Source: Candidatus Methylacidiphilales bacterium | Lineage (GTDB): Bacteria > Pseudomonadota > Gammaproteobacteria > JASGCS01 | Reading direction: 5' to 3' | NCBI GenBank assembly: GCA_030054035.1 | Contig: JASGCS010000002.1 | Span: 1-56,939 of the forward strand | DNA: 56,939 nt | In this document: positions 1 through 56,939 of the stretch, one piece after another | How positions within the stretch are numbered: position 1 is the stretch's first letter | Layout of the letters: every line of letters starts with the position of its first letter | Made by a program: the position numbers and the translations under genes | Notes under the pieces: generated by a model | Database searches by the model: none | Told to the model about the DNA's origin: nothing | Seen by the model: the letters and a program-made list of their open reading frames with translations, nothing else

Positions 1-660
1 TGTAATAGGATTTGTTGAAGTTCCGATACTACCATTGGTTGCTATGAGGGTGAGAATTCCAGAACTTCCAACGGAGATGGTTCCTGTACCACCTGTAATA
101 TTACCACCTGCTGTGAGGGTGATTGAAGATGCGGTGATGTTGTATGTGCCATAATTTAAGTTTGCGGATGCGCCTAGTGCTTTTAGAATAATAGTTGCAC
201 TTGGGAAGTTTAAGGTGGAGGAGAGCGATAAATTACCAGCAGTTTGTTCAAATGAGAGTGTGCCAGATAAGAAATTATTGATGGTCGCTAAGAAAAGTGC
301 TGATGACACTGATTTAAGATAAATTGAACCTGATGATAAGGAAGTTAAGTTAAGGCTTGATGATGTCCATGAACCTGAAGTACTAGTTATTGTAATAGGA
401 TTTGTTGAAGTTCCGATACTACCATTGGTTGCTGTGAGGGTGAGAGTTCCAATACTTCCAACGGAGAGGGTTCCTGTACCACTTGTAATATTACCATTTG
501 CAGTTAATGTGATTGAAGATGCGGTGATATTATTATTTGATGTAATAACAATATTTCCATTCCCAGAACTAGTATCTGAAGCTTTTAGAATAATAGTTGC
601 ACTTGAGAAGTTTAAGGTGGAAGAGAGCGATAAATTACCAGCAGTTTGATCAAGTGAGAA
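1..660. repeat. Imperfect 390-bp direct repeat inside the adhesin gene
   Basis: The first 43 bases of the window recur at 391-433 with identical order, and the similarity continues imperfectly across the following bases. The period is 390 bp, or 130 codons, so the repeat keeps frame and encodes successive beta-helix modules of the adhesin. Confidence 0.7.
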
Positions 661-3600
661 AGTTCCTGTGCTAAAAGTATTAATAGTCGCACCAAAACCT
701 CCTGATACTGATGTTTTTAGATATATATTTCCACTTGACATGGTGGTAAGACTTAGATTAGATGAGCTCCAAGAACCAGACGTTCGTTCTATGAAAATAG
801 GGGCTGAAGAACTACCAATTGAACCAGTAGAATTTGTAATAGAAAGATTGCCAGCTACGGTTAGCGATAGAGAAGCGGTAGAAGGTATTGTATTAAGGGT
901 AATATTTCCATTCGAGGTGCTAGTATCGGATGCTCTAAGGATGAGATTAGAATTGGAAAGATTAGTATTAGAATTAGTTGCGTTGCTTATATTTCCAATG
1001 GTTTGTTCAAGGGAAAAGGTACCGCTTGATAAAAAGGAAATGGTTGGGCTAGCAGCAGTGAGTGCTGAAAGCACTCCTGATGTAGGGGTCTTGATATAAA
1101 TATTAACACTAGTTCCAGAAATAGTGAGATTTGAAGTCGTCCAAGAACCAGACGCTCGTTCTATGAAAATAGGGGCTGAAGAACTACCAATTGAACCAGT
1201 AGAATTTGTAATAGAAAGATTGCCAGCTACGGTTAGCGATAGAGAAGCGGTAGAAGGTATTGTATTAAGGGTAATATTTCCATTCGAGGTGCTAGTATCG
1301 GATGCTCTAAGGATGAGATTAGAATTGGAAAGATTAGTATTAGAATTAGTTGCGTTGCTTATATTTCCAATGGTTTGTTCAAGGGAAAAGGTACCGCTTG
1401 ATAAAAAGGAAATGGTTGGGCTAGCAGCAGTGAGTGCTGAAAGCACTCCTGATGTAGGGGTCTTGATATAAATATTAACACTAGTTCCAGAAATAGTGAG
1501 ATTTGAAGTCGTCCAAGAACCAGATCCATTCGCAATATTGATAGGAATAGCACTAGTGCCTATATCTCGATAAGATTCTAATGTTAGGCTAGATATGGTT
1601 ATCGTATAAGAGCTACTATTATTAGCAATATAACCATATGTAGGATCGGTAGAAAAAGATTTTAAGATTAAGTTCGCGCTAGGAAAATTAATATTACTTG
1701 TTATACGAATATTTCCACTGGTTTGCTCAAGGGAAAAGGTACCGCTTGATAAAAAGGAAATTGTTGAAAAAGCACTTAGCACGCCAACAGATGAAGTTTT
1801 AAGATAGATGGAGCCAACTGTAGCACTGAGAATTAAATTAGTATTACTCCAACCACCAGAAATTCGCTCAATAGTAACTGGGCTGTTAGCACTTCCAATT
1901 GAACCAGTAGAAGTAATAGAAAGATTGCCAGCTACGGTTAGCGATAGAGAAGCGGTAGAAGGTATTGTATTAAGGGTAATATTTCCATTCGAGGTGCTAG
2001 TATCGGATGCTCTAAGGATGAGATTAGAATTGGAAAGATTAGTATTAGAATTAGTTGCGTTGCTTATATTTCCAATGGTTTGTTCAAGGGAAAAGGTACC
2101 GCTTGATAAAAAGGAAATGGATGGACTAGCAGTAGTGAGTGTTGAAAGCGCTCCTGAGGTAGGGGTCTTAATATAGATTGAGCCAGATTGGGCTGTTAAA
2201 TTTAAGTTTGAAGTGGACCATGTTAAAGTAGGTCTTTCAATAATTATAGGAATCGCTGTACTACCAATAGAACCATTACTAGAAATCAAAGTAACAATTG
2301 ATGCTAAAATCTTATGAGCACTTGTGGTGGCAATTATATTCCCTGTAGCATCAAGTCTAACTCCTGAGTTGTTATGAGTAAAAGTGATTGAGGATGCAAG
2401 AACAATTTCACCAGTGGTAATAGAGTTTGTGCCAGATTTTAAAGTCAATGAATTTGGTCCTGAATAATTAATTGGTGAATCTACAGTAATTTTTTTATCG
2501 GCCTCCAACACCAAATTACCTCCATTTAAAAGATTTACAATCTGAGCAGGAGTGTGATATATTGTATCTTGATCTTCAAGCCAATCTAAATCAAGCAAAA
2601 AAGCCTTGCCACTAACTGAAACTACATTCATCGCTACTAGTTCACTGGCAGCTATCAAGGCATGACTATTTGAAAGAGCTACAGAGCTACCAAACTTTGA
2701 GTTAGCAGCAAGAGCGGTGATAGATAACCCTGAAACTGTTGAAAGAGTGCACCATGGAGAAGTAAGAGTAACAGAAGTAGTAGCACAACTTGAAGAGAAG
2801 CTAGGAGTGCCATCTATTTTATAAAGATAGGCATCGCCTCTATAAGATGAAACACCATTGGCACCGACGAGGGCATGGGTGGAGTTTAGCGCGACTGAGC
2901 GGCCAAACTCTGAATTAGCGGCAAGTGCAGTAATGGGCTGGTTGCTTGATGAAGAGAGCGTGCACCATGCAGAAATAAGGTTTCCTGTGGTAGCACAAGT
3001 AGAAGTGAAGCCTTCATTGCCATCTAGTTTATATAGATAGGCATTACCTCTGTAAGTTGAAACACCATAAGCTCCAATAATAGCATGGGTGGAGTTTAGT
3101 GCGACTGCGCGACCAAAATCTGAATTAGCGGTAAGTGCAGTGATGGGTTGGTTAATAGAAGAAGATAAAGAACACCAAGCTGAGGTAGGAGTGCCAGAAG
3201 TAGTAGCACAAGTAGAAGTGAAGCCATTAGTGCCATCTAGTTTATATAGATAGGCATTACCTCTGAATGAAGAAATACCACGAGCACCGATAAGGGCGTA
3301 GGTAGAGTTCAACGCAACTGAAACGCCAAAGTATGAATTAGCGGCAAGTGTAGTAATGGGCTGGTTGCTTGATGAAGAGAGCGTGCACCATGCAGAAATA
3401 AGGTTTCCTGTGGTAGCACAAGTAGAAGTGAAGCCATTAGTGCCATCTAGTTTATATAGATAGGCATTACCTCTATATGAGGCGATATCTGGAGCACCGA
3501 TGAGGGCATAGGTTGAGTTTAATGCAACTCTATAGCCAAACCATGAATTAGCGGCAATTGCAGTGATGGGTTGGTTACTAGAAGAAGATAAAGAACACCA

Positions 3601-5355
3601 AGCTGAAGTAAGAGTGCCAGAAGTAGTAGCACAACTTGAAGAGAAGCTAAGAGTGCCATCTAGTTTGTATAGATAGGCATTACCTCTGTAAGATGAAATG
3701 CCAGGCAAACCAATTAAGGCATAATGAGAATTAAGTGCAACAGAAACAGGAGATTCAAATGCTTCATCTGTTGGAAAAGGTTGACTAGGTGTCGCAGATA
3801 AATCCAACCAACTTCTGTTATTAAGTCTAAATAGAAAAGCAACAATACCAGTTGGTGTAGATGTAATTATAGGAGGACAGATGTACGCCCAAAGATTCTC
3901 ATCAAAACATTCAGGGCTAGTATCCACTTCACTTGTAGTCGTAACCGTTCTCTTACCTCCAATAATTAAATGATTATCATCAATCGCTACTGAATAACCA
4001 AATTGAGAGCCATTTGTTAATGTCATCCCTAGTCTTTGATAGAGGTCAGTAAAGTAATCTGTGGATGAGTTTTCTGAAATAAAAATATAATCAGGATCAA
4101 TTAATATTGTTCCATTGTTACCGTAAGTTGATAGGGTGGATATTTTAAGATTTGACGACTGGTTGATTTGTTTGGCTGATAGTTCTATAAACCCACCATT
4201 GCCATATATTGAAGTTGTGGTAATCGTACCATCTATATTTGCTTCTTGTTTCGCTTGAATTAAGATGGTGCCACCTGTTGCAGTAGTGCTGTTCGCAGAA
4301 ATGGTTGTAGTTGAGTCAATAGAGACGGTAGGTGTTTTGAAATCCCCTATTGTGATAGTACCTAATAGACTAAGCCCACTATTTTCTTGAGCTAAAATCT
4401 GATCGGCAAAAAGTTTTGCCGATAAAAATATTAATGAACTATCAGCTTGATAGTATTGCGTAAGTGCATTGATTGTGGCAGAGATGAGAGCAAAGTTAGT
4501 TGATTGTAGTTTGAAATTAGCTGTTGAGATAGTGACTTGGTTATTAAGAAGAATACTATGCGCTGAAAGTGAGATAGTGCTGGTGGCATTTGAATTGGTA
4601 GAGTAAGCTCCGGTAAGTGAGAGATAATTAGTAGTAACCGAAATGCTCTCACCTGAGGTAATGCTCCCTCCACCTACAATACTACCATGTGCAAAAAGAT
4701 CAACATCGCCAACTATCGCAGTAGTTGCTATAGCACCATGTATGGCTATATCTTTAGTAGCTGTAATTAAAATAGACTGGGCAGAGGTAGTGGAAGAAGT
4801 TTGATTAAAGGTTATGGTTCTTGCAATAAGTTGAGTTTTATTTGCTGTTGTTATAATTCCTTGAAGTTCTATATCCGCTAGTGAAGCTGATGCATTAAGT
4901 GAAAGTGTATTGGTAGCATAATCATAGGTAGCGTTGGCTAACGAAGTAGCTGCCGCAATAAAAGTATTGGCAGATACCGAAGAGTTTCTTCCAAAATAAA
5001 ATCCATTAGGATTAAGTAAAACAATTCGTCCATTGGCGGTTATTGATCCTAATACCTGTGAAGGATTTTGATCAAGAATAGTATTGATAGCAATAGCATT
5101 GGATGATGGTTGATTAAATAATACCGCTTCAGTGTTGCCGATATTAAAACTATCCCAATGTATCGTGACGCTACTTGATTGTTGAGTTATGGTGGTAGAT
5201 TGAGATACTTGAGAAACGACAGCTTGACCTACTTGGACATTGTTCAGAACTGGCGCGGACTCAACGAAATGTGAAATTAAAAAAATTGGGAGAACTTTTG
5301 CTGATAAGGCTATATACCTAGCCGAGGTTGTGGATATTTTAATATTTAAATTCAT
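1..5355 (-). CDS. Giant secreted adhesin, 5' part: TPS haemagglutinin domain + 7 FG-GAP repeats + beta-helix repeats (runs off the left edge)
   Basis: Open from ATG at 5355 to the window edge without a stop, at least 1785 codons. Residues about 1-33 look like a long signal peptide. Residues about 35-250 form a filamentous-haemagglutinin-type TPS domain with the hallmark LLNPNGFYFG at 114-123, the signal for export by a TpsB outer-membrane partner, which is not in the window. Residues about 445-920 hold seven FG-GAP-like repeats (FGxxVALNxxxALIGA...RGNAYLYKLDG), the number of blades in an integrin-type beta-propeller. The rest is Ser/Thr/Asn/Val-rich repeat sequence typical of a secreted beta-helix. 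It is a paralogue of the gene at 40100-47602. Start choice: TPS homology begins soon after the signal peptide; an AGGAGG lies 16 nt upstream, too far for a standard ribosome site. Predicted cell-surface or exported adhesin; the ligand is unknown. Confidence 0.85.
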   Translation of the reverse strand, partial: MNLNIKISTTSARYIALSAKVLPIFLISHFVESAPVLNNVQVGQAVVSQVSQSTTITQQSSSVTIHWDSFNIGNTEAVLFNQPSSNAIAINTILDQNPSQVLGSITANGRIVLLNPNGFYFGRNSSVSANTFIAAATSLANATYDYATNTLSLNASASLADIELQGIITTANKTQLIARTITFNQTSSTTSAQSILITATKDIAIHGAIATTAIVGDVDLFAHGSIVGGGSITSGESISVTTNYLSLTGAYSTNSNATSTISLSAHSILLNNQVTISTANFKLQSTNFALISATINALTQYYQADSSLIFLSAKLFADQILAQENSGLSLLGTITIGDFKTPTVSIDSTTTISANSTTATGGTILIQAKQEANIDGTITTTSIYGNGGFIELSAKQINQSSNLKISTLSTYGNNGTILIDPDYIFISENSSTDYFTDLYQRLGMTLTNGSQFGYSVAIDDNHLIIGGKRTVTTTSEVDTSPECFDENLWAYICPPIITSTPTGIVAFLFRLNNRSWLDLSATPSQPFPTDEAFESPVSVALNSHYALIGLPGISSYRGNAYLYKLDGTLSFSSSCATTSGTLTSAWCSLSSSSNQPITAIAANSWFGYRVALNSTYALIGAPDIASYRGNAYLYKLDGTNGFTSTCATTGNLISAWCTLSSSSNQPITTLAANSYFGVSVALNSTYALIGARGISSFRGNAYLYKLDGTNGFTSTCATTSGTPTSAWCSLSSSINQPITALTANSDFGRAVALNSTHAIIGAYGVSTYRGNAYLYKLDGNEGFTSTCATTGNLISAWCTLSSSSNQPITALAANSEFGRSVALNSTHALVGANGVSSYRGDAYLYKIDGTPSFSSSCATTSVTLTSPWCTLSTVSGLSITALAANSKFGSSVALSNSHALIAASELVAMNVVSVSGKAFLLDLDWLEDQDTIYHTPAQIVNLLNGGNLVLEADKKITVDSPINYSGPNSLTLKSGTNSITTGEIVLASSITFTHNNSGVRLDATGNIIATTSAHKILASIVTLISSNGSIGSTAIPIIIERPTLTWSTSNLNLTAQSGSIYIKTPTSGALSTLTTASPSISFLSSGTFSLEQTIGNISNATNSNTNLSNSNLILRASDTSTSNGNITLNTIPSTASLSLTVAGNLSITSTGSIGSANSPVTIERISGGWSNTNLILSATVGSIYLKTSSVGVLSAFSTISFLSSGTFSLEQTSGNIRITSNINFPSANLILKSFSTDPTYGYIANNSSSYTITISSLTLESYRDIGTSAIPINIANGSGSWTTSNLTISGTSVNIYIKTPTSGVLSALTAASPTISFLSSGTFSLEQTIGNISNATNSNTNLSNSNLILRASDTSTSNGNITLNTIPSTASLSLTVAGNLSITNSTGSIGSSSAPIFIERASGSWTTSNLTISGTSVNIYIKTPTSGVLSALTAASPTISFLSSGTFSLEQTIGNISNATNSNTNLSNSNLILRASDTSTSNGNITLNTIPSTASLSLTVAGNLSITNSTGSIGSSSAPIFIERTSGSWSSSNLSLTTMSSGNIYLKTSVSGGFGATINTFSTGTFSLDQTAGNLSLSSTLNFSSATIILKASDTSSGNGNIVITSNNNITASSITLTANGNITSGTGTLSVGSIGTLTLTATNGSIGTSTNPITITSTSGSWTSSSLNLTSLSSGSIYLKSVSSALFLATINNFLSGTLSFEQTAGNLSLSSTLNFPSATIILKALGASANLNYGTYNITASSITLTAGGNITGGTGTISVGSSGILTLIATNGSIGTSTNPIT
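783..2175. repeat. Near-identical 372-bp tandem duplication plus a third partial copy, in the adhesin gene
   Basis: About 362 bp starting at 791 are repeated at 1163, apparently without mismatch, giving a 372-bp period (124 codons). A third copy of about 255 bp lies at 1918-2175 with a few substitutions near its end. The frame is kept. Near identity implies recent duplication or gene conversion, and copy number may vary or be collapsed in assembly. Confidence 0.85.
2640..4015. repeat. Seven FG-GAP repeat units (about 210-bp period in the central five)
   Basis: On the minus strand the motif FGxxVALNSTxAxIGA...GNAYLYKLDG recurs. The boundaries GATAGGCATTACC (plus strand) fall near 3035, 3250, 3460 and 3670, giving a period of about 210 bp or 70 residues. 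Two more diverged units at the 5' side of the gene and one at the 3' side bring the count to seven. Each unit carries a short Cys-containing insert (CATTSGT...AWCSLSS), so there may be one disulfide per blade. Confidence 0.75.
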
Positions 5356-5470
5356 TACCTAATCAATAACGCCTCCTAATTTAATTTTTGATTTACAACT
5401 TTCTTAACTTAAAAAACATTATACAGTACAATTATATATATTTAGACAATTGATTTTATTTAGTTATACC

Positions 5471-5959
5471 ATGTCAAATACAATATTCATTACTACCCTG
5501 TTTGGTCATATCCATATCCACGCTAACGGGACTCATATCCAGGCGATAGAGTTAAGTCATCGTAAGGTAAAAAAAAATATTACACCTGATACCAATAGTA
5601 TTACTTTCAGTAAGGTAATTGTGAAGCAGATTCGTGAATATCTTGAGCACAAGAGAACAGCATTTGATCTACCGTACATGCTCCCTGTAAATGCGAGTGA
5701 ATTTCAAAAGAAGGTTTGGTCTGCGATTATTGATATTCCTTACGGAACTACCGTTAGTTATGGTGATTTAGCAATGTTGCTTAATAGCTCGCCCAGGGCA
5801 GTTGGAAATGCATGTGGCAAAAATGCCATTCCACTAATCATACCTTGCCATCGAGTGGTATCAAAACTCGGGATAGGAGGATTCTCAGGCGCGACTAATA
5901 GCGATAAAATTGCTAATGTGAGGATTAAGAAGTATTTACTTGATCTAGAGCAAAGTTGA
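5471..5959 (+). CDS. ogt: Methylated-DNA--protein-cysteine S-methyltransferase (Ogt/MGMT)
   Basis: A 162-aa suicide repair protein that moves alkyl groups from O6-alkylguanine (and O4-alkylthymine) to its own cysteine. The active-site motif IPCHRVV is present with Cys126. The preceding YGTTVSYGDLA helix-turn-helix region and the following GGFSG are family hallmarks, and the length is normal for Ogt. I chose ATG 5471 because it gives a standard N-terminus (MSNTIFITTLFG). An in-frame TTG at 5450 would add seven residues. The gene stands alone: divergent from the adhesin at its 5' side and convergent with the YqfO-like gene, with 2 bp between the stop codons. Confidence 0.92.
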   Translation: MSNTIFITTLFGHIHIHANGTHIQAIELSHRKVKKNITPDTNSITFSKVIVKQIREYLEHKRTAFDLPYMLPVNASEFQKKVWSAIIDIPYGTTVSYGDLAMLLNSSPRAVGNACGKNAIPLIIPCHRVVSKLGIGGFSGATNSDKIANVRIKKYLLDLEQS

Positions 5960-5976
5960 TATTATGGGTGCTCTAG
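5945..5976. terminator. Possible bidirectional hairpin between convergent genes
   Basis: CTAGAGCA at 5945-5952 pairs perfectly with TGCTCTAG at 5969-5976 around a 16-nt loop that holds the stop codons of both convergent genes. There is no U-tract on either side, so it is at best a weak or factor-assisted terminator. Confidence 0.3.
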
Positions 5977-6282
5977 TGGGTAAACTTCATAAGCAACTTC
6001 TTCATATGGATGTGCAAGTTTCATGGCATTTAAAACTTGTGGTAAATCTGTGCGTTTAACTAGTACCTCTATTTTCTCTTCTTCAACAGAGCTGATGGTG
6101 TTGGTTGTGCCAATTGAAGGGGTGGCACCTGGTAGGGGTCTAAATCTACCGATACCTTTTGTGCTAAATGAACAAAAATCATAATTACCTAATTTTCCTG
6201 CTCCCGCCAATGCGATTGCTTCTCTGACCTTATCGCTGTGGTTGCAAGGGACAAAGACTACTAACTTAACATAGTTACCCAT
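5962..6282 (-). CDS. YqfO/Nif3-like small PII-fold protein
   Basis: A 106-aa protein starting MGNYVKLVVFVPCNHSDKVR and ending in a HPYEEVAYEVYPLE segment. It matches the stand-alone domain inserted in Nif3/YqfO metal-centre proteins (CutA/PII-like fold). GAGKLGNYDFCSF and GIGRFRPLPGATP are typical of the family. Biochemical function is unknown; a metal- or small-molecule-binding regulatory role is inferred from the fold. The start at 6282 lies just after the stop of the upstream MMPL gene. Starting farther upstream would only add residues that overlap that gene. It is the last gene of the 10909-5962 operon. Confidence 0.8.
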   Translation of the reverse strand: MGNYVKLVVFVPCNHSDKVREAIALAGAGKLGNYDFCSFSTKGIGRFRPLPGATPSIGTTNTISSVEEEKIEVLVKRTDLPQVLNAMKLAHPYEEVAYEVYPLEHP

Positions 6283-6287
6283 TGTTA

Positions 6288-8483
6288 TTATTTTAAATGT
6301 TTTACTATTAATAGTGAAGGTAGGAGCACAAGTGTGGCAAAGAGTGAGCATAACAATGCAAATGTGTTAAAGAGCCCAAATCGGTTTAGCACGACTAAAT
6401 CACTAAGCATAAACACGCCGAACCCTGCTATTAATAATGTCGTAGTCCAAATAATTGGTCTGGATAATATAGAGATAGTCTGAGGGATTGATAGACCTTG
6501 ACTCTGGCGATAAAACATAAAATGAATAACCATATCCACAACTAATCCTGCACTGATACTTCCGACCATTACCGTAGAAAAATCAAAAGGGATTCTGAGC
6601 CAAGAAATTAACCCTATGACCATAAGTGAGGGAAATAAGGTTGCGATTGAACCAACCAATGCTTGGTAAAAAGAAAAATGAAAAAAGAAAATTACTAAAT
6701 TAATTAAACTAGTAATAATAATAGACTGAGCTTGTGAATCTACTACCATTTCACTTAAGCGAAATACTAAGTAATTTGAACCACTAAAAATTACTTGTGG
6801 GAATATTTGCTCGCTGACATTTTGAATAGACAAAATCAGCTTACGCATTTGCTCTGAGTTTAGGTTTTTAGTATGGATGTTTAATCGCGCAGTTGCGTAA
6901 TCAAAATCAACATAGGGCTTTAGTGGATCTTCTTGGAACTCACTGCGAGAAAGTTCAATTAATAAAATATCTTGTGCCAGTGATTGATCTGTGGTTGGAT
7001 ACAATGCTTTGCCTTGACTTAATGAATGATGCACTATCTCAACCACTTCAACCATTGAATTAACTGAGCGGACTTCAGGAATTCGCTCTATCTCGTCTCT
7101 CAATCTACGCAATTGGGCGAACTTTTCTGCGGTAGAAAAACTACCCGTTTCTTGTTTTACTATTACCTGTAATTGACCACTGCCGATGAGATTTTGATCT
7201 ACAAAGGCAAAAGCTTGGCTCAACTCTGTACTAGGTTTAAAAAATACTTTTAGGAAATTAGTCTCGGTTTGATAATAGCGAAACCCATAAAACGCTAAGA
7301 GCACTAATAAGGTGGAGATAAAAAGAATAGACTTTTGATACATAAGTGTTCTTGTGATGATGTTAGCTGATTGTTGAGTATTAGCAGTACCAGCAATTGC
7401 AGATAACTCCATTACCCATGCAGCCACAAGGGTATGTATAACAATCAAGAATGAAGCCACAATAATGGTACAGAACGATAGCACTCCTAATTGATGTAAG
7501 GGAAGTATTTCACTTGCCGCAAAACTTCCAAAACCAATTGCAGTAGTTACACTTACATAGAAGACTGGAAGCCAAAGCGAACGAAAGCAATTAATCGCTC
7601 TTTGTTTTGGTGAAAGCGCTGCTAGGTTTACCCAGTGATTTAGGATAAATTTTGAGTCTGCAGTAGCGATGACAATCATGATAACCGGAAGACTAAGACT
7701 AATTACTGTGATTGGATATCCAAATAGGGTATGAAAAAAAAGTGAGGTGAGTGAGGCAATGATGCTATTAATTGAGATAATCAATGGTTCTTGTATGCGT
7801 CGGTAACAACCTAGTAATAACAATAGTACGATGAAAAACAATATCGGCGTAAGGGTAATCATATTATTAATGGAAGATTGATCTAAGCTATGATTAAGCG
7901 CCATACTTCCGGCAAATTGTAATCGTTCAAATTCTTGCGACGAAGAAAAAATCTCAGTAACAATGTTAATACTATGTGCTCGCATTACAGCATCTCCTTC
8001 AACATTGTGTTGTAGAGAGACCAGGATACTATTTCCATGGTCAGATACTAACTGACCTTGGTACGGGCTAGCGGTAAGTAACGATTTAAACTCTTCAACT
8101 GAAATCAACCCTCGCTCAAGCCCTTCACGATAGGTCAAAAAACTTACCTCGCCATTTTGTGCAGTATAGACAAATGAAATGCTCAGCGCAGAAGTTATGG
8201 TAGCCTTTGGAAGAGATTGCTGGAGTAGATCTAGAGCTTGTGAAAGTGTTTTAATGGTAGCTGGATTAAATAACCCTTTAGGAGTTTCTAACGCTATCAA
8301 TAAAACTTCACCACCATTAAATCTACTATCTACCCAATCTTGTTGTTTTTGAATTGGATGATTCTCTTCAAGCCAATGATAGTTACTGAATGAAGATCGG
8401 GACGCCACTCCTCCGAGAATTACAATCAGAAGTAATAGTCCAGCAAGGTAACTAACCCAGCGAAACCATGAACAACCAGTCAT
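6288..8483 (-). CDS. MMPL/RND-superfamily exporter
   Basis: A 731-aa inner-membrane protein with the duplicated RND plan: one N-terminal helix (about 12-27), a periplasmic domain (about 28-205), five helices (about 207-355), a helix near 385-405, a second periplasmic domain (about 406-575) and a final helix bundle (about 580-729). The first helix bundle contains IATADSKFILNHW and the second VVDMVIHFMFYRQ; these carry the acidic helix residues expected for proton coupling in MMPL proteins. Its ATG directly abuts the stop of the upstream barrel gene, so the two are translationally linked. Linkage to a LolA-like protein and an outer-membrane barrel is typical of MMPL systems moving lipids or hydrophobic cargo. 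The substrate cannot be read from sequence. Confidence 0.85.
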   Translation of the reverse strand: MTGCSWFRWVSYLAGLLLLIVILGGVASRSSFSNYHWLEENHPIQKQQDWVDSRFNGGEVLLIALETPKGLFNPATIKTLSQALDLLQQSLPKATITSALSISFVYTAQNGEVSFLTYREGLERGLISVEEFKSLLTASPYQGQLVSDHGNSILVSLQHNVEGDAVMRAHSINIVTEIFSSSQEFERLQFAGSMALNHSLDQSSINNMITLTPILFFIVLLLLLGCYRRIQEPLIISINSIIASLTSLFFHTLFGYPITVISLSLPVIMIVIATADSKFILNHWVNLAALSPKQRAINCFRSLWLPVFYVSVTTAIGFGSFAASEILPLHQLGVLSFCTIIVASFLIVIHTLVAAWVMELSAIAGTANTQQSANIITRTLMYQKSILFISTLLVLLAFYGFRYYQTETNFLKVFFKPSTELSQAFAFVDQNLIGSGQLQVIVKQETGSFSTAEKFAQLRRLRDEIERIPEVRSVNSMVEVVEIVHHSLSQGKALYPTTDQSLAQDILLIELSRSEFQEDPLKPYVDFDYATARLNIHTKNLNSEQMRKLILSIQNVSEQIFPQVIFSGSNYLVFRLSEMVVDSQAQSIIITSLINLVIFFFHFSFYQALVGSIATLFPSLMVIGLISWLRIPFDFSTVMVGSISAGLVVDMVIHFMFYRQSQGLSIPQTISILSRPIIWTTTLLIAGFGVFMLSDLVVLNRFGLFNTFALLCSLFATLVLLPSLLIVKHLK

Positions 8484-10136
8484 TTAAAAACTAACTTGAA
8501 ATCCAGTTCTTAGTGCAATGGTAAGATCTGTATTAAGTTCAGCATCAACACCAAGATATTTATTCTTATCAAAATTATCAGTTACATTAGAAATCAAACT
8601 GTTATCACCAGAAAATTGGATCGCCTCAAAGCCAAGAATAAAAATAGCCCCCTCAGCCATTTGATAGTTATATGCTATTGAAATTCCAGCAGCCACTCCA
8701 ATAGAACCAAGTACAAATGTTGTGGAATGATCTCTTTGCTGGCCAAAAGTATATTTAGCCACTAAGGAAGGACCTATAATTGCATCGTTTAGTTCGGCAC
8801 CAAGTTGCTCAGCTCGCTTCGCTTCTTTACTATGTTGATAAAAGAAACCGAACATTGAAAAAAACACATTCCAATCTTCTGATAAATAATCAACACCAAG
8901 CGCAAAAATAGTAAAGTTACTTTCTAGATATAATCTATTTTTATTTGCGCTAGTAATAAAGTTAAGTGTGTCTACATCTCGTTGGCTAACTCCTCCAATA
9001 ACTGATAAACTGCAACCTTTATAACGGTCGCTATTATTATATTGAACAAACTGATTCAAACTTGCACATTGTGGTAAATCAATGTCTCCAGAAAATACTG
9101 GATCTAAAAAGTAGAGTAACTCTGCCTTGAAAGTACTGTTATCATCGACTGGTACGGCAAGTTCAATTCCTAATGTACGCACCTCATTGTAATCTTTCTT
9201 TAATTCAGTTTGGTATATTGGGGTATTTCCAATAGTCGTACCACCAGCGACATTATTTAGAGGTATACCCTCAACAATTGTACGAAGTTCATTTGCGCTG
9301 AAACCCCAGAAACCTTGGAAGTAAGTTATCCCAACAGTGACCGTATCTCTAAAAACCATACGAAATGCTGCTTGCTCTCTACCCTTAAGTTTTAGTTTTT
9401 TCTGCACGATGCTAGTGTCAGAACTGCTAGCAGTTTTAGCTGCGCTACCACTTATATTAGTGTCTGTTATATTGTATCTAGTAAAAGTAATATCTCCATC
9501 TAATGCTGAAGTAATTTCATCGCGCTCAATATCTGGAAAATAGTAAATACTTAATTCGGTTGATTCATTTGGGTACAAGCTTAAACGCATATGCGTTAAA
9601 GGTAAACGATTTTCAACTTTAGTTAATTTAAGTGAGGTATCTGAAAAATCAAAAGGCAAATTCAAGTCTACTGGGGAGAAAAGATCAAACTGACCCCAAG
9701 CTAGTTTCTCTTTGCCCAAAACAAACTCTACTATATCTCCATTTGCTTTAAGATAAAATTCATTGGTTCGCAGAGTTTCTTTTGCGTATATAAAACCTTC
9801 TTGACGGGTTTCCGTTTGAATAGCATAATTACCATTTGGATATTTTTTTCGATCACCTTGTGGATCGAAAGTATACGCATGATATGTGTTGTTTGATATG
9901 TAGCGTATCTTTGAACTAAATCCATATAACTCTATCCCTAACGCAAAACCACTTTGATTAAAATCATCTTGCCATTTAAAGCGAAGGTTGCCATTCTGGC
10001 GATAATTACCGGTTGAATCTCCAATTCCGCCATAATTGAAATTAAATTGGCCAGAAAAATGCTTGTCGTAATACTCATCCGCATGAACTTGCGTAATGGC
10101 AAAACAACTAATAATTAAAGCAAGTAACACTCTCAT
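8484..10136 (-). CDS. Outer-membrane beta-barrel protein of an MMPL export operon (DUF1302-like)
   Basis: A 550-aa protein with signal peptide (about 1-19, cut after VHA) and alternating polar/aromatic strands throughout. It ends in GFQVSF, a C-terminal Phe as recognised by the BAM complex. The segment LGKEKLAWGQFDLFSPVDLN is shared with the barrel at 53267-55246, so the two are paralogues. Its start overlaps the LolA-like gene by 4 bp (ATGA) and its stop touches the MMPL start. Inferred role: outer-membrane partner or porin of the neighbouring exporter. The DUF1302 assignment is by resemblance and operon context only. Confidence 0.7.
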   Translation of the reverse strand: MRVLLALIISCFAITQVHADEYYDKHFSGQFNFNYGGIGDSTGNYRQNGNLRFKWQDDFNQSGFALGIELYGFSSKIRYISNNTYHAYTFDPQGDRKKYPNGNYAIQTETRQEGFIYAKETLRTNEFYLKANGDIVEFVLGKEKLAWGQFDLFSPVDLNLPFDFSDTSLKLTKVENRLPLTHMRLSLYPNESTELSIYYFPDIERDEITSALDGDITFTRYNITDTNISGSAAKTASSSDTSIVQKKLKLKGREQAAFRMVFRDTVTVGITYFQGFWGFSANELRTIVEGIPLNNVAGGTTIGNTPIYQTELKKDYNEVRTLGIELAVPVDDNSTFKAELLYFLDPVFSGDIDLPQCASLNQFVQYNNSDRYKGCSLSVIGGVSQRDVDTLNFITSANKNRLYLESNFTIFALGVDYLSEDWNVFFSMFGFFYQHSKEAKRAEQLGAELNDAIIGPSLVAKYTFGQQRDHSTTFVLGSIGVAAGISIAYNYQMAEGAIFILGFEAIQFSGDNSLISNVTDNFDKNKYLGVDAELNTDLTIALRTGFQVSF

Positions 10137-10909
10137 TGTTGCAATCCTTTTGCACTAAAAAACCTATCATCAATTGTAACAGTAGTGTCAGTATTAGATA
10201 CTTTCATTATTGTGTAACTTTTTCGTTTATGTTGGTTCATTTCACTCTCCATGGGCATCCACATACCTTCTATATTTTTTATTGTTTTATTAATTAGCGT
10301 TTTGAACAGACCATTAGCATCATAATATTCTACTGATAGAAGTACCATTCGTTCACAATCAATGGTATTAATTAATTTTTTATACGGCGAATCAGTATCC
10401 TTTGGTATACTAACTACTTTGCATTGTTTAGGAGTTTCGCTTTCAAGAGAGTGAGAATCCATAACGATGGTACGCCCCCCCACATCGTCATTACTATAAT
10501 CAGATCCCATAAAACTTTTATGCTTGTCGTTTCCACTAATTTTTATGATTCTTTTCAATGCTGGAAGAAACATAGATTGTTCATTATTACTATTCCCATC
10601 ACTGCTAATTGTCAAAAATGAGCTGCCTTTAATATCCGCTGGACTATAAAATTTAATCAGCACTCTACTATTTTCATTTTGTTTTTTTTTCCACATCGTA
10701 AGTAAACGATGTCGTTCACTGCCCTGTTCATTCACAAGAGTCATCTCAATATCAAGTTTCATCTGTGGGTGTTTGTTTAGCTGTGCGTATACTTGCTTCA
10801 TAATTTGTTCGCCGCGATTTTCTTCTCCGAAAACTGGGGTAAAAGAAATCCACAGCACCCACAACAACAAGATTCTTGCAAAGACTTGTGTCGTAGTGCA
10901 AATAAACAT
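10133..10909 (-). CDS. LolA-like outer-membrane lipoprotein-sorting family protein
   Basis: A 258-aa periplasmic protein with N-terminal signal peptide (about 1-28). It has the family's successive motifs: RVLIKFYSPADIKGSSFLTI, MFLPALKRIIKISG and SFMGSDYSNDDV. This family, distinct from true LolA, has a lipid-binding half-barrel and usually sits beside MMPL exporters and outer-membrane barrels, as here. It heads the four-gene operon 10909-5962. A consensus TATAAT lies 6 nt before its ATG, so the message is probably leaderless. Inferred role: periplasmic carrier between the MMPL pump and the barrel. Confidence 0.82.
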   Translation of the reverse strand: MFICTTTQVFARILLLWVLWISFTPVFGEENRGEQIMKQVYAQLNKHPQMKLDIEMTLVNEQGSERHRLLTMWKKKQNENSRVLIKFYSPADIKGSSFLTISSDGNSNNEQSMFLPALKRIIKISGNDKHKSFMGSDYSNDDVGGRTIVMDSHSLESETPKQCKVVSIPKDTDSPYKKLINTIDCERMVLLSVEYYDANGLFKTLINKTIKNIEGMWMPMESEMNQHKRKSYTIMKVSNTDTTVTIDDRFFSAKGLQQ

Positions 10910-10915
10910 GGCAAT

Positions 10916-10921
10916 ATTATA
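10916..10921 (-). promoter_or_regulatory. -10 box of the LolA-like/barrel/MMPL operon (leaderless start)
   Basis: TATAAT on the minus strand, 6 nt before the ATG at 10909. Transcription starting about 6-7 nt downstream would begin at the start codon. I see no good -35 element. Confidence 0.55.
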
Positions 10922-10965
10922 TTACAATTTTATAACTTTTATTCCTTGCCACACATTTTATAAAC

Positions 10966-10971
10966 TAAAAT
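10966..10971 (+). promoter_or_regulatory. -10-like box of rmuC
   Basis: TAAAAT, one mismatch from consensus, 6 nt before the GTG at 10978: the same spacing as at several other gene heads in this window. Confidence 0.35.
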
Positions 10972-10977
10972 GGTAGT

Positions 10978-12267
10978 GTGAATAGTATTTTTATTTCAAT
11001 TATTGGTCTCACACTAGGGATAATGATTGGCTGGTTATTGCGTAGTATAAAAGGTAATTCTAAAACGAGTGAGAGAATTGAAACTCAATTAGAATTTGAG
11101 CGAAACGAGCGGGAAAGATTAAAGCGCGAATATGACTCTTTAAGGATTGATTTTACCAAGCTATCTGAGGCTAAAGCTGTGGCCGAAACAAAATTACTTG
11201 AGAATGAAAAACGATTTATTGCCCAACAAGAGTTCATCACTTCTGCAGAAGCGAGGATGCTTGATTCATTTAAAGTATTAAGTGGTGAGTCTCTCAAGTC
11301 TAGTAGTGGGGAGTTTTTAAAGCAAGCCGAGAGCACGCTAGGCGATCGTTTAGTCAAACCTTTGCATGAATCATTAAAACGATATGAAGAGCAAATCAAG
11401 AATTTAGAGAGCAAACGAGACACTGAGTACGGTGGGCTTCGCAATGAACTAGAAACGCTTACGAAACAAAATAAAGATTTACAAATAGGAACCGAGAGAT
11501 TAGTTTCAGCATTAAAGCGCCCTGAAGTGCGAGGTTCCTGGGGTGAATCACAAGTAGAGAATATTCTCAAACTATCTGGAGCATCTGAGTTGTGTGATTT
11601 TCAAAAACAAATAACGACTGACGATGGTAGCGGAAGGGTGGATTTTATTATCCATCACCGATTATCAGGACAAAAATTAATTATTGACAGTAAAGTTAAC
11701 CTAGGCCCATTTTTGGAAAGTTCAGCGTTAAGTGATAAATCACAAGAAACCATGTTAACAAGACATGCCGAATCAGTCAAGAAAAATATGATAGACTTAT
11801 CAAAAAAAGAGTACTGGAACAAAATAGAAAACGCTTTAGATTTTGTTATTATGTTTGTGCCCAGTGAATCGCTGTTGTATTCTGCATTATCAGAAGATGC
11901 GAGCCTACTTGAAGATGCGCTAGCTAAAAAAGTTGTTATTGCATCTCCAATGACCCTGATAGTTTTAATGAGATTGTTAGTGATAGGGTGGCAAAAATAC
12001 GAACTTGAAAAAAATGTCATGGAGATCTTAAACCAAACCAAAGAATTATACAATCGTTTCAAACCATTTATTGATAATCTTGAAAACACTGGGAAACACT
12101 TAGATGCCGCAATTGAATCTTATAATAAGACCATAGGCTCCTATGAAAGAAATATCTTTACGAGCTTACAAAGAGTGAAGGAATTAAGCCCAGGTTTAGA
12201 GCAACACTCTGAACCTAGCCAGATTACTCAAACGGCACGATTAATTGTAAAAAAAATACCGAGTTAG
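10978..12267 (+). CDS. rmuC: DNA recombination protein RmuC
   Basis: A 429-aa protein with an N-terminal membrane helix (about 2-22), a long charged coiled coil (about 25-185) and the conserved RmuC core. The core has RPEVRGSWGESQVENIL, then a PD-(D/E)XK-like pair VDFIIHH...LIIDSKVNLGPF, then FVIMFVPSE. RmuC limits inversions and rearrangements at repeats in E. coli and is thought to be a nuclease. GTG at 10978 is the only workable start: the ATG just upstream runs into a stop. It leads a plus-strand series and is followed after 12 bp by tatD. Its presence is notable in a window full of repeats and one short inverted duplication. Confidence 0.9.
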   Translation: MNSIFISIIGLTLGIMIGWLLRSIKGNSKTSERIETQLEFERNERERLKREYDSLRIDFTKLSEAKAVAETKLLENEKRFIAQQEFITSAEARMLDSFKVLSGESLKSSSGEFLKQAESTLGDRLVKPLHESLKRYEEQIKNLESKRDTEYGGLRNELETLTKQNKDLQIGTERLVSALKRPEVRGSWGESQVENILKLSGASELCDFQKQITTDDGSGRVDFIIHHRLSGQKLIIDSKVNLGPFLESSALSDKSQETMLTRHAESVKKNMIDLSKKEYWNKIENALDFVIMFVPSESLLYSALSEDASLLEDALAKKVVIASPMTLIVLMRLLVIGWQKYELEKNVMEILNQTKELYNRFKPFIDNLENTGKHLDAAIESYNKTIGSYERNIFTSLQRVKELSPGLEQHSEPSQITQTARLIVKKIPS

Positions 12268-12279
12268 CACGGTGCGACC

Positions 12280-13056
12280 ATGATTGATATTGGTGCAAAC
12301 TTAACCCATCCAAGTTTTGAAAAAGATTTATCAGAGGTTTTAGTACGCGCATGGAATAGTGGGATTGAAGCAATAATAATAACTGGCGGAACGCTTACTG
12401 AGTCAGCAAGAGCTCGTGAACTTTGCAAGTATGATTCAAAATTATACTACACATGCGGAATACATCCTCATGAGGCAATCAATCATAAAGATTTTGATCA
12501 AGAGAATTTTCTTGCAATGCTTCACAATGATCGATGTGTGGCATTGGGTGAATGCGGGTTGGATTACCATCGTAATTATTCATCGCCAGATATACAACAG
12601 GTACTGTTTCACCAACAACTTTCTATTGCAAAAGGATCTTCTTTGCCATTATTTCTTCATCAGAGAAACGCTCTTGACGACTATCTAGCTATAATTAAAG
12701 AACATACCCTCTGTAACAAACTTGTTACTCATTGTTTTACAGAAGGAAGAGAGACTTTAAAAAAATTATTAGATATCGGATCATATATTGGAATTACTGG
12801 TTGGCTCTGCGACAAAAGACGCAATCAAGAATTACTTGAAGCGATTTCATACATTCCACAAGATAAACTGTTAATAGAAACTGATGCGCCTTTTTTAACA
12901 CCTGACGAAGTAAAAGATATTGATAAACGCAATGAACCAAGCAATCTTATCTGGATTGTTCGCAAAATTGCTGCGCTCAGAGGAATCACCAACGAAGAAC
13001 TGATTACAATCACGACAAACAATAGTTTAAAATTATTTGATAAAATTAACTTATGA
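12280..13056 (+). CDS. tatD: TatD-family metal-dependent DNase
   Basis: 258 aa, the usual length. It has the TatD-subgroup start MIDIGANLT in place of the HxH of YcfH relatives. Other hallmarks are CGIHPHE, ALGECGLDYHRN, LFLHQRN, THCFTEG, the subgroup marker GITGWLCDKRR and LLIETDAPFL. Together these form a TIM-barrel metallohydrolase site. E. coli TatD is a 3'-5' exonuclease implicated in repair; it is not part of the Tat translocase. The stop overlaps the thiolase start by 4 bp, so the two are translationally coupled. Confidence 0.9.
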   Translation: MIDIGANLTHPSFEKDLSEVLVRAWNSGIEAIIITGGTLTESARARELCKYDSKLYYTCGIHPHEAINHKDFDQENFLAMLHNDRCVALGECGLDYHRNYSSPDIQQVLFHQQLSIAKGSSLPLFLHQRNALDDYLAIIKEHTLCNKLVTHCFTEGRETLKKLLDIGSYIGITGWLCDKRRNQELLEAISYIPQDKLLIETDAPFLTPDEVKDIDKRNEPSNLIWIVRKIAALRGITNEELITITTNNSLKLFDKINL

Positions 13057-14213
13057 AGTCAGTCTGGATATTAGATGCAAAACGAACTGCAATTGGCAAA
13101 TTGAATGGCCAATTTGCTCATTACCAAGCAAGTGACTTAGGTGCTCACCTCGTCAAGACCTTTCTCATGTCGCTTTCTACTCAGAATGTAAACCCTAATT
13201 TAGTTACTAGAGTGATCTTCGGTCAGGTACTTACCGCTGGTGCTGGTCAAAATCCAGCTAGACAAAGCGCATTAGGTGGGGGTTGTAGCGATGCGGTTGT
13301 TGCTTCAACAGTTAATATGGTTTGTGGTTCTGGTCTCTATGCGGTACTGCTTGGATACCAAGAAATTGCTTTAGGAAACGCTTCTTTGGTGATCTCAGGC
13401 GGTCAAGAAGTGATGAGCAAAGCTCCATTCTTATTACCAGACATGCGTTCGGGCAAAAAATTAGGCCACACCACAACTCAAGATAGTATTGTCCATGATG
13501 GTTTATGGTGTGCGTTTAAAAAATATCATATGGGTATTACTGCGGAGAATATCGCAACCAAATACTCTATCAGTAAAGAAACTCAAGATCAGTTCGCATT
13601 TCAATCACACCAAAAGGCTACACAAGCCACCCGTCAAGGGTTATTTGCTCATGAACTAGTTTTGTTAGATGGAGAAGATTCGGATCAACAAATACGATCA
13701 GAAAGTGACATAGGGGATTTTAGTAAACTCAAGGCAGTGTTTTCAAAGGACGGAACGGTTACCGCAGGTAACGCCTCAGGAATCAATGATGGCGCTGCTG
13801 CAGTATTACTATGTGATGAATCAGCATTACCTGAAAACGCAAAGCCACTTGCAAGAATCGTTGCTTTTGGACTTTGTGGAATAGACCCAGCATTTATGGG
13901 GTTAGGACCTGTTCAAGCAATTCAAACTTGCTTGACTAACGCTGGTTGGAATATATCTGATGTTGATTTATTTGAATTAAATGAAGCTTTTGCATGTCAA
14001 AGTTTGGCAGTAATTAATGAATTAAAAATTAATTTTGAAAAGGTAAATGTTCAGGGTGGGGCGATTGCACTCGGTCATCCTATCGGCGCTTCCGGATGCA
14101 GAGTGTTAACCACCTTAGTTCACGCAATGCATAAAAATAATTGTTCTCGCGGAGTAGCATCGTTGTGCATTGGTGGCGGTCAAGGTATTGCTATAGCTGT
14201 TGAGCGTGCATAA
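13053..14213 (+). CDS. Acetyl-CoA C-acetyltransferase (thiolase)
   Basis: A 386-aa thiolase condensing or cleaving acetoacetyl-CoA. It has the nucleophile in NMVCGSGLYA (Cys91), the catalytic NEAF motif in FELNEAFACQ and the C-terminal GHPIGASGCR (His and second Cys). All catalytic residues are present and the length is normal. There are 4-bp and 14-bp overlaps with tatD and bioA. No beta-oxidation or PHB genes adjoin, so biosynthetic (AtoB/PhaA-like) and degradative roles cannot be separated. Confidence 0.88.
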   Translation: MKSVWILDAKRTAIGKLNGQFAHYQASDLGAHLVKTFLMSLSTQNVNPNLVTRVIFGQVLTAGAGQNPARQSALGGGCSDAVVASTVNMVCGSGLYAVLLGYQEIALGNASLVISGGQEVMSKAPFLLPDMRSGKKLGHTTTQDSIVHDGLWCAFKKYHMGITAENIATKYSISKETQDQFAFQSHQKATQATRQGLFAHELVLLDGEDSDQQIRSESDIGDFSKLKAVFSKDGTVTAGNASGINDGAAAVLLCDESALPENAKPLARIVAFGLCGIDPAFMGLGPVQAIQTCLTNAGWNISDVDLFELNEAFACQSLAVINELKINFEKVNVQGGAIALGHPIGASGCRVLTTLVHAMHKNNCSRGVASLCIGGGQGIAIAVERA

Positions 14214-15495
14214 GCCACCACACTGGCACCCTGCAATGAATGAAAGGCGGCTTCTCGTCGCTCCTCCATCTGAAGTCATTCAAGCGCTAGGTTCAAAAAT
14301 ACAGGTAAAGGATGGTAGTTGGTTGTATGATTGCACTTCAAGTTGGTGGTGTAAAAGTTTTGGCCATCAACACCCAAAATTACAATCAGCATTAATCTCA
14401 CAAGCCCAGCAGTTTGAACAAGTAATTTTTGCACATTGCACCTATTCAGCAATTGATCAATTAAGCGAGCGGCTTAGCAATTCTTGCATGGAGGGAGAGG
14501 CAAAGGTTTTTTATACCAGCGAAGGTTCAAGTGCGATAGAAATGGCTTTAAAGCTCGTTGAGCACACTTGGTGTGATCAGAATGGAGATCAGGTTGGAAT
14601 TTTTGTTGGATTACAAAATGGTTACCATGGAGAAACTATCGGGGCCTTAAGTGTAAGTGATAGCAAAATTTATAAAGCTCCATATCAGAAATTATGCTTT
14701 GATACAACTTTTTTAACAGTTCCCTATATATCCCAAGGCTCAGTGTTTGAAATTGAACATTGTGATTGTCGGGAATTAGAACTAGCATTAGAAAAACTCC
14801 CGAATTCAATTAAGGCATTTATACTAGAACCATTTGTACAAGGTGCATCTGGAATGTTAATGTATCATGCTGATGTCATTCGTACAATTTTTGCCTACAC
14901 CCAGAAAAACAAAATACCCCTGATCGTGGATGAAATTATGACAGGTATGGGTAGGCTTGGCGCAATATCTCCTTGTAAGATTGCAGGAATAAAACCTGAT
15001 ATCATTTGCCTTTCCAAAGGACTTACTGCGGGTTGGGTTCCATTTAGCGCAACGATTATACAAAACCGGTTTTATCATCGCTACTTAGACCATCCATATG
15101 CAAAAAGTTTTTTACATAGTCATACGTATTGTGGCAATCCGCTTGGCGCAAATGTTGCATTAGCAGTTCTAGATTTATTAAAAGAAATAGATTATCAATC
15201 ACTTTTTTATTCCTTACAAACAGTTGCTACCTCTGTCACTCAAACATTTGATTATTTTTCTAAGGCACGAAGTTGTGGCGCAATCGTAGCTTGGGAGGTT
15301 ATTGCCAGGCTGCGTAACCATGATATTTTTCCTGCAGAAGTAACATCTCTAGCAAGGAAACATGGGTTGCTTTTGCGTCCGATTGGAAACACCATATATC
15401 TCCTACCGCCTTTAACAACTACCCATGAGGAACTGCAGCAAATTGGTAATCGGTTACACGATCTAGCAGTTGATTTGCCTCAGCTTTTTCTATAA
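14206..15495 (+). CDS. bioA: Adenosylmethionine--8-amino-7-oxononanoate aminotransferase (BioA)
   Basis: About 430 aa, a PLP class-III aminotransferase making 7,8-diaminopelargonate for biotin. Features: the WHP near the N-terminus, DCTSSWWCKSFGHQHP (BioA-type substrate-pocket WW), YTSEGSSAIEMALK, NGYHGETIGALSVS, IVDEIMTGMGRLG and the PLP lysine in CLSKGLTAGW. I chose GTG 14206; a TTG at 14200 would add two residues and ATG 14236 would cut off the WHP. It overlaps the thiolase and is followed 3 bp later by bioD, the next pathway step. bioF, bioB and bioC are not in the window. Confidence 0.9.
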   Translation: MHKPPHWHPAMNERRLLVAPPSEVIQALGSKIQVKDGSWLYDCTSSWWCKSFGHQHPKLQSALISQAQQFEQVIFAHCTYSAIDQLSERLSNSCMEGEAKVFYTSEGSSAIEMALKLVEHTWCDQNGDQVGIFVGLQNGYHGETIGALSVSDSKIYKAPYQKLCFDTTFLTVPYISQGSVFEIEHCDCRELELALEKLPNSIKAFILEPFVQGASGMLMYHADVIRTIFAYTQKNKIPLIVDEIMTGMGRLGAISPCKIAGIKPDIICLSKGLTAGWVPFSATIIQNRFYHRYLDHPYAKSFLHSHTYCGNPLGANVALAVLDLLKEIDYQSLFYSLQTVATSVTQTFDYFSKARSCGAIVAWEVIARLRNHDIFPAEVTSLARKHGLLLRPIGNTIYLLPPLTTTHEELQQIGNRLHDLAVDLPQLFL

Positions 15496-15498
15496 AAA

Positions 15499-16176
15499 AT
15501 GAAATCATATTTTATTAGTGGTACAGATACTGGGATAGGAAAAACTAAAGTAACTCAACTTTTATTACGAAGCTACGCAGAGCGCAATATTTCTGCTATC
15601 GCAATTAAACCAATCGCTTGCGGATCTCAAAAAAATATCAACTATCCTCACCACACCAATGAAGACGCTGAAATTTTCCACATATCAAATAGCATTTCAT
15701 TACCGTATAAGACGATTAACCCAATATTGCTAGACGCCCCGATCTCACCGCACCTTGCTGCTCAAAGACAAGGCATTACTCTATCAATTAATTCAATTCA
15801 AAACGCCATAAAACCAGCGCTTAATGCTGGCGCAGAAGTGTTACTTTGTGAAGGGGCTGGGGGTTTATTAGTTCCTTTGAATGAAAAAGAAACTATCTTA
15901 GATCTATGCCAAGCATTACATTTTCCACTAATTATGGTGGTTGGGATTCGACTGGGTTGTATTAATCACGCTTTATTAAGCGCTGAAGTTCTACAACAAA
16001 GACAAGTGATTTGCGCTGGTTGGTATGCAAATTGTTTAGATGAAAGTTTACTACAATTTAGAGATGTGATAAAAACAATAGAGGATAGCTATGCAACGAT
16101 TTTAAATACCCCATTATTAGGTATTATTCCCTACAATCCACCACTTTCATTTTTACCTTCCTTGCCATCAAAATAA
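15499..16176 (+). CDS. bioD: Dethiobiotin synthetase (BioD)
   Basis: 225 aa, normal length. It closes the ureido ring of dethiobiotin using ATP and CO2. P-loop FISGTDTGIGKTKVT is at about 5-19; the conserved CEGAGGLLVPL and HLAAQRQG are also present. It immediately follows bioA (3-bp gap), giving a bioAD pair. No Shine-Dalgarno is visible. Confidence 0.93.
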   Translation: MKSYFISGTDTGIGKTKVTQLLLRSYAERNISAIAIKPIACGSQKNINYPHHTNEDAEIFHISNSISLPYKTINPILLDAPISPHLAAQRQGITLSINSIQNAIKPALNAGAEVLLCEGAGGLLVPLNEKETILDLCQALHFPLIMVVGIRLGCINHALLSAEVLQQRQVICAGWYANCLDESLLQFRDVIKTIEDSYATILNTPLLGIIPYNPPLSFLPSLPSK

Positions 16177-16202
16177 TTATGTATTAATGTATATTGATAG
16201 GC

Positions 16203-16208
16203 TATAAT
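16203..16208 (+). promoter_or_regulatory. Candidate -10 box for sucCD
   Basis: TATAAT in the 59-bp bioD-sucC gap, which would give a leader of about 20 nt. A second TATAAT at 16228-16233 almost touches the ATG. No convincing -35 is seen and the DNA is very AT-rich. Confidence 0.3.
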
Positions 16209-16235
16209 GACAAAAATAAAATATTAATATAATCT

Positions 16236-17396
16236 ATGAATCTACACGAGTATCAATGTAAAGAGTTATTTCGTAATAACGGGATTCCTGTTCCTCAAGG
16301 AACTATTATCAAAAACCCCAATCAAGTCGAACATGCAATTAAGAGTTTGTCAGGTAGTCGCTTTGTTGCCAAAGCCCAAGTCCACGCTGGAGGAAGAGGA
16401 AAAGCTGGAGGGGTATTGGTTAGTGATTCTATAACTGAGATAGAGCAATTTTGCAAAAAATTACTGGGGACTAGGCTGGTTACATATCAAAGTGGTTCAG
16501 ATGGTCAACCTGTTGACACTATTTTAATTGAAGAGGCACTTTCCATTCAAAAGGAGTTTTACTTCGGCATAGTATTAGACCGTTCCAAGCGATGTCTGGT
16601 CGCAATGGCAAGTAGTGAAGGTGGGGTAGAAATTGAAAAAGTTGCGGAAGAGAGCCCAGATAAAATTGTAAAAGAAGCAATCGATCCACTCGTTGGTTTT
16701 CTTCCTTTTCAAGGCAGACGCCTTGGATTTGCACTTGGGTTAACTCTAGATCAAGTTACACAATTCACCGCTATTACCACTAAATTAGTAGAGTTATATC
16801 TGAAAAAAGATTTTAGTTTACTTGAAATTAATCCTCTCATTGAAACGAATCTTGGTACGTTACTTTGTGCGGATGGTAAAGTTACAATTGACGATAACGC
16901 ATTATTTAGACAACGCGATCTAGAAGCCATAAATGACACACACCAAGAAAAAGAACGGGAAAGAATTGCTAAAGAGCAAGATCTCAGTTACATTAGTCTT
17001 GACGGGAACATCGGCTGTATGGTCAATGGAGCAGGCCTCGCGATGGCAACCATGGATATTATTAAACTGCATGGTGGAGAACCTGCAAATTTCTTGGATG
17101 TTGGAGGTACTGCTGACGCTAAAAGAGTTGCTAACGCTTTTAAAATAATACTTTCCGACTCTAATGTAAAAGCAATATTAGTTAATATTTTTGGAGGAAT
17201 TGTCAAGTGCGATTTGATTGCGGAGGGAATTCAAAACGCTATGAAGGAGGTTTCAGTGAACGTGCCCGTAACAGTTAGATTACAGGGCACAAACGCTGAG
17301 CAAGGACTTAAAATGTTGTCAGCAAGTGGCATGAAAATCATAACTGCTAACAGCCTAGAGGATGCAGCAAATAAAGTAGTTACTTCAATATCATGA
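16236..17396 (+). CDS. sucC: Succinyl-CoA synthetase (ADP-forming) beta subunit
   Basis: 386 aa, the normal length, starting with the family signature [12 protein letters not shown]. It has an ATP-grasp domain ([25 protein letters not shown]) and a C-terminal CoA-ligase domain with [13 protein letters not shown] and [18 protein letters not shown]. It pairs with SucD to interconvert succinyl-CoA and succinate in the TCA cycle. The stop overlaps the sucD start by 4 bp. This subunit looks intact, but its partner is damaged. Confidence 0.95.
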
Positions 17397-18157
17397 GTAT
17401 ATTAATAAACAAACAAACAAAGGTTATATGCCAAGGCTTCACAGGAAAACAAGGTACATTTCACTCTGAACAAGCAATTGCTTATGGCACATTAATGGTG
17501 GGAGGAGTAACTCCAGGAAAAGGAGGAACTACTCATTTAGGTTTGCCTGTTTTTAATACTGTTTCAGATGCTATTAAACATACCGGTGCAACTGCAAGCG
17601 TAATTTATGTACCCGCACCTTTTTGTAAAGATTCAATAATTGAAGCTGCTAATAGCGGTATCTCGTTAATCGTATGCATAACTGAAGGAGTTCCTGCATT
17701 AGACATGGTGTCAGTTAAAAAATATATAGATGAACTTGGGATTACTCTCATCGGACCAAATTGCCCTGGAGTAATTACTCCAGATGAATGTAAAATCGGA
17801 ATTATGCCAGGATTCATTCATAAAAAAGGCAAGATAGGAATTGTGTCTCGATCAGGCACATTAACTTATGAAGCGGTGTATCAGACCTCTGCATTGGGAT
17901 TCGGACAATCAACTTGTGTTGGAATCGGAGGAGACCCAATACCCGGATCATCCTTCATTGATATAATCACACTATTTAACAAGGATCCGCAGACCGAAGC
18001 TATATTAATGGTTGGCGAAATTGGGGGCAGTGCTGAGGAAGAAGCAGCGGAATATATAAAAAATAATGTAAAAAAACAATTACGAATACACTATAAGTAC
18101 AAAGTGTTTTTCGTACAAGAATATTTGACACCTACCATCCAGTGGCTTTTTTTATAG
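17393..18157 (+). CDS. sucD: Succinyl-CoA synthetase alpha subunit, disrupted C-terminus (probable pseudogene or assembly chimera)
   Basis: Residues 1 to about 228 are a normal SucD: CoA-binding [54 protein letters not shown] and [21 protein letters not shown]. After NNVKK the frame reads about 25 residues of unrelated sequence and stops at 18157. The family continues with a PVV...GHAG region whose histidine carries the phosphoryl intermediate; that part is missing. The foreign stretch is an exact reverse complement of DNA 53 bp downstream. The true C-terminus survives out of frame at 18175-18270. As read, the protein could not complete the reaction. Confidence 0.9.
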
Positions 18158-18332
18158 TTAGTCCAAGTTCTGCAAAAGAAAAATTTACCGCGTTACAGAA
18201 AGCTGGCGTCCATATCGCACAATCTCCTGCAGAACTTGGACTAACTATAAAAAAAGCCACTGGATGGTAGGTGTCAAATATTCTTGTACGAAAAACACTT
18301 TGTACTTATAGTGTATTCGTAATTGTTTTTTT
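18070..18332. repeat. Perfect 105-bp inverted repeat (arms 18070-18174 and 18228-18332, 53-bp spacer)
   Basis: Each base of 18070-18174 pairs with 18332-18228 without mismatch. The right arm is the original: it encodes the SucD C-terminus and the LptD signal peptide in frame. The left arm is the copy, replacing internal sucD sequence. Its borders fall at A7 on the left and TGCA on the right, short microhomologies expected for a two-step template switch. Confidence 0.95.
18175..18270 (+). pseudogene. sucD: Out-of-frame 3' remnant of sucD
   Basis: Frame ending at TAG 18268-18270 reads KEKFTALQKAGV...[15 protein letters not shown], matching the SucD C-terminal helix region (family: EKFAALEAAGV...). 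It begins exactly at the edge of the inverted-repeat arm and is shifted relative to the 17393 start frame. It ends directly against the lptD GTG, as an intact sucD would. Confidence 0.88.
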
Positions 18333-20496
18333 TATCACTCAAGTGGAAGCAAAAGAGTCGCTTGAGCAAATTCTAGAATCCTTCAATCAGTGCTCGGTTG
18401 CACAACCGCGCTCCACTATAAAATCAAATACCAATATTAATAATGATGCGGTAATTCAAGCAGACTCAATAAAAACTGATCAAGACGGTAACATTTCCAT
18501 GCTTGGCAATGTTGAAATTACCATAGAAGATGTTAGTTTATATAGCAATGCAATACAGTACAAGAAAAACGATCAAATATTTCAATTCCCTCAAGGTGGA
18601 TTATTTGCAACACCAGAAATAAAACTACTCAGTAAACAATTTGAAGCAAATAAAAAAATTAACAAGGTAACCTTAAGAGAAACAATCTATAATTTTGGTG
18701 GAAGTTTGGGTAACGGTAAGGCTGATTATATTGAACTCAATACCGAAACTATTTCCACACTCACCAATGCCTCATTTACTACTTGCAATTCGACCAATCC
18801 AGAATGGAGGCTTCAAGCTGAAAATATAACAATTAACCATCAAGAACTGCAAGGAGAAATGAAAAACACTTTTTTACTCTTAGGAGAAGTGCCAATTTTT
18901 TATTTTCCATATTTTAGTTTTTCAATTGGCTCAAGAAAATCTGGATTTTTAATCCCTCGGTATAGTAAAGACCAGATTACCGGAGGTTCAATAAGCATAC
19001 CGTATTATTGGAATATAGAACCTGAATCTGATTGGACAATTACTCCGTATTTATATTTTAATTCAGGCCTACTAGTACTTAATGAATGGAGAACAATTTT
19101 ACCAAATGGGATGTTTATTAATAGACTATCATTTATCAATGATATAAACCCTCTTCAGCCTAGTGGATTACCATCAATTCGATGGTTTAATACGATAGAT
19201 TTAAACACCTCAAATCAAGGCAGTTTTTTTTCATTGCATACCACAAGTTTTTCAGATAATCAGTACTCAATTAATTTTGGTAATATTCATGAACTAAGTG
19301 ACCGGTATACTCTAGATAATAGAATTTTTTATTCATATAACGACAAGTACTCTAATTTTCAAATTTTTGGAAATGAGGCTGAGGTGGCAACTGGCTACTC
19401 TAGCTCATTGCTACGAACAGATAACTCTGGTACTTTGCCAACCATACAATACAAATCCAAAAATTGGATGGTGGCTGAATCACTAGAATTAACGTACCAG
19501 TTACTCTATAGCAACCAATACACAAACAGAAGCAAAAATCAAAAAATCATCAACATGGCGGGTTTACGCTATTTCCCATATATAGATGCGCGCACTCAAC
19601 TGATGTTAACATTAAATTCATTCTCCAGAAAATACCGTAGCGAAAATCCAATAAGGTTACAATCAATTAGTATTTTGAATCAAACCACTCAAGAACTTGC
19701 CTTGCACCATACGGTTGGATTAGCTAACGGTGAAGGAAATTACAACGTTTCAATATCCTACCAACAAGTTGATTTTAAAGATGATTCATTAATCGACAAT
19801 TTAGATAGTGAAGTGTTGATACCTTCATATAATAATTTTACCAATCAATTTCCTCTTGCCGGATTTGATAGAATAGCTGGATACCAACGACTCACCTTTG
19901 GCAACACAGTAACAATATTTGGCGAGTCAAATACAAATCAATGGACAAAAGTCAGGGTACTAGCCCAACATCTATATCAATCAGAATATAATGAAACTGC
20001 TAATAAGTCGCCTAAAACAAATACGGTGCCACAGGTCAAGTATGCAAATCAAACAGTAGGTTTTTTTGGAATTGAACATTATGGAACTGAAACTACTTTT
20101 TTTGGTTATTCAACATCAACAGGGATTTTTAATCAAAAAGAATTTAATGTAAGTTTATACAGCAGAACTTCTATCGGTGACAATAATATTACTGCTGTTT
20201 TATTTAGAACACACAGCGCTGATAAACAATTATTGCTAAATTATTATGCTAAATTAAGTCCTAAAATAATATTTGAACAGACTGTTCAATATAATTTGAC
20301 TACTAAAGCATTAATTAATATATCATTATCAATAGGATATTCTTCATGCTGCTTAAGTGTTACTTTTGACTACAGAAAGGAAAGCACGTTAACAGGGAGG
20401 TTAATACCACATTATCAGATTAGCTTCAAACTGGTTAATTTATTTGATAATGAAACTGACGTATTCTTTGGTAAAATAGGTAAGCAATTGCAATAA
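18271..20496 (+). CDS. lptD: LPS-assembly protein LptD
   Basis: A 741-aa outer-membrane beta-barrel that inserts LPS into the outer leaflet with LptE. Signal peptide about 1-27 (cut after VEA). An OstA-type N-domain begins near VIQADSIKTDQDG and contains LGNVEITIED. The plug/barrel domain has FTTCNSTNPEW and a typical IPIFYFPYFSF-like strand. The four cysteines used for disulfide maturation have equivalents: Cys41, the FTTC cysteine and the adjacent pair in GYSSCCLSV near the C-terminus. The GTG start immediately follows the original sucD stop. The start codon and signal-peptide codons lie inside the right arm of the 105-bp inverted repeat, so a strong hairpin could mask initiation. surA follows after 2 bp. 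Confidence 0.92.
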   Translation: MSNILVRKTLCTYSVFVIVFFITQVEAKESLEQILESFNQCSVAQPRSTIKSNTNINNDAVIQADSIKTDQDGNISMLGNVEITIEDVSLYSNAIQYKKNDQIFQFPQGGLFATPEIKLLSKQFEANKKINKVTLRETIYNFGGSLGNGKADYIELNTETISTLTNASFTTCNSTNPEWRLQAENITINHQELQGEMKNTFLLLGEVPIFYFPYFSFSIGSRKSGFLIPRYSKDQITGGSISIPYYWNIEPESDWTITPYLYFNSGLLVLNEWRTILPNGMFINRLSFINDINPLQPSGLPSIRWFNTIDLNTSNQGSFFSLHTTSFSDNQYSINFGNIHELSDRYTLDNRIFYSYNDKYSNFQIFGNEAEVATGYSSSLLRTDNSGTLPTIQYKSKNWMVAESLELTYQLLYSNQYTNRSKNQKIINMAGLRYFPYIDARTQLMLTLNSFSRKYRSENPIRLQSISILNQTTQELALHHTVGLANGEGNYNVSISYQQVDFKDDSLIDNLDSEVLIPSYNNFTNQFPLAGFDRIAGYQRLTFGNTVTIFGESNTNQWTKVRVLAQHLYQSEYNETANKSPKTNTVPQVKYANQTVGFFGIEHYGTETTFFGYSTSTGIFNQKEFNVSLYSRTSIGDNNITAVLFRTHSADKQLLLNYYAKLSPKIIFEQTVQYNLTTKALINISLSIGYSSCCLSVTFDYRKESTLTGRLIPHYQISFKLVNLFDNETDVFFGKIGKQLQ

Positions 20497-20498
20497 TC

Positions 20499-21794
20499 AT
20501 GCGCATTTATCTATTATTAATTTTTATCTTGAGTTTTTTAACAACCACCTATTCGTTTAGTGCGCCGAAAATACTAGATGCAATCATCGCAGTAATAAAT
20601 GACGATATTTTAACCGTGAGCGATTATAAAACAAAATATCAGCAATTAATGTTAGAAAATCCTGCATTAATTTCCCTTCCAAGTAAAGAGCGAAAAAAGA
20701 AAGTTATTGACGAACTTGTATTAGAACATATACAATTTCAGACTGCGATACGATCTGGAATCAGATTAGACGACATTCAATTTAATGAACTGCTACGCAC
20801 AATTGCAAAAGAAAATAATTCTACTTTAGATGAGTTAAAAAATAAAATTGAATCAAAAGGCATTTCATGGGATGATTACCAAAACAATATGCGAAAACAA
20901 CTAGTAATTCAGCAAGCCTATCGGTATTTAGTTGCAGAACAAATAGAGATCAGCAATGAAGAAATCAAAAACTACTTACAAGAGTATGACAAATTTCAAA
21001 ATAACACAAAAGAATATCAAGTTCAGGAATTATATATTAGTTTTGGAGGTAAGAACGATCTTGAAACTATCAATCAAACTAAACAAAAAATACAATCCAT
21101 TAGGGATTCAATAACTCAAGGTAAAGATTTTGACACTGTGAGTAGTCATTATTTAAAATCTTCCTCACCACAAACTAACCCGACAACTGCGCGATGGAAA
21201 AAAGCAAATGAACTTCCTATTATTTTTTTAAATGCCCTTGTTACAATGAAAGCCGGTGAGGTAAGTAGTCCGATCAGGGGGGATTATGGTTATTTTTTAA
21301 TTCGCTTAAGCGCGATTAGAGAATCAGAAGAACTCAGTGCTTTTGAAACTCAATATCATATCAGATCAATAACTATTCTCAAAGACCAAGCGCGCACTTC
21401 AGAAACATTACAGACATTTAGTAATAATATTAAAAAAAGACTAGATGCAGGGGAAGATTTTGCCGCATTAGCAATACAATACTCAAAAGATAGCAACTCT
21501 GCTGGTAATGGTGGCGACCTTGGTTGGATTTCTCTACCCATGCTACCCGCAGAACTTGCTGATGCTGTACGAAAGGCCCCACCGAATTCCTACCTTGGTC
21601 CAATTAAAACTACCTACGGATTTCATATTATCCAAGTGTTAGAGACAAAACAGGTAAGTAAGGGAGACCTATACAGAGAAGCAACCGCAAGAGATAACCT
21701 AATCAAATTACGACTGAGTGATGAAGTAGAGCGATGGCAGCGTTCATTGTTAACTTCTGCAGTAATTGAACTCAAACAGTTTGACGACCAGTAA
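20499..21794 (+). CDS. surA: Periplasmic chaperone / peptidyl-prolyl isomerase SurA
   Basis: 431 aa, standard size. Signal peptide about 1-21, then the SurA N-domain start ILDAIIAVINDDILTVSDY. Two parvulin domains follow, about 170-270 (EYQVQELYISF...AGEVSSPIRGDYGYFLIRL) and about 285-385 (YHIRSITILK...YSKDSNSAGNGGDLGWISL...GPIKTTYGFHIIQVLE), then the C-terminal helix. It escorts outer-membrane proteins, LptD in particular, across the periplasm, in keeping with its place right behind lptD. Confidence 0.95.
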   Translation: MRIYLLLIFILSFLTTTYSFSAPKILDAIIAVINDDILTVSDYKTKYQQLMLENPALISLPSKERKKKVIDELVLEHIQFQTAIRSGIRLDDIQFNELLRTIAKENNSTLDELKNKIESKGISWDDYQNNMRKQLVIQQAYRYLVAEQIEISNEEIKNYLQEYDKFQNNTKEYQVQELYISFGGKNDLETINQTKQKIQSIRDSITQGKDFDTVSSHYLKSSSPQTNPTTARWKKANELPIIFLNALVTMKAGEVSSPIRGDYGYFLIRLSAIRESEELSAFETQYHIRSITILKDQARTSETLQTFSNNIKKRLDAGEDFAALAIQYSKDSNSAGNGGDLGWISLPMLPAELADAVRKAPPNSYLGPIKTTYGFHIIQVLETKQVSKGDLYREATARDNLIKLRLSDEVERWQRSLLTSAVIELKQFDDQ

Positions 21795-21801
21795 TAACGT
21801 A

Positions 21802-22788
21802 ATGTCTCCTAGCACTATTCTAGTAACTATGGGTGAACCTATGGGAATAGGACCACAATTATGTCTATCACTTGCCTCATTTAAAAATAATCAACCTGCT
21901 GATATTTGTGTACTTGGCTCAATGCACATTCTCAAACAATGGAATGAGGTTCTAGGATTAAATATTCCAATCCAGCCTTGGAAAGCGGATATCAAAAAAG
22001 CTGCTGGGGTACTCTATGTAGAAAATCTAGCAGGATTAGAAACTATTTCAATCACGCCAGGTAAACCACAATTAAATACCGCACCGTGGCAACATAGCTT
22101 ACTAACCAAGAGTGCGCAATTGATGAAAGATAAAACATTTAATGTATTGGTTAATGCTCCCATTGACAAATTTGTTGTGCACAGCTACGATCCGACATTT
22201 AAGGGTCACACTGAATGGTATGGCTCTTATTTTGATTGTGACACAGTTATGCTCTTAGAAGATGATCAGCTCCGCATAGCATTGACCACTACCCATATTC
22301 CGCTTTCTCATGTAGCTAATTCAATCACCATAGATTCTATATACCGAACACTTACTATCCTGCATACTTCTATGCAACACCTATATGGCTTGGCTAATCC
22401 AAGAATTATTGTTTGTGGACTCAATCCTCACGCAGGAGAATTTGGACTACTAGGGACAGAGGAACAAAACATTATCATTCCAGCAATTACTAGCGCAAGG
22501 GATAACGGTATCCTAGTTCAAGGACCTTACAGCGCTGACTCAATTTTTCAAAATAAATACTTATCTCGATCTGATGTGGTGCTTACCATGTATCACGATC
22601 AAGGTTTGCCGGTGCTCAAGTCTAGATCATTTGGTTTGATAGCTAACGTTACATTAGGTTTGCCAATTATCAGAACTTCTGTAGATCATGGAACTGCTTA
22701 TGATCTAGCTAGTAGATTAGAACTAGCAAACCCAGAGAGTTTACACTACGCTATCCGGAAAGCAATTCGATTAAACACTAACTACTAA
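21802..22788 (+). CDS. pdxA: 4-hydroxythreonine-4-phosphate dehydrogenase
   Basis: 328 aa from ATG 21802, one residue short of the E. coli enzyme. An upstream ATG at 21766 would add 12 non-homologous residues inside surA. It oxidises 4-phosphohydroxythreonine in pyridoxal-phosphate synthesis. Motifs: TMGEPMGIGPQL, FKGHTEWYGSY (metal/substrate His), NPHAGEFGLLGTEE, MYHDQGLPVLK and TSVDHGTAYDLA. It is in the classic lptD-surA-pdxA order, but ksgA, the usual next gene, is absent. It overlaps the convergent small gene by 4 bp. Confidence 0.94.
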   Translation: MSPSTILVTMGEPMGIGPQLCLSLASFKNNQPADICVLGSMHILKQWNEVLGLNIPIQPWKADIKKAAGVLYVENLAGLETISITPGKPQLNTAPWQHSLLTKSAQLMKDKTFNVLVNAPIDKFVVHSYDPTFKGHTEWYGSYFDCDTVMLLEDDQLRIALTTTHIPLSHVANSITIDSIYRTLTILHTSMQHLYGLANPRIIVCGLNPHAGEFGLLGTEEQNIIIPAITSARDNGILVQGPYSADSIFQNKYLSRSDVVLTMYHDQGLPVLKSRSFGLIANVTLGLPIIRTSVDHGTAYDLASRLELANPESLHYAIRKAIRLNTNY

Positions 22789-23165
22789 CGCTCCCACTTG
22801 CCTTCACCACTACAAATAGATTCGTTTTTGCTAAAATTTTTTAACCGGGCTTGATATTGCCCCCCACTACAAGCACCAATTAATGGTCGGTATTTTTCAT
22901 CATCGAAAGGTATTTCCAATGTCTTCGGCATTAAGGTACGATATTCATCCATACAACGCGAAATTGATATTCTAGCAACTATCTTACATTTTTTATCGTC
23001 GACTAAAAAACATTGCCTAAAATAACTTTTTTTATCGCACATAGCAAATACAATCGCTTCAAGATTATCTTTAATCCACACCTCACGATCATGTGGAAAT
23101 GATAGACAGATTTGTGAAATAAACATTAATAAAAATCCAATTGAAAAATAATTACATTTAATCAT
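22785..23165 (-). CDS. Small cysteine-rich secreted protein, unknown family
   Basis: 126 aa with an N-terminal signal peptide (about 1-22, after QICLS) and eight further cysteines visible over the mature part (AMCDKK, RQCFLVDDKKC, SRCMDEY, GACSGG, ESICSGEG), suggesting a disulfide-bonded periplasmic protein. I recognise no family. TATAAT lies 6 nt before the ATG, so it has its own leaderless-type promoter. It ends convergently with pdxA (4-bp overlap). Confidence 0.7.
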   Translation of the reverse strand: MIKCNYFSIGFLLMFISQICLSFPHDREVWIKDNLEAIVFAMCDKKSYFRQCFLVDDKKCKIVARISISRCMDEYRTLMPKTLEIPFDDEKYRPLIGACSGGQYQARLKNFSKNESICSGEGKWER

Positions 23166-23171
23166 GCCAAT

Positions 23172-23177
23172 ATTATA
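23172..23177 (-). promoter_or_regulatory. -10 box of the small secreted protein gene (leaderless start)
   Basis: Exact TATAAT on the minus strand, 6 nt before the ATG at 23165. Confidence 0.5.
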
Positions 23178-23187
23178 CCTATTCCAA

Positions 23188-23694
23188 TCAAGCGCGTACC
23201 ATGGTTATAAAACTTAACGCAGGAGTATTACCTTGCTCTGCAATTTCAATTCTCTTTATTATTTTCCACTCTTGTGGTGAAAGCTTGGGGAAATAAGTGT
23301 CACCTTGAAATGTAGAGTGGATTTGGGTAATTTCTAAACATTGAGTATAAGGAAGCGCTTCTTGGTAAATCATTCCCCCGCCAATGACATAGGCAGTAAG
23401 GACATCTGATTCTTCTATAATTCTACAAGCATCCATAAATGAGTTACACCATGTCGTGTTAGGGGAGTTTTTGAAAAGGGTAGGAGTTTTAGAAAGCACA
23501 AATAATTTTCTACCTGGCAAGGTTTGATTGGGTAAAGACTCTAAGGTTTTTCTACCTAGCAACAAAGACTTTCCTAAAGTAATCGCTTTAAATCGTTTCA
23601 AGTCCTCAGGTATTTTCCATGGTAATGAACCTTGCAATCCAATTACCTGGTTAGAATCCATAGCTACAACTATTGTTAGTTTTAACTTCATCAC
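23188..23694 (-). CDS. folA: Dihydrofolate reductase
   Basis: 168 aa. It reduces dihydrofolate to tetrahydrofolate with NADPH. Motifs: IVVAMDSNQVIGLQGSLPW at the N-terminus, PEDLKRFKAIT with the substrate-site acidic residue, LLLGRKTLESLP and VIGGGMIYQEALP. It overlaps the thyA stop by 4 bp. ThyA makes the dihydrofolate that FolA recycles, so the order lgt-thyA-folA is functionally sensible and widespread. Confidence 0.95.
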   Translation of the reverse strand: MMKLKLTIVVAMDSNQVIGLQGSLPWKIPEDLKRFKAITLGKSLLLGRKTLESLPNQTLPGRKLFVLSKTPTLFKNSPNTTWCNSFMDACRIIEESDVLTAYVIGGGMIYQEALPYTQCLEITQIHSTFQGDTYFPKLSPQEWKIIKRIEIAEQGNTPALSFITMVRA

Positions 23695-24488
23695 ACTGCA
23701 ATAGGTGCTTTAATTGCTGGATAAGCATCATAATGCTCTAATGAGATATGCTCTATCTGATATTCCCAAATCTTATCAACCGTTTCAGTAATGATTAATT
23801 TTGGTGAAGGTTTAGGAGCTCTCTCCAATTGAGTTTTCGCAGCCTGGATATGGTTTTGATACAAATGAGTATCACCACCTATCCAAATTAATGTATGAGG
23901 ATTATACCCACAGGTTTTTGCCATGAGAGACAATAATAATGCATATGATGCAATATTAAATGGCAATCCCAAAAATACATCGCAACTTCTTTGATACACT
24001 TGGCATGAGAGATTATTATTGTCAACAAAAAATTGCACGAGAATATGACAAGGTGGTAATCTCATCTTTGGAATTGCAGAAACATTCCATGCGCTGATTA
24101 TATGTCTTCTTGAATTTGGATCATGAATCAAACTATGCACACAATTACTTATCTGATCAATTCCTTCACCATTCCAATTACGCCATTGACTTCCATAAAT
24201 CGGTCCTAATTCACCATTCGCATCTGCCCACTCATCCCAAATTGTTACTCCATAACGGTGCAGATAATCAATATTGGTCTCTCCTCGTAAAAACCATAGC
24301 AACTCAGCTACCACAGAACGAAAATGAACTTTTTTAGTAGTGAGAATGGGAAAACCATTTTGTAAATCAAATTGAAGCTTTGTGCCAAAAACCGCAACAG
24401 TACCTGTTGCGGTACGATCTGTTCTATGGTTGCTAGTTTCTTCAGATAAAGAGACAAGCTGTGATAATAACCTTAAATAATTTTCCAT
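23691..24488 (-). CDS. thyA: Thymidylate synthase
   Basis: 265 aa from ATG 24488 (E. coli 264); upstream in-frame starts would add non-homologous residues inside lgt. It methylates dUMP to dTMP using methylenetetrahydrofolate. Catalytic Cys147 lies in LPPCHILVQFFV. RSCDVFLGLPFNIASYALL, GGDTHLYQNHI and the N-terminal RTDRTATGT are all present. It overlaps the lgt stop by 16 bp and the folA start by 4 bp. Confidence 0.96.
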   Translation of the reverse strand: MENYLRLLSQLVSLSEETSNHRTDRTATGTVAVFGTKLQFDLQNGFPILTTKKVHFRSVVAELLWFLRGETNIDYLHRYGVTIWDEWADANGELGPIYGSQWRNWNGEGIDQISNCVHSLIHDPNSRRHIISAWNVSAIPKMRLPPCHILVQFFVDNNNLSCQVYQRSCDVFLGLPFNIASYALLLSLMAKTCGYNPHTLIWIGGDTHLYQNHIQAAKTQLERAPKPSPKLIITETVDKIWEYQIEHISLEHYDAYPAIKAPIAV

Positions 24489-25264
24489 ACTCGTTTTGCT
24501 TGATACCAATACAGACTTAACCCTGCAATAAACATGCCAATACAAAGTATCTGGCCCAAAGTTACATTAAAATAAAACAAACCAAGGTGAGCATCCGGCT
24601 CTCTATAAAACTCTATGACAAACCTCATACTTGAATAATACAGTAAAAATAAAATAGACACGCGTCCAAGATACTTGCGAGTGTTTGACAAATAAAGCAA
24701 TGCATAAAGCACAGCCCCCTCTAGGATAGCTTCATATAGCATAGAAGGATGCCTCGGCAAAAGATCCACATGGGGAAATACAAATGACCATGGCACATCA
24801 GAGCTTGTTGGCCTTCCATACAATTCACCATTAATAAAATTGCCTACCCTTCCCAATCCCAATCCAATTGGAGTGTATCTAGCCACTAAGTCAGTAATAA
24901 GGTAAAATGGGAAGTTACGAAGTCTACTAAATATAAAAAGCGACAATATTACACCTAAAAGCCCGCCATGAAATGACATACCTCCTTCATGAATTTTAAA
25001 AACAAACAATGGATTTGAAATCGTCTCGGCAAACTGATAAAAAATGCAGTATCCTAATCTCCCACCAAGTATAACTCCCACAATACTATATTGGAGTATG
25101 AAGTCAATATCTTCTGTTTTTAACTCGGTCTTATCATTTTTTACTTGCTTTTTTGCAAGATACAAAAAAGCAACAAACCCCAGTACATACATAATCCCAT
25201 ACCAATGGATAGAAATTTTGCCGATAGAAAAAGCAATTGGATTAATCGCAGGATATAAAAACAT
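24473..25264 (-). CDS. lgt: Phosphatidylglycerol--prolipoprotein diacylglyceryl transferase
   Basis: A 263-aa inner-membrane enzyme that attaches diacylglycerol to lipobox cysteines of pre-lipoproteins, such as the Ig-repeat lipoprotein nearby. It has about seven membrane helices. Signatures: GGRLGYCIFYQ, HEGGMSFHGGLLG, GRVGNFINGELYGR and HPSMLYEA. It is first of the lgt-thyA-folA operon and divergent from the YyaL-like gene with a 20-bp gap. Confidence 0.95.
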   Translation of the reverse strand: MFLYPAINPIAFSIGKISIHWYGIMYVLGFVAFLYLAKKQVKNDKTELKTEDIDFILQYSIVGVILGGRLGYCIFYQFAETISNPLFVFKIHEGGMSFHGGLLGVILSLFIFSRLRNFPFYLITDLVARYTPIGLGLGRVGNFINGELYGRPTSSDVPWSFVFPHVDLLPRHPSMLYEAILEGAVLYALLYLSNTRKYLGRVSILFLLYYSSMRFVIEFYREPDAHLGLFYFNVTLGQILCIGMFIAGLSLYWYQAKRVWKII

Positions 25265-25284
25265 CTCACATAGTTTACAGTAAC

Positions 25285-26703
25285 ATGGACTACATTAGAA
25301 ATATTTTTACTCCCTGGTTAAACTCACCACCCAAAGAAATGAAAAATGTAAATACCTGTCTATTACTTATTGATTACTGGTATCTCGTTGAACCAAATGA
25401 TATTTCTATCCTTCAGAATATATCAAAAGAAATGAAATTGTTGCTTTCCTCCAATATACATGACTGTTTAGGTGGGGGATTTTTTGAAAACTCAACCAGC
25501 GCTCATCCCAATCAATATATAAAACTACTTTCAACTAACGCATTATTAATATCTTCATACGCAAGATTATTTGGTCTCACCCAACTTCTAGAATTTAGGA
25601 TTGTTGTGGAAAAATCAATTAATTGTTTACAGAGTACCTTACTAGTACCAATTGGATTGCTGGGAGAATCATCTCGCCCACAAGATTTAGCTAACAATCA
25701 ATATCTTGTACACCCGAAAACAATTTTTCAAGCACTTAACGAAGCTCAATTAAAATATATTACAGAGTATATGCAAATTACTAGCCCCCAATCTCTTGAT
25801 CAATTGCAATTACTAACACCACAAGTTTCTATCAAGGCGCTTACTAAGCATTCAACCAATAGTATTCAAGAAATACACGGCGTTGTACTAGAAGGCATTG
25901 CCACTCTCGCGGATGAGAGGAAAAAACAGCTACGGCTTGAGATTGATACTTCTTGCGGGGTGGGATCAAATGCATTGTTTACCATTGCCCTCTACGACGC
26001 TGGTAGATTTTTAAGCAACAATAATTATATCCACTATGCTCATACATCGGTGCAAATACTTATAGATAATTTTTTCAAGGATGATAGACTACATTTTAAT
26101 TCTTTACAAGATGCTAATCTAGTATTACAAGCATTGCTGTACAACCTTCAATTTAGATTTGATTATTCTCTATTTCAAGTAGTCATTCAAATTGCAAATC
26201 AAGTTGAACAACTACTCAATGATCAGTCAGAAACAGCCACTCATACCATCACACATCCTACGCTCTTTGAGAATTTAAAATTAATTGCTTTTCTAAGCGG
26301 AAATAATTCATTATTACATGTATGTAATACTTACCAAATTAATTTAAATCGGATGGTGGAAAATAATCAGCCTCTACAACCAGATCAAGCCCTTACCCTA
26401 TATACCTTAAACCATTGCACTGATATTATTATTATATTTGGCAATACTATTGCTGAAATAGATAATTGGTTCCAGTATTTAATTATAGGATACCACCCAA
26501 ACAGAAAAATATTTAAATTGTATCCAACCAAAACCACAATTATTAATCATCAATTCCAAGAGTGGATAAACTCTTCATCAACTTGCGCGGTGCTTTTTAA
26601 AAATGGCACGCCTTCACAAACCTTCACTAAGCTTCTTGATATCGTAAAAGCAATTGACTCACCAATACATGAGAATTGTATTGGGGCTCAGTTAGAACTA
26701 TGA
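25285..26703 (+). CDS. YyaL/SSP411-like protein lacking the thioredoxin domain
   Basis: 472 aa. It aligns by eye with the alpha/alpha-barrel part of YyaL (DUF255) proteins. IHDCLGGGFFENSTSAHPNQ corresponds to the family's HDxxGGGFHRYSVD. The following region lines up with the family's FYVW segment. The segment KKQLRLEIDTSCGVGSNALFTIAL takes the place of the DDKxLTSWNGLMIxAL motif. The N-terminal thioredoxin-like domain (about 150 residues) is absent, and several conserved aromatic/acidic residues are replaced. So it is a diverged, possibly non-catalytic homologue. Its stop overlaps plsC by 4 bp. Function is unknown; the family is linked to sugar- or redox-related roles only tentatively. Confidence 0.55.
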   Translation: MDYIRNIFTPWLNSPPKEMKNVNTCLLLIDYWYLVEPNDISILQNISKEMKLLLSSNIHDCLGGGFFENSTSAHPNQYIKLLSTNALLISSYARLFGLTQLLEFRIVVEKSINCLQSTLLVPIGLLGESSRPQDLANNQYLVHPKTIFQALNEAQLKYITEYMQITSPQSLDQLQLLTPQVSIKALTKHSTNSIQEIHGVVLEGIATLADERKKQLRLEIDTSCGVGSNALFTIALYDAGRFLSNNNYIHYAHTSVQILIDNFFKDDRLHFNSLQDANLVLQALLYNLQFRFDYSLFQVVIQIANQVEQLLNDQSETATHTITHPTLFENLKLIAFLSGNNSLLHVCNTYQINLNRMVENNQPLQPDQALTLYTLNHCTDIIIIFGNTIAEIDNWFQYLIIGYHPNRKIFKLYPTKTTIINHQFQEWINSSSTCAVLFKNGTPSQTFTKLLDIVKAIDSPIHENCIGAQLEL

Positions 26704-27452
26704 GATTGATAAGGCTTTTTTTCATAGTCTGCGTCTTAGTTGGAACTTATTTAATTGCTCTTTTGTTCTGTTTCAATAAAACATTACAACAGAGTGTTAT
26801 CATTTGGTTGTCTAACTTTTGGTATAAATCTATGGTACATATACTTGGAATTACCTTAAAGATTCATGGCACTCCTCCATCTAAAACATGTTTGGCGGTT
26901 TGCAATCACATAAGCTGGCATGACATTCTTGTGCTGGGTTCTATTTACAAAACAACTTTTTTATCCAAGTCAGAAGTGGGAAATTGGTTGATAATAGGAT
27001 TATTAGTAAAAAGCGCTGGCACTTTATTCATCCACAGAGGTCAAGGTCAGTTTACCTTAGCTAGAAGAGAGATTGCCAATACGTTAAAAACTGGTAACAA
27101 TGTACTATTATTTCCTGAGGGCACTACTACAGATGGTTCAAAGGTTAAACAATTTTTTTACCATTTACTTGAACCAGCCATTAGTAACCACATACCAATT
27201 CAACCAATTGCCATTCACTATTCATATCAAGGCTCATACGCTACTAATCCAATCGCATTTATTGGACAAGATACTTTTGTAAACCATTTATGGCGTACTC
27301 TGAATGTAAAAAAAATTACTGCACATATTACTTTTAGCCATCTTATTGACACTGAACAAAATCCTCAAGCTACTGCAAAGAAACTGCATCAGACTATATC
27401 AGAGATGCTACACAAATCACAAGCCGCTGCCGCCTCTGGTAGGAATGTTTAA
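26700..27452 (+). CDS. plsC: 1-acyl-sn-glycerol-3-phosphate acyltransferase
   Basis: 250 aa from ATG 26700, which overlaps the upstream stop (ATGA). It acylates lysophosphatidic acid to phosphatidic acid. The N-terminal membrane helix (about 3-25) is followed by the catalytic HX4D box in CNHISWHDILVLGS, GTLFIHRGQG and the substrate motif LLFPEGTTTDG. Length and motif order are standard. The gene ends convergently with the Ig-repeat lipoprotein (4-bp overlap). Confidence 0.9.
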   Translation: MRLIRLFFIVCVLVGTYLIALLFCFNKTLQQSVIIWLSNFWYKSMVHILGITLKIHGTPPSKTCLAVCNHISWHDILVLGSIYKTTFLSKSEVGNWLIIGLLVKSAGTLFIHRGQGQFTLARREIANTLKTGNNVLLFPEGTTTDGSKVKQFFYHLLEPAISNHIPIQPIAIHYSYQGSYATNPIAFIGQDTFVNHLWRTLNVKKITAHITFSHLIDTEQNPQATAKKLHQTISEMLHKSQAAAASGRNV

Positions 27453-30445
27453 TTATACCTGTGATTAGTTTCTGTTCTTTCCGGCCCACAAATAACTGGG
27501 ATTGCAGTACTGTAATTAAACCTATCGGTTACTGTAAAATTAGGCGCACAAGACGGTCGACTGTAAGAACTATAATAATAATTACACTGATATCTTCTAG
27601 AATTACTCGCTAAAACTGTACATGAGCCATCTTGTATTCCACCATAATCCTCTAAGGTTGCCGTAACTGAATACCCATACGAGTACTCAATACGGTCGCA
27701 AAAACGACTTACTCCGCACTCCTCAGTAACAGTAGTCACATAATTTATATTTGTCCATATTGCCTGCCCTATAAGTGTTGGAGGGGCCTTATCCACATGA
27801 ACGGTTAGCGAATCACTTGCCCGATTGCCTGCACGATCCACAATTTCAATTGTAAATATGCTATCTCCATTTACAAAGGAACTAAGACTAATATTAGAAA
27901 AACTAACGGTGCGGGAATTACCATACGGATAATTGGCGCTCATTACCACTGTTGCCAATTCGCTAGAGCCAAATTTAAGCTGAGCAGAAGATACTTCTCC
28001 TACAGTGTCTTGAACATACACTGTAAAGGTAAGGCTATTATTCACAACTGTGGGAGCTTGTTTTGAAACAACGGTAGGTGCGGTACAATCAACTAATACC
28101 GAATAACTTGAGGTATAGTGATTTCCAACTGAATCAATTGCTTTTATATTAACAGTCCTATTGCCTTGAAATTGCATAGTGGTCTGCCAACGATAGTTCC
28201 AATTAAACGAAGTGCCATTTGCGACAACTGTAGCATCACCTAGTTTAGTTTGATCACGGTAAATTTCTATTGTTGGTAGCACCGAATCTACTACAGTACC
28301 ACTTAGCTGATCATCGCATGAGATTTGAGCAGGAACAGTGGCAGTAAGAATTGGAGCATTAGTATCAACGGTAATTAGCAAACTAGTGTCGGCTAAAGTG
28401 GTTTGATTTCCAATCGAGTCAAGTGCCAATAATTTCAATTGATAGGATCCATCTGGGAATCTCCTAGCTCCACTCCTATATTCACTAGAATTAAATTGAA
28501 AAAACCATTGGTTGACACCACCTATTTGTGTGATAGTAGCATACCCCAGATTTATTGAGCCAATAGAAATAGCCAATGAGGTCAGATTATCATCTAGAAT
28601 GGTCCCGGAAAGTTGCACGAGACCTGATACCCTAGTATCAAAAGTATTTACAGTAACCTCAGGCGGAGTTGAGTCAATGGTTATTGTTCTGGTCTCTCTA
28701 GTACTATTACCGGCTCTGTCAGTTGCGACTACAACAATAGTCTTCACACCGTCCGCCCAGGTTTGCTCACTTAATCTAAATGATGCCCGATTATTAGTAA
28801 TTGTTAGCGTGGTCAGCACATCATTAATAGAAATCGTTACTGAATTCAAATGAGTATCTGACACATCAATGGTCATTTGATCAGTTATTGTTCTAATCAA
28901 CTGATTATTAGTAACATTATTAAATGTAACAGTAGGAGAAGTCGCGTCTACGGTATATGATAACTGTCGCTGAACAGTCCTAGGGGTACTTGCAGAATTA
29001 GTCGCACTTAGTGCCATCTGAATGATCCCATTATTTTCGCTAGTAAGCCTAAATGAGCAATTGTATCGCGGTAGTGCGTAATCTTTGATACATGGCACTG
29101 AGACAAGGCTACCAGAAACCGAGTATTGCAACTGAGATGAGACTACATATAGACCAACCCCAGCATCAACAGCATAGTGTACATTTATATTACCACCAAG
29201 TACTGAATATTCAATAGGAGTAATGTCTGAAAAAGCTATGCCAAAGTTATTCACAACAACAGAGATAGTGCTTGATACGGTATTTCCACTACTATCTGTA
29301 ATTTCTACTTTTAACGAATGATTGCCATCCTGATATGAGCTTGAATCAAATTCCCAAGTGGTTGCTTTGTTATTCCATGTCTTTACCGTTACCCCATCTA
29401 TAATAATTTTAGTGTTAGTAATTTCTAAATAACTAATGATCGCCCAGTTAATCGTCTCTGTTCCACTAATCACATCTGCATCATATTCAGACAATCCATC
29501 AATAGAATATTCACTGGTATTAAGAACCGGTGAATCACCCTTTAAAAAATCTTCTTGCACTGTACTAATATGCTGAGCGTACGAATTCAACCCAGATGAA
29601 CTAATCCCAGTTCTATTTTCCGAGCCAGGCGCAGTTAGCAAGATCGTTTTTGCTAAGTCATAGCGATACCAACGATTAGTTATTTGCTTGCTGCCAAGGT
29701 AAGCATAGCCAGACGCACCTACTCCATTTAATTTTCCATCAAACTGTAGGTCATACTGCATGGTATCAATATAGTGAAAGGTATTAACTTCTTGATGCAT
29801 AGAAAGATCTGGCCATAACGCAATAGATACATTTGCTGTTTGCAAGGAAATAGCATAAGTAATAAATCCATAACGAAGTGCGTCACTAAGCGAACTACTT
29901 AAATTAGAGGCATTAGTAATATCAGATCGCTCAAGTTCAAATGGGTCAAAAAGAATCCACCGTCTAATCGACTCGCGTGACCTGCCAATGGATTCCTGGA
30001 CTGACAATCCTGAATTGATATAATACGCGGCCAAAGATGACGCATAAAGACTGTAGGGAGTAATAATCAATTTACTATTTACCCCAGCATTTACATAATA
30101 GTGTAATTGTATATTGTTGTTTTCTGGTTGATTTACACTTTTCCGACTAACCCATTCAGTAATCTGCAATTGACGCAGTTCAATAAACACTGCCTCACTT
30201 GGTCGTTTTAATTTAAATGAAAATGAACCATCTGATGACAATCTAGTCTCAGTAAGCAACTTTCCTTTCGCGTTTTTTTCAAACGAATATACTTGAAGCA
30301 AGCCAGCAGTGGTGGTTTTACCCAACATAACAAAGCCCGAGATGGTTGTCTCGGGTAATGGTGGAGGGGTGCTGTCTTTTTTTAAACAGCCTAGCAATGA
30401 TACTATGATAAAAAAACCTAAGACTATATGTATGATATTTTTCAT
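27449..30445 (-). CDS. Large lipoprotein with bacterial Ig-like repeats and Cys-rich tail
   Basis: 998 aa. The signal peptide ends in a lipobox VSLLGC with Cys20 as the lipidated residue. After a lipoprotein head (about 21-330), at least five Ig-like modules follow (about 335-920). They recur as VDxxxPxx...SGTxxD...DGxxxxxxxAxDxxGN, the pattern of Big/Ig-like domains in adhesins. The last 90 residues contain seven or more cysteines (EECGVSRFCD, DGSCTV, RYQCNYYY, RPSCAPN, PVICGP), unlike the rest. Predicted to stand on the outer membrane as a spacer or adhesin. A TATAAT 6 nt before the ATG supports this start. Confidence 0.78.
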   Translation of the reverse strand: MKNIIHIVLGFFIIVSLLGCLKKDSTPPPLPETTISGFVMLGKTTTAGLLQVYSFEKNAKGKLLTETRLSSDGSFSFKLKRPSEAVFIELRQLQITEWVSRKSVNQPENNNIQLHYYVNAGVNSKLIITPYSLYASSLAAYYINSGLSVQESIGRSRESIRRWILFDPFELERSDITNASNLSSSLSDALRYGFITYAISLQTANVSIALWPDLSMHQEVNTFHYIDTMQYDLQFDGKLNGVGASGYAYLGSKQITNRWYRYDLAKTILLTAPGSENRTGISSSGLNSYAQHISTVQEDFLKGDSPVLNTSEYSIDGLSEYDADVISGTETINWAIISYLEITNTKIIIDGVTVKTWNNKATTWEFDSSSYQDGNHSLKVEITDSSGNTVSSTISVVVNNFGIAFSDITPIEYSVLGGNINVHYAVDAGVGLYVVSSQLQYSVSGSLVSVPCIKDYALPRYNCSFRLTSENNGIIQMALSATNSASTPRTVQRQLSYTVDATSPTVTFNNVTNNQLIRTITDQMTIDVSDTHLNSVTISINDVLTTLTITNNRASFRLSEQTWADGVKTIVVVATDRAGNSTRETRTITIDSTPPEVTVNTFDTRVSGLVQLSGTILDDNLTSLAISIGSINLGYATITQIGGVNQWFFQFNSSEYRSGARRFPDGSYQLKLLALDSIGNQTTLADTSLLITVDTNAPILTATVPAQISCDDQLSGTVVDSVLPTIEIYRDQTKLGDATVVANGTSFNWNYRWQTTMQFQGNRTVNIKAIDSVGNHYTSSYSVLVDCTAPTVVSKQAPTVVNNSLTFTVYVQDTVGEVSSAQLKFGSSELATVVMSANYPYGNSRTVSFSNISLSSFVNGDSIFTIEIVDRAGNRASDSLTVHVDKAPPTLIGQAIWTNINYVTTVTEECGVSRFCDRIEYSYGYSVTATLEDYGGIQDGSCTVLASNSRRYQCNYYYSSYSRPSCAPNFTVTDRFNYSTAIPVICGPERTETNHRYN

Positions 30446-30451
30446 ACCATA

Positions 30452-30457
30452 ATTATA
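30452..30457 (-). promoter_or_regulatory. -10 box of the Ig-repeat lipoprotein (leaderless start)
   Basis: Exact TATAAT on the minus strand, 6 nt before the ATG at 30445; no clear -35 at 16-18 nt. Confidence 0.5.
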
Positions 30458-30496
30458 AAAATATAAATTAACTGTAATTAAAAATAAGTAAAATAC

Positions 30497-31381
30497 TCAT
30501 CTCATGACATAAAACAAAACATCTTGAGCCTTGAGAAATTCTTCAGCTTGGTGTCCTTTAAGCATGGCTAAGGTAGAAATCATTCCCGCACTCATGCAGG
30601 TAGGGGCACAAACCGTAATAGATGAAATATGCTGCTTGGGTAATGGGTAGCCAGTTAATGGGTTAATAAAATGTGTGAATGTTTGGTTATCTATAGTAAA
30701 GCTTTTGTAATGATCGCCTGAAGTTGCAACTCCACCTTTGGCTACTCTTATGGTAGGCGCTGTGCTGTTCTGGGTCAATGATGGTTGTGCAATGGTAATA
30801 TGCCACTGAGTAGTGATAGTGGGTGGTGCTGTTGTAGCAATATCGCCACCATAGTTTACTAAGGTTGGTGCATTTGCTTGTATTGTTTTGAGATATTCTT
30901 TAATCAGCATCGCTGAGCGATCTACTGCGTACTCCTTTGCTATTCCACCAAAATCTATTTGCATGTTAGGTTGCAGGCGAACATGGGTGTCGTTCAGTTC
31001 AATTAAATGTAATCCAACATAATTAAGCATCTCTTGAATAGTCTCTTGCGAAGGTAGATAGGTTGGTGGATTAGAGAAATTCCAGACTTGGTTTAAAACT
31101 CCTGCGGTAATATCAAACATGCCTTGTGATTGTTGGTGCAGTACTTGTGCAATAGAAAATAGCTGATATGTTTCACTATCAATAGGTATGGGTTTACCTA
31201 ATGCAGTGTTGATTGAGTGAATTATATTATCGTTTCTAAATCTTGAATATTTTCTCTCAATTCTAAAGGCTTCCTGTTTTGCGATTTCTGTAATAGCAGC
31301 AGCAAGCTGAGTATCTTCAGTAGCGACTAGTATTTCATTTGAACTCGCAAAGCAAGTAAATTCAAATTTGATATAATTCAC
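30497..31381 (-). CDS. apbE: FAD:protein FMN transferase (ApbE family)
   Basis: 294 aa. ApbE enzymes attach FMN covalently to target flavoproteins. Motifs: FDITAGVLNQVW, QIDFGGIAKEYAVD, VNYGGDIA, GVATSGDHYKSF and FINPLTGYPLP. The usual metal-binding A-D-x-x-S-T segment reads SAGMIST here, so the Asp is Gly while the Thr remains. There is no signal peptide or lipobox, so the product is probably cytoplasmic, unlike most ApbE lipoproteins. Its start overlaps the sat stop by 4 bp, indicating co-translation with ATP sulfurylase. A target flavoprotein is not in the window. Confidence 0.85.
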   Translation of the reverse strand: MNYIKFEFTCFASSNEILVATEDTQLAAAITEIAKQEAFRIERKYSRFRNDNIIHSINTALGKPIPIDSETYQLFSIAQVLHQQSQGMFDITAGVLNQVWNFSNPPTYLPSQETIQEMLNYVGLHLIELNDTHVRLQPNMQIDFGGIAKEYAVDRSAMLIKEYLKTIQANAPTLVNYGGDIATTAPPTITTQWHITIAQPSLTQNSTAPTIRVAKGGVATSGDHYKSFTIDNQTFTHFINPLTGYPLPKQHISSITVCAPTCMSAGMISTLAMLKGHQAEEFLKAQDVLFYVMR

Positions 31382-32565
31382 ACTGCCTTAAGCGACTGAT
31401 AATAGGTGCGGAGTACTGTTGCGACTTCAGGCCTGGTAAATTCTTCAGGCAATGATGCGCCTTCGGATAACAACGCCCTTACTTTTGTTCCTGATAGTTG
31501 AATAAAATCATCATGGCTATGGTCTTTGACATCTTTCATCATGACCACACGATGTAACTTTTTAGACCAAGCAGTTGTATCAGCTTTGAATATTTCTATT
31601 TCAAAAGTTCCACTAGGTACCACCTGATCAAATATTTCTTGGGCGGCAAAGGGTTGATAATAATCGCCGACACCAGCATGATCTCTACCAATAATTAAAT
31701 GGGATGCACCAGCATTTTGCCTCATCAAGGCATGCAAGAGTGCCTCACGAGGTCCAGCGTAGAGCATATCAAAGCCATACCCCGCAATTATAACTTGCTT
31801 GGGATCAAAGTATTTGTTGACCATGACACGAATTGCCTGATCACGAACAGGAGCTGGTATATCTCCTTGTTTTAATTTACCTAGCAACATATGAATGAGC
31901 AAGCCATCTGCATCAAGTTGCTGTAATGCCATACGACATAATTCCTCATGCGCACGATGCATAGGATTTCTAGTTTGAAACGCCACCACCCGATTCCAGC
32001 CTAGCTGTGCAATCATAGATCTCAGCTCACCCGCAGTTCTAAATGTGTCTGGAAACATATTTGGAAAATAACTTAGATTAAAACTATGTACTGGTCCAGA
32101 AATAATTGTTGTACCATGTCCGATACATGAAGCAACACCTGGATGATTTTGGTCACTCGTGCCAAACACTAATGTAGCCATTTCTAGGAGTGCACTACTG
32201 GATATCTGTTCTATTGACGCAACTCTTTGGACACCTAATATATCTTGGTCAGAATTGGGATCTCGTAAAAGCAATAAATCGCCTTGGTTGCAATGTAATG
32301 TCTGGTTAGTTACATGTAGCAAAGGGATAGGGCAAAACAACCCGTTTTTATTTTTATAATTTTTTGCTACCTGCATTGCTTCCCCTACGCTCATAAACTC
32401 ATTAAATGGGGATAGATACCCTGATGCCATTAGTGTCGCAAAACTAGCCGATAAAGCACTCATCGTAACTTCACTACCTTTATCCCACTGTCTAATTAAT
32501 TGGTTTTTTTCGTCTTGGCCTACTAAGGTGGGGCGAAGTTCAGACGACTGAAATGGTGCAATCAT
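31378..32565 (-). CDS. sat: Sulfate adenylyltransferase (single-subunit ATP sulfurylase)
   Basis: 395 aa of the homo-oligomeric Sat type, unrelated to CysDN. It interconverts APS plus pyrophosphate with ATP plus sulfate. Key motifs are the nucleotide-binding FQTRNPMHRAHEEL and IIGRDHAGVGDYY, plus SGTKVRALLSEG. This form makes ATP from APS in sulfur oxidisers and starts sulfate reduction or assimilation in others. Without apr, dsr or cys neighbours the direction cannot be decided. It is divergent from the T4SS operon over 95 bp. Confidence 0.94.
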   Translation of the reverse strand: MIAPFQSSELRPTLVGQDEKNQLIRQWDKGSEVTMSALSASFATLMASGYLSPFNEFMSVGEAMQVAKNYKNKNGLFCPIPLLHVTNQTLHCNQGDLLLLRDPNSDQDILGVQRVASIEQISSSALLEMATLVFGTSDQNHPGVASCIGHGTTIISGPVHSFNLSYFPNMFPDTFRTAGELRSMIAQLGWNRVVAFQTRNPMHRAHEELCRMALQQLDADGLLIHMLLGKLKQGDIPAPVRDQAIRVMVNKYFDPKQVIIAGYGFDMLYAGPREALLHALMRQNAGASHLIIGRDHAGVGDYYQPFAAQEIFDQVVPSGTFEIEIFKADTTAWSKKLHRVVMMKDVKDHSHDDFIQLSGTKVRALLSEGASLPEEFTRPEVATVLRTYYQSLKAV

Positions 32566-32651
32566 ACGTAATACATTTTAAATTAAATAATCAGAATTTT
32601 ACATAAGTTTTGGTATGTATATGTGGCTTAAGATTTACAAAATTACTTTAT

Positions 32652-32655
32652 GGAG
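32652..32655 (+). promoter_or_regulatory. Ribosome-binding site of virB2
   Basis: GGAG, 5 nt before the ATG at 32661. It decides this start over the upstream in-frame GTG/ATG codons and is one of the few Shine-Dalgarno sites in the window. Confidence 0.55.
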
Positions 32656-32660
32656 AAACT

Positions 32661-32975
32661 ATGATAAAAAGAATTTTGAGTGTTTTAACAGTTGAATTAT
32701 TTTTATTACACACACAATATGCTCAAGCAATTGATATTCCCAGGAGCATAGGCTCTAGTCAAGATGCTAAATCGTTTATAGAAAGCAAAGGTGAGAGTAT
32801 CGTAAATATTTTTGCGTTATTTGGTATTTTTGCTTGTGTCGCAGGAGCAATCTATGGCGGAATTAAGATAGGAACTGGAGATCCTGATAAAGGAAAAACC
32901 ATACTAGTATCTTCACTTATTGGTGCGTCAATAATACTAGGGGTAAATAGTTTAATCGGTGTTGTCATTAACTAA
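32661..32975 (+). CDS. virB2: VirB2/TrbC-like pilin subunit of a type IV secretion system
   Basis: 104 aa with a cleavable signal peptide (about 1-23, cut after AQA) and two hydrophobic helices (about 45-67 and 78-102) separated by a short polar loop GTGDPDKGK, the standard VirB2/TrbC plan. The start at 32661 has a GGAG ribosome site. It is first gene of the eight-gene T4SS operon and predicted to form the conjugative-type pilus. The family is recognised from topology and synteny, since VirB2 sequences are poorly conserved. Confidence 0.75.
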   Translation: MIKRILSVLTVELFLLHTQYAQAIDIPRSIGSSQDAKSFIESKGESIVNIFALFGIFACVAGAIYGGIKIGTGDPDKGKTILVSSLIGASIILGVNSLIGVVIN

Positions 32976-32979
32976 TACT

Positions 32980-33255
32980 ATGGTTGCATTCAATAATCGT
33001 TACAAGGAAACAAAGATTGTGGGCATACCTGTCTTTGCAATATTTTTAATGGTGATAGTATGTTTTTTATTCATTGGAATAGGGTTGCTCATAATCCAAA
33101 AACAGTACTTTGAATCAGCTTTATTGGGCGTTGTAAATATTTGCTTGCTCTATGTTACATATTTTTATATGTGGTTAGGTGATATGAGATATTGGATTGC
33201 TCACTGGTTTACTTCAAGAATGTTACGCTCAAGCGATCTGGGTGATGAATGGTAA
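32980..33255 (+). CDS. virB3: VirB3-like inner-membrane protein of the T4SS
   Basis: 91 aa from ATG 32980, 4 bp after the virB2 stop. It has a short polar N-terminus, two adjacent hydrophobic helices (about 15-39 and 45-65) and a C-terminal polar tail ending RSSDLGDEW. Size, topology and position between VirB2 and VirB4 identify VirB3, which anchors the VirB4 ATPase in the membrane. It overlaps virB4 by 7 bp. Confidence 0.7.
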   Translation: MVAFNNRYKETKIVGIPVFAIFLMVIVCFLFIGIGLLIIQKQYFESALLGVVNICLLYVTYFYMWLGDMRYWIAHWFTSRMLRSSDLGDEW

Positions 33256-35573
33256 AATATTTTGAAGAGCATTTTCAATGGAAATCTATTCATGATAATG
33301 TTGCTTATCTTGATGATGGTGCGGTATCAGTTATAATTAAGTACCACGGCTGGGACTTTTCACTTATGGATGCAGAGCGTCTACTACAATCTAAAAGACA
33401 GCTCCAAAATCTACTGCACGAACTAAAACCAAACTATGTAATTGAATTTCATCTCTTACGAGTATTTAACAATACCGTAAGTGATAGGTATAGAAATTTC
33501 CCAGTTAAACGCGCGTTGCAAGTAACTAAGTGGTTTAGAGACGCTATTGCAGATCAAGTCGCTCAATCTGAAATGAAAAATAACTGTTATGTTATTCTTA
33601 CGCGCATTGACTCTAAATCTCCTTTTAGCCCAGCTAAAAGACTAGCTCGGCAGCATGCTCTCGCTCAAGAGATTTTAGAAACAGCAAATTCACTGATGCG
33701 TCATTTGCCCCAAGGAGAAATTGCGCCAATGAGCACTATGTTTCATATTATAAATTTTTGCTACGCCAAAAAAAGACCAGATACTACAACTAGTATTGGA
33801 GATTTACGCCATCATTGGATTTGTATGGGTAAGCCAAAGGAATCAGAAAACACACTTCAATTACCGGATGGAAGATATTGCACGACATTATTATTGCAAC
33901 TATATCCAAATTGCACGCAGGGATGGATAACCTCAATTGCAGGGATATTTGGAGAATGCCATATCGTGCAGATTATCACCACAGCAGATGAATATGAAAT
34001 TCGTAAATCAAAAAAAGCTGAAGACCTTGCACATGCTTTAAGTAGCCGTGAAGGCACTGAAGAAGCAACTGTCATTGCTGGCGACCAACAGGGTCTTCGC
34101 ATGCACCTTGCAGAACATCAATTAAAACTATTTAAAAACTTGGTTAGTATTACTCTGTATGATAATTCACAAAGTAATCTTAAGAAAAGGGTAGCTGAAA
34201 TGACAGATTATCTACATGAACAGGGTGCGTTAGTGAGAAGTTACAGCGAACTTCAATTTGCTGGATGGTTTTATCAATTACCTGCACAAGGCCATCGCAA
34301 TAGGCGATGGCGCGTTGATGAAACCTGGCAAGTAGTAGCAATGATTCCTTGTCAACAATTTTATATAGGAAGATCCGATGCGCCATTTATCCTGCGTTTA
34401 GGGGCTGGGTATCAAGGAGTTACTTTAGGGTATCGCAGTGGAGAAGTGGCACACCATTGCACTATTGCAATTACTGGTGCAGGTAAATCACTGGATAGAT
34501 GTGCAAGAATTTTAGAATGTTTTGGTTTGGGAATAGATATGTACCTTTTGGAAATAGGTAAATCTGCATGGTGGGCAATTGAAGCAGTGGGTGGAGAGTA
34601 CCATGCCATTGACCCAGACACTATGGCAATTAATCCGTTACCAGCACTTTCATGTCTCAATGAAAATCAAACCCTCCCGCAAGACATAGTATCAGTAACA
34701 GTTGACACCCTAGCCTTTTTGCTAAAACCCACTACCAATGTTACACTTAGTTTAGATACATTTGAACGAGCAACTATTCAAATGGCACTGGTTAAGTGTT
34801 ACCAACCAATTCCAATAAAACAACCAACCTTAATTGACTTACGAAATTCACTACTAAATTGTGAAAATCCTGACATTCCTCAAATCGCAGAATGTGCCAA
34901 GCGTATGTCAGATTATCTAAGTGCATTTCTTATCTCTATGGAAGGAATAAAATTCATGTCAAATAGCGAGCTGACAATTAATCCCGGTGCATGTGGTATT
35001 GATCTTTCATTGGTGCGATCAAAAGCACCATCGCTTTTAAAACTATATTTAGTTTTTGTTGCGTTAAAGTTTGGTCAGATGGCAAGTAGTAATAAACGCC
35101 CTAGTGAAATAATCCTAGACGAGACACATGAATTTGTACGACTAGCACCCGATGTCATGGGTCCTCTTATAGAAGGACTAGCACGCATGGGAAGAAAAGA
35201 AGCTAGTTTTATTGATTTAATCACACAGGAAGTGGGAGAAATAGATGCGATAGGTAGAGCTGTTATGAATCAAATGATAAGAAAAACCATGCTCTATCGT
35301 ACCAGCGATCATGACGCACTTGCGGAAAGAATAGGAATGATTCCAGAAGTAGTATCACTTTGGAAGTCATGGCCGACCCCATTTTTTAATGACTGGCGGC
35401 CAGGATTAGAATTTGATGGTAATAATTGGGTAGAGTTACTTCTTTCATTCCCACCAGAAGTAATGGCACTTACCCGAACTGATCCAGAAAGCGCCATTCT
35501 AAAAGAATCAATTAGTAAACAAACCACCGATCCAATAGAAAGAGTAAGGAGATTTATCAATGAAAATAAATAA
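33249..35573 (+). CDS. virB4: VirB4-type ATPase of the T4SS
   Basis: A 774-aa cytoplasmic motor that powers pilus assembly and substrate transfer. N-terminal VirB4/CagE domain about 1-390. Walker A AITGAGKSLD is at about residue 410; it is followed by Ser-Leu-Asp rather than the common Ser-Thr/Val-Leu. Walker B SEIILDETHEFVR is near 620, then MGRKEASFIDLITQEVGE. Length fits the family (about 780-900). It overlaps virB3 by 7 bp and virB5 by 14 bp. It is the strongest marker that this operon is a genuine T4SS. Confidence 0.9.
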   Translation: MVKYFEEHFQWKSIHDNVAYLDDGAVSVIIKYHGWDFSLMDAERLLQSKRQLQNLLHELKPNYVIEFHLLRVFNNTVSDRYRNFPVKRALQVTKWFRDAIADQVAQSEMKNNCYVILTRIDSKSPFSPAKRLARQHALAQEILETANSLMRHLPQGEIAPMSTMFHIINFCYAKKRPDTTTSIGDLRHHWICMGKPKESENTLQLPDGRYCTTLLLQLYPNCTQGWITSIAGIFGECHIVQIITTADEYEIRKSKKAEDLAHALSSREGTEEATVIAGDQQGLRMHLAEHQLKLFKNLVSITLYDNSQSNLKKRVAEMTDYLHEQGALVRSYSELQFAGWFYQLPAQGHRNRRWRVDETWQVVAMIPCQQFYIGRSDAPFILRLGAGYQGVTLGYRSGEVAHHCTIAITGAGKSLDRCARILECFGLGIDMYLLEIGKSAWWAIEAVGGEYHAIDPDTMAINPLPALSCLNENQTLPQDIVSVTVDTLAFLLKPTTNVTLSLDTFERATIQMALVKCYQPIPIKQPTLIDLRNSLLNCENPDIPQIAECAKRMSDYLSAFLISMEGIKFMSNSELTINPGACGIDLSLVRSKAPSLLKLYLVFVALKFGQMASSNKRPSEIILDETHEFVRLAPDVMGPLIEGLARMGRKEASFIDLITQEVGEIDAIGRAVMNQMIRKTMLYRTSDHDALAERIGMIPEVVSLWKSWPTPFFNDWRPGLEFDGNNWVELLLSFPPEVMALTRTDPESAILKESISKQTTDPIERVRRFINENK
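35546..35551 (+). promoter_or_regulatory. Ribosome-binding site of virB5
   Basis: AAGGAG, 8 nt before the ATG at 35560, inside the end of virB4. Strong Shine-Dalgarno, unlike the housekeeping genes here. Confidence 0.6.
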
Positions 35574-36198
35574 ACACATAGTACTTAGTTTAATAGTCTG
35601 TATCAATACACAGAATTCCTACGCATTTGGAGGGATTGATGCTGCAATCATTGTAGCTAAAATGACCGAACAAATGCATGTGATGATTGGTATGTATAAT
35701 CAAATAAAAAATAATTACGAACAGTTACAGCAGCTCAAAAGAATAACTGAAAACAAAACTAAAATTAATCAAACCAGAAATACCTTTGTTGATCAAACCT
35801 TTGTTTTGCTCAATGTTGATAATTATAATAATAAATCAGAATTAACTGGCAGTGATACTATAAAAGATAGAATTAAAAAACGATTAGAGGAGATTGAAGT
35901 GCTAATTAGTAAAACAAATAACTTGAGTGAGAAGAATGCATTGCAACAAGAAGCTAGAGTTTTGTTTGCCCAACTTGAATCTCAAATTCAAATTGACAAA
36001 ACTCAAGAGAGTCAATTAGGGGAACAAGAAGCACTTACACAAATAGCAAGAAACACCGCACAATTATTAAATAATCAAGGGGGTAACGACATGATAAAGC
36101 AGGAGTTAGCAGAAGAACAGGCAACAGCGCTAACGGAAGATATTTCAACTTTTTATCAATCAATTGTAGAAGCCACTAAAAATACCAACAACAAATAA
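35560..36198 (+). CDS. virB5: VirB5/TrbJ-like periplasmic T4SS protein
   Basis: 212 aa. Signal peptide about 1-22 (cut after SYA), then FGGIDAAIIVAKMTEQMHVM and an almost wholly helical, Gln/Glu/Lys-rich coiled-coil body (NNYEQLQQLKRITENKTK), as in VirB5/TrbJ minor pilus or adhesion proteins. Position after virB4 and before virB6 is canonical. A strong AAGGAG supports the start. Sequence conservation is low, so this rests on architecture and synteny. Confidence 0.65.
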   Translation: MKINKHIVLSLIVCINTQNSYAFGGIDAAIIVAKMTEQMHVMIGMYNQIKNNYEQLQQLKRITENKTKINQTRNTFVDQTFVLLNVDNYNNKSELTGSDTIKDRIKKRLEEIEVLISKTNNLSEKNALQQEARVLFAQLESQIQIDKTQESQLGEQEALTQIARNTAQLLNNQGGNDMIKQELAEEQATALTEDISTFYQSIVEATKNTNNK

Positions 36199-36211
36199 TT
36201 ACAAATTACTA

Positions 36212-37255
36212 ATGATTAATGAAATTACCAACTTACTTTACACCCAATTTAATTTTACTGGGATGTACAGTACCGCGCTCTTGATCAGCAAAGAAACTTG
36301 GGGTATTTGGTCATTAGTAACACTAGTTATCGGCGCAAGTTGGAGAATGTTACAAGAATCGCTATTACTTGTAGAAGGACAGGCCAACTTTCTCAAAGCA
36401 TCAAAAGATTGTTTAATTGGTGGGGTTTTAGTGATGGGTTATTTCATTTTTTGGAGTATTTTTTCTGATACCTATAGTGCGCTTGCAGAAAAATTGGGAG
36501 TCAATAACTTATTAATTGAAGTATTACAAGAATTTGAAAAGAATCTTAACAGAAATGGAGCATTTAAGAAAGATCCATCTCTATTTGCCTTACTTTCTGA
36601 AAGTGTGCTATCAGTTTTCGCATGGGGTTTTTGGTATATCTCTGCAATTATGCTACTAACGGTGGATATCTTTATTAGACTTGCCCATGCAATACTCTAT
36701 AGTATTTGCGCGGTTAGTGGCACAATTATTATCCCTCTTGCCGTATTAAAAGATAAAAGCATTGTTTGGAACTGGGTACGAATGAGTACTGTTGTTTTGC
36801 TCTGGCCTCTAACCTTCGGTGTATTACTGTATGTACTACTTCAATCAATGAACACTATTCCAGTGTTCTCACTTGCAAACAAAACTCAAATATTAAACAC
36901 CTTATCACATTGCATTTTACAAGGAATAATAAATGTAATGATAGGTTGCTTAGAAGTAAGCTCAATTGCTATTACACAAGGATTGGTTACTGCTTCATCA
37001 AATGTGGCATCAATGGCAAGTCCATTTATAGCAGGAGGTGTGGCGACTGGTGGCGTTATCGGTAACGCAATGAGAGAACATATTTTGCGACAACACAAAG
37101 GCTCTAAAGGAGGATTAGGCGATAAATCAAAAAATAGTGGGTCCGCATCCAGTAAAACAAAAAGCAACAGTAACGAACCTGTTTCACTTCCAAAGCACAA
37201 TGATAAAACTAGCCCTACTTCAAAACAAAACAATCAAGGAATACCAAAACAATGA
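36212..37255 (+). CDS. virB6: VirB6/TrbL-like polytopic T4SS channel protein
   Basis: 347 aa with five to six membrane helices (about 28-46, 70-88, 130-150, 152-182, 190-212, 235-258). A Gly/Ser/Lys-rich hydrophilic C-terminal tail (about 285-347) follows, the usual VirB6/TrbL plan. Helices contain WGFWYISAIMLLTVDIFIRL and conserved small residues. It ends overlapping virB8 by 4 bp. Predicted inner-membrane part of the translocation channel. Confidence 0.75.
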   Translation: MINEITNLLYTQFNFTGMYSTALLISKETWGIWSLVTLVIGASWRMLQESLLLVEGQANFLKASKDCLIGGVLVMGYFIFWSIFSDTYSALAEKLGVNNLLIEVLQEFEKNLNRNGAFKKDPSLFALLSESVLSVFAWGFWYISAIMLLTVDIFIRLAHAILYSICAVSGTIIIPLAVLKDKSIVWNWVRMSTVVLLWPLTFGVLLYVLLQSMNTIPVFSLANKTQILNTLSHCILQGIINVMIGCLEVSSIAITQGLVTASSNVASMASPFIAGGVATGGVIGNAMREHILRQHKGSKGGLGDKSKNSGSASSKTKSNSNEPVSLPKHNDKTSPTSKQNNQGIPKQ

Positions 37256-37866
37256 ACAACATAAATAACCAGTACTCTTTACAAATTTCAAAGGCAATAA
37301 CTGCGAACCAACATACCATTTGGTTATACCGATGGGGCTGGGTAAGTCTCTGCTTTGGGATAATAAACTTCGTTCTCTTTATTATTGCAGTACTTTGGAT
37401 TGCGTTAAAACCACCAGTTATAGTAACAATAGATAATGAAGGTAGAATTTCAGGAACAGTAGAATATCTAAACGCAAGTGTGAGAAGTGACGAAGAAATA
37501 CTGCTTGGGCTTAGGCAATTTCTCTCAGCTAAAATGAGCCTGAATCGCGATACCATTTTTTCTGATATGAGTTTTGCACTAACCATGATGTCCCCAGAAC
37601 TCATAGAACAAGAACTAGCTATACTTAAAAAACAAGAGTCAATAGAACGCATCCAGCAATCACCAGCGCGTTCTTACCTATCTTTTGAAAGTAGCACAAT
37701 CCTTGAAAGAAAAAATAATCATGTTACTGCTGAGTTAACTGGCAACTTATTTATAGGCACTAACCCTTACCCGTTTAGAGTAAGAATCACTGGGCTTATT
37801 GTGCCCAGAACAAAGATTAATACATTTGGTTTTCAAATCCAACAGTATGAAGACCTAGGAGAATAG
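37252..37866 (+). CDS. virB8: VirB8-like (TraE-like) bitopic T4SS assembly protein
   Basis: 204 aa. Short cytoplasmic N-terminus, one membrane helix (about 30-52, FGIINFVLFIIAVLWIAL) and a periplasmic domain with an NTF2-like pattern ending RVRITGLIVPRTKINTFGFQI. Size and topology match VirB8/TraE, which nucleates the inner-membrane complex. It is followed after 2 bp by virB9. Confidence 0.72.
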   Translation: MNNINNQYSLQISKAITANQHTIWLYRWGWVSLCFGIINFVLFIIAVLWIALKPPVIVTIDNEGRISGTVEYLNASVRSDEEILLGLRQFLSAKMSLNRDTIFSDMSFALTMMSPELIEQELAILKKQESIERIQQSPARSYLSFESSTILERKNNHVTAELTGNLFIGTNPYPFRVRITGLIVPRTKINTFGFQIQQYEDLGE

Positions 37867-37868
37867 CT

Positions 37869-38720
37869 TTGAGATACTTAATCATGTGCCTTGGATATAT
37901 TGCAATTACTTCAACATATTCAGAAACTCTAAAAGATGTACAACTACAAGAATATACTAATTTAACCATTACAATCGCACCCTTACTTGGCACCAGATTG
38001 AGTTTCCCAGTAATTCTAGATAATGCGGATGCAACAATTCCATTCACATTAGATTTAACTAATGCAGGTTTATTCCAAATCACTAGGCATGAAGGTAGAA
38101 ATTATTTTCTCATTTCAGCACCAGCAAGCATAGCACAAGAGAACCAAGGGTCTTTATTTATTCAAGTCGCAGGAAAGTTTATCGCAATTAGATTAGCGAT
38201 CGGCTCCCCTGAGCAACATATTGATGAAATTAGGTTTAACTTCACACCTGAAGAGTCCAATCATTTAATACAGCTCGTCATCAATAAAGAATTACAGAAA
38301 ATACAAAAAGAATATCAATCACTCAGCGATTCGTTAAAAAGCACTCACTGTCAGGAAGCACAAGATCTAGTTGCCCTTTTAGTGAGCAAAACTATAACTA
38401 AAGATAATATTTTTCTAAGAAAAACTTTTAACCAAGGGGTTGCATTGATTGACTATCTAGCATTAATTGGTAATGATAAACATCTCGCATTAGCATTTAT
38501 ACTAAATCAACCTTCGCCAATACAGCACTTAAAACTACGAGGTATGTCGATTGAAGGTAATGATGAACTACTATCTAAATCATTTGCATGTCAAGATACA
38601 TTAGATAATAACGAAATACACTGTTCTATTGCACTTAAACATAACTTTACTCTGGAGCAGTTTCCAGTACTATTTCTCACAGTTTCTACAAATAATAGTA
38701 ATTCAGAAATTCCGTGGTAG
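37869..38720 (+). CDS. virB9: VirB9/TraK-like outer-membrane-complex protein of the T4SS
   Basis: 283 aa. Short signal peptide (TTG 37869 or ATG 37884 start; the ATG gives MCLGYIAITSTYSET). Beta-rich body: N-terminal part (about 25-140) resembles TraK/VirB9, the C-terminal part contains three cysteines (THCQEAQ, FACQDT, IHCSIAL). It is identified from position between VirB8 and VirB10 and secondary-structure pattern, with weak sequence support. It overlaps virB10 by 7 bp. Confidence 0.6.
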   Translation: MRYLIMCLGYIAITSTYSETLKDVQLQEYTNLTITIAPLLGTRLSFPVILDNADATIPFTLDLTNAGLFQITRHEGRNYFLISAPASIAQENQGSLFIQVAGKFIAIRLAIGSPEQHIDEIRFNFTPEESNHLIQLVINKELQKIQKEYQSLSDSLKSTHCQEAQDLVALLVSKTITKDNIFLRKTFNQGVALIDYLALIGNDKHLALAFILNQPSPIQHLKLRGMSIEGNDELLSKSFACQDTLDNNEIHCSIALKHNFTLEQFPVLFLTVSTNNSNSEIPW

Positions 38721-39583
38721 TATTATTTTTCACGATAGTATTTTATAGTACGGTATTCGCAATAAGCAATGATGAATTACGAGATTGGGAAAACAATAAT
38801 CAAATTGCCAAGGATAGAAAAGAACGGATTGTTAACATCAACGAACCAGCTACAGTACTGAATAATAAAAAATATAGCACTAATAAAAAGAAAAAAAGGA
38901 AGCGAATTAAATCTAAATCCCGTTCAAATGTTTCCTCAACATTAAGTGACGAACAAAACAAACCTCAGAAAAACGCTACCGACCATTCACTTTCTCCTGC
39001 AAGAATTGTTTCCACTACTAATCAACCTGCGTTTAGTGTATTTTCTGATAGTCCTGGAGGTAAAACAAAATTAAAATATGGAATAAGTTGGGGTACTTGG
39101 GCACGGGCATCGCTCAACCGAACAGTTAATTCACATGATAATGCCGCCATAGAAATTTACACTTCTGAGGATATTGTAGGTAAATACCGAATTATTCCAA
39201 AGGGATCGTTACTCACTGGTAGACATGTCCTGAATACAGTAACCAATAGATTGACTATGCAAATTATCAAAGGCATAACACCTGAAGGAAAAGAATTTAT
39301 AGTTCAAGCTTCAATTTTTGACATAGAGAAAAGAAACGGATTACAAGGTTACGAAATAAACCCTATAGACAAAACTCAGCAAGCATTACAAAAAGGTGTT
39401 CAAACTACCACTGGGGCAGTGTTACAACAAGTTCTTTCACCAATAAACCCACTCGCGGCAGGACTGGTTACTACAGGTCAAGAGCTCTTGAATCAAGAAC
39501 TTGATCAACCAAAAACAAAATCAGTTGCTAATATTCGAGTTGACCCACAAAGTATATTTTTACGGATCGATGAGTCTTTATAA
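38714..39583 (+). CDS. virB10: VirB10-like T4SS core protein with short N-terminus
   Basis: 289 aa. The C-terminal half (about 115-289) has VirB10/TrbI features: KLKYGISWGTWARASLNRTV, IIPKGSLLTGRHVLN, ISF-like strands and VDPQSIFLRI. These form the beta-barrel that, with VirB9, spans to the outer membrane. The N-terminus begins directly with a hydrophobic stretch (about 2-17), so there is no cytoplasmic segment before it as in classical VirB10. A Lys-rich linker (NKKKKRKRIKSKSR) follows. GTG start overlaps virB9 by 7 bp. Last gene of the operon: no VirB11 follows. Confidence 0.75.
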   Translation: MVVLFFTIVFYSTVFAISNDELRDWENNNQIAKDRKERIVNINEPATVLNNKKYSTNKKKKRKRIKSKSRSNVSSTLSDEQNKPQKNATDHSLSPARIVSTTNQPAFSVFSDSPGGKTKLKYGISWGTWARASLNRTVNSHDNAAIEIYTSEDIVGKYRIIPKGSLLTGRHVLNTVTNRLTMQIIKGITPEGKEFIVQASIFDIEKRNGLQGYEINPIDKTQQALQKGVQTTTGAVLQQVLSPINPLAAGLVTTGQELLNQELDQPKTKSVANIRVDPQSIFLRIDESL

Positions 39584-39606
39584 AGATTTTAATTAACAGC
39601 CCGCAC

Positions 39607-40080
39607 TTACGATGCTATTAGCTGCTGTAACTCAGATACACTTGGGATTCTAGATACTGAAAATCGGATTAGTTTAATTCCTGCACTCTTAAGAGCCTCA
39701 TCCTTTTCCTGATCTGATCTGATTCTATTCTTTTGTTTATGTGAGCTATCATCAAGTTCTATGGCAAGACAGATTGTGTAATCGGTACTGCATACAACAA
39801 AATCTAGGGCTTTTCCATTTATTTTATTAAATTGAACTAAACGCTGACTATAATTTACAATATTTGGGTCAACTTGGACAACTTGATTTAGTGAAACTTG
39901 GGCTAAGACAACATGGCTGGGATAAGCTTTTATAAGTGCTTCATAGAGAATTTGTTCAGGTTTGCTCAATATCGGTGATTTTTGTACAAATTCAGGTTTG
40001 CTCTCTGTTCGCTTTAGCAACCGATAAATTACGAATGCTACTATCAACAGAATTACTAATACGATCACGACTCTAATCAT
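39607..40080 (-). CDS. DUF2726 protein with membrane anchor (restriction-endonuclease-like fold)
   Basis: 157 aa. N-terminal membrane helix (about 3-24), then a DUF2726 domain: PEQILYEALIKAYPSHVVLAQVSL, ALDFVVCS, IELDDSSHKQ and DQEKDEALKSAGIKLIRF. The D...ExD spacing resembles PD-(D/E)XK nucleases, and DUF2726 is often fused to helicase or topoisomerase domains. Its own TATAAT is 7 nt before the ATG. It lies between the adhesin and the T4SS; the target is unknown. Confidence 0.8.
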   Translation of the reverse strand: MIRVVIVLVILLIVAFVIYRLLKRTESKPEFVQKSPILSKPEQILYEALIKAYPSHVVLAQVSLNQVVQVDPNIVNYSQRLVQFNKINGKALDFVVCSTDYTICLAIELDDSSHKQKNRIRSDQEKDEALKSAGIKLIRFSVSRIPSVSELQQLIAS

Positions 40081-40087
40081 GTCTAAT

Positions 40088-40093
40088 ATTATA
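40088..40093 (-). promoter_or_regulatory. -10 box of the DUF2726 gene (leaderless start)
   Basis: Exact TATAAT on the minus strand, 7 nt before the ATG at 40080, in the 19-bp gap after the giant adhesin gene. Confidence 0.5.
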
Positions 40094-40099
40094 GTATGT

Positions 40100-43000
40100 T
40101 TATAGACTCAATTGGCAAAGTACTTTGATTGATGCTTTTGAAAGAAGACTTGGTGAGCTACAATCCAATCCTAATAATTGGTAAAGCAGCATTGAAATAA
40201 ACCCTTCGTATTGAGGTTTTGAAACAGGGATATTGCTTAATAGAATTTTTTGTGGCGATGATGGTTGATAAAAAAATACTCGCACTAATTTATAACTTCC
40301 AGTACCACGAGTAATGTATTGCATTGCAGAGGATGCACTAGCAAGACCAGGCAATCGTATCAGATATATACTGGAGCCCTGAGGCACCGTAACGGAAAGA
40401 TTGGAAAAATCAGGTGATTCATTTACCCCACTAGAAATAACAATTTTATCAGACACACTTCCGATTTTTCCTAAGCGAGCTTGCAAGGTAAGCGATGGTG
40501 CTCTTACATTGTAAAAAGAACTGTCAGGGCTTTGTCTTGAAAGAATTGTATCGCTAGTCACAGAAATATTATTGCTGGCATATATTTGAGCTTGATCAAA
40601 ATAAACTTGTCCAGAAGTAGTAAGGGTAATGCTAAATGCGGTCACACTTGAAGAAATAAAGTTAATCGCGCCATCAACACTTGTTGCGGTAAAGATAAGC
40701 GTTGCATGTGGGAAGCGTAGAGGGGCAGAAATAGTAATAGCGCCACTAGATCTTTGAAATAAAAAAGTTTGTGTGCTGGCAAATAGTATTGAAGGGTTAT
40801 CTCCAATAATAAATGGGATTACATTGGTACTGGATCTTACAAAAACAGAACCTAATGGCGCTTTCAGTGAGAGGGTTAAGAGTGAAAAATCACCAGTAAT
40901 GCTTGATATAGATATTGGAGAAGTTGCCGTTCCCACTGAGCCACTGGAAGCGGTAATTTTGATAGTATTAGCATAAATAGTGGCGTTATTAGTAACGACT
41001 GAAGAGCCAACTGCGTTAAAGGACTTGAGATTTAAATCATGGCTAATAATAATCGCACCTTGTCCGATTAAAGACAGTCGTAAATTTTCATTATTAAGAG
41101 ATGCTATGGATTGTATTTCACTTTCTTGAATCAATGTCAAAGTACCTTGTTCGCTATATGATATTAGAGTTGAGTTAGCGCCTACAGGTGTGAGGATATC
41201 AATTACTCGCTCTGAGCGTTTTATGTATATTGATCCATTAGTGGCTTGCAGCGTAATTCTGGAGAAGTTCTCAAGCTCCCCCTCCCCTGTAGAAATAATT
41301 ATTGGATGTTCAAGTGAACCAATATCGCCAGTAGTTGCAATTAATTCTATCGTGCCTCTAGTGAGAACAATATTAGAGTTATTTGTGATTTCAGATTTAT
41401 TGATTAGTGAGAAGACAGAATCAGTAAATGTGCAACCATTAACTGAATTACGTGAAGCAATACAAGAACTTATATCATTAGTAACATAAATATCTTGAAC
41501 CGTTGTAATATCAACTGCATCACTAAACTGTAAATAACTTTGATTATGCGTATTTGGATTTGGCTCTAACGGTAGGGCTAATAGCATCGCACGAATTGAT
41601 CCACTATCAACATTTAGATATACTGATTGTGCATGTGCAATTATCAATGAGAAGTCAAGATTGTTTAGTTGCGTTATGCTGAGATGATTAGTCATAGAGG
41701 CAATATTGCCTTGTGGCGCAAGTAATACAATAGAATTTGACGATAACAAATTACTAACCTTACTTGTAGTAATTGAGGCGCTTGTTGAATTTATTCGCAG
41801 ATATCGCGCTGACAAGGAACTTGTGATGGTAATTGAATCTCTTGCAGTTAGTAATACCATTGCATTGGGTAACAAAATATTTTTACTAATATTTGCAACC
41901 CCACTAGTCTGTTCTAAGGATACAGTTCCAGAAACCCCGACAGGAATTGAAGCATTAAACAAACCCATCCCTGAAGATTTCAAGAATATTGAGCCCGAGC
42001 TAACAGAGCTAATCACAATATTTGATTCATTCCATTCACCTTCATTTCGTTCAATAATAATCGGAGATTGATTTGAGCCAATTGAATTTGCTTGAAGCAC
42101 AATAGTAGAAGCGGTAATTGTGCCAGAAGTGGTGGTAATACTACCACTTTGGGTGCGTAATGTTACCATAGCGGCTGTTACGTTATATAAGGAGAGATTT
42201 ATTGAAGCATTAGCTCCACGAACTTCAATCGTTATATTTGCTTGAGAAAATTGTGTAGTGGAAGACACATTAAAGTCGCCATTTCTTTGCACAAGATTCA
42301 ATGACCCACGCTGGAAACCAGTTATCGCAGGATTGTTTTCAGCAATAAGCAAAGGGTAAATTTCGGTTAAAGAAGGTAGCTCGATTGAAAGATGAGCAGC
42401 AATGATAGAACTTACTCCGACAATCTTTTCCCCACGAATAGTAAAAGATCCAAACGGTAACAAAACATTATTATGCTTAAATCGGATAGCATTTGTTGCG
42501 TTGAGGGTCAATTGATAAGAAGTAGAATTATTTTCATATGGTGTAAAAAAAACAATATCTGCATCAGCTTGTATAGTCAGATTGGCGTTAGATAACATTC
42601 TTGTCAAGTTATTTTTTGACCAAAAATAAATATCGTCCTGAGTAAATAATTTATTATTAGCAAAATTTAATAAAAAAACAGCCCCTGAGTTAGAATATGA
42701 AATTCCGTACACTAATTGGGCGAAACTCGGCGCACCAAGCAAAGCCATTAATCCATAAAGCGCGACAGACTTACCTACTGTAGCACCTGCTGAAGGAGTT
42801 TGCTCAAACACAGAATAAATATCAGTTATGCCGAATGTTGACAGATGGAACAGGTACGCATTGCCAGAATCTGTGTACATTGTTCCATTGTTACTCATAT
42901 CATATTGAGGAGAGCCAATCAGAGCATACTCATCTGATAAGGCAACAGATGCACCAAACTGTGCTCCTGCCTGCACCGGAGCGTTTGCACGAGACAGTAA

Positions 43001-46000
43001 ATTAGTCCAAGTGCCATCAGAAAGTTCAAAGAGATGCGCATTGCCAGAATCTGTGGATACAGTTCCATTATTACTCATATCATATTGAGGAGAGCCAATC
43101 AGAGCATACTCATCTGATAAGGCAACTGATGTGCCAAATCTTGCCCCAGCCTGCACTGGAGCGTTTGCACGAGACAGTAGATTAGTCCAAGTACCATCAG
43201 AAAGTTCAAAGAGGTGCGCATTGCCAGAATCTGTGGACACAGTTCCATTATTACTCATATCATATTGAGGAGAGCCAATCAGAGCATACTCATCTGATAA
43301 GGCAACTGATGTGCCAAATCTTGCCCCAGCCTGCACTGGAGCGTTTGCACGAGACAGTAGATTAGTCCAAGTACCATCAGAAAGTTCAAAGAGGTGCGCA
43401 TTGCCAGAATCTGTGGACACAGTTCCATTATTACTCATATCATATTGAGGAGAGCCAATCAGAGCATACTCATCTGATAAGGCAACAGATGCACCAAACA
43501 TTGCCCCAGCCTGCACCGGAGCGTTTGCACTAGACAGTAGATTAGTCCAAGTACCATCAGAAAGTTCATAGAGGTACGCATTGCCAGAATCTGTGTACAT
43601 TGTTCCATTGTTACTTAGATCATATTGAGGAGACCCAATCAGAGCATACTCATCTGATAAGGCAACAGATGCACCAAACATTGCCCCAGCTTGCAATGAA
43701 GGAGCATCAGGAGTGCTTAAAAGATTTAACCAAGTGCCATGGGAAAGATTGTATAAAAATACAGTGCCTGAAGTTAAATTTAAGTACTGATTATAATTAC
43801 TTGCACCAACTAGAGCGTAAGTAGCTGAAAGAGCAACAGAGCTTCCAATAGATGCGTTAGCTTGGATAAGTGGTGTTGAAAGTGATTGTAATAAATTTTT
43901 CCATTGTGATTGTGCAAGAGAGTAGATAAACACTGTTCCTGATTTACTATTTCCCAATGACGAATACCCTTTAGCGCCGATCAAAACATTGTCACCAGTA
44001 ATAGCAACTGAATTTCCAAAATTCATCCCAAGATGAGGTGAGGGTGCTCCTGTTGTTGACAATAAATCAGTCCAAGTACTTGTTGCTATTTCATACACAA
44101 AGACATTCCCACTTGCATTTAATGATTGAAAATCATATGCACTTGCACCGATCAAGGCGTGGGTTGCAGAAAGCGCAACAGATTCGCCGATGAGAGCGTC
44201 AGCTAATGCAACAGGGGCAGTATTATTAGAAAATAAAGAAGAGCAAGTAAGCTGATTGAATGAAACTATTGCACAGAGGTAGGCATTACCTGAGGAATTA
44301 ATCTGATTGCTTTGCTGAGTTACCGTATCTAAGCTCGCACCAATTAATATGTGTGAATTGGTAGCAGCTACAGACCAACCAAAACTCGCATTTTCTTGCA
44401 CAACCGGAGCACCTGGCATAGATAATACTGTCTGCCAAGCTCCATCACTTAATCGATACAGATACGCATTGCCAGATCCCCTACCGTAAGCACCGATCAA
44501 GGCATACATACTACTTAATGAAACTGCATTGCCAAAATTAGACAAAGATAAGATAGTTGGGGCTCCTGAAGAAGCTAGTAAATTTCTCCATTGACCATTA
44601 GTTAAATTATACAGATATGCATTGCCAGAGTCAGTAATTGAATTATAACTATCAGAGTAGGCGCCTATCAATGCATATGTTTCGTTTAACGACACACTAT
44701 AACCAAAATTATCACTAGTTTGTAAAGAAGGCGCGCCATTTGCTTTTGCTAAATCTGTCCAAACTCCATCACTGATACGATAAAGAAAAGCATCGCCTGT
44801 AGACTCTAAGCGAACACTTGCAACAGTTGGACTATATAAAGGAGCGCCAATCAAGGCGTGGGTTTCATTTAACGCAACACTGTATCCAAAATTTGAATTT
44901 GCTTGTATTGGGGCATTAGCAAGAGAAAGTAGATTAGTCCAGGTACCAGAAGCTAAGTGATATAAAAACGCATTGCCAGATCCAACTTCAAGATTTTGTT
45001 GGTAATAATATGCACCAAGTAGTGCATAAGAATTATTTAACGCAACTGAATTCCCAATATACGAAGTTGATTGCACAATCGGTGCGTTAAAAACTCCTAA
45101 TATATTAACCCATGCATCTGAGGAGTTTTTTTGAAGATATACAGCGCCTATTCCAATCGTAGGTGCATTAATTGCAATTGTGTTATTAAATATCCCAACA
45201 ACAGTTCCAAACTTACTTCCCGCCACAACTGGAGGTGCGTTTAGGGTATGTAACAATGAAGAAAGAACATTGTCAGATACATCAAACAAAAATGCATTGC
45301 CTGAATCAACTAACGAAGATCCCCCAGCAACTGTAATATCATAATTAGGTGCGCCGATCAGGGCGTATTGATCTGACAAGGCAACTGCACTGCCGAATGA
45401 ATCACCTGCATTGATTTGTGGAGCACTTGGGGTTAATGATAGATTTGTCCACGCAAAGGTAGTTAGATTATATAAAAATGCATTGCCTGAATTTGATCTC
45501 GCCGAACCATTAACTACCACATCATACTTAGGTGCGCCGATCAGGGCGTATTGATCTGACAGGGCAACTGCACTGCCGAATGAATCACCCGCATTGAGTT
45601 GTGGGACACCTGAGGTTGATGATAGATTTGTCCACGCAAAGGTAGTTAGATTATATAAAAATGCATTGCCTGAATCAACTAACGAAGATCCCCCAGCAAC
45701 TGTAATATCATAATTAGGTGCGCCAATCAGGGCGTATTGATCTGACAGGGCAACTGCACTGCCGAATGAATCACCCGCATTGAGTTGTGGGACACCTGAG
45801 GTTGATGATAGATTTGTCCACGCAAAGGTAGTTAGATTATATAAAAATGCATTGCCTGAATTTGATCTCGCCGAACCATTAACTACCACATCATACTTAG
45901 GTGCGCCGATCAGGGCGTATTGATCTGACAAGGCAACTGCACTGCCGAATGAATCACCTGCATTGATTTGTGGAGCACTTGGGGTTAATGATAGATTTGT

Positions 46001-47602
46001 CCACGCAAAGGTAGTTAGATTATATAAAAATGCATTGCCTGAATCAACTAACGAAGATCCCCCAGCAACTGTAATATCATAATTAGGTGCGCCGATCAGG
46101 GCGTATTGATCTGACAAGGCAACCGCACTGCCGAATGAATCACCCGCATTGAGTTGTGGAGCGCCTGGGGTTGACGATAGGTTTGTCCAACTTCCATCAT
46201 CTATACTATACAAATAAGCGCCACCGGCACCCAATGTAGTTACACCTCCTACTACTTTATTCTCTAAAGACGCACCAATGAGCAGATATTTTTCAGTTAG
46301 CGCTATCGCACTACCTATATTTGTATTTATTTGATTAATAGGAATTATTTGAGCTGTGATAATATTCTTAAATAACTCAAACGATTGCGCATATCTATCA
46401 ACAATATATACGTTAGTAGGATCTATGAGTATTGTTCCATTTCCAAGCGCTCCTATAACTTGTATTTGAGCTTGAGGAGCGTAGTATAACGAATCATAGC
46501 TTGAAAGTTCAATCACGCCACCTTTCCCCATTGTAGAGTTAGCTGCTATCTTGCCATACAATTCAATTGACTTCTGAGCAAAAAGAACTACACTTCCTCC
46601 TGACCTATTTAATTGATTGGTTGAAGCAGTAATATTAGACCTTGCATCTATTACTATATTTTTAGGAAAATCTGAAGCGCTTCCGATATGAATATCTCCA
46701 CCATGTGACATTAACTGAGCAGATAATAAATTTAAAGAGCTTTGTGCACTATAATTTTGGTAGTAACTTGACACGGTGCCAGAAAGCAGAAGATACCCAT
46801 GGAGCGCTTTCACATCAACGAATTGGGCAGATAGCTCCACAGATGAATCAAGTTGAATTATATTACCTACTATGGCAATAGTATCAGTAGCTTCTAACGT
46901 TCCACTATAAGATAGCACTCCCTGTGATTGAAGCTCAATACCTGCAGCGCTCAGTTCCGCGCTTCCCAGCACATCACCCCCCGAAAATATATCAATAACG
47001 CTACTTAAATCGTCTGCTTTGATTTTGCCATGTACTACAATTTGTTGTGACGCTTGTAGTCGTATTGCTTTCCCAGCAGTTATAGATGCGGAATCATTTA
47101 TCGCAATAGTTTTTGCAATCATGTGCACAGTATTAGCAATAATCAAACCTCTGAAATCAATATTGCCCGTAGCACTAACACTAGTCAGTCTATTAGATGT
47201 TAAATCATAATTAACTTTTTCTAATGAAGAAGTGGCAACAATAAAAGTATGCGCACTCACTGAAGATGATTCTCCAAAATAAAATCCCTGAGGATTTAAT
47301 AAAACTACTCTACCAGTAGCACTTATATTCCCCAACACTTGACTGGGATTAGAATCAATTATATTATTAATCACAATTGATGAGGTACTAGGTTGATTAA
47401 AAACCACCCTCTCACCAATACCGATATTAAAAGAATTCCACTGTAATTCTACAAACGCACTTTGTTGAATAACAGTTGTTTCGGAACCACTTTGGCTAAC
47501 TTGTGCAGAACCACTAATCAAGCTTTCAAATTGAGGGCTAGCAACAACAAGTGGACTAGAGCCGATCAAAAATCCACAGATCACAAATATTCTTAGACCC
47601 AT
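40100..47602 (-). CDS. Giant secreted adhesin: TPS haemagglutinin domain + 21 FG-GAP repeats + beta-helix
   Basis: 2500 aa, complete. Signal peptide about 1-22. TPS domain about 25-260 with LLNPQGFYFG at 101-110, for export through a TpsB channel (not in window). After DPTNVYIVDRY (about residue 400) come 21 FG-GAP repeats (about 424-1640) with core FGxSVALSxxYALIGAP...SGNAYLY. Then follows a Ser/Thr/Asn-rich beta-helix (about 1650-2400) and a short C-terminal region with two cysteines. Twenty-one equals three seven-bladed propellers. It is a paralogue of the gene at 1-5355, which has seven. No VCBS/RTX repeats or LPXTG were seen. Predicted surface adhesin or exported exoprotein; ligand unknown. 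Confidence 0.88.
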   Translation of the reverse strand: MGLRIFVICGFLIGSSPLVVASPQFESLISGSAQVSQSGSETTVIQQSAFVELQWNSFNIGIGERVVFNQPSTSSIVINNIIDSNPSQVLGNISATGRVVLLNPQGFYFGESSSVSAHTFIVATSSLEKVNYDLTSNRLTSVSATGNIDFRGLIIANTVHMIAKTIAINDSASITAGKAIRLQASQQIVVHGKIKADDLSSVIDIFSGGDVLGSAELSAAGIELQSQGVLSYSGTLEATDTIAIVGNIIQLDSSVELSAQFVDVKALHGYLLLSGTVSSYYQNYSAQSSLNLLSAQLMSHGGDIHIGSASDFPKNIVIDARSNITASTNQLNRSGGSVVLFAQKSIELYGKIAANSTMGKGGVIELSSYDSLYYAPQAQIQVIGALGNGTILIDPTNVYIVDRYAQSFELFKNIITAQIIPINQINTNIGSAIALTEKYLLIGASLENKVVGGVTTLGAGGAYLYSIDDGSWTNLSSTPGAPQLNAGDSFGSAVALSDQYALIGAPNYDITVAGGSSLVDSGNAFLYNLTTFAWTNLSLTPSAPQINAGDSFGSAVALSDQYALIGAPKYDVVVNGSARSNSGNAFLYNLTTFAWTNLSSTSGVPQLNAGDSFGSAVALSDQYALIGAPNYDITVAGGSSLVDSGNAFLYNLTTFAWTNLSSTSGVPQLNAGDSFGSAVALSDQYALIGAPKYDVVVNGSARSNSGNAFLYNLTTFAWTNLSLTPSAPQINAGDSFGSAVALSDQYALIGAPNYDITVAGGSSLVDSGNAFLFDVSDNVLSSLLHTLNAPPVVAGSKFGTVVGIFNNTIAINAPTIGIGAVYLQKNSSDAWVNILGVFNAPIVQSTSYIGNSVALNNSYALLGAYYYQQNLEVGSGNAFLYHLASGTWTNLLSLANAPIQANSNFGYSVALNETHALIGAPLYSPTVASVRLESTGDAFLYRISDGVWTDLAKANGAPSLQTSDNFGYSVSLNETYALIGAYSDSYNSITDSGNAYLYNLTNGQWRNLLASSGAPTILSLSNFGNAVSLSSMYALIGAYGRGSGNAYLYRLSDGAWQTVLSMPGAPVVQENASFGWSVAATNSHILIGASLDTVTQQSNQINSSGNAYLCAIVSFNQLTCSSLFSNNTAPVALADALIGESVALSATHALIGASAYDFQSLNASGNVFVYEIATSTWTDLLSTTGAPSPHLGMNFGNSVAITGDNVLIGAKGYSSLGNSKSGTVFIYSLAQSQWKNLLQSLSTPLIQANASIGSSVALSATYALVGASNYNQYLNLTSGTVFLYNLSHGTWLNLLSTPDAPSLQAGAMFGASVALSDEYALIGSPQYDLSNNGTMYTDSGNAYLYELSDGTWTNLLSSANAPVQAGAMFGASVALSDEYALIGSPQYDMSNNGTVSTDSGNAHLFELSDGTWTNLLSRANAPVQAGARFGTSVALSDEYALIGSPQYDMSNNGTVSTDSGNAHLFELSDGTWTNLLSRANAPVQAGARFGTSVALSDEYALIGSPQYDMSNNGTVSTDSGNAHLFELSDGTWTNLLSRANAPVQAGAQFGASVALSDEYALIGSPQYDMSNNGTMYTDSGNAYLFHLSTFGITDIYSVFEQTPSAGATVGKSVALYGLMALLGAPSFAQLVYGISYSNSGAVFLLNFANNKLFTQDDIYFWSKNNLTRMLSNANLTIQADADIVFFTPYENNSTSYQLTLNATNAIRFKHNNVLLPFGSFTIRGEKIVGVSSIIAAHLSIELPSLTEIYPLLIAENNPAITGFQRGSLNLVQRNGDFNVSSTTQFSQANITIEVRGANASINLSLYNVTAAMVTLRTQSGSITTTSGTITASTIVLQANSIGSNQSPIIIERNEGEWNESNIVISSVSSGSIFLKSSGMGLFNASIPVGVSGTVSLEQTSGVANISKNILLPNAMVLLTARDSITITSSLSARYLRINSTSASITTSKVSNLLSSNSIVLLAPQGNIASMTNHLSITQLNNLDFSLIIAHAQSVYLNVDSGSIRAMLLALPLEPNPNTHNQSYLQFSDAVDITTVQDIYVTNDISSCIASRNSVNGCTFTDSVFSLINKSEITNNSNIVLTRGTIELIATTGDIGSLEHPIIISTGEGELENFSRITLQATNGSIYIKRSERVIDILTPVGANSTLISYSEQGTLTLIQESEIQSIASLNNENLRLSLIGQGAIIISHDLNLKSFNAVGSSVVTNNATIYANTIKITASSGSVGTATSPISISSITGDFSLLTLSLKAPLGSVFVRSSTNVIPFIIGDNPSILFASTQTFLFQRSSGAITISAPLRFPHATLIFTATSVDGAINFISSSVTAFSITLTTSGQVYFDQAQIYASNNISVTSDTILSRQSPDSSFYNVRAPSLTLQARLGKIGSVSDKIVISSGVNESPDFSNLSVTVPQGSSIYLIRLPGLASASSAMQYITRGTGSYKLVRVFFYQPSSPQKILLSNIPVSKPQYEGFISMLLYQLLGLDCSSPSLLSKASIKVLCQLSL
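42840..43740. repeat. Five-copy 180-bp tandem array in the adhesin gene
   Basis: CATATTGAGGAG recurs at 42901, 43081, 43261, 43441 and 43621, an exact 180-bp (60-codon) period. The units 43081-43260 and 43261-43440 are identical. They encode FG-GAP repeats 16-20 (FGxSVALSDEYALIGSPQYD). Confidence 0.92.
45240..46200. repeat. Higher-order array: alternating 183/186-bp units, 369-bp super-period
   Basis: GCGTATTGATCTGAC occurs at 45363, 45546, 45732, 45915 and 46101, spacings 183, 186, 183, 186. Two unit types alternate (protein ...NYDITVAGGSSLVDSGNAF and ...KYDVVVNGSARSNSGNAF), so a 369-bp pair was duplicated as a block. Encodes FG-GAP repeats 2-6. Confidence 0.9.
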
Positions 47603-47689
47603 TGAATGTATATTTTATATGAATAAATTGAATTTTTAGTACATGGATAGCACTTTACTTTATTCATAAATTATAATATGGCAATTGAA

Positions 47690-49243
47690 ATGATTAGAAG
47701 TCATAGAAAAGCTGCCTATCTTATTTCGTTTAGTGCTGTAATTGTAGCTATTTTTGGAATATGGCGATTTACCATAATTTCACCAAACTCTGATGAGTTT
47801 ATACAGTATCACCGGCTTGCCTGCTTTAATTTCAAATTTGCCAGTGAACATGAATATCTTTGGTCTTGCTCGGGCGCGAATAAAGCTAACATACTAGGTT
47901 TTACTTACCATAGGAATTTTCCATACACTGGTGCGGTTTCTAACCTATTCTACGCACCGTTTTATTTTCTCAATCAAACTAAATACTCACATTATTTATA
48001 TGGTATTGTTATGGTTACTTTGTTTGGATGGTTGCTCATTCGCGCCCTCAAACTACCATGGTATTTACTAATACTTCCACTAGTTTATGTGCCACTACTC
48101 TACCAAAGTATGCATGATGCTGGGCCAATTCGCATTGCTTTAGTCGCTCATCCACTCTTGATATGTCTTACGCTGATACTCTTTAGTGAATATAAAAAAC
48201 AAATCAAATACTTAGCGCTTTTTGGAATATTTTTCATCACGGCAATTGCTATTGAAGATAAGCCTTTTTTTATTTACTTAATACCTCAAGTGATAATACT
48301 CGCCATTGCCACTAGCTACTATCATTACCGTAATATTACGATTGTAGTTATTAAAAACAATTTATTTTGGGCGATACAAATAGTAGTAGCAATAGCGTTG
48401 GCAATACTATTGGTGTTAGTAATAACTCAAATTACAACTGATAATAGTAAAGAGTTTATAACCTACATTAAATATTTAATAAAAATGAAAACAATTTATA
48501 TTGCAAACTTAGAACAAGAACTAACTTTTATACTTCGTTATAGTTTTTCACCAACTATCTTTGTTACAGACCGATGGGTTATGTTATCAAGTAGTCAAAT
48601 GATACTATCGTTTCTCTCATTTATTCCACTAATCTCAATTGCCTTATTTCAAATATGGAAAGAGCGAAAAGGTTACGGTAAGTATCTAGCATTTAGTTTC
48701 GGGACTACCTGTTTAATATTTTTAATTATGAGAAATACTTACCTCGGCCATCATTTTATTTTCCTTCATATCCCTCTGATTATCGCAATTATAATCTTTG
48801 CAAGCACTTCTTTGCAACGGTATTTTATTACAGTGATGGCAATGGCATTGGTAGTTGTGGTCACAACATATCAAATTGCAATTATAGAATTTAAGGATAT
48901 CTCTGACGGTGCCTCTAGTCCAGATCGTGAAATATTGGCAATTTATTTAGCTAAACCAGAAATTGCACAGAACTCAATCATTAACTACACCAGTAGTGGG
49001 GGTTATTTCATGCAATCACTTTTCGGTCACCCAGATCAACTCGTCACTCACATTCAACCCATCAATCTAGCAGAAACACAATCACTTGAAGTAAAGTTAA
49101 AAAAACTCAATAGAAAATATATTATAAATTTATGTCGTGGTTGCACCAAAGATGAATTGCAGCCATTTTTCCCAAAAGCTACGATTACGGAAATTGACCT
49201 CAACGTAACTCAATGGCATGCCTGGCAATTAGAATATAAATAA
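47690..49243 (+). CDS. Polytopic membrane protein, possible GT-C-type glycosyltransferase
   Basis: About 517 aa with ten to twelve membrane helices. After the first helix comes a polar loop PNSDEFIQYH, an Asp-Glu pair placed like the catalytic acid pair of GT-C enzymes (ArnT/PMT type). A soluble C-terminal domain (about 430-517) ends HAWQLEYK. I see no closer family match. ATG 47678 sits directly behind TATAAT, so ATG 47690 is the likelier start for a short leader; homology cannot decide. It is divergent from the giant adhesin. Transferring a sugar to envelope glycans or proteins is inference only. Confidence 0.5.
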   Translation: MIRSHRKAAYLISFSAVIVAIFGIWRFTIISPNSDEFIQYHRLACFNFKFASEHEYLWSCSGANKANILGFTYHRNFPYTGAVSNLFYAPFYFLNQTKYSHYLYGIVMVTLFGWLLIRALKLPWYLLILPLVYVPLLYQSMHDAGPIRIALVAHPLLICLTLILFSEYKKQIKYLALFGIFFITAIAIEDKPFFIYLIPQVIILAIATSYYHYRNITIVVIKNNLFWAIQIVVAIALAILLVLVITQITTDNSKEFITYIKYLIKMKTIYIANLEQELTFILRYSFSPTIFVTDRWVMLSSSQMILSFLSFIPLISIALFQIWKERKGYGKYLAFSFGTTCLIFLIMRNTYLGHHFIFLHIPLIIAIIIFASTSLQRYFITVMAMALVVVVTTYQIAIIEFKDISDGASSPDREILAIYLAKPEIAQNSIINYTSSGGYFMQSLFGHPDQLVTHIQPINLAETQSLEVKLKKLNRKYIINLCRGCTKDELQPFFPKATITEIDLNVTQWHAWQLEYK

Positions 49244-49307
49244 TAATTGCACGAATTAGTCGGTGGTTGATCGCAATAATGTTACCTATATTTTGATTAA
49301 AATTATT

Positions 49308-52300
49308 TTAGGGTAATTGGTCGTGGATAATAAATGAATATAAAGTCTTCAGTTCAATAGTATGGTCTCTGAACCAATCTTCTGACCAAATTCTATAGAC
49401 CCGATAACCGAGTTTCTCAATGATGTGCTGTCTATGCACATCGTGCCAGTGCGCTTCAGGGGTTGAATGATATGTTTTACCGTCACATTCTAAAACAATT
49501 TTTTCTTTGCTAGGAGTAGTAAGGAGCATATCAACTCTAAAACCACCTATCTTTACCTGCTGCTGGATAGCTAGCTCAGGAATATTCTTTTTAATAAGTT
49601 GATACACCTCTTCTTCAAATGGCGATTCAGATTGATTTAGTGCAGGTTGTCTGCTTCTTGAGTGAGATCGTGATTGTAAGATTTCTAGTATGCTATTTGC
49701 TCCTGCTATATCATTATTATGAATAGCTTCCGCATAGCTAAGATAGCTGAATAATATGCCTTTACCAGTATTGCCTTTTGTGGCGATTTCATCGTGGTAG
49801 CTGCTATAGACATCTTTAGGTATTGAAGTGCAAATAAATATTTTCTGTTTTGCTCGGGTGAATATAACATTCAGGAACTTATGGCCCTTTTGTGATTTAT
49901 TAATCTCACCAAATCGATAAAAGAAATTACCTTCTTCATCTTTACCAAAAGTAGTTGAAATAATAATAATATCTCGCTCATCTCCTTGAATATTTTCAAG
50001 ATTTTTAATAAACAGACCAGCTTGCCTTAATGCCTGAATATTTTTCTTTTCAGTTGCCGATCCTTCCGATTCTTTTTGATAGAGGAGTTTCAAAATACAA
50101 TTTCTTTGATTAATATTAAAAGTAGCAACACCTACTGAAGGCATTACTCCATTAGTTGCTGATATGGCATTAAGCAAAAGTTCAACCACGGCATTAGCTT
50201 CAATCGGGTTAGTTCCTGATTCATTTTTAAGTAACCCACTTCTTTTGGAAACTTGATCATTGGTTTTTTTTCTTGAATAATAGATACCTTGCGTTTGTAT
50301 AAAGTGAATAGGTGTGTACTCCTGTTTAGCCGGAAGAGGTATTAGATTATTTCCATAAAAGGCTGCATTAGAAAAATTAATCAAAGCTGGGTGCTGGGAT
50401 CGGTAATGAAAATCTAAATATGATTTATTCTGGTTTTGTGATTGCTGTGCGTAATCCAAAAGTGATTCTGATCCGGATAGCGCTTGAGCCTCAGTACTTT
50501 CACTATCATCAGCATCTTCATCATTATCATTATCATCGTCGAGAGTTATGTTTTTACCAAAGTAACTAGAGGGTGGCATTTGATGTTCATCCCCAGAGAT
50601 GATTTTATATTTTCCACGCAGCATGCACGTTAGGGTGTCCTCTAGTCGTAATTGGCTGGCTTCATCAAAAAGCACATAATCAAACAACCCAGGTGTAAGC
50701 GGAATAAAGGCATTGGCGGCTTCTGGGTTAGTTAAAATGACTGGAAACACACTTAATACCAATGTTGGATCTTTTTTAAAGATATTGCGCAGTGAATTAC
50801 GAGGCCCGTTCTTAGTTCTTTTTTTATTAAGGAGGAGTTTGTAATTATACTCATCTTTAGTTTTAATCTGTTTTAGATGCCCTGATATTTTTTCAGACCA
50901 TTGATATTGTATATGACCTGGAATTGCATTAATCATCGCTTGATTAGATTTAGTTAAATCCAGTAATAGTTTTTCGTATTTTTTTCTATCCTCATGAGTT
51001 AATGGCAACACTTCTGAATTTACTTTTGACAATTTCTCTAAGGCGCTTTCTAGCATGTTGGTGATGAGAATATTTATCCAATAGTCAGATGGAATCTTTT
51101 CAGTAATAAGACGATCTATAAACTGCGGTGTATCTGCGGGCATGCTGGTACGCAAATAATTCCACGAGCATAAATCAAAATATACTTCTTTTTGTTTTAG
51201 GATCATTTCCACTAACATGCAGTTTGCATTGATTTGTTTTAATAACTCAAGGTAAGACATTGAGGTCAGACCAACGAGTATGGAGTTATGCATAGTTTTT
51301 TTAATTGGGAGCGCCTTAAGACTTTCCGTACACTGGTGCAGTGTAGAACGCAAGGCTTGAACTAACTCAACTTTCTCTTTGCTCTCCTTGACAGATTTAA
51401 TATTTTTAGCCATAGAATATACTCCATCTATCAGGTATTCGTAGATTTTCGGGTATGGATGGTATCTACGCTTCGCTAACTCAGATTCTGGAATATTCAC
51501 TAAGATAGTTTTTACAGCTTGTTCAGTTTTTTTCATTACCATAAGAAAATCACGCAACCCTGTTTCAATTGCTTTTTCACTTGCATGGTCCAAGGGAGTG
51601 TCATACTCTCTTTCAACAAATACTTTAGCTGCGAGCGTTGCTATTTCTGTTTCATGTATCTTGCGCAATAACTTAATTGCCTTTTCAAGATTATCATACC
51701 ATTGCAAATATTGTTCACTATCCAAATAGAGCGGATAATTCAATCTGTAATTTTGAGGAATGACTTCTCGGTTCTTAAAATACTCTCCAATTAAAGATTT
51801 GAGCGTTTTATCATTATGTAATCGTTTAGAACCAAATTCGTAGCGTGGAATTAGCTGTTCAATTATTTTCACAACCGTATCATGCAACGCAATCAAATTA
51901 CTTGGGTTAGGCTTGACCAAGTCTCGGTCTCTAGAGTCTTCTAACAATTCGCAGATATCCCTTGCCTTATCCACAAATTCTTTTCTATCTTTATAAATAT
52001 CATCAATAGTAATAGTCATCTGGTCTAATCCAACCTTTTTAAGATTTTCATAAATCACATCAAGCGCAGTTTTTTTCTCACAAACAACTAAACAAGTCTG
52101 ACCTTTGGCTAAGGCATTTGAAATAATTGCTGTTAAGCTTTGACTTTTCCCAGTACCGGGTGGTCCGTAAATTATCTTGACTTCATCTTTAGCTAAAGTA
52201 GATACTATTTCAAACTGGCTTGGGTCAACTGGCACAGCAGTAGCGGTAGACAATTCTCTGGAGGGAGGGTCAGTTTGACTCGGCTGTAAAGATTCTACTG

Positions 52301-53072
52301 AGGCCGATAACTCCTCCATACTCTGGATAATTGTTTCTTTAGGAGAAACATAGAGACCAAAAACTCCTGACCAATGGATTTCAGTATTTTGTAAGTTTTC
52401 AACTGAGGTCTTTTCAGCCCTACGCAGAGTTTTATTAATTATATAGTCACTATGGAGCTTGGTTAATAATTCCTGAGTAATTTTTTCTATTTCATCCTGA
52501 TTAATAATTTCATCGTCTAAGATTGATTCGGGAACTTGATATTTGCACGCTTCATCGGTTTCTAAGTACGAGAGTAAAAATTCATTAAACTTAACCACCA
52601 TATCAGCATTTCGCTCAATTTTCCAAGTATTAGGTTTAGAAGTTACTTTCTTTAATTCCAACGACCAAATCAGTAATGGAGCGTGAATAATTTTATCTGG
52701 ATCAATTCTACTTCTCTTTACTAAGAGAGGAAAACCAAAACCAAAATTCTTAAACCCAAACTCTAAAAAGTTGTCTTCATTTTCATTATAAATATTTTCT
52801 AGTCGTCTAATTAACGCAGCTGCTTCAGCCTTTTCGTCTTCATTGCTTGTCGATCTCTCCAATGTGGAAACTGAGAGTTCTACACTAAATGCCACTTCAT
52901 GTAAAAGCTTAGTAAGTAGCTCTTTGCTTAACCCTTTTTTGCATAGTTCCAGATCAAGCAGATCAATTCTCTTGCTCATTCGTCCTGGCAAAGCAGATAG
53001 ATGAATTGAGGTTTTGGTTGCCTGCTTGAGCTTCTTTAGTAAAGTGTCAACTAGTACTTTATTTATTTTCAT
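49308..53072 (-). CDS. SF1 helicase (DUF4011-like) fused to a C-terminal PD-(D/E)XK/Vsr-like nuclease; candidate defence protein
   Basis: 1254 aa from ATG 53072. The N-terminal part (about 1-250) resembles the helical head of large DUF4011-type helicases. Walker A GPPGTGKS is at 303-310 and Walker B FDEASQ near 800 (DEAx-type). Motifs NIQGDERDIIIIS and NVIFTRAKQKIFIC come later. The C-terminal domain (about 1150-1240) has SPFEEEVYQLI, FRVDMLL and IVLECDGKTYHS, a D...ExD/GK site as in Vsr-like nucleases. Such fusions recur in anti-phage islands. Starts at 53114 or 53081 are possible, but TATAAT 7 nt before 53072 favours the last. An acidic spacer (DDDNDNDEDADD) interrupts the helicase core. 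Confidence 0.82.
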   Translation of the reverse strand: MKINKVLVDTLLKKLKQATKTSIHLSALPGRMSKRIDLLDLELCKKGLSKELLTKLLHEVAFSVELSVSTLERSTSNEDEKAEAAALIRRLENIYNENEDNFLEFGFKNFGFGFPLLVKRSRIDPDKIIHAPLLIWSLELKKVTSKPNTWKIERNADMVVKFNEFLLSYLETDEACKYQVPESILDDEIINQDEIEKITQELLTKLHSDYIINKTLRRAEKTSVENLQNTEIHWSGVFGLYVSPKETIIQSMEELSASVESLQPSQTDPPSRELSTATAVPVDPSQFEIVSTLAKDEVKIIYGPPGTGKSQSLTAIISNALAKGQTCLVVCEKKTALDVIYENLKKVGLDQMTITIDDIYKDRKEFVDKARDICELLEDSRDRDLVKPNPSNLIALHDTVVKIIEQLIPRYEFGSKRLHNDKTLKSLIGEYFKNREVIPQNYRLNYPLYLDSEQYLQWYDNLEKAIKLLRKIHETEIATLAAKVFVEREYDTPLDHASEKAIETGLRDFLMVMKKTEQAVKTILVNIPESELAKRRYHPYPKIYEYLIDGVYSMAKNIKSVKESKEKVELVQALRSTLHQCTESLKALPIKKTMHNSILVGLTSMSYLELLKQINANCMLVEMILKQKEVYFDLCSWNYLRTSMPADTPQFIDRLITEKIPSDYWINILITNMLESALEKLSKVNSEVLPLTHEDRKKYEKLLLDLTKSNQAMINAIPGHIQYQWSEKISGHLKQIKTKDEYNYKLLLNKKRTKNGPRNSLRNIFKKDPTLVLSVFPVILTNPEAANAFIPLTPGLFDYVLFDEASQLRLEDTLTCMLRGKYKIISGDEHQMPPSSYFGKNITLDDDNDNDEDADDSESTEAQALSGSESLLDYAQQSQNQNKSYLDFHYRSQHPALINFSNAAFYGNNLIPLPAKQEYTPIHFIQTQGIYYSRKKTNDQVSKRSGLLKNESGTNPIEANAVVELLLNAISATNGVMPSVGVATFNINQRNCILKLLYQKESEGSATEKKNIQALRQAGLFIKNLENIQGDERDIIIISTTFGKDEEGNFFYRFGEINKSQKGHKFLNVIFTRAKQKIFICTSIPKDVYSSYHDEIATKGNTGKGILFSYLSYAEAIHNNDIAGANSILEILQSRSHSRSRQPALNQSESPFEEEVYQLIKKNIPELAIQQQVKIGGFRVDMLLTTPSKEKIVLECDGKTYHSTPEAHWHDVHRQHIIEKLGYRVYRIWSEDWFRDHTIELKTLYSFIIHDQLP

Positions 53073-53079
53073 TAAGGAC

Positions 53080-53085
53080 ATTATA
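53080..53085 (-). promoter_or_regulatory. -10 box of the helicase-nuclease gene (leaderless start)
   Basis: Exact TATAAT on the minus strand, 7 nt before ATG 53072; it also argues against the longer start at 53114. Confidence 0.5.
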
Positions 53086-53116
53086 ATAGCATCACTGATA
53101 TGATAAACAATCATAA

Positions 53117-53164
53117 CAAAGTCACCTACCGCATTGGCAAGCCTGGCAATTAGACTATAAATAA
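53117..53164 (+). pseudogene. 3' remnant of a GT-C-like membrane protein gene
   Basis: Frame ending at TAA 53162-53164 reads HWQAWQLDYK after a few residues. The gene ending at 49243 finishes QWHAWQLEYK. At DNA level 53132-53164 matches 49211-49243 except for three bases (one at the third position, one mid-motif, one near the end), then diverges. An in-frame stop lies upstream at 53114, so only about 16 codons remain. It flanks the helicase gene on the side opposite the intact copy. Confidence 0.7.
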
Positions 53165-53266
53165 GCCAATCAATTACTATTAATTAAGCTCGCGAAAATT
53201 TCATGTATAGTGAATTTAATACTCTGGTATCGGCATTCTTACAAAGCAAAATAACTTAGTGCATTT

Positions 53267-55246
53267 TTAAAAATAGTAAGAAACGCCGAAGCCAGTATAA
53301 ACATTTGCATTACCTTTATTATAATCAGAGAGATCCCCATTATCAAAATTCGCAGCTGGTAATCCCATTGGCTCTTGCAAGAATCCAATTTTAATGGCTT
53401 GATGTACTAACTTCTTATAATCTGGCAAATAGATAGTATTAAATGAAAAAGGTATTTTAGTAAATGGAAATGCGAGATAAAAATTAATTTCAATATTTTC
53501 ATACACCTTACTAGAATAGTTAGTTGCGATGCCATAACATTTACGACAAGATGAAAAAGTCCCAAATATAAATGAAGCCTGCTCTTTATTTTCTATACCA
53601 AAGCGTTGTCCAAGTAGAAAAGTAGGGATAATAGTAATTTCATTAATGGAAGGGTAATAAGCTTTCACATCAGATGGGTATTTTTTATTTTTAAATTTAT
53701 ATAGGTAAAAATAAAAATTAGCAAAAAAGCCATCATCGTCTTCATTACTAAAGCCTAGACTTAAAAACTCATAATACACTTCACTATAGAGCTTTCCGCC
53801 ATTTTTAATTAACGCTTGCAAGTATTCTTTATCATCTATACGATCTGAGTTAGTCCTTGGTCTATTACAACCCAAATAGCTTGAAGAAGAATAATGTTGA
53901 ACTGCAAGTAATAATAGCGCACATGGAGGCGGGTTTATTTCATATGTATCATCATATCCAGAAACTAAATCAAAATCATAAAATGGGATTGGGTTTAGGA
54001 ATTTTAGATAATCAATCTGAAATGTGTAATGCGGTTCAGTTACAACAGAAAGCTCCAAACCAATTGCTTCTACTTGAGCAAATCCATTATGGTAATCAAC
54101 TTCAATATTGTAGAGCGGGGTGTTCAAGTTGGGATTGATATTCTCTCGATTATAATAACAATCAGATTGACTAGGGCATAGTGGAACATGGGCAGGTAAA
54201 GCAGGCAGTGCTTGCACCAGCCTCATTTCCATACCTTCTCTGGTTGGCACTTGACCAAAGTATCCATTAAAGTAAGTAAGTGCAAAGATAACCTCGTCAT
54301 GATAGAGTAAGCGAAACGCTTGTTGCGAGCTTTTATTTGGCCGATATTTTACATCTCCATAATCATTCGTAAATTCACATTCACTCCTGCCCCAAGTCGC
54401 CTCGCCTTGACATAGCGCATTAATTTTCTTAAACACATGTGAAGTTTGCAATGCTTGTATTCTGCCAAAGTAATCTCCCACTGGATCACGATCATGATTA
54501 AAAAAATAGTAAAATTCAAGCTCTAAAGTTGGATCTGCAACAATTGTTAGCAACGCCAACTGATTTGGATATAAATAATCAGATACATTTGCCTTTACAC
54601 TAAACTCTGTTTGAGAAAATGGTAGCAAAAAATTAAGTGGAGATACTAATGAATTTTGACCCCAAACTATTTTCTGATTACCAATTTTTAAACTTGCCAC
54701 TTCATCACCGAGCTCTAAATAAGTCTCATCAAAACGAAAATAAGAATGGCTCGTATTAAAAACACGAACATGGTAGTTATCGTCATTATAATATTGATAG
54801 GGATCTGAATACCTTTCAGGAAAAAACTTGCGAAAATAACTATTGTACTCATCATTATACTTTGCACAGTATGTTGTTTTTCCAGAACAAGCCCAATAAG
54901 CCGTCGTTGAATCAATCTCCCCTCTTAATTTATAACTTGTATAGTATGGATCTGAGTAATCTATACTAAGCGCATTAGAATATCTTGCTCTTGTAGTATT
55001 TGCATAAAATTCAACATGTATTTTTAAAATATCATCAAAAGTATCTTGCCAACGAAAACGAAGTGAAAGTGATTGTAGATTTTCAAAATCTGTATCCACC
55101 CCCTTACCCACCACACTATAATTTATAAAACCTGAAATATGCTTATCAATATAATCAGAGTCTTTAGTATCCTCACCCCATCCTTGATGAATATAAGCTA
55201 AAACAATAATTCCAAATATCAACCTAATCATTGAACCATTATTCAA
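53267..55246 (-). CDS. Cysteine-rich outer-membrane beta-barrel, paralogue of the MMPL-operon barrel
   Basis: 659 aa. Signal peptide about 1-24, then DKHISGFINYSVVGKG and LSLRFRWQDTF, parallel to DKHFSGQFNFNYGG and NLRFKWQDDF in the barrel at 8484-10136. The shared LKIGNQKIVWGQNSLVSPLN follows near residue 195. It ends GFGVSYYF with C-terminal Phe. It has about 13 cysteines (WACSGKTTYCAK, LCQGEATWGRSEC, PLCPSQSDC, SSCRKC), many in close pairs, whereas its paralogue has only a few. It overlaps the upstream paralogue gene by 8 bp. No MMPL or LolA-like partner adjoins, so it may share the other operon's partners or have another job. Confidence 0.72.
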   Translation of the reverse strand: MNNGSMIRLIFGIIVLAYIHQGWGEDTKDSDYIDKHISGFINYSVVGKGVDTDFENLQSLSLRFRWQDTFDDILKIHVEFYANTTRARYSNALSIDYSDPYYTSYKLRGEIDSTTAYWACSGKTTYCAKYNDEYNSYFRKFFPERYSDPYQYYNDDNYHVRVFNTSHSYFRFDETYLELGDEVASLKIGNQKIVWGQNSLVSPLNFLLPFSQTEFSVKANVSDYLYPNQLALLTIVADPTLELEFYYFFNHDRDPVGDYFGRIQALQTSHVFKKINALCQGEATWGRSECEFTNDYGDVKYRPNKSSQQAFRLLYHDEVIFALTYFNGYFGQVPTREGMEMRLVQALPALPAHVPLCPSQSDCYYNRENINPNLNTPLYNIEVDYHNGFAQVEAIGLELSVVTEPHYTFQIDYLKFLNPIPFYDFDLVSGYDDTYEINPPPCALLLLAVQHYSSSSYLGCNRPRTNSDRIDDKEYLQALIKNGGKLYSEVYYEFLSLGFSNEDDDGFFANFYFYLYKFKNKKYPSDVKAYYPSINEITIIPTFLLGQRFGIENKEQASFIFGTFSSCRKCYGIATNYSSKVYENIEINFYLAFPFTKIPFSFNTIYLPDYKKLVHQAIKIGFLQEPMGLPAANFDNGDLSDYNKGNANVYTGFGVSYYF

Positions 55247-56141
55247 TTATCCAACCAATCTTTATGTTATACCCATAAATATACTTAAACTTAAGGTATG
55301 ACCGTTCCGACACATCAGCGTCTGTCACATACGAAGTTTTGTACGATAATACACTCCAACCAACATACAATGAATCATCAGGAAATAAATGCCTCATCCC
55401 TATACCAATACCATCAGGGCTAAATATACCATTGAATTTTGGGTCAAGTTCTTCACCTTGATACTTGGCAGTACCGCTATCCCATGCATTTGTAGTATAT
55501 AAATAGTTGTAAGTCAAATCTAAGGTAGGAGCAATTGGAAGTAAATAAAAGCAGGAGTCTTTACAAATACTAGGACTATTAGTCAACTTGCGGGAAGTGG
55601 TATATTTCTTAGCATTTTTTATTTTATACAGAATATTATCCCTAGCATAATCTAAGTCAATGCTTAGATAATTATTTTGACTTACTCCAAATAAAATACT
55701 AAATGATTTTATATTACCGAATAAACCTGAAGATTTACTCGTTTTTGGTATGAACTCTTTAATATCACTTTCAATATATCTACAATTTCCGCATCTCTCT
55801 CTTTGATCCCCAACAACGGGAAGGGTAGCTGCAGTTAATTCAAACCCCATTAAAGATTCAGAAAGATAGAGGTATGAATAAAAAATACGATTAGTATTAG
55901 TTGAGATTGGAGCAAAGTTAGTAAATTTGTCATAAGAATTGTACGGACTTTTATTTTCATCATAGTATTGTCTACCATCGTAAATAGAATCTCCCTTAGA
56001 AACATACCAATTGAATGCTCCACCAATCACATGGTAATGTCTTACTTTGCTTTCTTCTTCTGAATACGAGCTGATGGTAAAACCAATTACGAACATTAGA
56101 ATACTTATAGTGAGTATATAATTTTTGAATTTATATTTCAA
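55239..56141 (-). CDS. Outer-membrane-type protein, tandem paralogue 1, unknown family
   Basis: 300 aa with an N-terminal signal peptide (about 1-28) and amphipathic beta-strand pattern (YSYLYLSESLMGFELTAA, LDLTYNYLYTT, GIGMRHLF, LKFKYIYGYNIKIGWIIE), suggesting a small outer-membrane barrel or periplasmic beta protein. Cysteines occur as C-x-x-C (RCGNCRY) and CKDSCF. It is nearly identical over long blocks to the gene just upstream (right edge of window). It overlaps the Cys-rich barrel gene by 8 bp, so the three form one unit. I recognise no family. Confidence 0.6.
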   Translation of the reverse strand: MKYKFKNYILTISILMFVIGFTISSYSEEESKVRHYHVIGGAFNWYVSKGDSIYDGRQYYDENKSPYNSYDKFTNFAPISTNTNRIFYSYLYLSESLMGFELTAATLPVVGDQRERCGNCRYIESDIKEFIPKTSKSSGLFGNIKSFSILFGVSQNNYLSIDLDYARDNILYKIKNAKKYTTSRKLTNSPSICKDSCFYLLPIAPTLDLTYNYLYTTNAWDSGTAKYQGEELDPKFNGIFSPDGIGIGMRHLFPDDSLYVGWSVLSYKTSYVTDADVSERSYLKFKYIYGYNIKIGWIIE

Positions 56142-56939
56142 TTGTTACTCACCATTATTCAATTATCCAACCTAACTTTATGTTATACCCATAAATATAC
56201 TTAAACTTAAGGTATGACCGTTCCGACACATCAGCGTCTGTCACATACGAAGTTTTGTACGATAATACACTCCAACCAACATACAATGAATCATCAGGAA
56301 ATAAATGCCTCATCCCTATACCAATACCATCAGGGCTAAATATACCATTGAATTTTGGGTCATATTCTTTACCTTCATATTTGGAAGGCCCGTTCTCCAA
56401 TGCATTTGTAGTATATAAATAGTTGTAAGTCAAATCTAATTTGGGAATCAAATATTCGGCAGGTAATTGAACAGAATTGTAGCAATTACAACGATTACCA
56501 AACTTGTCGAAAACAACGAGTTTCTTAGCATTTCTTATTTTATACAGAATATTTTCCCTCGCGTAATCAAAGTCAATGCTTAGATAATTATTTTGACTAA
56601 CTCCAAATAAAACACTAAATGATTTTATATTACCGAATAAACCTGATGATTTACTCGTTTTTGGTATGAACTCTTTAATATCACTATATGTTCTTATACA
56701 ATTTTTGCATATTTCTTTTTCATCATTCAAGGGAAAAGTCGTTGCAGTTAATTCAAACCCCATTAAAGATTCAGAAAGATAGAGATAGGTATAAAAGAAA
56801 CGATTTCTATTAGTTGAAATTGGAGCAAAGTTAGTAAATTTGTCATAAGGATCGGACAATCTTTTATTTTCATCATAGTATTCATGTCTACCATCGTAAA
56901 TAGAATCTCCCTTAGAAACATACCAATTGAATGCTCCAC
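55243..56939. repeat. Mosaic tandem gene duplication (about 916-bp period)
   Basis: 55243-55450 and 56159-56366 are nearly identical over about 205 bp. A diverged block (about 55460-55605 versus 56375-56520) follows, then a further near-identical block (about 55610-55760 versus 56525-56675), then short diverged stretches around the CxxC motif. The pattern suggests recent duplication with gene conversion, or selection for variation at the Cys-containing loops. Confidence 0.8.
56155..56939 (-). CDS. Outer-membrane-type protein, tandem paralogue 2 (5' end beyond the window)
   Basis: Partial: 260 residues to the stop, open to the right edge; the internal Met near 56859 is not the start, because homology with paralogue 1 continues through GAFNWYVSKGDSIYDGR to the edge. 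Identical strand motifs and C-terminus (GYNIKLGWIIE). Cysteine clusters differ: ICKNCIRTY and NRCNCYN here. The gap to paralogue 1 is 13 bp. Confidence 0.6.
   Translation of the reverse strand, partial: GAFNWYVSKGDSIYDGRHEYYDENKRLSDPYDKFTNFAPISTNRNRFFYTYLYLSESLMGFELTATTFPLNDEKEICKNCIRTYSDIKEFIPKTSKSSGLFGNIKSFSVLFGVSQNNYLSIDFDYARENILYKIRNAKKLVVFDKFGNRCNCYNSVQLPAEYLIPKLDLTYNYLYTTNALENGPSKYEGKEYDPKFNGIFSPDGIGIGMRHLFPDDSLYVGWSVLSYKTSYVTDADVSERSYLKFKYIYGYNIKLGWIIE

Follow-up and report, generated by a model that had tools for sequence, protein, structure and literature searches.

When restriction-modification (RM) genes insert, they can leave long target duplications, variable in length and of the order of 100 bp, with no known mobile element involved (PMC3031569, PMC3874152 and PMC1643837, which cite Nobusato et al. 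2000, Gene 259:99, and Furuta et al. 2010, NAR 38:2428, on insertion with long target duplication). A locus in the genome of a Candidatus Methylacidiphilales bacterium (GCA_030054035.1) displays a defining feature of such insertions, direct copies of a target sequence on both sides of a putative insert. It also resembles them in that the gene between the copies is of defence type and comes without a transposase, and in that several arrangements of this kind, with duplications of variable length and one of them around a type II RM system, occur in the same genome. The locus differs in its cargo, which is a single helicase-nuclease gene instead of RM genes (RM cargo being typical of the pattern, not strictly defining), in having 41 nt of recognisable duplication compared with about 100 bp, a length that may have been eroded from a longer original, and in that the event is read from one genome.

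The window, by which we mean the whole stretch of DNA that was analysed, comprises 56,939 nucleotides (contig JASGCS010000002.1, positions 1-56,939, forward strand). The target gene (47678-49243, plus strand) encodes a multi-pass membrane protein of 521 aa and has an intact 3' end. Copy 1 of the direct repeat (49203-49243, plus strand) corresponds to its final 13 codons including the stop. It is followed by the candidate inserted segment of 3880 bp (49244-53123), which holds one large gene, the helicase-nuclease (49308-53114, minus strand), and past whose ends the repeat does not extend. Copy 2 (53124-53164, plus strand) falls within no gene and, from the repeat alignment, is a remnant of the target gene 3' end that is apparently not translated. 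The presumed native downstream flank (53165-53266) leads to a gene for a beta-barrel-like protein (53267-55246, minus strand, DUF1302 match), which has the same direction as the helicase-nuclease. Joining position 49243 to 53165, as a model of the empty site, gives an ordinary convergent junction. Only one ORF of at least 100 aa lies between the repeat copies, and neither the ORF listing nor domain searches revealed a transposase, integrase, or IS there.

The initial annotation had described the end of the membrane gene as repeated beyond the helicase-nuclease gene in a 33-bp remnant with three mismatches, in the same frame and with the same stop. The repeat is real: 49211-49243 and 53132-53164 agree at 30 of 33 positions, with a common frame in which both end at TAA. 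Its length has to be corrected, however, as it reaches further upstream and spans 41 nt (49203-49243 and 53124-53164, 35/41 identical, 85%). Copy 1 translates to VTQWHAWQLEYK and copy 2 to LPHWQAWQLDYK, each followed by the stop, with the consensus W[HQ]AWQL[ED]YK-stop at the end, and at copy 2 there is an in-frame stop a few codons upstream of LPHWQAWQLDYK. The similarity ends abruptly on both sides, with none before 53124 or past the stop, and no homology was detected between the flanks of the remnant and the membrane gene or between the two downstream flanks. The six differences between the copies are all transversions (zero transitions); four of the six are third-position changes, and of the five amino-acid replacements that result four are mild.

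The repeat has a Smith-Waterman score of 52, compared with a maximum of 28 in shuffles, and a BLAST E value of 1e-8 within 24 kb and 1.6e-6 genome-wide. A DNA pattern search allowing three mismatches located it at two places only in the 1.7-Mb genome. The initial annotation had proposed a genome search for other genes with the same C-terminus, and a six-frame protein search of the whole genome placed W.AWQL.YK-stop at the same two sites and nowhere else, so the motif is not a common one and a common C-terminus was rejected as the source of the repeat. We also considered the remnant as a promoter of the helicase-nuclease gene; it overlaps a 9/12 site, but shuffled sequence has sites of this kind at least as often, and this explanation was discarded.

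That a 3.8-kb helicase-nuclease gene lies between the copies was borne out, with a reading frame intact and open over 1268 codons and with matches to the expected domains. The predicted protein has an N-terminus with a weak DUF4011 match, an SF1 helicase core (AAA_11/AAA_12, Walker A GPPGTGKS, DEAS), and a C-terminal MTES_1575 nuclease of the PD-(D/E)XK type (ECDGK). Judged from this sequence, it most likely translocates on nucleic acid by means of the SF1 helicase and cuts with the C-terminal nuclease. It is a relative of the defence proteins PDC-S37 (PADLOC), ProA (NF058533), and Hhe (NF042953), with which it shares the SF1 core followed by the MTES_1575 nuclease and the weak N-terminal DUF4011 match. 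It differs in length, having 1268 aa compared with models of 1550-1900 aa, and its best-matching stretch is the C-terminal half. By the model cut-offs it is not a ProA or Hhe member (451 bits versus a cut-off of 1500 for ProA, and 322 bits versus 2000 for Hhe), and PDC-S37 matches at E 6e-138 in two stretches, the best of which covers profile positions 712-1338 of 1550. The Mokosh helicases MkoA and MkoC have a related SF1 core, but match much more weakly (E 3e-28 and 1e-24), and here the MTES_1575-type nuclease is in one polypeptide with the helicase and no partner gene is adjacent. A Flammeovirga plasmid homologue of 1217 aa aligns full-length over residues 15-1266 with 34% identity; the protein thus seems to be a short form with natural ends, and the homologue suggests a short subfamily. 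We infer a role in defence for the helicase-nuclease.

Nothing marks the gene as foreign, since it does not stand out from the rest of the genome in GC content (35.7% compared with a mean of 36.4%), GC3, or codon use, and a foreign composition was rejected on these measures. We saw no clean flanking duplication of gene ends at any of 20 related helicase genes examined in other genomes. Elsewhere in the phylum, a genome (G373, C1:370999-376679) has the 3' end of an Hhe-like helicase gene itself duplicated (422 nt, 100%) around an inverted IS66-like pair. The genome studied here has a likely defence island elsewhere (C9:44000-56000) with a second SF1 helicase-nuclease (MkoC/PDC-S37-like), a DUF262-like gene, an RT-like ORF, and apparent DarT and DarG, all names but that of the helicase being assigned by eye. 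The window also contains a small DUF2726 nuclease gene (39607-40080) with a weak MTES_1575 match, which has a cluster with a TraM/TrbI-like gene on one side and a haemagglutinin-like gene of 2500 aa on the other.

The membrane gene had been called GT-C-like in the initial annotation, a name that stands by layout only. The 521-aa protein matched no Pfam or NCBIfam family and its structure model is unusable (pLDDT 39), so the GT-C identity remains a guess. The genome has one paralogue (C6:68388-69896, 47% identical), whose C-terminus YWRMWKLSY has the W..W.L.Y pattern in common with the target protein, and an Omnitrophota MAG provided one distant match (25%) in which the W..W part of the C-terminal pattern is present. 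As the paralogue has W..W..Y too, and the Omnitrophota homologue part of it, the end of the protein is under constraint. Within the class, searches of 56 and 369 genomes returned no credible homologue. Around the paralogue there are interleaved direct repeats (C6:69877-69910 and 72358-72391, 34 nt, 91%; C6:71272-71304 and 74466-74498, 33 nt, 100%).

We scanned the genome against itself, and the ends of each gene against their 12-kb surroundings, reading 1,715,541 of the 1,716,532 bases as stretches. Six further loci have direct copies around other cargo; the names parB, ileS, ABC ATPase, HipA, and oxidase were given by eye from translations. The 3' end of parB is duplicated (C6:53004-53158 and 55651-55804, 155 nt, 88%) around a type II RM pair, an N6/N4 DNA methyltransferase gene and a DpnII-like endonuclease gene; this is the clearest footprint of insertion with target duplication in the genome and is textbook in form. 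At a second locus, copies of 155 nt with 79% identity (C3:48169-48323 and 51073-51227) surround an AbiL-like abortive-infection pair, AbiLi (an ATPase, E 5e-54) and an RloB-like protein; the duplicated stretch there is not clearly the 3' end of a gene. An hsdM-like gene and an Abi_C gene lie immediately before this locus. On C9, copies of the 3' end of an oxidase-like gene have a 62-nt core (98%) and surround one 392-aa protein of no named function. Past the core the two copies continue into two different in-frame C-termini, which would be the outcome of an insertion just within the gene that brought a new C-terminus with it.

The remaining three loci are a duplication of the ileS 3' end on C8 (44 nt, 84%) around four genes, the outer two of which are mutual paralogues; one of the 3' end of an ABC ATPase gene on C16 (31 nt, 87%), ending exactly at the stop, around one gene of a coiled-coil family; and one of a HipA-like/pentapeptide junction (483 nt) around a single 221-aa protein of no named function. 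Small genes from a single coiled-coil family occupy the two ends of the ileS insert, one is the only gene inside the ABC ATPase duplication (C8:62737-66965 and C16:3907-4499), and further copies are found on C1, C10, C13, and C15; these genes may mark a mobile unit. Counting the helicase locus, three of the seven loci have recognised defence-type genes, a raw count from which we claim no enrichment. Site-specific integration at att sites was rejected, because the interval between the copies lacks an integrase and no common sequence is evident among the other targets (parB, ileS, ABC ATPase, and oxidase-like genes).

Intergenic copies of 3' ends with a gene between were direct in 30 cases and inverted in one, many of the 30 coming from one tandem array on C5, and all but two of the 30 direct copies lie downstream. 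In reversed local DNA, the control, the maximum was 47 bits, reached in a low-complexity gene, compared with 48 bits for the repeat at the helicase locus and 108-325 bits for the stronger cases. The helicase repeat and the cases of 31-44 nt are therefore near the edge of what a genome-wide scan can establish by itself, and what supports the helicase repeat itself is its common frame, stop, and position. A looser scan over 16.5 kb, which has no power to detect an excess, gave matches in the G373 locus alone across 340 kb of other genomes and one match across 875 kb (four contigs) of the genome studied here.

We consider an old insertion of the helicase-nuclease gene at the 3' end of the membrane gene, with target duplication, to be the best explanation, at somewhat better than even odds (roughly 0.55). 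The gene would have entered as a single-gene segment and the target sequence would have been duplicated in the insertion event; copy 1 would have preserved an intact membrane gene, and copy 2, released from function, would have decayed to 85% identity while the composition of the helicase gene drifted to that of the host. A likely route would be template switching or strand invasion where a gene end is broken or being replicated, or else single-crossover integration of a circle that carries the gene end and the cargo. Either would copy the target, and the survivors would be those in which the target gene remained whole. That the duplication was simultaneous with the insertion and that the gene is of outside origin is what we infer. 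This reading is favoured because recognised defence genes at other sites in the genome have this footprint around them and the published pattern matches, and the locus would fit a footprint of the parB type with an older and shorter remnant. Several observations count against it. The duplication is short (41 nt), the GC content and codon usage of the helicase gene are ordinary, and the related helicases elsewhere lack clean flanking duplications (0/20). The six transversions and the mild changes also speak against it, since transitions would be expected in a copy that decays neutrally, as at parB, where the copies have eight transitions among 18 differences.

The initial annotation had left the choice between an acquired defence cassette and a decayed tandem paralogue, and of these the cassette is the better supported. 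The paralogue remains a reasonable but clearly less probable candidate. Under it, the downstream site was occupied by a second, diverged membrane gene, all but the last 41 nt of which the helicase-nuclease gene replaced. The similarity stops exactly at the stop codon, and the changes between VTQWHAWQLEYK and LPHWQAWQLDYK, mostly at third positions and mostly mild, are as between coding paralogues; the family has its second member elsewhere in the genome, and decayed tandem copies do exist here (C5:43808-47951, and a mosaic pseudogene at C9:33759-34687). Both of those pseudogenes retain several internal segments, however, whereas no other part of a second membrane gene was detectable in 49244-53123 or past the remnant. 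The earlier conclusion that the site used to hold a second membrane gene hence does not follow, as duplication of the 3' end alone suffices. A tandem origin also requires duplication, divergence, and near-complete replacement, and the same footprint occurs at parB and ileS, normally single-copy genes, which argues for one common cause.

It is improbable that a recombined foreign segment brought its own diverged membrane-gene end along with the helicase-nuclease gene, copy 1 or copy 2 then being the donor version. Such a segment would account for why the copies differ in a coding-like manner, and the divergent C-termini of the oxidase-like copies on C9 offer a parallel, but no donor sequence was found, and in the collections searched hardly any members of the membrane protein family lie outside this genome. 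Chance similarity or a conserved C-terminal motif can be dismissed as very improbable: the final W..W..Y pattern does recur in the paralogue and, in part, in the Omnitrophota homologue, but the score is far above the shuffles, with a local E value of 1e-8, the remnant is outside any gene, and the full motif is restricted to the two copies.

Insertion with target duplication, the mechanism proposed for the helicase locus, is known in kind, and its interest is the recurrence of the footprint around several defence types in one genome. We suggest, tentatively and with more doubt than confidence, that one transposase-free process placed a number of unrelated genes, both defence and accessory, at the ends of other genes here, with a target duplication at each event that spared the target gene; the cargo counted in this suggestion is the helicase-nuclease, the DpnII-like RM system, the AbiL-like pair, and the single genes of no named function. 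Accounts of target duplication mainly concern RM genes, in closely related genomes, e.g., of Helicobacter pylori. The footprints in this genome differ in apparent age (98% to 79% identity), the oxidase-like copies on C9 being likely the youngest, and they involve different defence types, so that comparing strains would make it testable how small, transposase-free defence genes spread between chromosomal sites. Searches for recently acquired genes could also take duplicated gene ends as their signal. If the suggestion is true, insertion with target duplication would be a general route for small defence genes and not a peculiarity of RM systems.
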